Below are positions 1 through 64,000 of a stretch of DNA of 64,000 nucleotides, in pieces; position 1 is the stretch's first letter; the number at the start of each line of letters is the position of its first letter. Where the stretch lies: positions 513,359 through 577,358 of the forward strand of contig JAJEKV010000186.1 in the NCBI GenBank assembly GCA_021234155.1, read 5' to 3'. Below the pieces are notes generated by a model that was given only the letters and a program-made list of their open reading frames with translations, was not told the origin of the DNA and ran no database searches. The translations under genes and the position numbers were made by a program. Source of the stretch: Isoetes taiwanensis. Taxonomy: Eukaryota > Streptophyta > Lycopodiopsida > Isoetales > Isoetaceae.

Positions 1-1830
1 AATATAGGTCGGTATTTTAAAAGAGCCTCAAATTTTGACTCAACTAGGAAATAAGGAAATGCACCAGATTACTTTAAACTTTGTTGTTTATGGGATACTC
101 ATTGTCCTCCCATAAGTGCAGCGGGCTTCGTTATGAAAAGGAAAAAGTTGTGATTGACTGTGAACGAAGCCAGGTGTAAGATCTCTGTCGAACCATTGGG
201 TTAGGATGCGTTTGGCCTGCTTTGATGCATTTTAGTTGCATATGATTCGTTGGGAAAGAATGTGTTGTAGACCAATTGGTTGAAACGTGGAAGTACCAGT
301 TATATCAATGCACGCATTGGCATGTTTTGGTGTTTAAAATGATGCAACCTAATTTGTATTTGTAACCGTTATTGCATACCATGAATTTGTGCTTTTCGCC
401 TCTCTGAAACAGATAGTTACGTATATAACCATGTTGTGTATTTTACTTTGGTTTCACATATGGTGCAACATAAAACCATCAAATTGATGGCGTGACATAT
501 CTAAAATGATAAAAAGATCTTTTTTTTAAAACTTTTTGAAAGCAATTGAACTCATCTAAACACGTTAGACAACATTGCCCTTTTATCCCTAATATGCATC
601 AAGAGATTGCATGCTAATGTCACAAAGCCCAAGTGTGGGAAGTTATTTATTGTGGATGTAGTAGGCAATGTTATCAACCATGTCACCACCACACTTTTGG
701 GTTTAGGAGTTTAGTGTTTAGGATCTGGAATTTAGGATTTGTGTGGTTAGATATATCGTGACTATGATTTTAGATCCCATGGTTTTACAGATGGTGAATA
801 TTTTTATCCTTTTTATTGATGGAGACATTTCCAAAAGATTTTATTTAGGGTTTAGATTTGTTATCTTCCACAATATACCATCTTAGGCATCAACTAATAC
901 TGTAGAGTGTATGGGCTTCATCGTCTACCCCATCCTACTCACTCCATTATTCTATTCTATTCTAACTATTATGTCTGCATATTCCATGTGCTCATGACCT
1001 ATTACACCTATTAAACCTCTATATCTATGGACATTATTTTACATCTATGGACATGATTACATTTACAATTCTTTATTCACCTACAAACTCCACACATATA
1101 CCTGTTCCATACGTCCGCGACTAATGCCCCGCATCGCCGGGCACACTTTCTAGTTAGATAGTATTTTGGAGTTGTTATAATTTTCTGAATTCTTAATAAC
1201 AAAAAGCTTAGTGTTTAGTTTCTTGATGCTAACAGACAAACATTCTTGGCCTCAACTGCTTTTATAGTTCTTGTGTTCAAGTCTCTGGGGGACCATCATA
1301 TGTCCTCATGGATGCTGCCAATGTGGCATGATATAAAAATACTATCTATCTATCTTATTGTCTCAGTATTTACAATATATCTACATATATTTTCTTACTG
1401 AAATGTTGATTTCAAGTCAATGCAACGTCTACACGTTCCCTCAGTACTTCTGGATGTTGTTGTTTGAATGTTGGTTTGAACAAGGTCCTAAACCAACTTT
1501 GGGTCCTTTTATGTATCCCACATTTGGCCTTAGTTTAATATGCATGTTAACCTTGGCTATTATAGAGAAATCGCACACATCAATCATATCTAGTAATCCA
1601 AAATGGACTATATTTCAATGTCTGAACTGGAATTTGACACACATTACACCCTAGCCTAAGATTCCCGTGAGCACTGAGAAGAATCATTAAACACATCAGA
1701 CCTCTTTCATGCCATCCTAGACTTGAAGAGAAAATTTGGTAAAGGAAAATGTTTGTGCGAATTTCTTGTAGGCGTAAACATGGCACAACAATTGAATTTT
1801 AAACCTTACCTACACGCAAAACTATTTTAA
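1..1830. other. intergenic DNA, no gene seen
   Basis: AT-rich sequence without a convincing reading frame. Around 700-740 there is a run of degenerate GTTTAG/ATTTAG words that resembles diverged telomere-like sequence. Around 950-966 there is a short (TATTC)n run, and at 1341-1354 a short (TATC)n run after an A-rich stretch, which may be a worn LINE 3' end. Small open frames here show no family motif. Confidence 0.5.
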
Positions 1831-1832
1831 CC

Positions 1833-1870
1833 TAGGGTTTTACTCTGTCGCCTGGAGGAGTTTAGGGTTT
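1833..1870 (+). promoter_or_regulatory. two telo-box-like elements upstream of TIM44
   Basis: TAGGGTTT occurs at 1833-1840 and again at 1863-1870, just before the start codon at 1876. The reverse complement AAACCCTA is the plant telo-box, known from promoters and leaders of ribosomal-protein and other housekeeping genes. Two copies within 40 bp of the start of a mitochondrial-biogenesis gene fit that pattern. The regulatory role is inferred from position only. Confidence 0.45.
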
Positions 1871-1875
1871 AGGCG

Positions 1876-4678
1876 ATGGCGATGCTTACCAGGTTGCCGG
1901 TTAAGAAGGGGCTTTTCATGTTGGGCGACTGTAAGCTAATGCCGAATGGACTTGCAAGAACAAGCCGAAAGCGGGTTCGTTTTTTCTCGTTCACGTTTAT
2001 TGTACCCCTAGTTTCTGTTGATGGAAATATCAAAGATAAACATTCTAATTCTTTCTAGCAGTTGTCTGGGTGTTCTGTGGAAGACTGATTATGCCTAAAT
2101 CGGGATGAACATGTTAAAACGTTGTTCAGATTTTTGCTGAATTTGATTATGTATTCTTTCAGGTTGCTTATTATGCTGCAGCTAGGAAGCTTCAAACTCC
2201 TTTTCAACTACGTAATTATAGTATTCTTAAGGACTTTTCGAAACATTTGAAAGGCGAGATCGAAAAGTACGTTTCTTAGAACTTATTACTGCTCAGTATT
2301 CTTTTCTTATACTTGATTTGTGCACTTTGATAGAAATCCAGAATTGAAGAGCTCTATTGAGGAATTCAAGGAAAAAGCAAAGGGTTTGAAAGAGCGGTAA
2401 TGGCTTCTCCCAATATGTCTTGTTGTTGTGGGTCCCATGGATTAGGTCTATTTGATAGGCTCAGACATATTTCGATGTTCAAGGGATGCAGATTTCAGTC
2501 CTTGAGTTGGACCAGAGCGAAGACTCTGAGTTGCAAACTGAATAATGCAGAACTAAGGAGACAGCAGAGCACTTGTACAAGCATGTTGATGCAGCGCGGG
2601 AGGAAGCTGAGTTGAAGGCAAAGCAGGTCAGATGTCTTCTATGCAGAACATTCTCCTTTGTATGTTTTGCTTCAAATTGCTCTTGTATACGTATGCTATG
2701 TATTTAACTAGCTGGGTATGCTTTTGCTCATTCCTATTTATGTGGCTTTGAATTTGTTCATGTTAATATTACATGTTCTTGCATACCAGACCGTAAATCT
2801 TGAACATGATTGTACCCAGCATCTTGTTGGGTTAAGTAATAACATGTATAAATGCATGCAGGTTTCTATATCCCTAAAGGAGAAGGTTTCTGAGGCCAAG
2901 GATCAGGTATAGCATTGACACACTATTAAATTAAGTTTGAGGAGAGGCTGTAAGTAGCAGTATTATTCTTGTTTAGGTAAAGGAAACTGTCGGGAAATTT
3001 CAAGTGAATAAGGAGGAGATTGGAAAGAAAAGTGAGGAACCTTTTCCAAAGGCAGACACAAAAACTAGAGATCAGGATGGCAAGCAGGCAGCCACTGAAA
3101 CAGATACATCTTCAAAACAGACAAGTTCCTCTGCAGATGGACATTTTATACGGGATGTTGCTTCAAGGGTTTCAAGTGTACTATCAAGAGTGAAGTCTTC
3201 TGCATCAGCTTCTCTTGGAAGATTCCATGGAGGCAAGGTGGCTGATGTTGTGAAGGATGGTTACAATATTTTGGTTGAGGAAATCACCTCAACCAGAACG
3301 AAAAAGGAAAAACCAACAATTCCACGTAGCAGTGCCACTGCTGTGGTTTCAGTAGTAAAAAAACAATCTGGATGGAGGAAGCGAGTTGAAGACCTAAAAG
3401 ACAAGGTGTATTTACTGGCAGCCATGCTTAAAATTTATTGTCATGACTTGTTTAACCTTTTTGTTAATTTATATGGCAGGCCAATGCTAGTCCTATATTT
3501 AAGCGCTTTAGAACTGTGAAGGAACATCCTGTTGTTACCAAGGGCCAAGAGGTTAGCTGCAGTCAACAAATAGTTTGGTTGAGGTACTGATGTACAAAGG
3601 TAGCATGCTTATGTTTTATTTTCTCTGTCAGATTGCTGAGGATTTAAGGGAGAGGTGGGAAACTAGTGATAGCCCAGTTGTTCACAAAATCCAAGAGTAG
3701 GCCAAGCATATCCCTATGGTTGCTTTTTTTCAAAAATAACTCTTCAGTGATGATTTGACAACTACGTCTTTGTGGCCAGTTTAAATGACTCCATATTTGG
3801 AGAGACTGCAACTGCAGCTGCTTTACGGGAGATCAGATCTCGTGATCCGTAAGTTTGCTGATTAGCAACATTGTCAAGTTATTATTTCTAATTTTTTTTT
3901 TTTTTGCTGCAGCACGTTTTCTTTGCCTGAGTTTGTTCAAGAGGTCCAAGAAGAAATAAAGCATGTGCTGGGCGCATATTTAAAGGTATGCCTAATTGTA
4001 AACAAATTCAAAGAGTCTTTGGTGCCTTTTAGATTCTAAAACTCGAAAAATGTGAATTGTTTTGCAGGGTGATTTGTCATCTTTAAAGAAATGGTGCAGT
4101 AGAGAAGTCGTGGATCGCTGTCATGCCGAACGCAGAGCTTATGAAAGCCAGGGCATTTTCTTAGATAATAAGGTTGGTGGTTTCTGGGAGTTATGTAAAA
4201 ACATCTTCGTAACTGATGTCAGCAATGTGTATTATTCAGATTTTGTTTATATCAGAAGTTGAGGTGAAAGAGACAAAGCTTGTTGGCAATGTCCCTATTA
4301 TTATTCTCGCAGTGAGTATAATGAACTTACAAGCTTTAACATGAGATAATAGGCGTTCATGAGTAAAACAAATATACTGTTAAACCTAATTCTTTGCTGT
4401 CATTTTTTTTAGTTTCAGACGCAACAAATATATTGTGTGCGAGATCAGTATGGGAACATCAGGGAAGGTTCAAAGGTAAGAGTGTTAAGAACTTGGGTGG
4501 TTGGTGGTTGTAGATAGTCATTCCTGATGTCTTTTTGTGTTACATTAAGGATGATATTCAAACCGTTTATTATGCGTGGGCAATGCAACAAGTACCCCCA
4601 GAAGAAGGCGACAATGATTTTACTCCACGGTGGCAGCTAAGGGAAATGCAACAACTTGGAGTACAGGCCATTATTTAA
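1876..4678 (+). CDS. TIM44: mitochondrial import inner membrane translocase subunit TIM44, 14 exons
   Basis: TIM44 is the matrix-side peripheral subunit of the TIM23 presequence translocase; it tethers mtHsp70 to the channel and helps pull preproteins into the matrix. Exons by eye: 1876-1974, 2163-2266, 2334-2396, 2551-2626, 2862-2906, 2977-3405, 3480-3551, 3632-3696, 3780-3848, 3913-3985, 4068-4172, 4240-4311, 4413-4475, 4550-4678. They join in frame to 487 residues, close to plant TIM44 length. The N-terminus is basic and presequence-like. A Lys/Glu-rich helical part follows ([20 protein letters not shown]), then a Ser/Lys-rich linker (exon 6). The C-terminal TIM44 domain starts near residue 318 (motifs [39 protein letters not shown]) and ends [13 protein letters not shown]. 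Exon 1 is least certain because its donor is weak (gttcgt); an alternative ATG lies at 1882. A possible poly(A) signal AATAAA is at 5003. Confidence 0.94.
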
Positions 4679-5314
4679 TATACGATAAGTTCAACAGAAA
4701 ACTGTTGCTTATGGAACGACTTCGGCATGCAGGAGACATCTGCCATGTTTGGATACTACTTCGATTTTTTCGAAGCCTTCTGGCAGTCGATTAACATTAC
4801 CCTTGGATCGTTAACAAGAAATTGCAGTGTCTAAGGAGAAGCAAGAGCAACAAATGCCATTTTTTGAGAAAATTCCTGCCAAGGTAGTTCTACGGATCGG
4901 ATAAGTTATAGAGAATAATCGTTATCATACTTGCTGATTGCAAGTGCAAAGAAAGATGTGAGATTTAGAGGGCTACATTGAGAATTATTTTTGTGCAAGT
5001 CTAATAAAAATATGTTAGTGCATCTTTGGACTTCTGATTACTGCATTTTACTTATTTATCAGGAGGAAAATGGTTCATATAAGTTAGCAAATATTTGGAA
5101 GAAGAGAATCGTTTATAGGAAAATTTTGATTTGTGCAGCTTCTTAGTTCCATTGTTGCAAAAATTCTGATAAATGCCAAATGTTAAAAAAATATCAGTCG
5201 TGACATTAAAATTCATTGTTGGAGTGCATAATAGTAACCTCTTAAATGGAGGAGGTTGCTTGTGGTCAGGCGTGCCACTTGTGGTGTTAGCTGTGAGTGG
5301 CATTGCCTTATGTG
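4679..5314 (+). other. TIM44 3' flank, no gene seen
   Basis: Probable 3' untranslated region and downstream spacer of the TIM44 gene. An AATAAA hexamer at 5003-5008, about 325 bp after the stop codon, is a plausible poly(A) signal. The small minus-strand frame at 5052-5303 shows no family motif. Confidence 0.4.
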
Positions 5315-5470
5315 GGTTTACTTACCTGTGACCTTTGGCACCAAGAGGGTACAATATGTGATCCATGGGACCTGAAATTTCGGTTTACTTACGGGTGACC
5401 TTTGACACCAGGAGGCTACAATACGTGATCCATGTGACCTGAAATTACGTGATCCATAACTTGAAATCTT
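5315..5470. repeat. 67-bp tandem duplication with partial third copy
   Basis: A unit beginning ggtttacttac at 5315 recurs at 5382 (period 67) with a handful of substitutions. The end of the unit (acgtgatccat) is started a third time near 5446. No coding sense is seen. Confidence 0.85.
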
Positions 5471-5816
5471 GATAGGTCAAATATAGCCATTTGAACAACA
5501 CAAACAATGTTCTTCCAAATAATCCAACAAAGTAATTAAAAGTAATTAATCTCCACGAATTTCAAGGTCCCAGTAAAAAAATATTTGCGTGATTAGTCAT
5601 TATTGTTTTAGCTTTCAACCAACAGGTTACAAGAATACTAAATCCAAGGGCGCTCAGAGCTTAAAAATTCTTGGGCACCATCCAAATTCCTGGCTGTGGG
5701 ATAATCCTTGACCAAGAGTTCACAATTCTTGGGCGCAGCACAGGATCATGCCATGTGGAAGAAGCCATCGAAGAATTCAAAAGCTCGAGACAAGTGAGCT
5801 TTCTGTGACCAATCAC

Positions 5817-5958
5817 GAATCTCTGCACAAATAGTTTCTTATAACTTTTAACCGAAAATAGAAGTGAAGTAGTAACTGAAATTGTAAGAATCTCTGCACA
5901 AATAGTTTCTTATAACTTTTAACCAAAAATAGAAGTGAAGTAGTAACTGAAATTGTAG
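5817..5958. repeat. 71-bp tandem duplication
   Basis: Two adjacent copies start gaatctctgcacaaatag at 5817 and 5888. They differ at about two or three positions by eye, so the duplication is recent relative to the surrounding decayed elements. A small minus-strand open frame across it is an artefact of the repeat. Confidence 0.9.
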
Positions 5959-6028
5959 TATTTTCAAAAATTGAAGATAAAATCTTCATATTCATATGCA
6001 AAATTTACAGTACTTTCACAAGACTCAG

Positions 6029-6538
6029 TTATGTGCAAAAGTGGGAGAGTGATGAAAAAAGATCGAGCACATCATCATATCTATTTATACCATCTTCATC
6101 ACCTTCACTTCCTTCACTATCACTTGAGGAAGTGCTTGACTTATCTTCTTCTTCACAATCAATAGAGGGTGAAGCATTGCCACCACCACTCCCTTCATCT
6201 TCTTCCTCGTATTTACAAACCGTCTTGACTAAGTTGGTCGCCCTTTGGCGTAGAAGATTATATACTATACTAACTTCTTTGAGGTCACTTTCTTACCTTT
6301 TTTCCCTTTCCTTGTGTTCTTATTTCTAACTCACACCTTTCCTCAAAAGCATTTATTGCACGTGTAGCAAGCCAGTGAATCTAGAGTTTAGTCACTAACC
6401 CTTCCTCTTTGATCGTATCAGTCATTTTTGCTATCCAGAAAGGTTGATCTTTGTCATTATCCTTACTTAAAAAAGCAATCAACATAACTTTTGCAATTTT
6501 AATGATATTACCTGAAGGCTCATTCTTGTATCTTGGTC
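6029..6538 (-). pseudogene. broken reading frame of an uncharacterised protein with acidic Ser-rich tail
   Basis: On the minus strand, 6538 down to about 6304 reads as one frame with the motif QPFWIAKMTDTIKEEGLVTKL and then an in-frame TAG. It continues IHWLATRAINAFEERCELEI, followed by a Lys/Gly-rich stretch. A frameshift follows, and 6281 to 6029 reads as a second frame ending in a long Glu/Asp/Ser/Gly-rich tail (residues such as SSTSSSDSEGSEGDEDG) and a TAA stop. The pattern of a compact hydrophobic block followed by basic and then acidic low-complexity sequence suggests a real former protein, possibly transposon-encoded. I do not recognise the family. Confidence 0.35.
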
Positions 6539-6549
6539 CTAACAAGAAC

Positions 6550-7145
6550 ATAGGCTACCTAGATTTGAAACTGAACACCTAGGATCTTGGATTATGCCTA
6601 TGTATGGGCCCCTGCAGATGGAATAAATGGGGAATATGTATGGTATGGAGAGGATTTATATGTAACTAAAAATACACTCATAGTTCAGGAAGATGGACAA
6701 TGGCAGTCCTAGAGAAGGGGGTAGAGAAAGTTGGCATTATCAATGTATATGCCTCTACGGAACCAGGAGAAAGGGCAGAACAATGGACACAGTTAAAACA
6801 GTGGATTGATGGGAGTCAGGTAGAAAATATAGATAGCAGGGGATTTCAATAACACACCAACTTGGGACCAAAAATTGGGTAAGAAATTGAACATGTCGAA
6901 AAAGGAGAGAGTAGACTGGGACCTACTAATGACCAATTTTACATATATTCCTCCTTCCTCCTCGGAAGTCTTTTCCTGGAGTAATAAAAGAAAGGGTGAA
7001 CAGAGAACCTATTGCCTCCTGGATAGGTTCTATATATGTAATAGATCTTTATGCACATGGGATACAGTTGTGGCCACAAGTGACACAGGGAATTCTATCT
7101 CTGACCATTTTTCACAATTTCTGGAAGACAAGGTAGCTTCAACAA
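6550..7145 (+). mobile_element. older L1-type LINE, 5' (endonuclease) portion, interrupted
   Basis: This is the left part of a decayed LINE whose right part resumes at 13013. Frames in this stretch encode pieces of the apurinic-like endonuclease: an INVYAS strand near 6745, AGDFN near 6837-6852 (the catalytic GDFN motif), LLDRFYI near 7015, and SDHFSQF near 7100. At least one frameshift lies before GDFN and several stops lie upstream. The reading frame through KVAST at 7131-7143 continues directly as KVASTKGGH after 13012, which shows that the two halves were once contiguous. The 5' end is not resolved. Confidence 0.8.
7130..7145 (+). repeat. left target-site duplication of nested LINE
   Basis: The 16-bp aaggtagcttcaacaa is identical to 12997-13012 and flanks the inserted LINE. 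Together with the poly(A) tract at the right end it marks target-primed reverse transcription. Confidence 0.9.
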
Positions 7146-7156
7146 GAGCTTAAAAC

Positions 7157-9094
7157 ATGTCGGTGGCGCAGAGTAAGCCGCTCACGGTAGCGGCAACAGG
7201 GGAAAAGTCGGCAACAGGGGAAAAACAGACACGCGATGGTTCTGGTAGGAAAATCGGGGGCTCTGAGCCCCTGCCGGATGTCGCTATACCCAGGCCTGCA
7301 ATAGCGGCGTCCTATGGAGCAGAAAAAATCGATGGCGGAGAGATAGAGCGTGGCACAGGTATTTGGGGTTTACAGGGACAGAAGGAAGCGGCTCTGGTGA
7401 GGCATGGGGTTTACAACGGCTCTGGTGAGGCTTGGGGTTTACAGGGACAGAATGAAGCGGTTCTAGTGAGGCAGAACGAAGCGGCTATTATGAAGCATGG
7501 CGTGATTGCAGGAGAAAACACAATGCTGGAGGAAACAAGCCAGAAGTTTGGAAAAGATAAAAAAGGGGTAAGCAATTCCATGAATTTTTGTACTGATGGT
7601 AAACATGAAGGGCTTGAAAATCGTGGAAGCATGGACTCCACTGTAAGCAATAATGAAAATAAGAGTTTTAATCACTGGAAACAGGGCAATACTTTAGAAA
7701 GAATCGTAAGACCCAGGTTTTCTGAATGGATTAAGAAAGGAATTCCAAACGAATCTCGTAGCAACAGAGTAGAAGAGGCCTTGAATTCCCTCTCCTCTAA
7801 AAACTTGTCTGCCAATTTAGAACAGCTCCTTCAGTCAGCAGGTATCAAACCAGAAAATGGCAATCTTAAAGTAACAGAGATAAGCCACTCAAGGCATATC
7901 AGGAATATGGAAAATCTAATTTCTAAGGCAGTGGTGGGATTTTTTACGGGAGGTTTTTTGGACTACAGGAAACTACAAAACTGGCTCACAAGGCATCTTG
8001 CTGCTCTGAATATGCCGCAATTTCAAACCATCAAAGCTATTGGGAGTAATTTTTTCCTAATTCTATTTGATGATGAGAAAGCAGTGGAAAAGATAGTCTC
8101 TAGGGGTGTAGATCGCTTCGCGGGGGAATTTGTGCTATACCAATACTATACTCCAGGTTTCACCCCAGATAAATTGTCCGCTGTTAAACTTCCCTGTTGG
8201 CTTGAGATAGAACAGCTTCCAATGGATATGCTTGACTCAGAATTTTTAATTGCCATAGCAAAGAGCCTGGGGACATACATAACTCACTCGATCGCAAAGG
8301 GACCAAGGATCTGTGTGGGCATTACAGCAGCAGAAGGCATTCCACAATTTACTCTCGTGCGAAGTGGGACATACTATTCCTTATTCAAGTTGAGACTCAT
8401 AAACGGATGGGAGATTAGAAGGATGTTCCCCACAATGGAAATTAAGGGTCTGGAAGATTGTTTTGTGTTCGGGAGAGAGTCACAAGGCAATGTCAAAGTA
8501 GCAGCAGAAAAGACAACCAAGCTACCAGAAAAAACAACCAAGCTGCACGACAATATTAAAGTAGCAGGTGAAAAGGTAATAGAGATAAATGGGGAAGAAA
8601 AGGGAAAAGACCATCTAAACCCAGGTGAAATGGAATGTGACGTTTTAATGCCATCTAAAGTAAACTCAGAACTAGACAAGAGGCAAGAGCGAGGGGTAAA
8701 CATTGAAAAGAAAAAGGAACAGGCAAATGAAGATGGGTGGGCCACAGTGCAGCACAGAAATGGTGGCAGAATTAAAAATCAGATGCGAAAGAGGTTGCCC
8801 AATCCCGGAGGTACCATAAAAAATCTCACAGGTCATAACTATCCCAAGGTGCAAGAAACTGTAGAGAATCACAACGAGGAAGTACCAACTGAGTATATGG
8901 CAGTAGAATATCAAGCTGCTAATGAGGAGTTTCCAGTGCATAACAATAGATGGGCGGATTTACCAATGGATGAAAATATAGAAGATCTTGTTGATGGAAT
9001 GCCAAGAAAAAAGAGGATTATACCAAGATCGGAAGAACAGTGCTATGAGACAACATCATCCAGTCAACCGAATGTGTTCTCTAATGGAATATAA
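7157..9094 (+). CDS. LINE ORF1 protein, DUF4283-like nucleic-acid-binding domain
   Basis: An uninterrupted 645-residue frame, the first ORF of the LINE. Plant L1 ORF1 proteins bind the element RNA and form the ribonucleoprotein used in retrotransposition. Residues about 250-430 match the plant DUF4283 pattern: KAVVGFFTGGFLDYRKLQNW, then FQTIKAIGSNFFLILFDDEK, WLEIEQLPMDMLDSEFL and a GPRICVGI turn. The CCHC zinc knuckle that often follows DUF4283 in plant elements is not seen. The N-terminal 150 residues hold an imperfect internal repeat around WGLQGQ (7365-7460). The C-terminal third is charged and low in complexity, ending in a basic KKKR patch. The start ATG is about 11 bp from the element edge. 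Codon use suggests nothing beyond element origin. Confidence 0.85.
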   Translation: MSVAQSKPLTVAATGEKSATGEKQTRDGSGRKIGGSEPLPDVAIPRPAIAASYGAEKIDGGEIERGTGIWGLQGQKEAALVRHGVYNGSGEAWGLQGQNEAVLVRQNEAAIMKHGVIAGENTMLEETSQKFGKDKKGVSNSMNFCTDGKHEGLENRGSMDSTVSNNENKSFNHWKQGNTLERIVRPRFSEWIKKGIPNESRSNRVEEALNSLSSKNLSANLEQLLQSAGIKPENGNLKVTEISHSRHIRNMENLISKAVVGFFTGGFLDYRKLQNWLTRHLAALNMPQFQTIKAIGSNFFLILFDDEKAVEKIVSRGVDRFAGEFVLYQYYTPGFTPDKLSAVKLPCWLEIEQLPMDMLDSEFLIAIAKSLGTYITHSIAKGPRICVGITAAEGIPQFTLVRSGTYYSLFKLRLINGWEIRRMFPTMEIKGLEDCFVFGRESQGNVKVAAEKTTKLPEKTTKLHDNIKVAGEKVIEINGEEKGKDHLNPGEMECDVLMPSKVNSELDKRQERGVNIEKKKEQANEDGWATVQHRNGGRIKNQMRKRLPNPGGTIKNLTGHNYPKVQETVENHNEEVPTEYMAVEYQAANEEFPVHNNRWADLPMDENIEDLVDGMPRKKRIIPRSEEQCYETTSSSQPNVFSNGI

Positions 9095-12000
9095 AATCCT
9101 TTATTTGGAACATCGGGGGTAAAATCCTCACGAATCCAAAGCGCGTTAGGCTATCTCTAGCATTGAAAAAGATTTCCCGGATATTGTTTGTTTTCGGGAA
9201 CATAAATGTAAGAAGGAAGAAGTTGGGGTTTTGCTTAACTTACTAGGAAAAGATTATATGGGTATCATGTCGATCTAGCGGCGGAGTTCTAGTCGCGAGG
9301 AACCTTTATTGCATGGAGAAAACAATTGAAACTTCTATCGACATATCTGAGATAATTTTGGGAGGTGCTAATAGTAACCTGGTATGTTCATGGTAAAAAA
9401 TGGGGAGTGATAAATATTTACGCACATAATCAAGCCGGGCAAAGAGCTTCCTTATGGGCGATGTGAAAAACAAACCGAAAAACTTTTTGACAGAGATACC
9501 GCGGTGGATTATGGTTGGGGACTTTAATATGGTAGAAAGTAGTAGTGATAGATATGGAGGCGGGATCGAAGTTGTACATGGATTTGAAAGGGAACAATGG
9601 TTGAGCATGCTTAACTTAATTGGGATTCATGGAACTGAGGGGAGATCCAGGCTTCACATGGTGTAATGGTTGGATTGGTGATGGCAGGGCATATGCACGG
9701 CATGACAGGTGCTATGTAAGCTCTCACGTCTTACAAGAAAGGAACATGTCATTGTACCGTCATAATCTCTTAGAGAACTCTATTTTCGATCACAATCCAT
9801 GATTATATGCTCTTCTAGAGTTAGTACCTCTAAACCATTAAAGAGGTCTTGATTGAACCCAGATTTCTAAGGGGCCTTGATTTTAAAGATCAATGTAAGC
9901 AGATTTGGACAAATGGCTAGTAAAACAAACAGGGAATGGAAGCAATGATTGCGTCTCTAGCAGCAATAAAAAATTTTGCTAAGGTGTGGGGTCGTAATAA
10001 GGTGGCCGAGGAAAATGCTCTATTGGAGTCACTTTATAAAGAATTGACAGAGCTTAGAAGAAGTGATATTGGCTCAGGCGAAAGGGAAAAAATAGTTCTA
10101 GAGAAAATTAAGAGAATAGAACAAATCAAAATTAAACAAGCTAAAGTTAAAGCAGGACCCGACATGGATCAAGGAAGGTGACAAATGTCTGAGTGTTTCT
10201 TTTTTTAGAGTTGCAAAGCGAGAGGAAACAAGCAGCCACATTGTCCTCAGTGCAGGTCGAGGATGGATCCATTATCCGGAACCCACAACAAGTGAAGGAA
10301 TTTGTTTCTAAACATTTTGAAGACTTCTTCAAGAAGAAAAACATAAATTTTCAAGATTGCTTTGAAGAGTTAATTCTTTCTAAAGTTGTATCTAAAAGTA
10401 TCTTCTAGGCAAAGGGAACAACTTCGACCAACCGTTTGTCCGTTGAAGAGATGCGTGAGGTCGCCTACTCTCACGGCCAAAAATAAATGCCTGTGTCTAG
10501 ATGGCATTCCAGCAGAATTCTTTTCGGGAATATTGGGAATGGGTACAACCACTTGTGTACGATGCTTATCGGGACTTTCTACAAGCGGATCGGCTTGATA
10601 CGTGAGACTAAACACTTTGGATGTATCACCTTAATCCCAAAGGTGAAGGAACCAAGTCCATAGGGGACCTGGAGACCTATTACATTGTTGTCAACCTTCT
10701 ACAAAATTATAGCAAAAGGTTATGCGAAAAAAAATAAAACCTATTTTGGTGGAGCATATATCCGGACGTTCAATCGGGATTTATTCCAGTAAGTATTCTC
10801 GGTAATATTATTGGGGTTTGCTTTTGAAGGCATACATTGGGCGAGAAAGACAAGTCAAAAAGTGCTTTATTTAAAGCTTGATTTTAAGAAGGCATATGAC
10901 AGTGTGAGCTGGTCCTTTTTGGAAAAGATGTTGCTTGCTTTTGGCTGTGGACAGGAATTCACCAATATTGTTGCAAAGCTATTGAAATCATCGCGTGCAT
11001 CTGTGTTAGTTTTAGGAGAGACCTCCCCTATCTTCGATGTAAGCAGGGGCATTAGACAAGGATGTCCCTTGGCGCCTTTCCTTTTTAACATTGTTGCAGA
11101 AGGACTATCTCAAGTGCTACTAGCAGCAGTGGAAGATAAGGTTATAACAGGGCTGCAGATGACAGATGGATCGCAACAAATCTGTAACCAATACGCCGAT
11201 GATACTTTTTTGTTCCTAGAAGCCTCGGAAGATAACCTTTTGAATGCTAAACATCTATTGGATTCTTTCTCTATAGCATCAGGTTGTTTTCTCAATTGGA
11301 ACAAATGTGCAGCTGTTTGGCCACTAGATGAGCCTCTTCCGACTCATGTTACCACTTTCCCTTGGACCATAATACCTGTTGGGTCTTCGTCAAAGTTGCT
11401 CGGCATTCCAATCGGGGTATGCACCTCATCCTCGAACATATGGGATGAGATCTTACTCAGTTTAGACAAACATTTGAGATGGTGGAGGGTTAGTAAGCTC
11501 TCCATGGCAGGAAGGATTGTTGTAGCTAACCGCTTAGCAAGGTACTCACATTTATCTTTGCATCGGTGATGTTGGCGCCTGAATCAAAGCTAGCAGAGTT
11601 ATCAAAAATGGTGCGAAACTTTATCTGAGGTGGAAATGAAGAGGGGGCAAATGTCAAAGTTGCATGGGAAAAATGTTTGAGATCCAAATTTAATGGGGGA
11701 TTAGGAATGCTTGACTTCAAGTTGCATAGTAAAATCCTAGTCCGCAAATTCATGTGGGAAATTCTTCAGCGAGGATTCGAAATCTCGGCCTTGAGCTTCT
11801 AAAACAATCTCTAACTCATTTATGCGCCTTTGAGGAAAGTCATTTCATAAAGGCGGATGCCTTTGGGCCCTCTTTTATAAATTGAGACCATATCACGAGG
11901 AGCCTCGCCATTTCTTAAAAGGTTTGTTAAGAGCTTGGGAGGCAAGTAAAAGTTCTTTGGCGCTGGACATCAAAAATTGTACCTCGTATCCATGCCCTTG

Positions 12001-12862
12001 TGGTGGTTGCGGTGGAAACCAACAGAGGCGGGTGCCGCTTTTCTCGGTGGTGAATAAAAGAACTCAAAGCGGATGGATTGGGGCAGGTTTATCTTGCATT
12101 GGAGATTGGTATCGATGCGTGTCTGAGTGTTCACGGGAGTCATTCCAAGATAAGTTTAACTTGAGAATGCGAGATAAGCGAATTTGGAGCATGGTGCGAG
12201 ACAATATTCCGCCTTATGCGACTCCACAAGTAGGTGCTTTCTGCCCACCTCGCGAAAATCTTAACAAAAAACAGTTTGTTTCAAAGGCATACAAGGCCCT
12301 GCACGTGAATGAATTGATAAGTCTCCCCTCTCAATGGGAGTTAACATTAGAAGATAACCAAGTCACCCAACTATGGAAAGGGATCTGGATCAGGAGCCAC
12401 TTGCCACCAAAGGTATCCACGCTATTATGGCAAATTTTTCATAGAGCAATCAGGGTCAACATATTAGTGAGCAGGTTCAACAGTGATGTATCACCGAGTT
12501 GCCCAATGTGTGGGCAAGAAGTAGAAACAATTGAACACTGTCTTATGGATTGTAGAGAACTCCGCTCAGTATGGGAAAAATTGAAGGATGCGTTTGAGAC
12601 TTCTATTTCAGAAAAGGAGATCTTGCTAGGTTTATATCCATCATCTTGGCAAACTGGAAAAAGAGTTGCTTTGAATATATGCAAGGGATGGCTTTTATGG
12701 CTAATATGGAAAAGGCGGAGAAAATTTGTGTTCTCCCAAGAATATCTCCACCCTGATAACCTATGGCCCTCTCTGAAACAAAAGGCCCGCCAATACCTTG
12801 CAGCATTTGAGGAGGAGGAATGGGCTTCCCAAGCCCGCGACTTTCTCTCATCACTCTTATAA
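9092..12862 (+). pseudogene. LINE ORF2 remnant: endonuclease, reverse transcriptase, zinc-binding domain
   Basis: Follows ORF1 directly. The endonuclease (9092-9790) is spread over several frames: FIWNIGG at the start, a frameshift near 9175, SSGGVLVARN after another near 9270, INIYAHNQAGQ near 9412, VGDFNMVESSSDR at about 9515-9550, and RHDRCYVSS near 9695. The reverse transcriptase follows: LIPKVKE near 10633, LDFKKAYDSVSW near 10880, the GIRQGCPLAPFLF turn near 11050, and catalytic YADD at 11192-11203, all but the first inside an open 252-residue frame (10811-11569). The C-terminal frame (11882-12862, 326 residues) carries the zf-RVT signature CPMC...H...C at 12500-12552. At least six frameshifts or stops break the ORF, so no functional protein is expected. 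Confidence 0.88.
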
Positions 12863-12996
12863 AAGTTTAGCTTCATAGCCAAGTGGTTATCCTTACATAA
12901 ACAAATATGATATGTAAGTGTATGATATCACTTGGTGCATGTAAACCATTGATGAGTTCCAATTAATATACACTTGATCTTTCAAAAAAAAAAAAA

Positions 12997-13012
12997 AAGG
13001 TAGCTTCAACAA
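12997..13012 (+). repeat. right target-site duplication of nested LINE
   Basis: Same 16 bp as 7130-7145, directly after the poly(A) tract of the inserted LINE; its first two A bases overlap that tract. Confidence 0.9.
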
Positions 13013-14677
13013 AAGGAGGACATAATATTCCTTTCAAGTTTAATACAGAGTTATTAAACTGTAGGGCTTTTTATGAGGAATATAAGGCTTTCTATAGCTC
13101 CCTCTCCCCCTTATCAAAAACTGAATGTATGAAGGCTTTTGTGCAACGGTTAGTTAAAGGTGGATAAAAAGGTGGGGGAGAGAATGGTTTAGGAAGAAGA
13201 AGAAGGAGAAACATGGTATTTATATAGAAATGTGTGGGATTAGAAAGAAATTATTCCTAGACAAGGATAATCTGCAGCTTCAAGAACAAGAGGAGGATCT
13301 GGAAAAGAAGGTTAAATTAATAGAGGAAAGGGAAGCTCATTGGCAGTGAGGAGTAGATGCATCTACATTAGTGGCATGGATAAGGGAAGCTCAACCTTCT
13401 TTTTTAGAACAGCTAAGAGCAGAATTCTGAATAATAAGATTGTCAGAGTTAATGAAGGCCAAGGGAATTTTATTGAGGACCAAAAAGGTATTAAAGCTTC
13501 TTTCAACGAAATATAAAAAACTGTTTGATAGCTATCAGGTAGAGGATCATACCCTTGAGGATTTCTTCCAAAAGATTCCAAGAGCTAAGGAGACAATTAA
13601 AGAAGAAGAAATCCCAGCAGTTCCCTAAGAGAAGGAAATATGAGAGAGCCCTGGGCCAGATGGCTTCCAGCCTGAATTCTATGTGGAATTTTGAAAATTC
13701 ATGAAAGAAGACCTGGTTATCTTCTTTCAAGGAGCATAAAAAGCATCTAGGCTCGCTGGTCATATAACCTTAATACCCAAGGTGGATAATCCCATAAACA
13801 TTGGGGACTGGAGGCCAATATCCTTGACAAACATAAGTTACAAGATATTAGCAAAAATCTTGGTGAATAGACTGAAGGTGATTTTGCACTCAATCATTAG
13901 TCTCTGTCAGTCAGCTTTCTTACCACGAAGGAACATATTGGAAAACTACATAGGTGCTGTTGAAGGCCTTCATTGGAAAACTACATAGGTGCTGTTGAGC
14001 CTATGATACAATAAGCTGGCAGTTTTTGGAAAAAGCTATGGCTCATATTGAATTCCCAGAAAGCATCTCCCAAAAGGTTTGGAGCTTCAATGTCAATTCA
14101 TCTTCTGCTCTACTTGTAAATGGAACTCCAACCAATTTATTCAAATGTAAAAGAGGGGTCAGACAGGGGTGTCCCCTAGCCCCCTATTTATTTCTGATTG
14201 TAGCTGAGATGGTCACAAGAAGGGCATTACAGATGCAAGTTGATAAAGATATTACAAGTCTGGAACTCCCAGGGCAATGGTTTTTTCACCATTATGCATT
14301 ATGCAGATGACACTTTTGTGAGGATAGGAATTTGGAAAATTTTCTGCTAGCAATGGATAAATTTGGGAGCTGCTGCAGAAGTTCCCCTTAATAGGACCAA
14401 AGGTGCAATCATTTGTGACACTCAAGACACTAATATATAAGGAATTCTGCCACAACTATCTTGGGTATTCCACTGTCTCTAAATACTTCTACATGGATTT
14501 ATTTGATTTATTCGAGGCAGGGGTTTTTTAATCCTAGTAGTAATGATTGTACTAGCCCATTGTATGGGTCCCATGACCTATTGGTCTCCGTGGACGTTAA
14601 AAAAACTATTCTATACTATCCTATTCTATTCTATTCTATTCTATTCTATTCTATTCTATTCTATTCTATTCTATTCT
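13013..14677 (+). mobile_element. older L1-type LINE, reverse transcriptase portion and 3' end
   Basis: Continuation of the LINE begun at 6550. Pieces of reverse transcriptase appear in several frames: PGPDGFQPEFY near 13655, GDWRPISLTNISYKILAK near 13804, QSAFLPRRNILENY near 13910, a RQGCPLAPYLF turn near 14160, and catalytic YADD at 14300-14311. A 36-bp in-frame tandem duplication (13936-14004 region, attggaaaactacatag twice) interrupts motif order. Almost nothing of the usual C-terminal zinc-binding domain remains after YADD, so about a kilobase was deleted before the 3' end. The 3' end (14552-14606) carries the cccattgtatgggtcccat core shared with other loci and then a (CTATT)n tail. Confidence 0.85.
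14607..14677 (+). repeat. (CTATT)n microsatellite tail of a LINE
   Basis: About 13 CTATT units, with an imperfect start (actattctatactatc), directly after the LINE 3' core and a run of seven A bases. It acts as the element's 3' tail in place of poly(A). Confidence 0.9.
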
Positions 14678-14971
14678 TCAATTGTGATGCTGTTAAGCAG
14701 TTATTTATCTTCCCACAGTCAATGAATCGTATCATCTGATAACTAAAAATGAGATCTCATACCATTAGAACGGCATTTTTATCGGCATATGAACCATGAA
14801 TTAATTAATATTGTCTTGAAAACTTAAATAAGGCAGTAAGAATTTATGAGGGTTTCTGGAGTTAACCTAAAATTTAAGACGCAGCTCGAGACAAAGGTTG
14901 CCAGTTTTACCATTGTAGATCCGTTAAGATTTTCAAAGATCTGCATTTTCTGGAAAAACTGAACATTAAAG

Positions 14972-15277
14972 AAAGGGTTTGATTCTGATGGTGACGAAAC
15001 CTCAAGCTCAGAAGGAGAAGATATTGTAGGAGAAGAACTAAGGCGCAAATTTGAGGCCTATTCACAGGATTACGGTATGGAGTCTAGGGGTAACTATGGA
15101 GCCAGAGGTAGCTATGGCTAGAGAAGGGGATCGTTTAGTAACCAAAGGGGATCAAAACCCTTCAATAGAAAACGCCTGGAGGATTACATGTCAGCACAAA
15201 ACGTGCGAGACACACAGGAGATGGAAGATGAGCTGGATTATAATCAGGTTCTTATCAGCCAGAATGACTTTAGCTAA
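14972..15277 (+). pseudogene. C-terminal exon remnant of an unidentified acidic/RG-rich protein
   Basis: One frame runs from about 14972 to a TAA at 15275-15277 with a single internal TAG at 15119-15121. It begins with an acidic Ser-rich stretch (SDGDETSSSEGEDIVGEELR) and passes through KFEAYSQDYGMESRG. It then has a Gly/Arg-rich block (RGNYGARGSYG, RRGSFSNQRG) and ends RKRLEDYMSAQ...ELDYNQVLISQNDFS. The composition and the single stop suggest a real exon of an RNA-associated protein that has lost function, or one in which the TAG is an isolated change. No start codon or upstream exon is evident. The stop lies inside the first few bases of the repeat that begins at 15262. Family not recognised. 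Confidence 0.45.
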
Positions 15278-15805
15278 ATTTGCTCGATATTAATCCCAAA
15301 ACGTTCTATGGTTTAGCTAAACTCTACACATTTTTTCTCTCATACTTTCTAGCGTTTAGCTAAACTAACTCAAACATCATCCCAAAAATTTCTATGGTGT
15401 GGCCAACAGAAAATATTAAGCCAAATTACTATACTTTTTTTCAATTGTTTCCACTTATTTTAATCACTTTCTTTGTGAAAACATTCTAAAATAATGCCTA
15501 GCAAAGTCTAAGACTCAAACTAATTCATAATGCTAGAAATTAAACTGTTAATCATATATTTTATGTAAACTAGAATGATGTTAGCTAAACTAGCCCGAAA
15601 TTCATGCTAAAAGTTTCTATGGTTTAGCTAAACAATACAAAATTTCACTCTCTTACTTTCTAGCATTTGGCTAAAGAGCTCCAGGGTTGGTGCTGTCCCG
15701 AAAAAAGTTAAGCTAAAATTATTATTTTTTTTCCAATTTTTTCCATTTACTTTAGTCATTCCTTTTTGAAATTGTGCTAAAAAATCGCCAAATAGCTAAG
15801 TTTAG
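15262..15805. repeat. duplicated ~240-bp segment rich in TTTAGCTAAA palindromes
   Basis: Copy 1 (about 15262-15512) and copy 2 (about 15573-15805) align at an offset of about 311 bp. Each has agaatgat/agaatgac at its start, two or three TTTAGCTAAA-like palindromes (for example at 15312, 15352 and 15623), a shared ctttctagc word, a T-rich run and a shared end. The layout resembles small non-autonomous DNA elements, but terminal inverted repeats and target duplications were not established. Confidence 0.7.
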
Positions 15806-18800
15806 CCCTTAAATTATTCCATGGACATGACTGGAAATAATCATAGATGGGTGGTTGTCTACTTTATGTATTCATAGAGTTCTGATCAGAACATCTATGC
15901 ATGTATGTAATAGGTTCATATCTGAGTATCTGGGCATTTGCTAAAAGGAAAAAAAATTCGCATCCCAGGTTAATGATTAATAGAGTATAAAAAGTAAGTA
16001 CATTCAGGCTGTTATTTATGTCATATGTCGATAGGATTCTTGTAATCATGAGTTTGATATGCAGCAGCAATCAAGAGTCTGATATGCAGCAGAGAAGGTA
16101 GAACAATAAACATATACTGAGTCACTGAATATTGAAATATATAGAGATAGGTTAATGTAATGTAAGATCCAACAATTGGTAGAAATAGACAGAATAAAAA
16201 ACATATCCTACAAGCATTTTTTGGCAGATTGCTCTATTTTGCACCTTATCTATTTTTGCTAAGAATTATTTAAAGGGCAAAAGGTACAATGGGTTACCAG
16301 CGAAGAGCTGAAAATCCCAAAGTCCTTTTGGCCCTTGCCATATTACCAGTAACATGCTAATGAGGTATTGTGTGACGAGCCTGCCGAGTTGACCCTCCTG
16401 GCAACTCGGGATCTTGTCAAACTTCTATAATTCTAGGTTGATAATACTGGTGAAGAATTAAATCTTCCTTTCAATTGAACTTACTTACTCCAAATTCAAT
16501 GAGCAAATGTTTATAAACTCAATATAATCAAGTAAGGTCGACATCCAATAAATCAACATTCTCGATAGAGATAACATCCAACTCTAGCAATTCAACCCTA
16601 GAATCTTCTCGCTCAACCACGAGCCACAACTGCACTGCGACTGTTAGCTTGACCACCACCTTGCTCATTCACTGCACATATGCACTCACTGGGGTTAGTC
16701 CTCGTGACTAAGTGGGAATCCACGTCTGCATTTGCATGCATGGAAATACTCGCAAATCTTGGGTAAGCACAAACACGAGACGGAAAATCCCACGTGAGCG
16801 CGATTGCTAAGACAATGACAACCTAATGCAAAGGAATATAACACATGAGCAACAGAAGCAAAGAACATAGCCAAAATACCAAATCATAATAAACATAGCT
16901 CCAGGACAATGGGAAGCTCAGCCAGCCTATATACAGGCCCCGTTAGCAGCATGTTGCCCAGCCAACTTACATTCCAAGCCCTGTAGCGGGTGGTGGGATG
17001 AACCTCGTATGCGCATACCCTCAGCCCACGTCTGGCACTGGAGGACCTCTTACCATGGGAGTTCACAAGAGTTGACTGACGTAGCAATCCCTGCCAGGAG
17101 AACTACGCTCGGTGTCACAGAGTACAAGAATACAACATAGAATACAGATGAACATGAGCATGTCGGAGCAACCTAGGCCACTGAACCTAGAAGCCCGACC
17201 CCGGAGGTTCCAATAGACATGATCAAATACCAAGACAACAGTGGAACAATGCAAAGACCAAGACATGTGAAGTTCATTAGAATATTCCCTATACATGTAC
17301 CTAGATCATACCGTTGTCGAGGTTGCCCATACCTGTTGAAGTAGCTTTCCCAATGAACCCTACAATGACATAAAAGTATATCTCATACTTAGCATTTTCA
17401 CAATACTTACAGCTTACGCTAAGGCGATTCCCCCCATTAAGGAATGCAACTCCACGTTAGCTTCTGATAAATCCGTTGGTCATAGTAACTTACCATACTT
17501 CTTACATATAATTCTCATCCAATACCATGTCGGAGTAGCTAAACTTACTGACACGGGTGATGATCACAATCTAATCACGTCGATGAAGTCGCAAGCATGG
17601 CTATCATTGATGTAGCTCCGACGCCTACGTACTTTGCTGAACAAGGAAAGATACTACCAATCCACACAATGCAATACTTGCCTCATAACCATTCTCCCAT
17701 GGGGATAATCCATTAGCTATGATGCCTTTGATAAAATACAATGCAACAACTTAGAAACTTACATGTATACACTTAGACTAACAGTGCTCCACGCCATAGC
17801 CTCATCTGGACACTCCATATACCTCATATTGCTCTCCCGGCCCAACTTCTCCAGATCTCCAAAGTTCCAACATCTATTTCTTTTTGAACCATTGTTAGCT
17901 AAGGTTTTTTAATATTCTAATTAAAAACCCACTTTCCATAGCTTAAGATTTATTAATGCGTCTTAATGTGGACACTCCAAATCTTGCACTTCTGGCTTAA
18001 AAATCCACAGGACCTCATGACCGCAACTGGATATAGCCTCTGCCAACTTAACATAAAACCAGGCCCCATCTCTAGGAACCACTCATTCAATGCCTCATGT
18101 TACTTTAGGACCTTAACTTGTTTAATTCAACAAAGCATACTTAAATAACTAATAATCAAATCAGACCTATCTCCTGCATCAGTACTGAACTTACTATTGT
18201 GGATAGTCTGTGCTAGATCCCTGCCCTTGTACTTCCATAGTTTCCCTTATACTCCTTGTATATTTATTTATCCACTTCTTATAACTTTATTTAAGGTGTA
18301 CATGACATTTGTTAACAATACATCAAGGAAAAGGACAAATAAAACAACAAAACAACCAACAAACAGATCGGGTTACAGGCCGGGTTGCAACTTTTCGGAG
18401 CTGCCCACAATGCATCGGGGTTCTAATGCCCAAATCGTCCTGTTCCATGTCATATTGGGATGTTTCCAGATCTTCTGGCTCCGTCGACGATGATTCCGTC
18501 TGTTGCATGAAAAAACCGTTGTTGCAGCCCATAACTTCTCAACTAGATTCCTCCTGCATCAATTTTGGCCTACTCCAGGCTCTTTTAGGATAATTACCAT
18601 GCATCTAGATTAGCTTCTATTCCATCTTTCGTTCCTCTGGATGTTTCTGCATGCCATACTTTCTCGAACATACATAGCCAAACCTTCTTATCAATTCATG
18701 CATAAATCCAATGATATCAGCCCATGTACCTCAGATTAACTCAACAAAACCCCACCTGTAAAAAGATGTTTGATGCCGTTCGTTCTTGATGTGATCTCCA

Positions 18801-18930
18801 AGCTCTTGCCTCTTTGGTGTCTCCAACAGAATCCTTCTATGCTCTGCAATTCGTCTCTGGCCTCCTACAAAAGCTTTGCAAGGCTCCTTCTAAAAAACAC
18901 AAGAAAACCCTTGCTTTTAAGCTCTCTACA
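15806..18930. other. intergenic DNA, no gene seen
   Basis: No open frame here carries a recognisable motif. Small structures only: a duplicated gatatgcagcag phrase at 16056-16090, and an 8-bp inverted repeat (CCGAGTTG at 16384, CAACTCGG at 16402) that could form a hairpin. A moderately GC-richer block at 16350-17350 could be remnant LTR sequence, but this is not demonstrated. Confidence 0.5.
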
Positions 18931-18967
18931 CATGCATGCACGCATGCATGCATGCATGCCATGCATG
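18931..18967. repeat. (ATGC)n microsatellite
   Basis: Imperfect run of catg/atgc tetranucleotides; self-complementary, so it may form a cruciform. Confidence 0.85.
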
Positions 18968-19230
18968 TATACATACGTATTTAAAACGCATGCTGCCCCA
19001 TCAAGTGGCCAGGTCCGTTACATATTGATTGGCTGCAAGTATGGGATTTTCTTCCCATTGTCACATTTGCTTTTTTAAGTTTTCTTTAGTACAAAGGATG
19101 AAGGTATTTTGGAAGATCAAGTTGCTGATTTCACAGGAATTATGAATGCAAATGGCTAGTTAAGCACAAGGAAAAAGTTTTTTCACTATCCATTTTGTTG
19201 AAACTCAGGTTTTTCTGGTTTAAGTTTTCT

Positions 19231-19254
19231 TATAAGATAAGATAAGATAAGATA
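19231..19254. repeat. (GATAA)n microsatellite
   Basis: Four to five units of ataag/gataa. Sequence from here to about 20200 holds no gene that I can support. Confidence 0.85.
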
Positions 19255-20209
19255 GATTTTCTTAGGAAAAAATGGCAGAATATGTATATCTGAATACATA
19301 AGGCGAGATTTTTATAGTCTTATTTATCAGTCCCGTGTATATGGAAGTATGCCCATGTTAAGAATTAAGACCAGTATGGTTTTTATTACTATTAAAGCTG
19401 GAATATAAGATTGTGGCTTCAGTATAGTAAGTTAGTTGTTCCACTATAGGTAAATGATGTGATTTTCTGAAAATATACGTTCAAACATGAAAAGATGTGT
19501 TGACTGTACTAATACATAAACAAAGTATGTAAAAAGGGATTGTTATGTTGGTAAAATTTATGGAAAGGCATAGGCTTTAGGAAAACACTTCTTGATAAAA
19601 TACATATGCATGAATGGAGGCTGGTAAATGGCAGATTTAGACGAAACTAAAGCTGTTCCAGCTGGGTGAAATTAAAGAATACATGGACCTCATAATATTT
19701 GTGGAGACATTACCAATATCTATTTTGGATAGACCATTGAATGTAAGAATTTATAAGATTTGAAGAAGGCCCCTTGTAGGATATAATAGATAAAAAGAGC
19801 TTGTAATGATCTAAGGATTAAAACAACTAATAAAGACTGATGATGCAAAAAAGAGACAAAAAGAAAAGAATGTACATATGAGTAAAATGGGTAAACATGA
19901 TACTAGGCTGGAAAAGCTCGTTCCGGTTGTAGGATGATAATATCGTCTAGGGATTGACTGCGATGGATGTCAGGTCTAGGATTTGTAGTTTGGACCCGTC
20001 TTTTTCTTTTTCTTTTTTTAATTTGGTCTTGAAGTAGAACCCCTCAACCCCTACTATAAAAACTAAGATCTTATCAACATGCCAATATGTAGTTTATTCT
20101 AAGATTTTGTTTTGTTATATTTAAAGATGTCAGTATTTGTGTCCCTATCTTAGATGCTACTTTTTCAACCCTTGCTCCCCTTGGTCTAATGGTTAACGGA
20201 CTGTGCGAC

Positions 20210-22820
20210 TTGGTACCTAGGGTAATTTCTCTATTCTGGGCGACATGATGAAGTCGAATTGCCGTTTCGGAGCCTTCATAATATATGAACGACAAAACAC
20301 TTGGGTTTCTACACAGTTGCCCTCAGGACGCTTCGAGGTTTGATAAGTTTTGAGGTTTGATAAGTTTCCGGCAGGGTCCTTGAATGGAGGATTCAAAGGT
20401 CAGATAGGGGAATTGAGCTTCCGGAGGGTGGGCATTAGCGTACGCCCCCCCTGGAAGAGCGTCACCAGGAAAGGCTGCTTCGGGAAGTTCTTTGGGGTCC
20501 ATCTCTGGCATTTGGACTCCCCCCTCTGCTGAGGTAGCCTTGCAAATTCCTGGCCTTGTTTGACTTCGGAAAGGGTGCCAGCTCGGCTACCCAATAACAG
20601 GCTGGCCGAACCATTCTAATGCTAACTCTTTGATCTAAGCCTTATTTGTAAATTCTGAAAATTGGCCTACTATATGTTGAGGATGACTTAGGAAGCCATC
20701 TGACAAAAACTAGAATTTTATCTCATATCATGCATCAATGACGAATTTATGAGCCGTAAATGTAAGAAAATGCGTAAATAAAGAATTATGCATCAAAAAA
20801 AGGTAAAATCTTGCTTAGGGATGCAACATGACGGTGCAGGCACATGAAAAAAATTGCACTAGAAAACGCAATATTGATGTATGAGAAAATAGCTCTAAGT
20901 CTTCCTGAGTTCACAGGCAGCCCGGAGGGGGGGTAGGCGTTCCGTACCCTAGCCTGCATCAAATTTAATCAAGACCTTGACGCCAGAAGATGGGCCCCTA
21001 GAACCACCCAGAAGCAGCTTGCCCCAGAAGTCCTCTCCCGAAGGCTCTGACAATGGGCAAGCAACTCCCCCATGCCAGAACCGCGAATTGGCTCTGTCAA
21101 TGGACTCAGAACGTCAAGATTACCCTGGGGACCAAGTTTCAGGGCAGAAGACCACCCCTTATGCAGGAAGTGCAAAAGTAGCCCATGCCCACAAGTCTTT
21201 GGGTTCATTGCAATGGGAATGTTACGAGTTTTTAGTTTGTTTTCTGCTTTGACTGCAATGATTGGAAGTACATGCAAGAAAAGGTCGATGGAGATGGATC
21301 TTGTTCTTGTAAACCTTCTTCCATCAACCGACTGACGTCATGTCTAGCCACCAGTGTCTAGTCTTATGTTCTGATCAAATAATAGCATTTTGCTTCTCTA
21401 TAATCATTTATCTTCATTCTAGCAGTTCCAATGCTTCTATTCAAACATCTACTCAAGGTGCAATCTCTAGAGTAGCAAGGATGTCTGGGTTACATTCCTG
21501 TGGAAATCCACAAATTTGCAATTTGTTTTCCACTTTGATTGCAGCAATTGGAAGTACATGCAAGAAAAGTTTGATGGAGATGAACCTTTTCCTTGTAAAA
21601 CTTCTTCCAACAACTCTAGCCACCAGTGTCCAGTATGCTCTAGTCAGGTAATAATGATTATGTAGAGTCAAATGCTTCTCTATAATCATTTATCTTCATT
21701 CTAGCAGCCATAGTGCTTCTACTCCCAATTCAATCTAAGACCAAGTCTAACGTCTATCCAGGGTCAACTAGGGGAAGCAATCTCTACAATAGCAAGGATA
21801 TGCAGATTACATCCCAGTGAGGATGTAACAAATTCAAAATATGTTTTCCGCTTTCACTAAAACGATTGAAAGTACATGCAAGAAAAGCTCGATAGAGATG
21901 AATCTTGTTCTTATAAACCTTCTTACAGCAACTGACTGACATCATGTCTAGCCACAGTATCCAGCCTTACACTCTAGCCATGTAATAATAATTCTGTAGT
22001 ATCAAATCTTCTCTATAATTATTTATCTTCATTCTAGTAGTCCTAATATTTCTATTCTCAATTCAATCTAAGAGCAATGCCTCGTCAATGTCAACTCTCC
22101 ATCCAGAACGATCCCGAACACCACCTTGCTAGCGCAAAGACGACTCTTGACTTCTAATCGTCACAGCGAAAGGAGGATAGATCTAAACTCCATTCCATCA
22201 GTTCACTTCATGTTCCCTGCTGCAGCTTCTCGCCCAATTCTGAAGTGCAAAAACTAAAACTCGCCCCCCAAAACGTAAATCATTCAAAAACCTAGCAACT
22301 CACAGGGTTTATGTTTCAAAGATCAAACTCTAGTCAGGTCTGATGCGGACCTTGCACTGTATCATGACATAGAGGGAGGTTGTCGATGCTAGAAGACAGA
22401 CCCTTAAAACTTCCAGGAAGCAGCTTGACCTAAAAGTCCTCCATCAATGATCCTGGCAACGTTCGGACTACTCTCCCTCTTCAAAACCATGATTTGGCTC
22501 TTCCAATGGACTCAAAACATCAACATTACCCTGGAGACCAAGTTGCATGGCCAAAATACCATCCCTTCTCCAAGATTTGGTAAACTAGCTCATGTCCATA
22601 GTCAATTAGCCTAGGAGGTTGCTGCTGAATACTGCCATGTAGGGTGTACGTATTTCTTTCTTTGGCAAAATTGACCGTGCAACTTGATAGCAAAGGTAAC
22701 TTTCCCATTTCGAAGTCGCATCGCCATTCAGGGGCCTCCATAATGCCTGAACAACAGAACACTTGGGTTTCTACATGGCCTCTCTCAGGATGCTTCAAGA
22801 TTTGATAAGTTCCCCTGGAC
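20210..22820. repeat. complex repeat cluster with two pairs of related blocks
   Basis: Block A at about 20255-20360 (containing aacacttgggtttctacac, then gcttcgaggtttgataag) recurs diverged at about 22720-22815. Block B at about 20965-21205 (agaagcagcttg..., then attaccctgg) recurs diverged at about 22385-22610. Both pairs are direct and bracket the triplicated unit at 21188-22080. The gaggtttgataagttt word is itself tandemly doubled at 20334-20368. This is repeat-derived DNA with no coding motif; the element type is not identified. Confidence 0.6.
21188..22080. repeat. three tandem copies of a ~290-320 bp unit
   Basis: A shared landmark (gaagtacatgcaagaaaag) occurs near 21264, 21550 and 21868, giving offsets of 286 and 318 bp. 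Other shared landmarks are ctctataatcatttatcttcattctag and a gtctagccac phrase. The copies have diverged by substitutions and small indels. Short frames here (21340-21651 and 21453-21689) are by-products of the repeat. Confidence 0.8.
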
Positions 22821-23670
22821 CTATCTTTGATTTTTTGGGACCTGTCCAAACTCCATTTTTTCAGATTCAAACTTTAATATATACATTAAATTTGTTGATA
22901 GGTGGCGTCACAGTTACAATCCTTCGAAGAGTATATGTTTGGAAGAACTATGCGAGAAGGCCTCAATATTGAACAAGATAGGCAAACTTAATATTGCACA
23001 ACCATTTTTACTATTTAGATGTATGTGTCCAACAACCCCATATCTGTGCTATATGCAGCGCTGGCAAGATTTTTGTAACAGAATTCATGTGAACATTGCC
23101 TCATGCACCATAATAATTGCATATTCTAGTGGAATTTTTTTCTTCTGTTTCCACGGCTATGTTGCATTCTCGATTTAAATTTCATCTTCCTTAAATGCAT
23201 ATTTTTTGTGTTTGGGAGTTTTCTTGTGTATATGCATAGTTGTCTAAAATCCATAATTGATGCATAGAGTGAAACTAAATTCTGATTTTTTTCAGTCACG
23301 TTGACACATTATTGCCAACATACACTTAAATTTTTAGAATTTTTGGATAGTCTTTAATCCATTTTTAGAATTTTAAGACTATTTAGAATTTTTGGATAAG
23401 GTTTGGATTAGTCAAATTTTTCAAATTCAAAATATGTTGATGATACACGTCCAATTATTCATGCTTGACGTGGATAATTGAGGCCTGATACCTTTTTGGG
23501 TCAAGAAAAAACTCACATTCTTGGGCTCTTCTTGGCGGATTTGTCGACGATTTTTGGTAATCTTGAGCGCTTTTAGCTGACCTTCAGCTACAACAGGTTA
23601 GTTTATTCCATAGTTTTGATTTTAGTGTTCTTTTAAGTTTAGTTCTTAGTTCTAAGTTTTAGTTTGGGGT
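22821..23670. other. intergenic DNA, no gene seen
   Basis: AT-rich. A phrase (ttttagaatttttggata) is repeated near 23332 and 23377. No coding signal. Confidence 0.5.
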
Positions 23671-23674
23671 TCTT

Positions 23675-24182
23675 ACTATTTCCTCTTTCTTCTTTCTCTC
23701 CATTCTTTGTTCTTATTCTTCGTCTTATGATATTATTTATTTTTCTTCCTCTTCGTTCTTCTTCCTTTTATGATCTTCTTTATATTTCGTCTTTTGCTCT
23801 ATTTTTCTTCCTCTTCTTTCTTCTTCTTCCTATTTCTTCTTCCTCTTTTCTCTTTCTTTTTCCTTTTTTTCTTTTTTTTTTTTTTTTGTTTCTCTCCTCT
23901 TATTCTCTCTTATTCCTCTCTATTATTTCGTCTTCTCTTCTCTCTCCTTAGTTCGTCTCTTATTCTCTTGTTCTCATATTTCTCTTTCCCATTTCTCTTC
24001 TCCTGTCTCTTTTCTCTCTCCTATTCATCTTTCTCTCTCTTCTCTCTTCTTTCTCTCTTATTCCTCTTCTTCGAGACTCTCTATATCTTAATCTCTCTCT
24101 TCTTTCTCCCTTTCGCTTTCTTCTTTCCCCTCTTTTCTTTCTCTCTTACTTCTCTCTTCCTCTCTCTCCCTCCCCTCTCGCA
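23675..24182 (+). repeat. ~500-bp pyrimidine (TTC/CTT/CTCT) tract
   Basis: Almost pure T and C on the + strand, with a (T)18-19 core near 23870-23886. Long open frames through it (up to 179 residues of Phe/Leu/Ser) are low-complexity artefacts. It ends where the LINE at 24195 begins, and pyrimidine-rich sequence resumes after that element. Confidence 0.9.
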
Positions 24183-24194
24183 CCTACCTAGTAT

Positions 24195-27100
24195 ACCCGT
24201 GTTTGATTTAATTTATACAATAAGAAGTAACAGATTTGGAACAACAGATAATGGTAATGGTGGGCTGGCATGTTATGTAAGATCACGATATAAGGAAGTT
24301 GTGACATGAATTAAACATGATAAAAGCGGCCAATATATATGGTTGGAGATAAACGGTTCACAAGCAGTATATTACATGGCCATTTGTTACTTTGCTCCAT
24401 ATAATGAAACCGAAGCTTCACAGGATTATCCTTTCTTTGGAATTGAACAGGACATTATGGATTTTCACTTTAACAGTCGAACAGGTGATAAACAGGCAGC
24501 AGTTTATATAGAGATGCACGACCCACTTTGGTTAGAACAAATGGACAATGACGAATAACAGCTAATGGTTGGAATAGACGTTCACAAGATCATATCATTA
24601 CTAAAACAGATCGGTTTTTATTAACATTATGCTGCAGTACTAACATGATTATATGTAATAGTTTGGACAGATTTCTAGGGACGGAGAGAACCACCTGTAG
24701 ATCCAGAAGCATTGTTGACTATGTTATGATGGTAGATCATACGTTACATCAAGTTATAGATTTTTAGATTGGGGAAGAGCAGCTGGAGTCAGATCATTGT
24801 CCATTGAAGCTAACTATTGCTGCCATTGCATCAGAATGGAAAAGCGAGAATACCACGCAGCCTAAATATTATCTCAGGCCTAGTTTGAAGGAGTGCTATC
24901 AGGCTAAGCTGGAGCAAGATCTGCATACCATTAAATGGGACACAGACTTGTCAATGGCTAGCAAGAAATTATGTGACCCGTTATCAGGCACCGCTATAGA
25001 GGTTTTTACATCCAAACGAAGTGTGAAAGGGCTACCATGTAATGCAGGAGTAGTATGATTCTGCTTGTAAAGAAGCGAAATCTAAATGAAGGAGTAGTTA
25101 TGGAGTGGCTAAAGAACAGTATAGAAAAGCCTACAGGAAGCTAATCAGGCAAAAGAAAAGGCGATTTATCTATCATAAGCAAGAGTTCCTATGTAACAGC
25201 TACCTATCTGATCCTAAAAACTTTTGGAACACACTGCGCAAAATCAGAAAACAGGAATTCCCTCTAGACTCGAATGTACTTTGGAAGCATGTGCACAATC
25301 TTTATCATCACTCAGATGGGAACCTTAGTTCTATTCAGAATAATCGATTAAATTTGTTAATCTCAGCAGAAGAAGTGGTTGATGGCATATCACGGCTGGC
25401 AAATAGTAAGGCCAAGGATATTCAAGGCCTTTGTGCAGAGTGTCTGAAATGGGCAGGGCCAAAACTCCATGCTATCATTGTTGATCTGTTCACAAAAGCA
25501 ATAACACAGGGAATGCCCTTGGAGTGGCAGGTTAACAGGGTGATACCAGTATATAAGGGAGATGCCACGGTGATACTAATAATTATAGAACAATATTGGT
25601 AAATGGATTGTTAACAAAGCTGCTGGCATCCATTTTAGAGAAGAGAATAAGTATATGGGCAGAGACTAATCACAAAAGATCTGAAACACATGCGGGTTTT
25701 AGAGCTGGAAGATCCCGATAGATCATCTACTGGTGCTCAAATCAATATTTGACACAATGAAGGGGACCAAGAAACCTGCTTATGTAGCCTTTGTAGCTTC
25801 AGAAAGGCCTTCGATAGAGTACCTAGATCTCAGCTACGAAAGAGACTGGATAAGATGGGGGTTCCAGAGCAATTGCGAGCAACAGTGCAAGTGTTATATG
25901 AAAAGGTACTAATACAACTCTCCTTTCCTCTTTCTTTAGAAAACCCGGAATATATTGATAGTAACATTGGGGTCAAGCAAGGCTGTTCAATGTCACCTAC
26001 TCTGTTTGGATTGTTTATTGATAATCTTGAGGATTGGCTACATAACAATTGTTCAGAAGGGACAGATAGTCATGGTTATATAGTACAACTCTTGATGTAT
26101 GCCGATGACGTGGTTATTTTTGCTTGATCACCAAGCTCCAGGCAAAAACATTTAGATGGACTAGCCAAATTTTGTGATGCCACGAGAATGCAGGTGAACC
26201 TAGAAAAGACAAATATCATGCCAGTAGGTGCGCTTAAACAGGAGTGCTCATTTCAATATAAAGGAAAGCAGCTGAATGCTTGTGATTCATATAAGTATTT
26301 AGGGCTGATTTTTCACAGAAATCATAGATGGAATACATGCATCCAACAGAGAATTGATGGAAGCCATAGAGCTCTTTATGCTATGCAAAGTTTGTGCAGA
26401 GAGGCTCATTTTTGGTCTTGGTCGCTCAAACAAAAACTTTTTGTATCGCTTGTTCTGAGTGTGGCACTATATGGGAGTGAGATATGGGGGCCCAGCCTCC
26501 CGCTGGGGTTATGGGACGATTTGGCGCAGAACTTAAAGAAGTTCATACGCCTTGAATTAGGTGTAAAAGCTCAAACCCCTTATCAGATGATGTTGAGGGA
26601 ATGTGGGATTATGCCTTTAGAAGGAGAAGCATTGGTTAGATGCATTAGATACTTGAAAAAGGTGTCAACCATGGATAACACACGACTTCCTCATAGAGCT
26701 CTTTTGGGCAGTAAGGATAAAGGATGGTTCCAGGATGTGGTTAAGTGGTTAAAGAAATGGGATATTGATTGGCAAGATGCCCTTCTCATAAAGGATAACC
26801 TGCAACAATGGATTTTTGATAAGGTACATAAGAAGATGTGGTCTCAACCTAAAATGAAGATGATTATGTACAGGCAAAACATGAACCCTGGCTTGGAAGT
26901 GGCTAAATATCTACAGTAAAATATCTCCATAAAGAAAAGACATGCAATAGGGCGGATTCGTCTAAGCTCACATCATCTGGGAGTGGAAACTGGGAGATGG
27001 GGACATATTGTTCCTCGGGCAGAGAGATATTGCAAGATTTGTGGAGAAGAACAAATAGAAGATGAAGGTCACACATTGCTTTGCTATATAGTGCATATCA

Positions 27101-27384
27101 TTCTTTGAGGGCACGACATGGGGTTCATATCGAGGATCTTCACACCTTCTTTACTATGGAAGGTCATAAGATTGGGGAATACTTATTAGAATTACTGAGA
27201 TGTAGAGAGAATTGTTTGAGAAGATTGAATAGTATCTTAGATGATGAAGACATGTTGAGTGAGAGTGCGAGTTAGATGAGGACTCTGAAACTCATCTACT
27301 CTTTTATGATACCGTGTAAAATTTTGGTTGTCTTTTAGGCCTTTGAGGCCTCCCAGAGACTTAATACACTTCACTTCACTTCTC
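24195..27384 (+). mobile_element. non-L1 LINE, 5'-truncated, with (ACTTC)n-like tail
   Basis: Decayed non-LTR retrotransposon of a different lineage from the L1 copies at 6.5-14.7 kb: its endonuclease uses an FNSRTGD version of the GDFNxRTG motif, its polymerase block reads MYADDVVIFA, and it has a long C-terminal region ending in a CxxC...H...C knuckle. The 3' end is gcctttgaggcctcccagagacttaatac followed by a short acttcacttcacttc tail. The 5' end is cut within the endonuclease domain. Candidate clades are CR1/L2-, jockey- or Dualen-like; I cannot decide by eye. Confidence 0.8.
24204..27275 (+). pseudogene. LINE ORF2-type polyprotein remnant (endonuclease, reverse transcriptase, zinc knuckle)
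   Basis: Frames read in order as follows. Endonuclease: GGLACYVRSRY near 24262; YFAPYNETEASQDYPFF near 24390; FNSRTGD near 24472; the LDRFLG and SDHCPLKL motifs near 24662 and 24797. A linker frame is at 25105-25602 (165 residues, LWKHVHNLYHH, then SKAKDIQGLCAE). Reverse transcriptase: GFRAGRS near 25697, FRKAFDRVPRSQL near 25800, VKQGCSMSPTLFGLF near 25970, catalytic YADD at 26098-26109. An open 243-residue frame (26188-26919) holds the thumb (NLEKTNIMPVG, YKYLGLIFHRN) and LYGSEIWGP. The tail has CKICGEEQIEDEGHTLLC near 27036-27088. More than five stops or frameshifts make it inactive. Confidence 0.82.
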
Positions 27385-27432
27385 TTCTCTCACTGCTCTC
27401 TTCTTTCTTTCAATTCTCTTTTCTTTCTCTCT
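27360..27432 (+). repeat. pyrimidine tract resuming after LINE
   Basis: After the acttc tail, TC-rich sequence (ttctcttctctcactgctctc, then ttctttctctctcttct) returns. It matches the composition of the tract at 23675-24182, which suggests that the LINE inserted into one pyrimidine tract. Confidence 0.6.
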
Positions 27433-27582
27433 CTTCTAATAATTTAATTTTCAATATTGCTTTTGCAGGGTTACTTCACCTTCTGTCGGTTTGTCAGCTT
27501 ATCCTTTGTCATGAGTTTTTATTATTCGATAGATCTAGTTCATTTTTAAAATCAAATAATAAGTTATTGGGGGAGGAAAAAA

Positions 27583-28190
27583 GGGTGATTCATGCAAGGA
27601 CATGGTCATCTCTACCTTGAGTGGAGAGGACTGAGTGTTCGGGTCTGAGTCCCTTATCAATTTATACTTTTTTTATTTTCTTCAGTTTTTAAAGTAAAAG
27701 TCCCGGTGACTTATGTAAGGACATGGTAGTCTCCACCTTGAGTGGAAAGGACTGGATGTTCGGGCATGAGCTCCATTGTTTACTCCTAGATAGTTTATTC
27801 AGTTTTATATATTAGAAAAAAAAAAAAAAAAAAAATCAAGAGGGTGACTTAGGCAAGGACACGGTCGTGTCCACTTGAAGTGGAGAGGAATGGGTGTTTG
27901 GGTTTAAGCCCCTTATCTATTGCACTTAGAGGCCGTTTGTCTAGGTTTATAGTATAGAAAAAAAGATCAAAGGGTGACTTATGCAAGGATATGGTCGTCC
28001 CTACCTTGAGTGGAGAGGAGTACGTGTTCGGGTATAACCTCCTAACCTATTGCACTCAAAAGTTACACTACTTTGGCTTATTTGGATTATTAGATTAGGA
28101 AAAAAGCAAACAAACAGGTGATTTAGGCAAGGACATGGTTGTCTCTAACTTGAATGAGAGGACTGGATGTTCGGGTCTAAGCCCTTTTGT
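27583..28190 (+). repeat. five spaced copies of a ~73-76 bp hairpin-bearing, tRNA-like unit
   Basis: Copies start at about 27583, 27704, 27842, 27972 and 28115 (offsets 121, 138, 130 and 143 bp). Each has a ggtgac/ggtgatt start and an A-box-like gacttaggcaagg. A conserved central hairpin follows (left arm gtctctacc, loop ttgagt, right arm ggagaggac). A B-box-like gtgttcgggtc comes next, then a gggtctaagccc hairpin. Most copies are preceded by an A-rich run (poly(A) of about 21 before copy 3), and some are followed by T runs. The core length is close to a tRNA, but no cloverleaf with a proper T-loop is evident. It may be a SINE-like or Pol III-derived array; function is unknown. Confidence 0.75.
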
Positions 28191-29032
28191 TTACACCTTG
28201 TCACTCTTATTTAAAAGTCATTTGTTTACACTTGACCATGACGGAGACCAAGACCGAGACCATGACCATGACCATGCAAGAGAGGACTTGGGGGATCGAG
28301 AGAGATATTAGGATTTGAATCATGGCTTAAAGTTTACATTGAACTATGTTATAATGTAGATGTTTAGAGTGCATTTCTAGGTTTAGAATTTAGGGATTAA
28401 AGCAAAGGGCTTGACAATGTTGAAGCTCGGCTTTGTATGTTCTTTTTCCAAACTATAAAAATTAGTATACAAGAGAGGGTTTAAGGTGACGGTAGGACGA
28501 GAATTATATTTTAGAGTGCACTTTGTATGCATCTTATCAACATCATCAAGGGTCTTTCACTTTGTAAGAAAGAGGACCTTAAAGAAGGAGAGGGTTTAGG
28601 GAACGAGAGAGTTGTTAGGACTTGAGTTAGCGCTTATCCCCTGAAGTTAGGCAATAGCTTGCCCCTGGACATTGTTCGAGTCCACTGGCAATGATGGACT
28701 TTCCTTAATATTCTTTGCACGTACCCTTATCATGGGAAAGGCCAAGCCCTTCCTGCTCGAAGAAGTTTCGATGGGGCTTCTCATTCTTGTCATCGTGACC
28801 CTCCTTGTCATGAGCCTCATCCTGAGCCTCAACATGTACGACATAATTTCATTCTTGCGCAAATTCATTTCGGTATTATGTCTTCGGTATATATGTAACT
28901 AATATTTGTCTAAACCAAAATTAGTAAGGAGCAATTACCGACTTTTGATGCGGCAGACGATAAACATTTCTACGCACGTCTTTGACAAATTTCTGACAAG
29001 ATCATTGATGCCGTACACAAGAGAGTGGACTT
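28191..29032. other. intergenic DNA with short GACCATG repeat
   Basis: A run of gaccatg/gaccaag/gaccgag heptamer-like units spans 28231-28278. A phrase near 28285 (gagaggacttgggggatcgagag) is loosely repeated near 28585. Short frames at 28647-28902 on both strands show no family motif. No gene is supported. Confidence 0.5.
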
Positions 29033-29590
29033 CATGGTCTTGCAATCTGTAATCCATTCAGAATTGCTACATAATTCACAATCAAATTGTTAGTAATGAC
29101 AAAAACATTTCTATTTGAAATAATAGGTCAAATAAATACATGATACAAGTTACACGAATAACTCAGATTGGCCAAGCTGTAGTTCACCAAAACCAGAGCT
29201 AGATCCAGATACAATAACCAATCTATGGTAGTTCACCAACCAACAGGGTCAATCGGCGCTAAGATTTGGCAGAATTATGCCAAGACCTGATAATCAGCTT
29301 CCACTAGCAGCTCCTCCATCGACCTAGTAGTCCTCAATATAGAATACCAAGTGTTAGGCTTAGGGATAGTAATAGGTTATTGAATAAGAACAGCAGGAGC
29401 TCTAGGAAAAAGTAATGGTTTCTTAGAATCTGATTCAAGAGTGAAAGAGTAGAGCAGTCTTCTTTGACCCCCTGTCACTCTTTCGGCCATATCTCCCTCA
29501 TGTGGATGGACTACGAAAAGTGCCATCCCAGTTTGAAAACTAGACTCCGAGATGGTTCTGGCGGAGTAAAAATGGCCTCAATAGGAGCTC
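29033..29590. repeat. ~550-bp direct duplication, copy 1
   Basis: Starts catggtcttgcaatctgtaatcc and runs to ggcctcaataggagct. It matches 29991-30530 along its whole length with scattered substitutions and small indels, roughly nine in ten bases by eye. Confidence 0.9.
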
Positions 29591-29990
29591 TAGAGCAAAA
29601 AGCAATCCATTCAAGTCAATTAAATGTACACGCAAATATTCATCTTCAGTCTCCATAACCACGTTATCACATAAGCTTCCTATTGTGCTTACATCCACAA
29701 AATTCTTTTGGAAATCAAGGCTTAAATTAGTCAATTTTTGAAGAACGTCAGCAAGGTAGTGTAAGACATAGACGACCTGAAAAATTACAAACATGTATCA
29801 GCCATATTAATTCAGAAACATTAAAAAAACAAACAAATTTACCTTAAGTATCTTAGATTAGGAGCACCATAACACTGCCAAAATATGCCACGAATATACC
29901 AAAATATGCCACAGATATTGTTGAGATCACAGCAATGAACAACATCCTTTTATATCTCTGAACATTTATTCAAGGTTTCTTCAGATAATT
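29540..29990 (-). pseudogene. two-exon remnant, possibly of a DUF4371/hAT-like transposase
   Basis: On the minus strand an upstream piece ends QCYGAPNLRYL at a GTAAAT donor (about 29843). A ~75-nt intron follows and ends in ttgtaatttttcag. The next exon reads VVYVLHYLADVLQKLTNLSLDFQKN..., then VDVSTIGSLCDNVV and LIDLNGLLFALELL (29777 down to about 29590). The helical LADVLQKLTNLSLDFQK phrase resembles the middle of plant zinc-finger-862/hAT-like proteins, but this is a pattern match from memory. The upstream piece has an in-frame stop. The remnant lies between the two copies of the ~550-bp duplication and its end runs into copy 1. Confidence 0.35.
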
Positions 29991-30530
29991 CATGGTCTCG
30001 CAATCTGTAATCCATTAAAAATTGCTATATAATTCGCAATCAAACTGTTAGCAATGATAAAAAGGTCTCTATTTGAAATAATAGGTCAAATAAACACAGG
30101 TCAAATAAATACATGATATTAGTTACACGAATAACTCAGATTAGCCAAGCTCTAGGTCACCAAAACTAGAGCTAGATCCAGATAATAACCAACCTATGGT
30201 AGTTCACCATCCAACAGGGTCAATCGGTGCTAAGATCTGGCAGAATTATGGCAAGGCCTTACAATCAGCTTCCATTAGTAGCTCCTCCATTGAGCTAGCA
30301 GTCCTCAATATAGAACACCAAGAGTTAGGCTCAGGGATAGTAATAGGTTATTCAACAAGAACAACAGGAGCTCTAGGAAAATGTAATGGTTTCTTAGAAT
30401 CTTGTTCAAGAGCGAAGGAGCAGTTTTGTTTTTAACTCTTTTGGCCATATCTCCCTCATGTAGATGGATTATGGAAAGTGCCACTCCAGTTTGGAAACTA
30501 GCGGAGTAAAAATGGCCTCAATAGGAGCTT
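29991..30530. repeat. ~550-bp direct duplication, copy 2
   Basis: Partner of 29033-29590, offset about 958 bp at its start and 940 bp at its end. It has its own 16-bp micro-duplication (aggtcaaataaa twice near 30087). Confidence 0.9.
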
Positions 30531-30599
30531 TGGTGGCCGAGATATGTGTAACTGAAGTTCAGGTTCTATTTATAGACCTCTCCTGTGACTTTAGCCTTT

Positions 30600-31445
30600 T
30601 TTTATTTAACAAGTCTTTTTAGCATCATAATTAACTATAAATCATAGGTTGCCTTTATTGCCTTGCCTTGCCAATGATTTGCCAAATGTAGACACCCATG
30701 TTAGTCCATGAAGACTAACGTCCAAGACCACACCCTCGAGCTACCATATTCGTATCAGATATACCCATGGTCCTAACATGACACTGGCCAATATTTACGA
30801 TTCTCGATACTGGAATGCTTATTGTGTTACTTATAACAACAACACACTTGGCAATAGCAAATTATGAAATTATGTTAAGAGAGTGTTTCATTTACTTGAT
30901 ATTTTTGGCATGTCAACCATTGGGCCTATACCTAACGTAGGTTCCGTGCCAACATCCCCTTCTATTAGAATGAGAAGAGTCTTTGCAAATATGGATAAAT
31001 GCTCAATCACAATATAGTATTTGGGTCGCCATTTTTACCGTTGTGTTAATATGGTGTTGCCCTGTCGTAGACCAATCAATTGCAAAATGGTTATAGGTTT
31101 AACTGGTTACACAAATGGATGAAGAAGAAAAGGAAGCACATAAGAAGAAGAAACGAAGCAGAGAGGTAGCCATTGTGGTCCAAAGAAAGGATGTAGGTCT
31201 TTTTTGCTGCAGGGAGACTCTTGTCCAGGGCAGGCATATAGAATCATGCTATTTTCTTGGATCCTACAGTGTTATAGTCGAAGATCAAGCTAGATCTGTG
31301 CAAGACAACAAATTTTTATTCTCAGATCTACTTCCTTCTGTCACAAATGTGATGGATCTTGTGTGGGCCTTTGGCAGTGGTAAAACACTAGTTCTAGAAC
31401 ATGTATATATCGAGTTCGAGGCCGCCTAAAGTCACACTATATATA
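30600..31445. other. intergenic DNA with one unassigned short frame
   Basis: A 104-residue + frame at 31115-31429 begins with a Glu/Lys-rich stretch and has no recognisable domain. It ends just before a LINE-like 3' core at 31446, so it may be retroelement-derived. Nothing else is seen. Confidence 0.35.
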
Positions 31446-31508
31446 GACTCGTCCCATGGCCCATTGTAGGGTCCTCGTAGACATTAAAATAATATCTATC
31501 TATCTATA
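31446..31508 (+). mobile_element. LINE 3'-end fragment with (TATC)n tail
   Basis: gtcccatggcccattgtag, then gtcctcgtagacattaaaa and a (TATC)n run from 31492. The order (GTCCCAT / CCCATTGTA / GTC-CC-TGGACATTAAA / short tandem tail) matches the 3' ends at 14552-14677, 47130-47223 and 60905-60971. Confidence 0.65.
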
Positions 31509-33230
31509 TTTGATTTATCCATTTGTCTCTGCATTGTATCATGTATTGATTGAGAGTGATTAATCCTATATTATAAAGTTTTATAGTAAGTGTTGGATCC
31601 AGCCCTAAATCGGAGGGACAAGATTTGCTGCCCAAACTCAACGGGCAAGATGACGCCACATCAGAAATTCTTTTTATTAGCTTCAACTAGCTGCTGGACG
31701 CGCAGCCATAGGCATCCTCTGCCCTAAATTTGTGGTTGGAGCATATGAATTCCTTGATTTTCTGCCATAAATCTGCTGCATCTACAATTCGAACAGTCTG
31801 CAACTGAACGTGCAAAGACATTTAACTGCGAAGCTAAAGATGATTAGGCATTCTGATCCCCCAGAGTTGTTAAGGAAGGGATCGTCAAATCCAAGGATTC
31901 GAGCAACTAATCAATTTCCTCATCCTGCATCAAGCCGGAAAAGGGATAATCCATTGGGAAACCGGAGCTAGAGAATGCATTTCCAATCCAAAATATTATC
32001 CAGAAGAAGAATTCATCTGTGAAGGGTCGACATGCCCTAGGTTAAAAGCAAGAGCTACAACATCTTCCATTTCATCGGTTTCTTTTTATTTCTATTTTTG
32101 CCAGATTTGGATAGCAATGGTGCCGATGTTGGTTACAGCAAAGCAGAGCTTAAGATCTGGAGATGGACGGTGATGGATCTGGTGCTGCTAATGCGATTCA
32201 AATAGATAGATGTATACATATCACAGGTGCTGCTTATATTCTTCAAAGCCATCTAATTAGATTACCAGCCAACTTCCCCAGCTGCTCACAATGCTTTCAT
32301 AGAAATTCATGTAGATTTCCAGTGCCATGATAGTCAGCAGCATCAACGCATAATGTATAGATCATGAGGTGGCTTGGGATGAATTATGCAACACAATGAA
32401 AACAAGGTCATAAAAGACCAGCTGTTTGTAGTTTCTCTTTTCTTCCTTAAAATTGCGGTACTATACTGATGGGTTTTGCGGATTCTGCCAGTCCATACAA
32501 AATATGTTTACGTGCAACTGCAAATTTGGTACTTGAGAAGAGGTAAGCATCTAGATTTTTGTGAATTCGGTTGCCTGTGCTGCCAGCATTATACATAATT
32601 TACTTTGCCATAATTTTTTTCATCTGAGAATATCTCTATATGCGTATGTCTTATTGTTATGTTTAGATAGTAAAAATGTCAGTTATGTCTTATTGTCATG
32701 TTTAGACAGTAAAAATGGCAGTTGTGAACTTAACACGCTGATGCAACAAAATGCTAAAGTAGTTCTTTGCTCTGTAATAGTTGAAGATTTAAATTAAATT
32801 GAGTCATTCCAGCATATTTGTTTATTCTACAGCTCAAATGAAGAAGCCGATTGCCAGATCTATATTATGCCTTTGTTTGCATTTCATATATGCATGTTTT
32901 TGTTCTGCTATATTTGTTGACCAGATTAAATTTTTGAGTGTTTGATTGTTAATTTTTCAAATGCTAAAAGAATAATTGATCATCTTATATGTCTTATGAG
33001 TACTATTTGCACTATATTTTGAAGCTACTACAGAGGTTCTATCACATGATTAAAGGTGGCACTTCATCTGCTTTAGCTGTTAGTAATTCCAGAGATGGCT
33101 GAAAATGCAACGTTTTAGGATGGTGCAATGTCCGTGTCATATGTAGGTAACCAATATATGTTTAATGGAAAACCTTGAATGGCATACCAGATACTATTCT
33201 TTATTAAAGTCCATAAGGTTCCCAAATTTT
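31509..33230. other. intergenic DNA, no gene seen
   Basis: Contains a 39-bp tandem duplication at about 32645-32722 (tatgtcttattg at 32645 and 32684). The phrase actattctttattaaagtcca near 33190 recurs near 35218, suggesting a dispersed repeat. No coding signal. Confidence 0.5.
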
Positions 33231-35050
33231 CTTTTCCTATGATTTTGGCAGTGGTTTGGCGGGAAAAAGGGGTGAGGGTTTTATTTTTTAGTTTTCTGTT
33301 AGTGGTTTGGCGAAAAATGTTAGGGTTTTGTTAGAAAGAAAATTAGCAGTTGTCGTGGCGGCTGCCGTCCGAGCATGGCGGGAAGCCGAGAAGGCCGAGC
33401 ATGGCCGGACCTGAGGAGCTCTGCGCCTGAAAACGTCAGGTGAGAAGCTTGTGGCGCATGTGAGGAGCTTCTGGTGAGAAGCAGAGAAGCGGGAAGAAGC
33501 AGGGGAGAAGCGGGGAAAAGCGGGGAGAAGCAGGGGAGCCGAAAGATGCAGATGTATGGGGGGATGGAAGTTGGGAAGCTAATTCCAGGGGGTCCTGCGA
33601 CCAGCGGCAGCCGGGAGCGGGTCCTGGAATCAGCGACCCAACTTCATCCCCCCACAACAGGGCAACTGGGAGAAGGGATTTAGCAGCTGATTACCTGTTC
33701 ATGACCTGCTGAGCAGAATTGGAGTGTCGTTTTCCATTCCGGAGATGGAATGGGCTCCCTAGTTGCCATGTTGTAAGTTGAAACTTCAGGGGATGAGGCG
33801 ATGGAGGCCTTCTTCAGCTTTGTGAGGGAAGATCCGGCCTCACAGGAGGAAAAACAGCTGGAGGGCGACAGGGAAAATTTTAAGGGACCTATAATTTTGT
33901 ATAAGTATACTGAATTGGCCATTCCTCCCCAAAAGTGTAGCCAGAACTGGCCATTTTTCCTATTTTTGTCTAATGTGGCTGCAACCCAATTGGCAAGTTT
34001 TGAACTAAATATCTAATATGTGTAGCTCAAATGGCGATTTTTAGCTAGATTCTTATTAAATATAGAGTTAGTTGCCCGAACATAAAGAAGTCACTACCCT
34101 ATATAAATGTATTTAAGTTACATGTTGTATGAATTTGAATTCATACCCCATGTATTTCAATAATGCACATATTGCTGGTAGGGAGAATCGGAAATCGGAT
34201 GCCGGAGTCTTCGTAAAGAGGATTGAAAAGTGCCTAGACATTTGATTTTCCAAAAGAGAGGGATTATTCTTAGTTGGTAGATATATTTAGGAATAAAAAT
34301 TTCTAATAATGTTAGCCCCCCATAAGTGACGAATTTATGAGGGGGCCCCTTAATGAGTTAAGATTTGGCGAACTTATGGCATTATAGGATTTGACCAAGT
34401 GGCCTAAATGGCCATTCCATAAACATATCTAGTTCTCACTTGGGACTAAATTGGCCCCAAAGTCAATACCACTCTAATTAGCAAACATCTAATTGGCCAT
34501 TCTAATGTCGTAATAGGCAATAAAGTGCCACGGAATGGCGAATCTGCAGGTAGTCCATAGATAAGGCATCCTACTCAAGCCGACCGTCGTATTTTGCCTG
34601 AACCTGTAATTTGTGGCCAAATGGCCCGCCAGGGCCACTACAATTTTCGTGGGAGGGCGAAGTCAGGCGACGTGAACAGGAGGCTCTAAAGGTTGATTCT
34701 TGCATGAAGCTTCGGTTCCAGCTATGGCTACTCCAGCTTGGGTTTCTAGTTATGGCTACTCCAGCTATGGTTACTCCAGCTATGGCAGGATCGTGTTCGG
34801 GTGGAGATAACCCAGGACTGCCTCCGATGTTGCAGCTCTTAGTGGCCAAATTTGGGGACCTGCTTTGCTCATTTTTTGTTGTTCAAGCATGTAAAATTTC
34901 TGATGAAATTGCAGTGGTGTTCTTATCTGTTCTGCACTCTTCTTTGGTCTTATTAGTTCACTTTAAGTTCTTTGTTCACTTCAAGTTCTCATTCGTTCTT
35001 CACTCTTCTCTGTTCTTATTTGTTCTTATGTATGTTTTGTGAATGCAATG
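33231..35050. other. GC-richer block with purine and other minisatellites, no gene assigned
   Basis: 33470-33540 is a purine minisatellite of gagaagcggg-type units. 34728-34787 is a run of ctccagctatggcta-type 15-bp units, which explains the Ala/Thr/Pro-rich part of a 143-residue frame at 34611-35042. A ttggccattc word recurs at least four times (for example near 33915, 34404 and 34492). No conserved domain is seen in either strand. Confidence 0.45.
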
Positions 35051-36447
35051 GTGTTGGTGCTTACCACATACGTATATATGTATAATAACTGTATAGGGTG
35101 CGCAAGTTTATACGTGGGTGTGATGTGGAAATTGCACAGCCCTTAATTTGGCATATTCATGGAACTATACTTGGATCCAATGATCCAAAAAAAGCAATAA
35201 GGATAGAGCAATAAGGATACTATTCTTTATTAGAGTCCAATACAAGCTATGCTTTAAGAATGACTAAGCAAAGCCAGAATCCTACTATTACAATGTCTTC
35301 TACTCTTTTCCTATGCTTTGATAAGTAAGTTCTAACTCCGTGGAGGATAGTCTTATAACTTATCATGGACCATGTATACTATGTTCCTATACTTCGATAC
35401 AACACCTGCCCTTTCAAGGCTCATAATTCCTATGCTTTGATACAATTGCACTTGCCCTTTACTTCATTGCGGCTCAGCGATTCAAAAGTTTAACAATTCT
35501 GTAAACATAATATGCTCTTAAGATATGCAAGAATATTACATCCCCAAATAGCAAGTGTAAATTTAACAAATTCACACACCATCTTGCCATTCGGAATTTG
35601 TATCCATTTGAATCTACAACTTCTGAATCGAAAATAGATGAAAGATGATTGTTTCCACATCATCATTTGTCCAATGTACCCTAAAAAATTAAGGAGCAAA
35701 TTATTACCTAGCAGCAATGATGCTTTTAGTGGCAAATATTCGCAAAAGACGAATTTTTAGGGATTTAAAAAAAAAAATCTACGAATGTTTAGTAGTTTAC
35801 ATATCACATTTTTTATTAGAATATTCGCCCTAAATTGATACGAAGCCGTCCTTTTAAGAAGACATTCGCCATGTAATCGAACCTAGGACAAGTGCACATT
35901 CGTCCCCAATGCTATAGCTTCTTGCGACTAAAAATCTAGTATTCATTCTGATTCATACCAACATTGGCTTTTGAGCATCACAAGATTGTCTGCAAGTTAT
36001 TCCTTGAGATTTATGTGACTTGATAGAGTTTTCTTTGTTGCATTTGTAGGTAATGTATTTCATGGGATCAATTTGGTTTTTGAACGGAATAATGACCTAG
36101 AAATGCGGACTTCCTCCATAAAGACTTCTATTTTTGTGCCTTGAATTCAAACCCATTTCTTCTTTGAGCAAAGTTATAAATGTATTTGCTTACAATTTTG
36201 AATTATAAAACTCAAATTCGCCAAATAATGATGAAAAGAAATGGATTATTTAACATATTCGCCATTAAAACTAATTTTGTTCTTCTTTACATTCGCCAAC
36301 CATTCTATGTAAATTGCATTGAAAAGATAAATAAAAGCATCCCTGTCTAGCAGCTTGCCCTCAAGAACACCCAATTGTAGAATCCTCGGATAATAACTTA
36401 TACAACTCCCTCTAATAAATGTTTCAACATGAAACAATACCTAATAA
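35051..36447. other. intergenic DNA, no gene seen
   Basis: AT-rich, with small minus-strand frames lacking motifs. The words attcgcc and attcgc recur (for example near 35825, 35865, 36260 and 36292), without clear periodicity. Confidence 0.5.
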
Positions 36448-36600
36448 GAGCCCGGCGACATGGAATACCACGTAGAGCCTGGTGACACTGAGCACATCTT
36501 ACGAGTTTGAATATAAGGTATTGCGAGAGCCCGATGAGAGCCCGACGACACCGAGCACCCCTTGGAGCTCGATAACACTGAGCACCCCTTAGAGTTATGC
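36448..36600. repeat. degenerate ~28-bp minisatellite
   Basis: Units of the form gagccc(g)gacaccgagcacccctta recur about five times with variation (36448, 36475, 36524, 36537 and 36565 regions). Translation gives an Arg/Ala-rich minus-strand repeat (ARRCRRAL-like) that is probably meaningless. Confidence 0.65.
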
Positions 36601-36979
36601 CTAGATTGAGAAAAAACATAAAATGATACCCTTGGATCATTATGATGCCAAAACTAAAATGTCCCAAAAGGCACCTTATAACAAATCCTACATCCATAAC
36701 CAACAATCATCAGGCTACAAGACCATTCTATCCAATAGCAGCTTTCTAGCCTAGCAATGATGGGCATTTTACTGTAATTTATAAAAATCTAAACCTTGAA
36801 GCCACTATAAACGATCCTTTACATAAACAATTATGGGATGTCTCACACATCTATGAAACAAACAAGGTAACTTTTCCACCTTGACTTCAACCTCAATGCA
36901 CACCCTATTATGAACTATTATTGCATTCTATGGATGATCTTGCAAAGCTTTAAAAAATGAAAAGCATCTAGCCTTAAAA

Positions 36980-37121
36980 CGGCAGTTCAAGAAGATAAGT
37001 AGGAACACCTTCCGACTTAGGAGCATTGTTGGCCTATGATTTATAAGTTTCCAACTTATACCCAGCAACGTTGGGCACCATTACTAGTAAAGTCTGACGT
37101 TCTTCAAAAAAAAAAAAAAAG
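36980..37121 (+). mobile_element. possible poly(A)-tailed retroelement 3' end
   Basis: A non-repetitive stretch ends in ttcttc followed by a (A)15 run at 37107-37121, in the style of the 3' end of the LINE at 12984. No coding remnant was identified upstream, so this is weak. Confidence 0.25.
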
Positions 37122-39100
37122 GTGAAGGATCTTTGCAAAAGTAAATGATTTGCAAAAAAAAACTCGCCTAAGCCTGCACAAAAATGTGCCGGATTGCTTA
37201 AGCCCTGCCTTGCTTAAACCAAGAAACTATTGGAAGAACAAGAGTCACCACCATTGCCGAAGCTTCACTATACTGTGGTTTCAAGATTTTTGTTCCCACA
37301 ATTTGGCGTGGCCACTGACATGGTCTCGGCGGGTGAAATTAAATTTAACCTTAATATAGTGTTGTGGCAGAATTATGACCATTGGAGATGCTGCGGGATG
37401 GAATCACTAACCATTAGGATTGTGCCAAATCAATACAGTAAGGATATATTTAATTTCACCGTTGCCCACCTCTCGGCTAAAGCCACTCAGGGGAGCCAAA
37501 ATGTGGTCACAAAAACCTTAAACTTGCTCATAAAATGCATGTGCCATGTTTTCAATCTAACAATAAATCCTATTTAAGATTTGTTCTCTCTATTTTGGGA
37601 AACAAAAGTACTTGAACGTGTTCCTTTTTGCAAGTTGGGTTGGCTAAATAGGACCACACGCGCAACGTAATGGCACACGAGAATGAGTCTACGAAAACTA
37701 CCTCCAATAGGCTAAAATTAGAAATATTATTTTGAAGGGCCAAAGTCCAAATCAAATTTCTGGCAACCAAACGGTGCACTTTAGTATTATTGTCATGCAC
37801 AGCGATCGTTGTCGACGTGGACGCATCTAAATCCGTCATTTGACCCTGGGACGTGGCCTAATCCTGAGCTTTGACCCGGGCTTAAGGTAATTTTTTACAA
37901 AGTTAAAGCGTGGCATTGAACACAAAGTGAAGCCATTTATGGGCCGTCTAGGTACTTTATTTTTACTTTACCACCCACACAGTTGCATGGCCTTTTTTTC
38001 CACGTTGTAACATGCCCACACTTTTTAACCATTTCCAACCACCTCTCACATCAATCACGTTATTTTCTTTCATTCCTTTTTCAAGTAGATGTCTTTTGCT
38101 TTGTTTAGTTATATTTTGAATGCATGAAAGTAACGTTGAGCATATAATATTCAGCATTCCTTAGGTCAGTGTAGAGATGATTTTGGCAAGGTGGGCTAAA
38201 TAAATGCATTTTTACTGCAATTTATTGAATGTTGTTTATCACTTGCCATTCTTGGATGATTTGTTCGAGCAAATAAATGCAATTGCTCGCACTATTCATG
38301 CATATTTGCTTTCACTGAAGAATATGAGCTTGTCAATTCGCCACTAATGAACATGTGGGTATTGGTCATGAGTATCTTAATTCTAAGCACTCAACATGTT
38401 CTATCCTTCATTCATCTTTATACCACATCCAATGCATTGCATTTCCTAGTATTCAAGTGGCACAACTATTTACTCCCATTCTAGATGGACATGGCAATAT
38501 CTTAAAAGGCATGACTATTCTTTCTCATGGTTTAGAGTACAAGTGTTGCCATAAAAAGGAGCTATTGATCATTGTCATTATTGTGCCTCGATATAATCTT
38601 CTACAAAAAATATGCCTCTATAGCTCTACTTAATAAACTTTATAGTCCCCATCCATGTCATTAAATCTCTATCGATGGCCAAAGCTAATGGGTGGGTTGG
38701 AATAGTTTAACGAGTACTATGTAACTCAAGTGTTGGACGACGTGCCATCATTGTTGACCTATAAGTGAAAAGGTTAGTACGCCTATAAGTCTACTCTCCT
38801 AGAAAAAGATCTTGATGTATGTTTGTATCCTTATATATAAATCGAATGGTTAGTTCCAAATCTAAACAAAAAAATATTGATGTAAAGCAATATGTCATTA
38901 ATTGAAAAATATATTACAATTTTGAGAATTTTGAGCATAGATAAAAGGTTCAACCTCAAGAAGTTTCATCAAAGTCCCTTGCTTCCTTAGCCAATAATTC
39001 TTATAATTGGATCCCTATAGTAATGGGGAACATTACCGTTGATAATTTACTCGGAGCTAACTAGCCATAATCGATTGTCTTCACATGTTGTTACAGTGGC
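37122..39100. other. intergenic DNA, no gene seen
   Basis: Two overlapping + frames at 37150-37577 and a - frame at 37570-37839 lack recognisable motifs. No repeat structure stands out. Confidence 0.45.
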
Positions 39101-40420
39101 CATCATTAAGGTTTGGTCTATTCTATTCTATTCTTATGCTAGCAGTTGATATACCTTTGTGCATAACGAAGACCCTTATTGGCTATGGGCTCCCACCACG
39201 AGACTAGTACTTCCTCATGGTGAGGTTTGGATCTTGTCTTGGATTCTCTTCTGCATAGGCCATCCAAGAACATACCCTCCTGATAAGAATTCCCGGTCCT
39301 AAATGGATATTTATCTGATAAAGAGTATATTCAATTGTTCAATGGTTTTGCAGATTCAATTGCAAATAATGTGTTTTGGATATATGTTCTCAATGTAATG
39401 AAACATCCAATTTCTTGCAAGAAAACAAAATTTTCCACCTTCGAGGATCTTATTGTCTGATTTACCAGTTATACAGAGGAAAGAATATTAAGTATTACAG
39501 ATACATGCCTAGATTATGTTAATGGAAATTATAATCAAGCTCATATTTTTGAAAAAATTTCTCAGCACATTCCTTGAGGCAATTAGATGTATATTAAAGC
39601 CTGATGAGGCAATGAATTTTGTGGATAAAAGAAAACACTATTTTTATCTTGTTACTAAGCATGGTATTCCTATTCCAGCACCTGTGTTAGAGAATGCTAC
39701 ATTAATATTTAATATGACAAGTCACAATTGAAGTTAAAACATATTTGGATATTTCTTTAGCAGAGTTTAGACTTTCACTATTGTCAAGTTATGTCACATA
39801 ATTAATCTTGTGCGCTCTATTCAATTAGCAAACTATTTATATAGTCAGAGTCAGGTGCAGAAATCTCCCATATCTCAATTGGTGCATATCAAGAACTAGA
39901 CTAGATAAGTAAAAGGCATATCAAAATATGCCAGTTCTATACAACACATATGTACGTCAATCGAACTGAGGCTAGGGTCATACCCCTTCAGCCAGAATTT
40001 TACCTTCGATTAGCACAGGGTATAAATGCTCCCAAGAGCACCCCTATACCACATATGAAACTTACTGGTAATGTTGAAGAGGATGACAAAATCAAGAGAT
40101 GTTATCGAACTTATTTCACCAGAAAGGTCAAGTTTAGTTGGATAGACAAGGATGGCGATATTGTGCACAGAGCTTAGATGAAAATTTCATTCATAGTCGA
40201 ACAATTAGCAGATGTGGATAGCTGCATGTTTGAAACATCCCCCCTCCCCTCCCGGGCCCACGACTTACAAAATTGCACGTATGCCATGAAAGTACAGTAT
40301 TGCTTTTGAGCACATTAGAGAGGATGTTGAAGTGAATTCTTAAATCAGATTTCAAATTCAAAGAAAGTTACAAAGCAAGTAGGAGTGTTTGGAGCTATAT
40401 GGATTTGACACTTTTTGCGA
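39101..40420. other. unassigned retroelement-like DNA
   Basis: A short (TATTC)n run at 39118-39135 resembles the LINE tails elsewhere. Several short + frames (39516-39731 and 39950-40177) have normal amino-acid composition, for example FSWIDKDGDIVHRA, but I cannot place them in a family. Probably decayed mobile-element sequence. Confidence 0.35.
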
Positions 40421-40429
40421 TTTTTGTCA

Positions 40430-41760
40430 GTCTAATGCCTTGAATGGAATTTTGAATACAGGTGCCAACTCACTGATCCCTAAGATCAAAGACCCTCAGA
40501 CTATTTTAGATTGGCAACCAAGTATGTTATTATCATCGGTATTTTAAATATTTGCCAAGACATTTGCAGAAAGGGTGAAGGATATTTCGGCTGAGTCCAT
40601 TTCCACAACTCAATCAGGATTTCTTCTGAAAAACCTTGAACTTGATTTTGCAAAGGCATATCACAAATGTTAACGGGCAGCAATTAGCATCGAATGACAT
40701 GAAGCTGCATGTCTCTGCTCGAGTTGTTATTCTCTTTCATGTTGAGCCATTAAAGGTCTTCCCACTTGGCCATGGTATTCATCAGGGATGCCCTTTAGCA
40801 CCACCTCTTTTCACAATTGTTGTCGAGACATTGTCGCAGTTATTTGTTGTTGAAAAAACAGAAGGGCTCCTTCAGGATCTCACCATATAGGACAATACGC
40901 AGGAAGTTTTCAATCAATATGCAGATAACATGTTCCTCTTTCTGATTGTTAATTCTGAAAACGTTGAAGCTACAAAACTGATCTTAGATACATTCTCATT
41001 GGCTTCCGATGGGTTGGTAGGTTGGCAAAAGTGTACAACCTTATGGATGTTGGACACTCCCATTCCATCATGTGTTCATGATTATCCATGGAAGCTTTTG
41101 CTCATGGATAGACCACCAAGCTATTTGGAATTCTAGTTGGCATTCATATTAGTGCAGGAGCAGCGTGGAAAGAAATTTTACGGTTTCAAAACACATATTT
41201 TGATGGTCAATTACAAAGTTCTCTCTCGGTGGTCACATTACAGTGGCTAAATTCAGTTTTCATCTGTACTTATGTTTCCTTATTACTAGCCCCACATGTC
41301 AAAGTACAGGAGCTCATTCTAATATAGTCCAAAATTTCATATGGGTTAAGAGTGTGTTATAGTTAAGGTGACCTGGTCTAAATGCATCCTCCACAAGTGG
41401 ACAGGTGGCATGGGTATGATGGACTTCTTACTGCAAAATAAAGCCCCCATCTCAAAATTCATCTGGAGGCTGCTGATTGGCAAATATGACTCTGATGTCT
41501 TCTTAAACATTCTCTTGGTTCTTCTAGGGAAGAAGGCAGTCAAACCAGTGCTTTTCTTGGGCTCTATTTCACCTTCTTGTCCCTTTTCCAGATGCTTCTC
41601 TTTTCCTACAAGGATTATTGGCAGTATAGGATGTGGTCAAACATCTAGTTTAGTCCTGTCTTTCTGTGCATGCTCTACTGGACGCATAGCTGCCAGACCT
41701 CTTAGCACCTCCACTTGCTGCATCAGTTCACCCCCATGTACGGAGATGATGGGGTCTTAG
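40430..41760 (+). pseudogene. L1-type LINE reverse transcriptase fragment, YADN at the active site
   Basis: Order of motifs matches L1 ORF2: LIPKIKDPQTILDW near 40474, TTQSGF near 40607, HQGCPLAPPLFTIVVE near 40780, YADN at 40918-40929 where catalytic YADD is expected, then GLVGWQKCTTLW and, after a frameshift, WSKCILHKWTGGMGMMDF near 41374. The second catalytic aspartate is asparagine here, and at least four stops or shifts occur. The 5' and 3' ends of the element are not resolved; the zinc-binding region is missing or too worn to see. Confidence 0.75.
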
Positions 41761-41870
41761 CTAGTGTCGTCTCTATTGATGCATGGTATAAAGGTGGTCG
41801 TCGCTCGTCATGACCTCAATTTCAAGAAAAATTCTTACTCTCACGTTGGGATGTAACTGTATAGGAGACC

Positions 41871-41919
41871 GTTCTTTCGCTTACGCGAAGACAAAAATTT
41901 TTGACGTAAGCGAAAGAAC
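41871..41919. repeat. perfect 15-bp inverted repeat (hairpin)
   Basis: Left arm gttctttcgcttacg at 41871-41885, right arm cgtaagcgaaagaac at 41905-41919, loop of 19 bases. A third partial copy (ttcgcgtaagc) follows at about 41924-41935. It could be an end of a DNA transposon or a foldback; the partner end was not found. Confidence 0.85.
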
Positions 41920-41935
41920 AATTTCGCGTAAGCCA

Positions 41936-44640
41936 AACTTTGAATGAACCACTTTAAAAAGTCCACAACAAGAGCCAAACAGTTTATAGCAAGCTTTAAG
42001 GCTATGCAAATGGTATTGTATGAGTTTAAAGGAGAATTTGTAGACACGATTCATATGAGGCGTTTCCTTTGAAGCCCCCTAGGCTATATATGCACTCACT
42101 TATGCATCATAGAAAATCTCACAAAGGTAAGATTCTTAAAAGTGCAACTTTATGCAGCACAGAAAAACTCACAAAAACAATAATCTTAAAAGTGTTGTTA
42201 CATATCCAAAAATTTATATTGCACATATGCAGCCGACATGAGTGCCACTTTCCCACATTGAGCTGAACATAAATAATTGACAACAAAGAACATAAGAGCT
42301 GATTAAACAAAAGGATGAGCATATATTTAATTAGTCCCAAAGCACTAAAGCACATTCGAACTAGCAGATTCGAAGGGCCAGATATGATAATACAATTAAA
42401 TGTCTTATTGATTTCAAAATATAATAAACAGGATCATGCAGCCATAAAGCCAATAATTAGGATGCTATTCACTGTTAATAATAGGATGCCATAAAATCAA
42501 TAGCATATGCACTAAATAAAAGCATTTATACCTCTCTGTGTGTAGCATAATGTTTTATATCCATGACCATCCCTATTTTTAGTGTATTACTTAACTATAC
42601 CAGAATTTTTTCAAAGATTTCTCATGCCTCTTATGAGCTTCCAGATTCTGCATACATCTTAATCATGGCATTTCTCAGAAGATCTAATCTTAACTACATC
42701 AAATAAAATCATATGTTGATAGTTACCAAACAGTCAAGAGAGGTCAGTGATCATTGGAACCCATGATTAGATTTTATTTGTCTTCTTAAAGCTTTAAAAC
42801 TTGACATGCATGTCAACAAACAGATACCTAGAATGACGTCATATTGGAGACAAAAACTTGGTATTCTCGGAGGCAGCATAGGCTATACATCACGATATGA
42901 GTAGTACTAGTTTGTGCTTTTGCAAGCCGCTTGAAGCAAACAGTAAGTGGAAGCTATATAAACTAAGAAATTTGAAATCGAAGTGGGGATTTAATCAGAT
43001 GTTTAGAATTCCTTTTACCAATATATAATGTTTGTTGCGCCTTATGTCATAGACTAGTAGAGATAGATCAGTAACCTGCGGCGACTAGAATATGAAGCTT
43101 CTACAACTGCCATGGCCAATGAATTATGCCTGCAATATATACTTATACAAATTCCGTATGTTTCCGTCCTTATCCAAGTTCAAAAACTACATACTCCCTG
43201 TAACTATATATGCGACTTGCAATATTACTTCACTGCTCAAAGAATCCCTGTTGTAAAATCACGGCTAGAACTGCCACCTCTCCATTCAAGCTCAAAATTA
43301 GTATATGAGAATTCCTCTTTGCATGACTATTTGGGAGCAAACATCAAGGTGTATCACTCCTGGAGGACCAGTTCTGAGAGATGTTGATCAATGGTCTTTA
43401 TGGCTTATTTCCTACCTAAGGAGGACTAAAGTCTATAGCAAGAAGATGAAACATCTAAAAGTCTCAGAAACCATGGAGGATAACCTTTTATTTTGTAGGA
43501 GATCCTTGCAATTTTGATATCTGAGTTGCGTTAAACCCTTCTGCCATCGCTTTCCTTTTGATGTAATGACACAACCTTCTACAGTCGTTTGTTTTTTGAT
43601 GTAACGACAAGAAATTAGTAAATAAAAACAATAGATGACAAAAACCAATTTGAGACTCTCATTGTCGAAAAAGCATTGCAATGTATCCTGAAAGCCAAAT
43701 AGAATACATGAAGGTAGAGAAAGCTCGAGGTAATATGAGGATGCTGTATGAAGCGAACTATGTTGAACTAGTACCAGCTTATTATAGAAATTATCAGAGC
43801 ACCGCCGAAATAGACAGTGGGTACCGAGGTTGGGCGAAGCATGGTCAGTGTTCCTTCGGGTTTGGAGAATTGAGTATTATTCTATTAGTCTGAGAGAGGA
43901 GAGATCAATGGCTTATTAGATACTCTACTTGAAAAATGAAATGATATGATGCTCTACTTGTCTTCTTCCTTAAGCTCATGTGATCAGAATAATGTCCAAG
44001 TTTAAACAATATAAGGCTTAATTGCCATGCAAACTTGATTTTTTTAACATATGAGTGCCAACATGATTGATCTGCAAAAGAAATGGAAACATCTTGGCTG
44101 AATCTAATAAATAGTGATCCCCAAAAAGATCAAAATAGCAACCATATTTAGAACTGGCAAGATGTTCCTAGCCTTTGCAGATGGTACAAACTTGGTGCAA
44201 ATCCTTTTGTCAGTGCGTAGCAAAGGAGTCATTTAAAGATGTTCAAAATGCTCTATAAATTGTAACAATCCCCTGTCACATATTTCAGAAAGTGAAAATG
44301 CATTCTCTCCAATTATATTGTTTCTTTTGCTGTTAAAGGTGACAAATGAACAAATGATCAGAACAAATGCAGAATGAATGGTACCTTTGAAAGAATAAAG
44401 GATGCCAGATTAGCCCTATTGCTATTGTGGCATGTAGAAGGCTTATTAAGGAATCATGACTCAAAGAATACCCTCTTCTTGTACCATATTGGCCTTCAAA
44501 GAGACTTCCTAGAAAAGCATATGAAGGCAAGCCTGCTAATAATTTGATTTTCCCTGCCCTTTGTTGATTTTTTTAGTAACATCTCCCCTTTGTTTTTGAA
44601 GGACATAGAAAAGTTTATTAATCAAAAATAGGAATTATAA
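41936..44640. other. intergenic DNA, no gene assigned
   Basis: A 91-residue + frame at 43112-43387 and its overlapping frame at 43305-43517 have plausible protein composition but no motif I can name. The phrase ttttgatgtaa(t/c)gaca is repeated near 43557 and 43598. The rest is AT-rich and featureless. Confidence 0.4.
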
Positions 44641-44725
44641 CATGTACATATCTCATCTAGCTGTATAAGCACAAGAAGATGCCCCCAAAACATACAACAC
44701 TCTGTACTTACCTAAGTATATGGGA

Positions 44726-45250
44726 CTAATAATAAGAACTAAGTTGAAGATATTGGATCCCCCTCAGATTTGGCTGAGAGGAACATTTATAAGCCATTAG
44801 TATTTTAGCATGGGCTATAGCAAAGACACCATGAGCAAATGAGTAAATGCAATGGAGAATGTGAAGTATACGACACTCCCAGATTGACCACAAAGGCCGA
44901 CTAAAAACCAAGGCGAAATACATTCTGCCTAGCTGAGGCCCATACATCTAGATATTTCAAGAGAACACAATGGCTATTCAATTTACTATTAAATAAACCT
45001 TGTAACCATGACCATGCCGGTTGAACTTCGGGATAAGCAAAGAGGCAATGCTCAAGTGTCTCAACATCTAAAAGACAGAGCAAGCATACTGCAGATACAT
45101 GAAGATCGTAGCAATGTCGAGGCATTAACACGTAGGCAACTGTGCACAACTTGCCACCAAAGTACAAAAACTTTGGGATGGTCCAAGTTATCTAAAGCCA
45201 ACGACATGTATTTGGTTGTGGAATTTGCAATTGCCACCCATTTGAAGCTA
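44726..45250 (-). pseudogene. L1-type LINE C-terminal fragment with zf-RVT domain
   Basis: The minus-strand frame at 45167-44901 contains CLLCLLDVETLEHCLFAYPE and then VQPAWSWLQGLF. This is the reverse-transcriptase zinc-binding signature of plant L1 elements (CxxC...ETxEH...C), with the last cysteine replaced by tyrosine. Upstream minus-strand sequence (45250-45170) reads ...NLDHPKVFVLWWQ..., the helix that normally precedes the zinc finger, in another frame. The fragment is opposite in orientation to the other LINEs in the window. Confidence 0.7.
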
Positions 45251-45990
45251 TGGAGCTAAGAGGTGACAATGAATGGAGCTATCAAAGTGCTTGTCTGTAA
45301 GGTTTAAATTCTTTGGTTTTGAGCGTGGAATAAGAGACAACTGACATGTAGACATTCATCAAAGCAAAATGGAGTTGCATAAAGGAACAATAGAGTGGGA
45401 TTATATGCTGTAAAACCAATGATAAAATTTGCAGGCTTACCTAATTATCTTTGGGAAGAAGCAAAATTGTGGTTTTTATTCAAAATAGATTAACATCAAG
45501 CATCATGAATGGGAATATTTCCTGAGGAAGTTCGATCAAACTACACAAAGACTAGGTCATATGATTATTTTAAAGCTTAGGGTTGTGTAATATATGTTCA
45601 TGTTTTGCAGAAATAGGACATAAACTGGATGATAAAGCAAAAGCTGGTTGAAGGGTGCGATGTAGTGTGATTTTTTGCCATCAACACATTTTCTACTATA
45701 GCTTTTGATCCATGACTTCACTTCATGTGAGATTTATTGATTGGAAAACTCTCTTCGGGATCAATCTTATGGCATAGAATATGCCCATGTTTGGTTAAGT
45801 TTTATGGGAGGAAAAATAACAAATTTTTGGCAGGGTTGGGTAGGGTTTCATATCCCACCAGTTGATTGATACAGGATTGCACTATTGGATATTGTTTTAC
45901 AGATATTTTAGATTAGGGCTTTACAGATTGATTTGCTTTGCCCTAGTCTTTGCCCACTTTGATTTGAATTTTGTATCTGCCTTGTTCGAT
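45251..45990. other. intergenic DNA, no gene seen
   Basis: AT-rich, no motif and no long frame. Confidence 0.5.
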
Positions 45991-45998
45991 TTGATTAA

Positions 45999-47223
45999 GT
46001 GAGCTTTATCATTAAAGAAAGGGCCATTAATAAGGAGAGATTTAATGTAAGGATCGCTAGGGATAAAAAAATGTCTCCTTTTAAAGAATCGTTGCTCACA
46101 CAGGAGGTCCCTTGTCCCACAAGTGCTTGGTGCAATGCACAACTCTATGGTCAAGGGCAAGCTAATTTGGGTATTTCGATAGATTTGCCATCTTCTCTTT
46201 TTGGTCTGCAGAGGCGTCTTAGGATCGACACAAGTAGGCCATGTGCATTTACCTTCCAAGATTGGAAAGATCTCCAAAGTGCTCTAGACTTGCAAGATCA
46301 ATGTTTCTCGCCTACACTTTGTGACCAGGTACAAACTACTCATTCTGAGGGAGAGATGATAGACACATCTATGACTGTGTATATTGGGAGAGGGATACAA
46401 TTGTTACAGCTAATACATCGTCTTGTTAATATATAGGAACAAGTGATGCTTCAGCGCAAGCATTAGAGTCAGAATTAATGCCACAGAGTAAGAAATGTGT
46501 TAAGTCCAGAAGTACAAATATTGGAAAGGGAACGTGTTGCGGTGGAAATATAGACATCTCCACAATCCATAGCAAACCAGGAGTGCATCGTCAAGCTAGC
46601 AAACAGAAGCAGGCTGCCTTAGTATCCGCTGCTATTAGAACCCTGAACTTCCATATTATGGGGGTTGTAGAGGAAGAGGGTGATGCCCATTCAAGTGTGG
46701 ATGAGGCTTTGCAGTTTTTCACTGACTTCATGCATGTGAAGATTGGTGGAGTTATCTCTACTACCATGGTGGGAGCGGCAAGACCTTATTGTCATCGATA
46801 TCTTTTGGTTCGGTTTCAAGATGCTCTCAGTCGGCTACACGGTTTCAAGATGCTCTCAGTCGTCTACATATTCTTCAACATGAAAACCATAGAAACTAGT
46901 TTCTCGTACAGGAGGACCTTTCCCCTCCTCAATTGTGTAACCATAAGGAGGAGCTTTGCAAAGTGAGGGAAGCCTGCCTAGAAATGGGTAGTGTACAGTG
47001 GAGGCGCATCACTCAATCTAAACCAATGGCCTTCTAATCCTTGGATTGGCTAGATAATTTAAGTAACACAAAATAACCATTAGCATTATCTTTTCTTTGT
47101 ACTTTTTGGGCTTCTATGCCCCTTTTGTTGTTTGGCTCCCATAGCCAATTTGGTCTCCATGGACATTAAAAACCCCATCCATCCATCGATCCATCCATCC
47201 ATCCATCCATCCATCCATCCATC
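45999..47223 (+). mobile_element. retroelement remnant ending in a LINE-like 3' end with (CATC)n tail
   Basis: Two + frames (45999-46436, 145 residues; 46478-46966, 162 residues) have ordinary protein composition but no domain I recognise. A 29-bp tandem duplication (ggtttcaagatgctctcag at 46812 and 46841) lies in the second. The 3' end (47100-47173) reads ggctcccatagcc, then tggtctccatggacattaaaaa, then (CATC)n, matching the family 3' core at 14552 and 60905. That the frames belong to the same element is inferred from position only. Confidence 0.45.
47174..47223 (+). repeat. (CATC)n microsatellite tail
   Basis: About 12 CATC units with one interruption (atcgatcc), directly after the LINE-like 3' core and abutting copia sequence. 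Confidence 0.9.
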
Positions 47224-47228
47224 TTGTA

Positions 47229-47706
47229 GGATATGGCGAGGAATCAAAAGATTATAGGGTGTTCATGCCAGGCACAAAGAAAATAGTGGTCAATAGAGAT
47301 GTTTTCTTCGATGAAAGTAAGTTCTATAAAGATAGAGATGAAATAGAAAATGAAAAGCAAGGTGATATTGTGGTTAATGGTTCTAATAAAGTTGATGACA
47401 TGGCTGACTTTGATTCTGATTAAGAACTCCGAGCAGGATGGTTTGGAAATGGAAACATGCAGTTTATGTTAACAAATACCTGGGAAATGATATAGATGTA
47501 TGGATAAATACACAGGAGAGCAAGGATTTGAAAAGCTTAAAAATGATGGAAACTTATACGTGTTTAGGCGTGAAGATAAATTTTGCATTATTGCAGATGA
47601 TTGCATAATGGTAGCAAATTGCATGCAATGGCTGGACAAAAAGCCGAAATTTGAGATAACAGATCTTGGAGAACTAAAATATTTTTTGGATATTCAAAGG
47701 AGGTGA
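47229..47706 (+). pseudogene. Ty1/copia fragment: end of integrase region and part of reverse transcriptase
   Basis: 47229-47423 reads [20 protein letters not shown]..., then RDVFFDE, the conserved phrase just after copia integrase (GYsee.KaYR.y.p.t.ki..srDV.FdE). At 47500-47706 a second frame matches part of copia reverse transcriptase: NLYVFRR..., ADDCIMVAN where VDDLIL.GN is usual, then KPKFEITDLGELKYFLDIQ. Most of the polymerase between these blocks is deleted. Sequence then departs from copia until 49790. Confidence 0.8.
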
Positions 47707-49785
47707 CTCTGGGCATCGAGAGCTATTGGGCAGGCATATTTGCAAGTTATTCCTCGATCTAGATCGTAGATAGCGATCCTCGTTTATGGGGTATGTTTGT
47801 GCAAGTTTTGGTATATTGTATAACGAGGTATAAGGTTTGAGGCAATGTACTAAATAATGTTAATTTTATACATGTATTATACGATTTTAGGGGCTCTCGC
47901 TGCCCTACGTCACCCCTTGTGTGAATATGCACCCAAACTAAAGGGGACTTTAGGTGAATTTAATTTTAAAGCGTTGAGTGTAATGGTTTGTGTTGAGTAA
48001 AAAAAAAAATTGGACCCCTTTGAGGCCTTGGGATAGCGTAGGAATTGATAGACCATAAACCAATATACCAATATTTATCTATAAAATAATATTTAGTTCC
48101 ATATAAACCAATATTTATCCATATTTGAAAAACCATCATCTTAATAGACCATATGTTTAAGAACCACAAAACTGTATTGGCCATCATATTTGAGGCAAAC
48201 AAATCAATCTATTATCCTCAGACTATTTTATCAGAAGAATCATTTTTAACATAAGCACTGCTTATACAAAAAGCCTTTCTATATATTATGCGTCTGACTC
48301 GTGAGGGACGTTTCAGTACAATTCTTTCAAAATGCCCTCAAAAGTTGCCATTATGTAGTAAAATAACAAACAAATTTTGAATGAGAAAATTAAGAATTAG
48401 TCTATTTGTACTTCCATAGACATGTCAAATAAACTGTAGTTGTTCAGACTTAAAAGATGAAGAGGACATCCTTTTTTCAGAGCCATGATTCATAGATAAA
48501 ACATGCATGTACATTAGTTATCTTCTTATATCAGATTCTTTCAGTCTCCTGTAGCTCATATGTAGCTCAAAAGGATTGTGAAGATATCTATCATGTAGAA
48601 GTCAGTTTGAAAATGCCTCCGATGTAGTTTCTCATCCATTTTTCATTCTGTTAGTATGCTAGATATTCAAGCAAAAGAAAGACACAAAGGGAAGAGAAGC
48701 CATGTAGCAGTCATTCAATACAACGTTGGCTTGATGAAGGTAATGTTGAAAGGCCACAAGGTACAATTCGCTTCTTAGTTCATCATCGGGCACCACATTT
48801 GCATCCTCTTTGCCCTTTGAATAAAAAATAGCAAGAAAAGATGGACTGCAAATATCATAAAAACATGTACAAAGTAACATGCTCTGTTGCACAATGGCTA
48901 GAATATATCATGGCACATTCAAAACGAATGCATAAGAAAGGAAATCTTTAAAGGAAAACTTTGAAATCTTTTATCTTCCACAGTAAACCTGCATATGTAT
49001 TCATTTTTTGATTAGCTCTTAAGTCATTAAGCATCTACAAAACTGACTGCATGGATAATTCTTAATGTACCTGTTACCATTGAAGCCTGATTTAGGATCT
49101 TCAATGGTTTGAGATTTAGAAGATATAGCTTGAGTAAGACAAATGCCCATGACTTTGCAACCCAACATGAATTTAGAATGGCATCCATTCCTTTTGCTGA
49201 CATCGTTATCCTATGGATCTAACAAGGAGCTCATCTATTCAAAGAAACATTTGCGCTATTGCTTTCACGGTTGCACTTTTGTAAGCAAAACCCATATTCT
49301 ATTTTATACATGCTAAAAGCCCAGGAAAATCCACATACGTATAGGTCCTTACCGAGACTAGATGTGAGACATTAGCCTAAGAAAACATGGATTATTAGCC
49401 GGAATACTGCCTTGTCGACATCTGGAGCTAGCCGAAAACAAGGTACAACTGGAGCTCATAAAAATCAACAAAGATTTATGAAATCCCTTTTAACTACCAA
49501 TAAATCCTTCCTGGCTCGAGATGTCTGGCTGCAGCTGTAAACTCCATAAGAAAAAATCTACAAGGGTGTTGCCCAAAGAATGCCTAACATGTTCGCTCAG
49601 CAGCCTTACCGAGCTCTGATTCTAAGAGATACGACCAAGTAATATCTTGTTTTAGAATTTCAATAGTGAGGCCACAACCACAAGATCCAAAAACTCATAC
49701 AAATGTGCCATACAAAGAACTCATAAAATGTATGCTTTATGTATAGCTAATAGTATTCGTCCATACATTTCTTATGCAATAAATC
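47707..49785. other. ~2-kb stretch separating two copia blocks, no gene seen
   Basis: Complete copia elements have only about 300 bp between the LGELKYFLGIQ block and the RNase H block, so most of this stretch is probably an insertion or rearrangement. The phrase accaatatttatc(t/c)at repeats near 48067 and 48107. A 77-residue minus frame at 48659-48892 has no motif. Confidence 0.4.
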
Positions 49786-49789
49786 TATT

Positions 49790-50320
49790 GAGCAAAGATT
49801 CTAGTAAAGCACATTGGATTGCAGCCAAAAGACCTCCAAGGTATTGAAAGGATACTAAAGCTCAAGAATCACATTTAATTATGACAACTTGACTTTATTT
49901 TCATACTCGAATGTAGATTGGGCGAGTGACAGTTATGCTTTAGTTCTTGCAGGAGGCATTATATCATCAAGGAGCAAAAAGAAATCATCCGCCGCAATGT
50001 CATCTATTGAAGCAGAATACTCAGCCTCCTTCTTGGCTGCTGAAACAAATTGAATGGGTGAGAAGGCTTCTAATTGAGATTGATATGCCTCAAAACAATC
50101 TAATAGTGCCTCTGACCGATAGTCTTGAATTCAAGTGCTATAGCAATAAATGTTGCATATCATGAGCAAACCAAATATATCGAATTACATATTCATTTTA
50201 TAGGGAATCTTATTAAGGAGTAATAGTTATGCAATATTTACACAGTACCAAGTAGCAGACTTATTCACTACATGAATGACAGAGAGAAAGCTTAAGCTAT
50301 TCTAAGAAGTATTGGGTATA
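49790..50320 (+). pseudogene. Ty1/copia RNase H fragment
   Basis: Motifs in order: HWIAAKRPPRYWKG-like phrase near 49810, VDWASDSYA near 49916, GGIISSRSKKKSSAAMSSIEAEY (49953-50021; SSxEAEY is diagnostic of copia RNase H), IEWVRRLLIEI near 50050 after a frameshift, and a worn FIGNLIKE...VQYLHSTKQVADLFT block near 50195-50270. Stops and shifts make it inactive. No LTR was recognised downstream. Confidence 0.8.
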
Positions 50321-50329
50321 ATGCAACAA

Positions 50330-52865
50330 TATGGCACGATGGGAAAGTGTGAAATATTATATCATGCCATATAGTATGGTTTAAATAAAATAATCTTTTA
50401 TTTGGACACACGTCAACATGCAACACTATGTCAGTTAATGGGACTAAGATAAATATAACGGTGCATCAGATTTGGAACAATTCACAGCAAACAGGAAGTC
50501 AAGAGTTTGCAGCGGACATAAGCTACATGAAACAAGTCAACAAGTATAGTATGCTCCAGCAACAAGTTATCCATGATCCGATTACACAAACACATCAATA
50601 TGAAAAAAACTACTTCTGACAATATATTACCAAGTATGTCCAACAATGCATATCGTCACGCCAATGCATCCAAAGCGTAAATGGCGCAAGATATGCTTCA
50701 AGACATGGAAGTGAACATTAAGGAAGTACAAATATGCATACTCAAAGCATAAGTAAGGTAGAAATCCTATGCGAATAAGCATCACAGAAAATAAACTTTG
50801 AGCAAAATGATGAACAGTGAAGCAAGGTTCAATTTGGAACAACAAAGAAGTTGGTACCACGATAATGGAGCAGTTCTTTTGCAAGGTCACCATTGAACTT
50901 CAAGATTGAGGACTTCCTTTTGAACCGAAAGAAGGCATTTAGACAAGGGAATCATCCATTACATGGAGGACAACATACAAAAAACACCCCATCAAATGCA
51001 AGTTCATGAGCAAAGAAGAAAGCACTTGCGAGAGGCGGCTTTGTTTCAATTGGAATGGTCTGGTTAACCATAATAGGCTGGTTGCAATGACACCACAGAC
51101 AACGTTCATCTTCCCTTTTTTTTTTTTTTGGGGGTTAGGGGAGTGTAACAATCCCTATGTTACAAGGTAATAATTCCCATATTATTGTGACCCGGTATCA
51201 ACCTGACATTGGAAGATAACCGAATAGGTTTAATGACCTCTATACTAGGAGTATACTATACAAATGCATCAATTACTCTTTAAACCAGGTACAACCCTCC
51301 ATTATAAAACAAGAGCATACATAAAAACACTAAATGAATGCAATCCAAACATGATCACAAGAACTCTAGTTAGCAAAGCACTAAACAAGGAAAGAACCAG
51401 TACCTGGCAGTGTCCAGTAGCTGCTTGTATGGGGAAGTAGAAGAGAAAACAAATTGAAGGGGGAAGTGATCAAGGCACTGGAGCAAGGAAGGATAAAATC
51501 CTAACGGGACTTTCATAGACAAAGGTAGGGTTTGTTGTAGAAAATGGGCATGGATATAAAAAAGTCGTGTAAATGTATAAAAAGCATATCAGAATGACTT
51601 GAAGCTCATAAGAGGACTATCTTCCAATGTAATGGGTGACATGAAAAAATCTGATGTGCCCTTGTTATTTATTCCATGTCAAGACAAAGGAGCATGCTTT
51701 AGTTAGAGTTACACCCATGTGAAAGAGAGTGTTGCCATATATTCATCTAGCCTCTCATGCCTATTCGAGACTCCACCACAAATGCCAGGAGTCTTTGAAA
51801 AAATAGTGGCAAGACAGATGCAATTCACTTATATAAATGGTTTGATACGATTGCCATGGCTTCTTGCGAGTCATTATTTATATGTATAAGTGTATTCTTG
51901 GATCTTGAGAGTCTTTCATAAGATGTTAATGAATTTTTAATTCCAACTACAAAAAACTCATTTTCTTGAAAGTTTTGGTGGATGGTCCATTTTTACACGT
52001 AACAGGTCACGAGGAGAAGATAGAGGAAATGAAACCTCCCAATTTTACTGATGTTAACAGTATGGAGATTTTGCAAGTCTGAGGGATCAAGAAGGATGGT
52101 TTCCAATTACCACTCCTCGATATCTGCTTTTGTTCTCTGCAAATGTAGGTTGTGACAAGGGTGACAGAACTAACGTTACTGCAATCAGATATACGTGGCC
52201 TATAGTTTGTCCGAAGGTAAATTATACATTCTTCCAATTCAAAGCCAAATTCCTATCTACTCCACTGCACGTTAATTAAGAATTATTGATGCCTTTGATT
52301 CTTGATTCCATGAGAAAGCAAGTTTTGGTGCATTTAGTGCACAATTAGAATCTTGAGTCTCCTATTCTGCTTTACACTCAAGATCCTGCATGATAGATAG
52401 GAATGATGGGATGCTTATGTAGGCTAATGATGCGATGCCCATGTAGGCTGGATAATGGAAAAAGTCAATTGCTCACATGCAAAAAAGAAAGAATGATTTT
52501 ATGTCGAAATAAAAAGGACTTTCGAGCTGATGATAATAGAGTCAAAACACATTAAATATTTATTAATCTAGGATGTCAAATTATATTATAGGCATAATGC
52601 AACAACTCACATCACCTAACATATTGACTCCCGCAGTTCACTACACAATCATTGTCAGTAGTTAGAAGTCTTAAGTAGTCTAAAAAGATGTCGTTATTTA
52701 TTAGAGGTATGAAGTTGACAAAAACCTTTATGTTATTTAATTTACAACATGGGTACTTAGCTCATTTGACGCATTAAGAAAGGCGTGATTTGTGATTGCA
52801 TATGTTAAGAGTAGATCTGTGGGTACTCTATGAGATGCATGCATTGCTTATTGTTTGATTTTACA
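50330..52865. other. intergenic DNA, no gene seen
   Basis: Contains a (T)13G6 run at 51118-51136. The phrase gatgcc(c/t)atgtaggct is tandemly doubled near 52410-52450. Short frames on both strands have no motifs. Confidence 0.5.
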
Positions 52866-52869
52866 AGAA

Positions 52870-52905
52870 ATTTATCGCGGCGGCCAAGGCCGCCGCGAAC
52901 ATTTC
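52870..52905. repeat. GC-rich perfect hairpin in AT-rich DNA
   Basis: Arms cgcggcggcc (52876-52885) and ggccgccgcg (52888-52897) around AA extend by a T/A pair. After a short bulge they extend further by agaaat (52867-52872) and atttct (52900-52905). Flanking DNA is AT-rich, so the structure stands out. It resembles the GC hairpin near Helitron 3' ends, but no clean CTRRT end follows. Confidence 0.8.
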
Positions 52906-52909
52906 TTTA

Positions 52910-55900
52910 GTCCTAACCCTGTAAAGTTGGCCCGAGTCTATGTTCTAGTTTTGTATAGCAATGGATTTATTATAGTCCGCATTGGGACGTAGTTGATCAT
53001 GATACTTATTTTTGCTGTGAGCATACAATACGCTCATTAGAAGTCTGCTCAATAGTTTCGCCTTCCAAATACACCTGAATTTAGTATGTTGATAAGGCCT
53101 ATGATGCGAATGTGGAATAATCCTGGTAGGCAAGCCAATTTTAATGAGCGACATGCGGAGCATTTGCAAACATTAAAATTGCAAATTGTAGAGTACTTTT
53201 AGTAGAGTCAAGGTCCAAGGTTGCAACCAGAATGAGTGTTCTCACGGTGTTCTAATATGTGAGCACAATATTGAAGACTTGTAGTAGTTAAACCGCCAAT
53301 TGTTGAGTTGGGAACTGAGAAATGGTTGAAAAAGTCCTTATATATCATTTTAGCACAAAATATAAAGTGATTGAGTGTATACCCCAATGTTTGAATTGCA
53401 CAAAATCATCTGATGAAACTTTGAGTCTTTATCTAAGAGTTAAAATTTCAAAGTTGAAATATAAATCGGTCTCAAAGTATGGTTGTTGCCCCATGTTCAG
53501 TGTGGGACAAACTCTAAACACCCAACAAGTATATTTCCTGTATAATTTATGCTAGGCGGAAGGGGCCTATGAAAATCTAGATTTCATCCGGAAAAATATA
53601 AAGAAACCCACGGATTTTGACCGGAAAACTTCTTGGAATTTTTTTTCTCTATCGGAAATTCTTGATTTCAACAGGTAGGATGCTAGTGTTCCTAGGAACT
53701 CGGCACACACTGCCCATGTTGTTTAACATGAGTTGCCTAATAGCTAACATGTTGCCTTAGGGAAAATTAAAATGATATCTAATGGGGTAGAAATAATTTA
53801 GCTTTTAAGGATTTAAATATCATAGAGTAAAAGTGTGAGCACCCGATAAGCGGGTGGCTTGTTCATCACACGATTTAGGGAGGAAAACATCTTTGGAACG
53901 TAGTGTATTTGGCGACCTTCCTTGATTGACGCCTCGTCACTGCCACGTGAATCAAAAGATACCTCATCAGATTCGTCTATTTGCCCGCAAGCAATAGAGG
54001 TGTTTTCAACTTATGCACTTCCTCTTGTTTGTGCCTTATCACAGGTTTTGGCTTTATCCCCTGTTTTGGCATTATAGGAAGCACAAACCAGATGCTTGGG
54101 GATGAAGCTTGGCTACTACGATTTGTGAGCCCCATGCACCGGATCTGCAGGCCCCAAAATAGACGCCTTGTTAATCCCCAGAGCAGAGCTCTGATTCGCA
54201 TGCCTCGAAGCAGCCATTAGAACATGGGTAAGGTTTAGTTTTTTGCACCACAAGAACCCGAGCCAATAGGGGACAAGATTTATATTATCTAAATTGGTGT
54301 CGGCCAGCCCCCTTTTAGCCCCGAATCCTTCCTCTTTTTTTATGTGCGGGGGCCATTTCTCAAGCATTAATCCGTATACGTGGTATGAAGCAAAAGAGTC
54401 ACTTGGTTCACGACCTTCAAGGTACTTTTGTTTCATGGGAGAAGGACGGCAAGCCTTAGAAGGAGGGACATAGAAGGGAAGGGGTAAAACACGTAAGCGA
54501 GAGAGCATAGGAATTTTGCAAACAAATTCGACCTCACAGTTGTAGACAGAGCAGTTCTACTATAAAAAATCCCTTTGGGTTGCTTCTAAAATCATACAGA
54601 GTCGATTCAAACACTCATCTATTAACAACGAAGAGGGAAAAATTACAGGTAAAGGATCTGGGTTGTCTATCTAATCCACTGGGCATGTTCCCTGCAAATA
54701 ATTCCTAGAAGACAATTCTGAGACCGACATTTCTAAACAATGGGCTTTGAAACCGTGGATACGATTTTATCCAATGGGGCTTTGCTGGAATTTAGAGATC
54801 CATCAAGAAGAACAGAATACAGAGGCCGATTTTGAGGCCCATCAAGCTGAATTTGCGGCTACCAGACCCGATTTGGTGGTTTTTAGGCTGTAGACACATC
54901 AATAGCATGGCAAATAGCAAGCAAACTAGAGTTTAGAGACCGATTTTGAGGCCCATCAAGAAACGGCAGATCTAGGGCAAACCTTGTAGAAATCGTCACC
55001 TTTCAGCAAGGTTTTGTGGCCGACCTGCTGGTGCTTCCGGGGAGCGGGAACATCTTGAGAAGCCGGAGCTGGAAGGGCGCCGTGGCTGCCCTGGCCGCCA
55101 TAGCCACAAAGAACTAGAAAAATGCAAAATTGCAAAAATCACAAAGAACTAGAAAAATGCAAAATTGCAAAAATGTTCCCCGAAAAATTTTTTTGACATT
55201 TGGCAGGCATGCAATGGAGCATCAAGGAATCTTGGAGAATAGAATCAAAGTGAATGCTTTATATATGTTTTGATAGATAAGTGTATGAAGGTAAATAAAG
55301 ATAAAAGAATGTATATACAAGGCAATCAGTCATGCTATCAATGAACAATTGGGTAGAAGAGGAAAAGCCAAAAGGATAAGGTCTATATCTCAGCATTGAT
55401 TGGGGGAGGAACACATAACAAACAAAAACCACATATGATAAGTGAATCACAACAGGCAAGTTTTGAAGGTATTGCCTTGAAAAATATGAATAAGGTTTGT
55501 CCACTAGCATTACAGTATGTACTTGTACTGTAGTGCTTTCCACATGGCATTTATTGTATTGATGTGGGCCTTCATTTAAGAAGACATGTTATCAAGTTGC
55601 CATGTGCATAGCAACAAAAGTCCAAGGAACAATTTGAAGTAAAAATGTATAAAAAACCACTTTACTAGGTTCAAGTAAAAAATTGAGAAACCTTGACCTT
55701 GTACCAGGTCAGGTCAGGAGGACCTTTAGGGGTATAAACATTTGGAGTAAAAGCTTACATTGTTATCAAGTAAGAAACAGAGGATGGCGGCTTGCAGAGG
55801 TTGTGGGCTGAGAAGGCAGAGGAGCAGGCTAATGTCAAGCAAGTGGAAGTTAAGCAGGGATGGATACTGTGGGATAAGACAGGTAGTGGTCGTTGGAGAT

Positions 55901-56280
55901 GATTCAGATAAAAAGGCGGACTGAAAGACGAGGCTACCTTTTAGAAAAGAAAAGAAAAGAAAAGAAGAATGGATTAATAGGATGATTTAGATGAAAAGTT
56001 TGAGGTAAAGACATGGTGGCTGGGTGTGTGTGTGTGTGTGTTTTTTTTTTTTTTGAGGGACGAAAATGAAAATGAATGGATAAATAGGAAGAGGCTAGAG
56101 GAGCAGCTTAGTAGTGGGTGCATGTGGAAGGGTAGTGTAGGTAAAAAGATACAATATGTTAGTTGAAGTTGTTAACTAGTTGTTGGAAGAAGAGTAGGGA
56201 AGCATGTGGGTGACGTATGGCAACAAAAATACAACAAAAATCAAAAATACATGTTAAAGCAATGGTAGGGGCTTTGGCCG
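52910..56280. other. intergenic DNA with short repeats, no gene assigned
   Basis: A 130-residue minus frame (54116-54508) has no motif. A TATA-like tataaaaaatccc near 54561 in a GC-richer block (53980-54640) could be a remnant LTR promoter, unproven. The phrase ccgattttgaggcccatcaag occurs at 54828 and 54941. A 35-bp tandem duplication lies at 55105-55174 (cacaaagaactag twice), and (TG)n(T)n at 56024-56054. Confidence 0.45.
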
Positions 56281-56377
56281 GAAATGGCCCCACACGCACA
56301 TGCGCCGCATGTCCACGCGGCCCAATAATGACGGCCTCTTTTTTTTAACTGCCCGTCTCCCACCCAACTACTTCAGC

Positions 56378-56408
56378 CCGTCACGCCCGTCAGCCCGTCA
56401 CGCCCCCC
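56378..56408. repeat. short cagcccgtcacgccc tandem repeat upstream of expansin
   Basis: cagcccgtcacgcc appears twice in immediate succession (about 56378 and 56391) within a GC-rich stretch (56280-56430) about 100-240 bp upstream of the TATA-like element at 56518. It may be part of the proximal promoter. Confidence 0.5.
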
Positions 56409-56517
56409 AAAGTGGTCCAAATGACCGGTAAAGACGCCGGGAGTTTTAACTGTCACCGGAGAATTTTATCCCTTTCCGAAAAAACTTTCCGGCAACTAAA
56501 ACCTTTCCTGTGCTCTG

Positions 56518-56526
56518 CTATATATT
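56518..56526 (+). promoter_or_regulatory. TATA-like element of the expansin gene
   Basis: ctatatatt lies about 740 bp upstream of the ATG and about 100 bp upstream of a strong donor-like site that would end a leader exon. It is the best core-promoter candidate; a start near 56550 is inferred. Confidence 0.5.
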
Positions 56527-56621
56527 GTGGCTATGGAGGGAAGCCGAAGCCATCAGCGAAGGTTCTGCTTTTCCTGCTCGAGAATCCTTCGCTTTTTTTA
56601 TTCGCCGGATCAAAGACTAAG

Positions 56622-57237
56622 GTGGGTCTTTGATTTGTAGCAGAATGCTTCATTCTTTTGTTCTCTAGAAGCTGAACAGTCTTTGGGTTTTTGGGTCATA
56701 TACAGAGTTCTGATTTCTTAATGTAGGTTTGAAATGATTCAAAAAAAATTCTTGATCAGAATAGGAATACTATCTTGATCAATGCTGGAGTGAAATGAAA
56801 AGCTATTCCGTCAAATTTGGCCTTGATCTGTAGCACATTGCTTGGCTAACTAGTTCGGTAGAAGGTCAACAGTCTTTTGGTTTTGTCGGTCTCAAACAGA
56901 GTTGTAATGTCCTAGTTTAGGCATCAAAATACTGGCTGGATCAATGCCGGAATAGAATGGAAAGGTCTGTGTCAAATTTGGACACTAATTTCTTTTCGTA
57001 CCGGAGCTCTGTTTTTTTGTTTGGGGCTGTTTGTTGGCATGTTGCATGTATATTCTGTTATACAAGTCCAAAAACGGTGTCAGATTAATGCCCTGTAGAA
57101 TGGCAGCCTTTAGAGACCATGCATTTTCGCGCTCCGAGGTGGAAACAGCCGCTAATCTGCGTTTGCAAAAGCTAGATCTGTGGCATTATTAGCGACTTCT
57201 GGTATTTAATCTGATAACATTTGGGTTTTTTTCTCAG
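56622..57237 (+). other. probable intron in the 5' untranslated region of the expansin gene
   Basis: A donor-like ctaag/gtgggt at 56621/56622 and an acceptor-like run of T ending ttctcag at 57237 would remove 616 bp and leave a short leader (about 56550-56621 plus 57238-57261). Without splicing, the ~700-bp leader would contain several upstream ATGs. An alternative acceptor lies at 57253. Leader introns are common in plant genes; this one is predicted only from splice-site appearance. Confidence 0.45.
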
Positions 57238-57261
57238 AGGTTTTTTCTCAAAGGGTGATCA

Positions 57262-58402
57262 ATGGAAGGAAGCATTGCGCTGTTTGTTTGGTTTCTGGCT
57301 AGTTTGGTGAATCAAGCGAACGGATTTGCGGCCGGAAACTGGAATGGAGCGCATGCGACCTTCTACGGAGGAAGCGATGCTTCTGGCACGATGGGTAAGT
57401 GAAATTTTTTCGATTAGATGGGACCAAATTGGGTAAAAATTTCTGATTTGAAATGGGTTGAATGAAGGTGATCTGAGATGGGTTTTTTTTTTTTTTTTAG
57501 GTGGAGCTTGCGGCTATGGAAATCTGTACAGCCAAGGCTATGGGACGAACAATGCGGCGCTGAGCACAGCTCTGTTTAATGGGGGAGCTGCGTGCGGAGC
57601 ATGCTTCGAAGTCCGGTGCGCAAACGATGCAGAATGGTGCCTTCCAGGCTCCATAACTGTCACTGCCACAAATTTCTGCCCTCCAAATAACGCCCTTCCC
57701 AACAACGCCGGAGGCTGGTGCAACCCGCCGCTGCAGCATTTCGACATGGCCCAGCCTGCTTACCAGCAAATCGCCAAATACAAATCCGGCATTGTTCCTG
57801 TCCAGTACCGCAGGTAGATCTTTGGTTTTTTCTTCTCGGATCATCTCCAGATTTCTGCGTTTTTTTTTCTTCTTCCATTCATATAACCAGATTCCTGTTT
57901 ATTTTTTGCTTTAAATGATTGATTAGTTTTCATTTGATTCCTGGGTACTTTTCATCGAATAAAAGGACGGTTTCTTTCTGGGTTCTTTAGATCAAACTCC
58001 GAATGTCTGTTTTCATTTATACCGGATCAAATCTTAGATCGTTTTTAAAACCTGAAGATCTTTGCACTGATGTCTGTTTTTTATTTTTACTGTTACAGAG
58101 TGCCCTGCGTGAGAAAGGGGGGAATCCGATTTACGGTAAACGGCCATAGCTACTTCCAGCTTGTGTTAATCACGAATGTGGGCGGTGCCGGAGATGTGAA
58201 GGCAGTATCGATCAAAGGGGATAAGACCGGATGGCAATCTATGAGCAGAAATTGGGGCCAGAATTGGCAGAGCAATGCATATCTTAACGGCCAGAGCCTG
58301 AGCTTCATGGTCACAACCAGCGATGGCAAAACCGTTACATCCTTCAATGCCGCTCCTTCAAACTGGCAATTTGGCCAGACTTTCTCCGGCGCCCAACTTT
58401 AG
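57262..58402 (+). CDS. EXPA: alpha-expansin (EXPA), 3 exons, 249 residues
   Basis: Secreted cell-wall-loosening protein that acts at cellulose-xyloglucan junctions without known hydrolysis, allowing turgor-driven growth. Exons 57262-57394, 57501-57813 and 58099-58402 join in frame with GT-AG introns at the two classic alpha-expansin positions (GTMG/G and YRR/VPC). Residues 1-21 or so form a signal peptide. The double-psi beta-barrel domain carries [15 protein letters not shown] (46-59), cysteines 48, 76, 79, 84, 91, 104, 118 and 152, and the alpha-expansin insertion [18 protein letters not shown]. The HFD motif is at 124-126 (usual HFDL is HFDM here). The C-terminal binding domain (about 160-249) keeps tryptophans 194, 201, 205 and 238, and ends [14 protein letters not shown]. 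Length and all key residues are normal. A candidate poly(A) signal is at 59001. The alpha class is certain; the member number is not. Confidence 0.97.
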
Positions 58403-59000
58403 ATTCTCAAAAAAATCCTCTGTTCTGCTCTAAAAAATCCTCTTCTTATTTATTTCGATCAATAATCCTCCGTTTACATTCCGACTACACTCATCTTCAT
58501 TTTTGTTATCAGATTTAGTCCTTTTGATCCATTTCTGTGCCAATTTTCGCAGCCGTGGCCTGCCATATCCTTCCGATCTGAGCTGCCCGCTGCTACAATC
58601 CTTCGTTTTCTCGATCATCAGGCTTATATATGATCTTATACTTTCTTCCACTACTATAGCTTATTATACTCTGCAGATTTGTGGGTTCCTTCGAGGTTTT
58701 GGCAAAAATGCCACCCAATATTTCTACCCACAAATTGCATTATTTGAATCTATTCTCAGGATTCTTTTGTTTAGAGTGTTCATTATTTTTGATGAACCCA
58801 ATGATCTGAGGCTTAATTTTGAAGCAGTGGTGGTGTAATATTTTTCCCACCCGCTTCTGCTATTGGATGGTTTTTGTGTTCTCATTGTATTTTAGGCTCC
58901 AACTGCCATCTCTTAATACAATATTGTCGATGTATCAGTATCAGATCTTGCAAGGATTTCCGATCAGTTTTTTGCTGTTACATTTTGAAAGTTTCATTCA

Positions 59001-59006
59001 AATAAA
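59001..59006 (+). terminator. candidate poly(A) signal downstream of expansin
   Basis: AATAAA about 600 bp after the stop codon. This would make a long 3' untranslated region; nearer, weaker signals (for example aataca near 58916) are equally possible. Confidence 0.3.
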
Positions 59007-59049
59007 ACGATCAATTATGTTTATTTAAAGAACAAATTGTAACAGCCAC

Positions 59050-60690
59050 TTCACGAAAGACATTCTTGAATGAATTAGAATTTTTACAATTAACAGAACT
59101 TACGTTGATCAATCAACCAAAGCATGTTCTTACTTCTTAAATTCTGTTACTCTGAGCTTCTGAAGCATGCATGGCATTAAATCTGAGCATTTATCATATC
59201 TTAAAATTCCATAACGAGGTTATGATGAATGCCATATCACTAATTATGATCAAGATTAAATGCAACTAAAAAACATCATCATAAGCAGTTGGCAAATCCA
59301 TTTATGTGGAAAAAAGAAATGGCAAATGCCAAATGGGAGGGAAAAAAAACATCCGACAATCAATGCAATAATCGGCTGCAGAATCTTTGCACATGCCAGA
59401 ACTGTAGATACATCATATTTAACTAGTACTAGTATTTTAAGCTTTGAATTTTGAAATTTTTTTGCGTGTGCTGGAGCCGCCATTCCATTAAATCATGGCA
59501 GCCGTACAAAAGAGTTGAATGCTTGTGGCAGCTCGCCAGTGCATTAAATTCAAAGGGGTGCTGCTAGCTATTTACTTGAATGTAGCTCCATAACAGTACC
59601 TTCCTATGTCAGTATTTATATTATATATATGTAATTGAAAAATATATTTTATTCCGTAATTTTTTATTTATCTTCAACATTTTTGGCAAATTTTTGAAAA
59701 TGCTCCCAACAGAAAATGTTGGAGCATTCCAATAGAAATATCCATGCACGTCTATTGAAAATTTTCTTACTATGCACTAGAATCCTTGCATGCATCTTTC
59801 AATTGCATGTTTCATCTCAACCTATAAAGTTTAATCTTTTGCATGCATGTTAGGCACTTGGCATTTAGCAAGCCTTGCCAAGAAAGGCTTGCTTGCAACC
59901 ATAAAAATGCCCAAAATTCTTAGTTTCAAATCGAAGAGTCCTTCCTTCTTTACCCCAAAGTTTGCCTAACACTGCCTACACCTGAAGCTCGATCTGCCCA
60001 CAAGGCTTTTTCAAATTCCAACCCAATGCAATTTAAAGTCAATCTAAAATTTTTGGTCAAGCCAAGCTGCTTAAAATCAATCTCGAATCTTCAATCAAGC
60101 CTCGAGGCCACCATGGGAACACCAAAATCCCAATCATAAAAAACTAACGGGGAATCTTTTGATCTTCAAACTTCTTTTCACAAGCTTTTAATAGCCCCAA
60201 ATTGATTTATCCTCGTGGGTTGATAATTGGGATAATCATTCAGTTGCAAGCACAGCATGTTACATTGCCCAAAATCAAAGTCTCACATATACCAAATTTA
60301 GTGATGAGCTGCTAGTTACAGGTTCGTGTCTAGCAAGGTTGAAGTCAAGTGACAACTTATTGCTTCATCACTAAGGCTATACAACTGTGCATATAAAATA
60401 TACCATCGCAAATCAGCAAGAATCAGGGTGAAACAGATTATGATTAAGACAAATTAAACAACCTTGAAATAATATGCAATATACTAGTGAGTGTCCATGG
60501 CCAATAATGGCATGTTTCCACATTCAAATGTTGCGACTTTAATTCTTTGATAAGCTTGGAGTGTCAATTCATAATGGAACAAAAAATTTACAATTCCTTT
60601 AAGATTGGTCAAGAAATCAAGTCTCGGAATTATGTCGGGTACAAGAAGCTTGTCAGAAACGGAAGTGAGCAATATACAGAGGAGGTTAGG
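59050..60690. other. intergenic DNA, no gene seen
   Basis: AT-rich with many gcatgc words (59150-59180 and 59780-59850). No long frame with a recognisable motif. Confidence 0.5.
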
Positions 60691-60779
60691 CTATGGTTAG
60701 GTTTCAGTAGCCTTCTGATCCATGGACAGTTTTTGTATAGTCATGTTTTTCTTTATGTTGTTATTTCTAATTGTTCTTG

Positions 60780-60971
60780 TGTTTTGTGATGATACATAAA
60801 GTCTAATTTAATTGTCTGGCCTAAGGGCCAAGTCATAGTTTCATCTGGGTTTTGGCCCAAGCTTTGTAATGGTTCAATTATGTTTGGTGATGTTTTGAGT
60901 TGTTCTAGCCCATTGTATGGGTCCCATAGCCTACTCCATGAATGTCAAAAAATCTGTTCTATTCTATTCTA
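60780..60971 (+). mobile_element. LINE 3'-end fragment with (TATTC)n tail
   Basis: The phrase cccattgtatgggtcccat at 60909-60927 is identical to that in the LINE 3' end at 14556-14574. It is followed by atagcctactccatgaatg, then tcaaaaaa and a short (TATTC)n run (60956-60971). Upstream sequence to about 60780 lacks stops to judge by and shows no reverse-transcriptase motif, so this is likely a strongly 5'-truncated insertion. Confidence 0.7.
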
Positions 60972-63655
60972 GAAATGGTCCAAGCCGAATTCCGAAGGTT
61001 TGGGTATAGGGCTTTTGAAGTGGGATTTAACGGTGGCTTTGTTTTCACACATAGCGCTATTCCCAGATCAAGGTGTGACTTTTGGAGCCATGGTTACGTG
61101 AGCCGTGGTAGTTTTAGAGAAATTTCTGGAGATAACGCTGCCAAGGATGAGCTTGGCTTGATTGCTTGGTCTTCTCAAGTATGTGGCGTTTGTTGTGGTT
61201 TATTTGTTATTGCTGACTTCAAGAAGCCTATATATTTCTTTAGTTTGATATTCAAGATGCTAAGGCCTTTACTCAATGAGAGATCTCTTGGCCTCGTGCT
61301 TTCAATATTGTCTATGTTGCTGGCCTTGTGGATGTTTTTTTTAGCATGCCAGCCCAACCAAGCCTACATCCTTTCTTGTAATTCTAGGCTATCCACGTGG
61401 CACTTCCACATCATCAAATCTTAAGTGGCATATGTCTAACCCATTGGATATGCATTGTCTTAAATCCACGGATAGGGAAATTAGAAATGCCTAAAATTTG
61501 AGATGGAGATGCGAAAAGATATCTGAAAGTATGCTTCTTTTTACGTTTTGTTTGGCTTCATGAATTGCTTCTTTCCATCGATTATGGAAGGGTTTCTTCT
61601 ATCGACCTTTCAGCACATCTGGTGTTTCTCAAAATAAGCCCAATAACTTTCAATACCTTAATGCAAATAAAAAGGCTTCTTATTTGTAGATACCACGGGG
61701 TATGTCTCTCCGGTCCTCAATCAAGCTTTTCTTTCAGCACTAGTTTATCTGGTAAGGTCAAAGCGGATTTGCTTGATTTTTTATTGTGACTCCATTTGCT
61801 CTTGATAATGAAGCCTTGAGATGTGTTGCAGACCTTTGGCATTTTTTGCTTGAATCGGCTAAATTGGTGGCATGCTTTGAGCACGTCTACGAGTTTCAGA
61901 TCAGTGCATGGCTGTGAAGCCAAGAAGCGGAAACTCTAGCCGAAATGGTTCTGTCTCTGTCTGTCTCCATTTGTGGAGCCGTATTTAAGCACTCTGAAAA
62001 TTATGAGACAATAATGGAACAAGCTACAACTGTATGCATGAACAGAACTCGAGTGCCTAAAGATAAGGAAATAACCTTAATCTGGGGCATTCATTTGTTT
62101 ACCTGATTCCCAATGTTTACCTACGCGCCTTGCCAGAATTGCGTTTTCTCAGCGACACCGGCTTGGAGTTTTTTCTCTCCTTCTGTGCATATCCAGATTT
62201 TTTCTTTAAGGATTTTTCTTTAAGCATTTTGTGTTCCGTAATGCATGGCCAATGCCACCATGCTTGCTTTTTTGCTTCAACGAGGGTTATATTCTTCAGA
62301 GATTTCATCTAGCACTTTGCCAGATGTGTCAATGTTTTATTGTTTCCATTATATCTTTTCCATTACATCTCTTCCGATTGAAGACCCTTCTAGAACCTTG
62401 AGGCTGTTCTGTTGAAATGGATCATTGAACAGATGGAAACTGCTCTTGTGCCTGTTTCTGAACATCAGAGTTCTGAATCTATGGATCCAGTCGTGATTTG
62501 AAAAATTATTGAGTGTGATGCGAGACCTTCAGATGCAATCAGTTTTGCAGTCAAAAGCAAGGTATGTTCAGTTCATGTAGTAGTTAGATTGAGACATTGT
62601 TTGCACAAAGCTAGAAAGTGCATTTCATGTGACATCTTTGGCAAAGATGTAGAATCGATTGAAGCGTCCTATCCTATCTACAATAAGTAAGTTGATTGAC
62701 AATTGGGATTATGGTCATATATGTTAGAAATTCTGGACTATTAAAATGATATTTGGCATTCTCTAGATTGTCCTCGACACTGCAGATATGGTTCAAATCC
62801 ATTGGCAACTTGATGTCTTCTACCCATTTGCATTTATAGAAAAGATATTTGGTTTATTTATAGGAGCTCTTGCGAGTCTTGGAGCTTTGTTCTTTTCTCA
62901 GAATTGTTTTAGGTTAATCCCAGTTTTAATACGTATTTATATCTTTCACATTTGGCAGCTTTATTAGACCAGCTAGGGTAATGCGGTGCTATTAAAGCGA
63001 GTGGCATCATACTTGGTCTGGTGAGTTGCAGGCTTTACCTGGGAACTATTTGCTATACGTCTGTGCATTAACGATGCTCGAACAAAATATTGAAAATAAT
63101 TCTTCTGTCATTGGATCGTCTAGGAGCATTTTTATTTTATTTTTTCTTTTGTTGAAGGTAAGGTTGTTGTTTTTTATTGATATAAAATTTGAGTACAAAC
63201 AGCGTAATGTCTAGTACTTGTAGACTTCCCTCAACTTCTTCTTTAAATGGATACTATAGGAGAGGAAGTATAATTTCATAGACTAAAAGCCCACGTGGCT
63301 AAATGGAAGAATTATTACACAACAAGTATACAGAAAGACGAGAAAAAACGGCTCCATCAGAAGCTGTTCCTCCACATATATCCAATGTATTTGCCTTCAA
63401 AAAATTGGCCCTACGATCCAAAGTGAAAGCATTTGTTCAAATTAGACACATTATTGCATTTTGTTGAAAAATGCATGTTTTAAGACGTTGGGTCCTCGCA
63501 CGTTACGGTGTCTCATAATTAGTGTCCTTTGTAGCACTATTTTTTAGTATTATGGGAAGAGGAAAATTCAAAATTAACGAGAATATCGGGGGGTGGTTGA
63601 TTCCCCCTTTCTCGAGGGAGAGAGATCTCGTTTCTTTCTTTCCATCTATTTTTTG
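60972..63655. other. intergenic DNA with one unassigned frame
   Basis: A 160-residue + frame (60942-61424) starts inside the LINE tail, so its first residues are spurious. Its body has a hydrophobic stretch near the C-terminus (LVLSILSMLLALWMFFLACQ) but no domain I recognise. Elsewhere only short frames. Some of this may be introns of the gene whose exon begins at 63661. Confidence 0.35.
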
Positions 63656-63660
63656 TTCAG

Positions 63661-64000
63661 GCTTCTTGTGATCCAATGATTAATGACGAAGACAGGAGGC
63701 GGAAATGGCGTTTGCAGAAGCAACGGCAAAGAGCAAGCAAGATGAGGCACCAATTGTCAAATGAAAATTTAGATTGGAGTATTGAGCACTCAAAAAAGCA
63801 ATTGCAACATGCAGCCTCCATAATCACGAAAACGTTTTTGGATTTGACAGGTTCGATGTCTACAGACCAGAAGAAAGAAGTATGGCATCTAGTGGAGAAC
63901 AACAAAGTTATGCAGGTTGCAGTGTCTGATAAGGAAAAGATTGTTCACAGTGAAATTGTCGGTAGCATCCAAGAAACCATACAACACGTGAAAGGAGTGG
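63661..64000 (+). CDS. internal coding exon of an unidentified protein, runs off the window
   Basis: Open from a strong acceptor (pyrimidine run ending ttttttgttcag at 63660) to the window edge, over 110 codons without a stop. The translation starts ASCDPMINDEDRRRKWRLQK and continues with a basic QRQRASKMRHQL segment. A mostly helical region follows (HSKKQLQHAASIITKTFLDL, then STDQKKEVWHLVENN and EIVGSIQETIQHV). A start could be the ATG at 63676, but the good acceptor argues for an upstream exon not found here. The basic N-terminal helix could bind nucleic acid; this is speculation and the family is not recognised. The minus-strand frame across it is a shadow. Confidence 0.5.

Follow-up and report, generated by a model that had tools for sequence, protein, structure and literature searches.

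Five tandem RNA hairpins in Isoetes taiwanensis, probably the relic of an old CACTA-like transposon lineage

The 64,000-nucleotide stretch of Isoetes taiwanensis DNA analysed here (the window) carries, on its + strand between positions 27583 and 28187, five units of ~72 nt, which we read as tandem RNA hairpins of an old and decayed lineage of CACTA (En/Spm)-like transposons. We put the probability of this reading, which takes in both the identity of the array as an RNA hairpin array and its carrier, at roughly 0.7. What the window preserves is a fossil copy; its hairpin array is real, and is neither tRNA-like nor an ordinary satellite. DNA transposons are characterised through their ends and proteins, and the open-access literature yielded no description of internal tandem arrays of covarying hairpins in CACTA elements; the RNA hairpin array of this lineage is apparently undescribed. 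If the reading is true, CACTA transcripts would carry a selected RNA structure in the form of a conserved internal array, which would matter for understanding their control over their own splicing or their escape from silencing. The array is also a ready family model for the annotation of many copies, and because its hairpins covary, small-RNA and RNA-seq libraries could put the question directly to the test.

The five-unit array that a first-pass annotation had picked out from the letters of the window stands. A search within the window with the unit consensus finds the units at 86-92% identity (E 1e-20 to 5e-26), and a covariance model run over the whole window at E<=1 returns the five array units and no other match. 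Start-to-start distances are 121, 138, 130 and 145 bp, which keeps the lower end of the 121-143 bp spacing originally given and corrects its upper end to 145. Within the window array the cores are 82% identical (65% when shuffled) and the spacers 73% (68% when shuffled); with core identity well over its shuffled value and spacer identity barely so, the core is the conserved part. A-rich runs lie 5' of units 1, 3, 4 and 5, as had been said of most cores; of the T runs said to follow some of them, the clear one is after unit 1.

Unit 1 (27583..27655) folds with a z-score of -3.5 on the + strand and -0.1 on the - strand. The corresponding values are -2.3 and 0.2 for unit 2 (27704..27775), -4.4 and -1.2 for unit 3 (27842..27914), -1.3 and -0.3 for unit 4 (27972..28043), which is partly decayed, and -2.6 and 0.0 for unit 5 (28117..28187); the four window spacers score -0.7, 1.4, 0.2 and 0.9. 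Since the unit z-scores are low on the + strand only, the structure of the window array belongs to + strand RNA. Two units from the related families described below as B and C were also folded: there the - strand is structured as well (z -3.4 and -3.1), with the + strand folding better (z -4.3 and -4.0).

In single-sequence folds each unit is one long imperfect hairpin of ~66 nt that takes in nearly the whole unit. At its base is a closing helix of 7 bp, followed inward by a 2x2 internal loop (AA/GG), a pair of short helices, a second internal loop that is 2x2 or 1x1, and a tip of 6 bp capped by a loop of ~5 nt. The AA/GG loop is near-invariant among units; the closing helix is paired and variable in sequence. 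All three families retain the two 2x2 internal loops and share a conserved mid-section in either arm; in general, the inner part of the hairpin is conserved in sequence and the outer helix mainly in pairing. The central stem recognised at first (gtctctacc/ggagaggac) is real, though it is merely the tip of this longer whole-unit hairpin. The gggtctaagccc hairpin of the earlier reading is also taken up in it: this sequence is the 3' arm of the closing helix, and its partner is the 5' end of the unit. The word gtgttcgggtc, once thought close to a Pol III B box, is also one arm of the closing helix, where the sequence drifts freely while the pairing is kept.

The genome (1.66 Gb in 1,110 contigs) was searched with the unit consensus, which gave 482 candidates; 40 of these were scored and gave 63 matches. 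Three transposon families that have diverged from one another, A, B and C, carry the unit; their copy numbers are given here as first-look candidate counts. Family A comprises a few copies of five-unit arrays with related flanks (the window, C1078/L036, C1052/L039 and C1037/L037-L038). Family B (L018-L022, L027-L035 and L040-L042), a repeated element, has hundreds of candidates and as many as four units, and family C, which was reached via the outlier L045, has up to six units and over 1,100 candidates. In all three families the array lies downstream of a pyrimidine-rich leader, and in A and B it lies upstream of the coding part. In C1037 (L037 2577-6490), amplification in ~1.5-kb segmental repeats has affected the first part of a family A array.

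The suggestion that the array is not an ordinary satellite is borne out by its not being limited to this locus and by the presence of its units in three transposon families. Units of the same ordinal position at different loci are identical to the extent of 0.82 (A), 0.93 (B) and 0.94 (C), and units of different ordinal position to 0.74, 0.76 and 0.69, respectively. Since ordinal identity is kept across loci, whole arrays have evidently been copied with the element and not homogenised in the manner of a satellite. Homogenised monomers and open-ended arrays, the hallmark of a satellite, are not what is found; an array has 4, 5 or 6 units, and the individual unit is recognisable from locus to locus. 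In recent copies, core and spacer identities are close to equal: 0.876/0.908 between the window and L039, 0.829/0.836 (L036) and 0.821/0.869 (L038) within family A, and 0.945/0.936 among ten copies of family B. Because core and spacer diverge equally in them, recent array copies look dead, drifting freely once copied. Core-only conservation is seen just between units and between families. Spacers as well conserved as cores, which the first-pass annotation had listed as telling against a selected or mobilised unit, are therefore found between recent copies and not between units or families. As judged from these alignments, the constraint is one that acted in the lineage ancestral to the families, that is, in the deep past of the element.

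For the analysis of covariation, 45 units were aligned by sequence alone and tested against a structure chosen beforehand from single-sequence folds. In this set 90.1% of the cells of that structure hold standard pairs, and 45 are doubly changed, as against 16±6 in shuffles, figures that the choice of structure before testing somewhat favours for the full hairpin; slid controls are all far lower, at 33-50% paired. With 22 family C units added (67 units from three families), 88.5% of cells are paired (84.7±0.4% in shuffles), and 62 are doubly changed against 20±4 (with a maximum of 29 in 300 shuffles), although the aligned units are paralogues and such counts overstate the number of independent events. 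By eye, at least 3 or 4 independent changes can be made out in the closing helix, which reads CTTATGC/GCATAAG in a family A unit (L39_4), CTTGGAC/GTCCAAG in family B and CTAGGGC/GCCCTAG in family C. RNAalifold, given the 45-row alignment, returned the 4-bp tip alone and did not recover the full hairpin. Among the 67 units, G·U cells outnumber A·C cells by 257 to 61, and among the minority states of Watson-Crick pairs by 114 to 55. This excess fits selection on the sense RNA; DNA-level symmetry or cytosine deamination alone would make the two equal. The compensatory changes in the stem that the first-pass annotation had proposed to look for across copies are thus present in both sets of units when compared with shuffles, and its reading of a selected or mobilised RNA-like unit gains support from them, as it does from the hundreds of transposon copies and from ordinal identity. 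The matched two-sided changes suggest that the shape of the RNA once mattered for the element.

The nature of the carrier is clearest in family B, whose termini are CACTACAA (at L032 9877-9884 and L042 1505). The L032 element ends in ...GACGTCGTAACAGGGCTTCGATTTTGTAGTG and the L042 element starts with CACTACAAAAATGTTGCCCTATTACGACGTC; in both, a terminal CACTACAAAA...GCCCTGTTACGACGTC is accompanied by GACGTCGTTTAACGACG subterminal motifs. GC-rich repeats of the GACGTCGTTTAACGACGTC type adjoin the terminus in L032, L034 and L042, and the subterminal repeats of the family are GACGTC-rich. The terminus pattern has 355 matches genome-wide and its reversed control has 0. Among the 100 terminus matches listed, at least 24 sit 1.5-1.9 kb 3' of the conserved family B exon (VHKGEW...ISWREV) and face inward, as is expected for the right end of the element. 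The array lies 5' of that exon, on the same strand and in the same order, at 13 loci; array, conserved exon and terminus thus come in a fixed order. On these sequence features, family B is a CACTA (En/Spm) element. No Pfam transposase domain was found in the reading frames of the family B copies examined, which are probably non-autonomous; the Tnp2-type DDE transposase belongs to autonomous members only and is likewise absent from non-autonomous CACTA copies, and the assignment of family B therefore rests on its ends. In family C, analogous GC-rich repeats are found on both sides, with the array ~1 kb away from these subterminal-like repeats and not inside them.

A Pfam and PDB sequence search assigned no family to the reading frames of the element. 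The VHKGEW...ISWREV exon (L034 1769-2029) is mostly open in more than 100 copies at 60-90% identity, a pattern as if under coding constraint, and by eye it looks Myb/SANT-like. The first long frame of family B (L042 3810-4700; L034 2972-3730) looks by eye like a degenerate kinase domain, for which Pfam and PDB provide no support.

Splice sites flank the array in family B. Of 17 copies, 15 have a canonical 5' splice site, TAG|GTAAGAAT, at 52-65 nt 5' of unit 1; ~300 nt past the array there follows a 3' splice site, TTTGTAG|GTATGGCC, with an ATG immediately after it. In family C, each of the ten copies compared has a canonical 5' splice site (TTG|GTAAGTTG, with CTG in one copy) 57-58 nt before unit 1. 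These sites would place the array within a leader intron of the sense transcript of the element, and the B and C arrays are probably intronic, occupying the first 5'-leader intron of the predicted transcript. In family A, no recognisable 5' splice site was found in the window.

The window copy retains several parts of such an element, all on the + strand. A pyrimidine-rich leader tract 5' of the array (27361..27455) is homologous to L036 from 4479 onward and has its equivalents in L031 and L040 (family B) and in L047 and L051 (family C). Beyond the array, 28290..29030 is the 3' part of the family A element, 85% identical to C1052 next to its array; this 741-bp segment has 8 matches at 7 candidate places genome-wide. 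It includes a short reading-frame remnant with a hydrophobic stretch (28732..28851; MGKAKPFLLEEVSMGLLILVIVTLLVMSLILSLNMYDIIS), seen in the sequence and with a counterpart in L039, and a fragment of a conserved exon (28944..29021; DKHFYA...) that tblastn matches at 85% to the L039 exon. With a single stop read through, that L039 exon gives 84 matches across the genome, the majority being family B exons; the exons of the two families are 31-37% identical, with a best E of 1.1e-9 genome-wide. Because the exon is homologous, family A can be regarded as a low-copy, old relative of the B CACTA elements. A search near the array for a CACTA...TAGTG terminus gave nothing convincing in the window, L036, L038 or L039, and calling family A CACTA rests on the array and the homologous exon.

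At 29031 the window element is interrupted by a later insertion (29031..30529), which self-comparison delimits; homology to L039 stops at 29034. Two direct copies of ~550 bp at 82% identity, 29031-29589 and 29989-30529, flank its central ~400 bp, and it resembles a small, old insertion of LTR type. No continuation of the element was found beyond it. From the sequence comparisons, the window copy is very probably an insertion-interrupted relic of the CACTA lineage of family B.

What the hairpins did is a matter for more tentative statement. In families B and C the array would be transcribed in the sense direction inside the first 5'-leader intron, and the hairpins would have worked in cis for the element: most likely they formed a platform of repeated binding sites for a protein, encoded by the element or by the host, that would control the processing of the element's transcript; in the copies examined this function would no longer be under selection. 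A protein-binding RNA platform would be expected to combine conserved inner sequence, a paired outer helix and retained loops in this way, and it is our first choice among functions, held at somewhat under even odds; precursors of small RNAs would rank next, and a purely structural role in splicing after that. A more general proposition, which takes in either the protein platform or an anti-silencing small-RNA cluster, is that a plant DNA transposon lineage carries, in the leader intron of its gene, a dedicated structured-RNA array that has undergone compensatory evolution through at least three families and acts as a regulator in cis or in trans. We advance it with more reserve.

That the hairpins are precursors of small RNAs, forming a polycistronic, miRNA-like intronic cluster that acts on a host gene, seems to us rather unlikely, though there is a good precedent: in rice, pre-miR820 resides inside CACTA elements, targets the methyltransferase gene OsDRM2 and counters silencing (PMC3459959). 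The Isoetes hairpins are likewise hairpin RNA carried within a CACTA element; they are sense, stable, tandem and probably intronic, and their mid-arm sequences are conserved across families. However, the 2x2 loops that all families keep are not needed for Dicer-like processing, Rfam miRNA families all score below cut-off, and the resemblance to miR820 is within chance (29 of 300 shuffles are as good), so that homology to it was rejected as not significant. The systems differ in make-up, too: in rice, the precursors of miR820 derive from OsDRM2 fragments captured by a few copies of a single family (PMC3459959), whereas 4-6 tandem hairpins have here been kept through three diverged families. An action on splicing that is structural only, the hairpins looping out intron sequence or keeping the first intron in a form that is spliced or retained, without a specific ligand, would suit an array lying between a canonical 5' splice site and a 3' splice site in family B, as well as the proposal that the first introns of CACTA transposase genes matter for expression and may have regulatory value (PMC4158355). 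Pairing alone would not require the near-invariant loop and arm sequences, however, and family A is without visible splice sites; we judge this role unlikely.

Could the pairing have been kept at the level of DNA, by long dyad sites for transposase, by cruciforms or by templated repair of quasi-palindromes? CACTA elements do have repeated subterminal motifs that form stem-loops, as in soybean Tgmt* (PMC2613891), an element that resembles family B in its CACTACAA ends, GC-rich subterminal repeats and intron-containing internal genes. Its stem-loops are short motifs in the terminal borders (PMC2613891), in contrast with the present hairpins, which are 66 nt long, have conserved internal loops and make up an internal, fixed array that probably lies within a leader intron. 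DNA-level causes are strand-symmetric, but G·U states far exceed A·C and the window units fold unusually well on the sense strand only; templated repair would remove the internal loops, and the family C array lies outside the subterminal-like repeats. We regard such an origin as distinctly improbable. Less probable again is an ordinary, functionless minisatellite grown inside a transposon. Tandem arrays inside CACTA elements are known from Chenopodium (PMC8978399), and the equal divergence of core and spacer in recent copies is what such a repeat would show; the Chenopodium array, though, is a captured satellite near the 3' end, and the present one has few units with ordinal identity, lies towards the 5' end and has covarying stems. 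Ordinal identity across loci with no homogenisation, compensatory change across families and spacers that are far more diverged than cores between units all speak against a minisatellite. The first-pass annotation had suggested a tRNA-derived Pol III unit, which, like a multimer of SINEs, we consider scarcely credible. The 72-nt size of the unit and the T runs after some units fit that reading, and an exact B-box word does occur in one unit of family A and five of family C. Yet these make only 6 of the 67 units, and an exact A box occurs in 0 of 67; ARAGORN and a scan of Rfam found no match, the fold is a single long hairpin and not a cloverleaf, and the copies are fixed arrays within larger elements. 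On these grounds the tRNA/Pol III reading was rejected.

The neighbourhood of the array includes other elements. Just upstream, on the same strand, are LINE reverse-transcriptase frames (25090-26919; RVT_1, E 1.4e-14). The array was considered as a set of LINE 3'-UTR repeats; the LINE frame ends at 26919, yet the leader that array copies at other loci have in common is another one, and the LINE was set aside as a neighbour. A second LINE (DUF4283, RVT_1, zf-RVT) is found at 7154-12862, and at 57452-58402 exons of an alpha-expansin-like gene can be recognised by eye.
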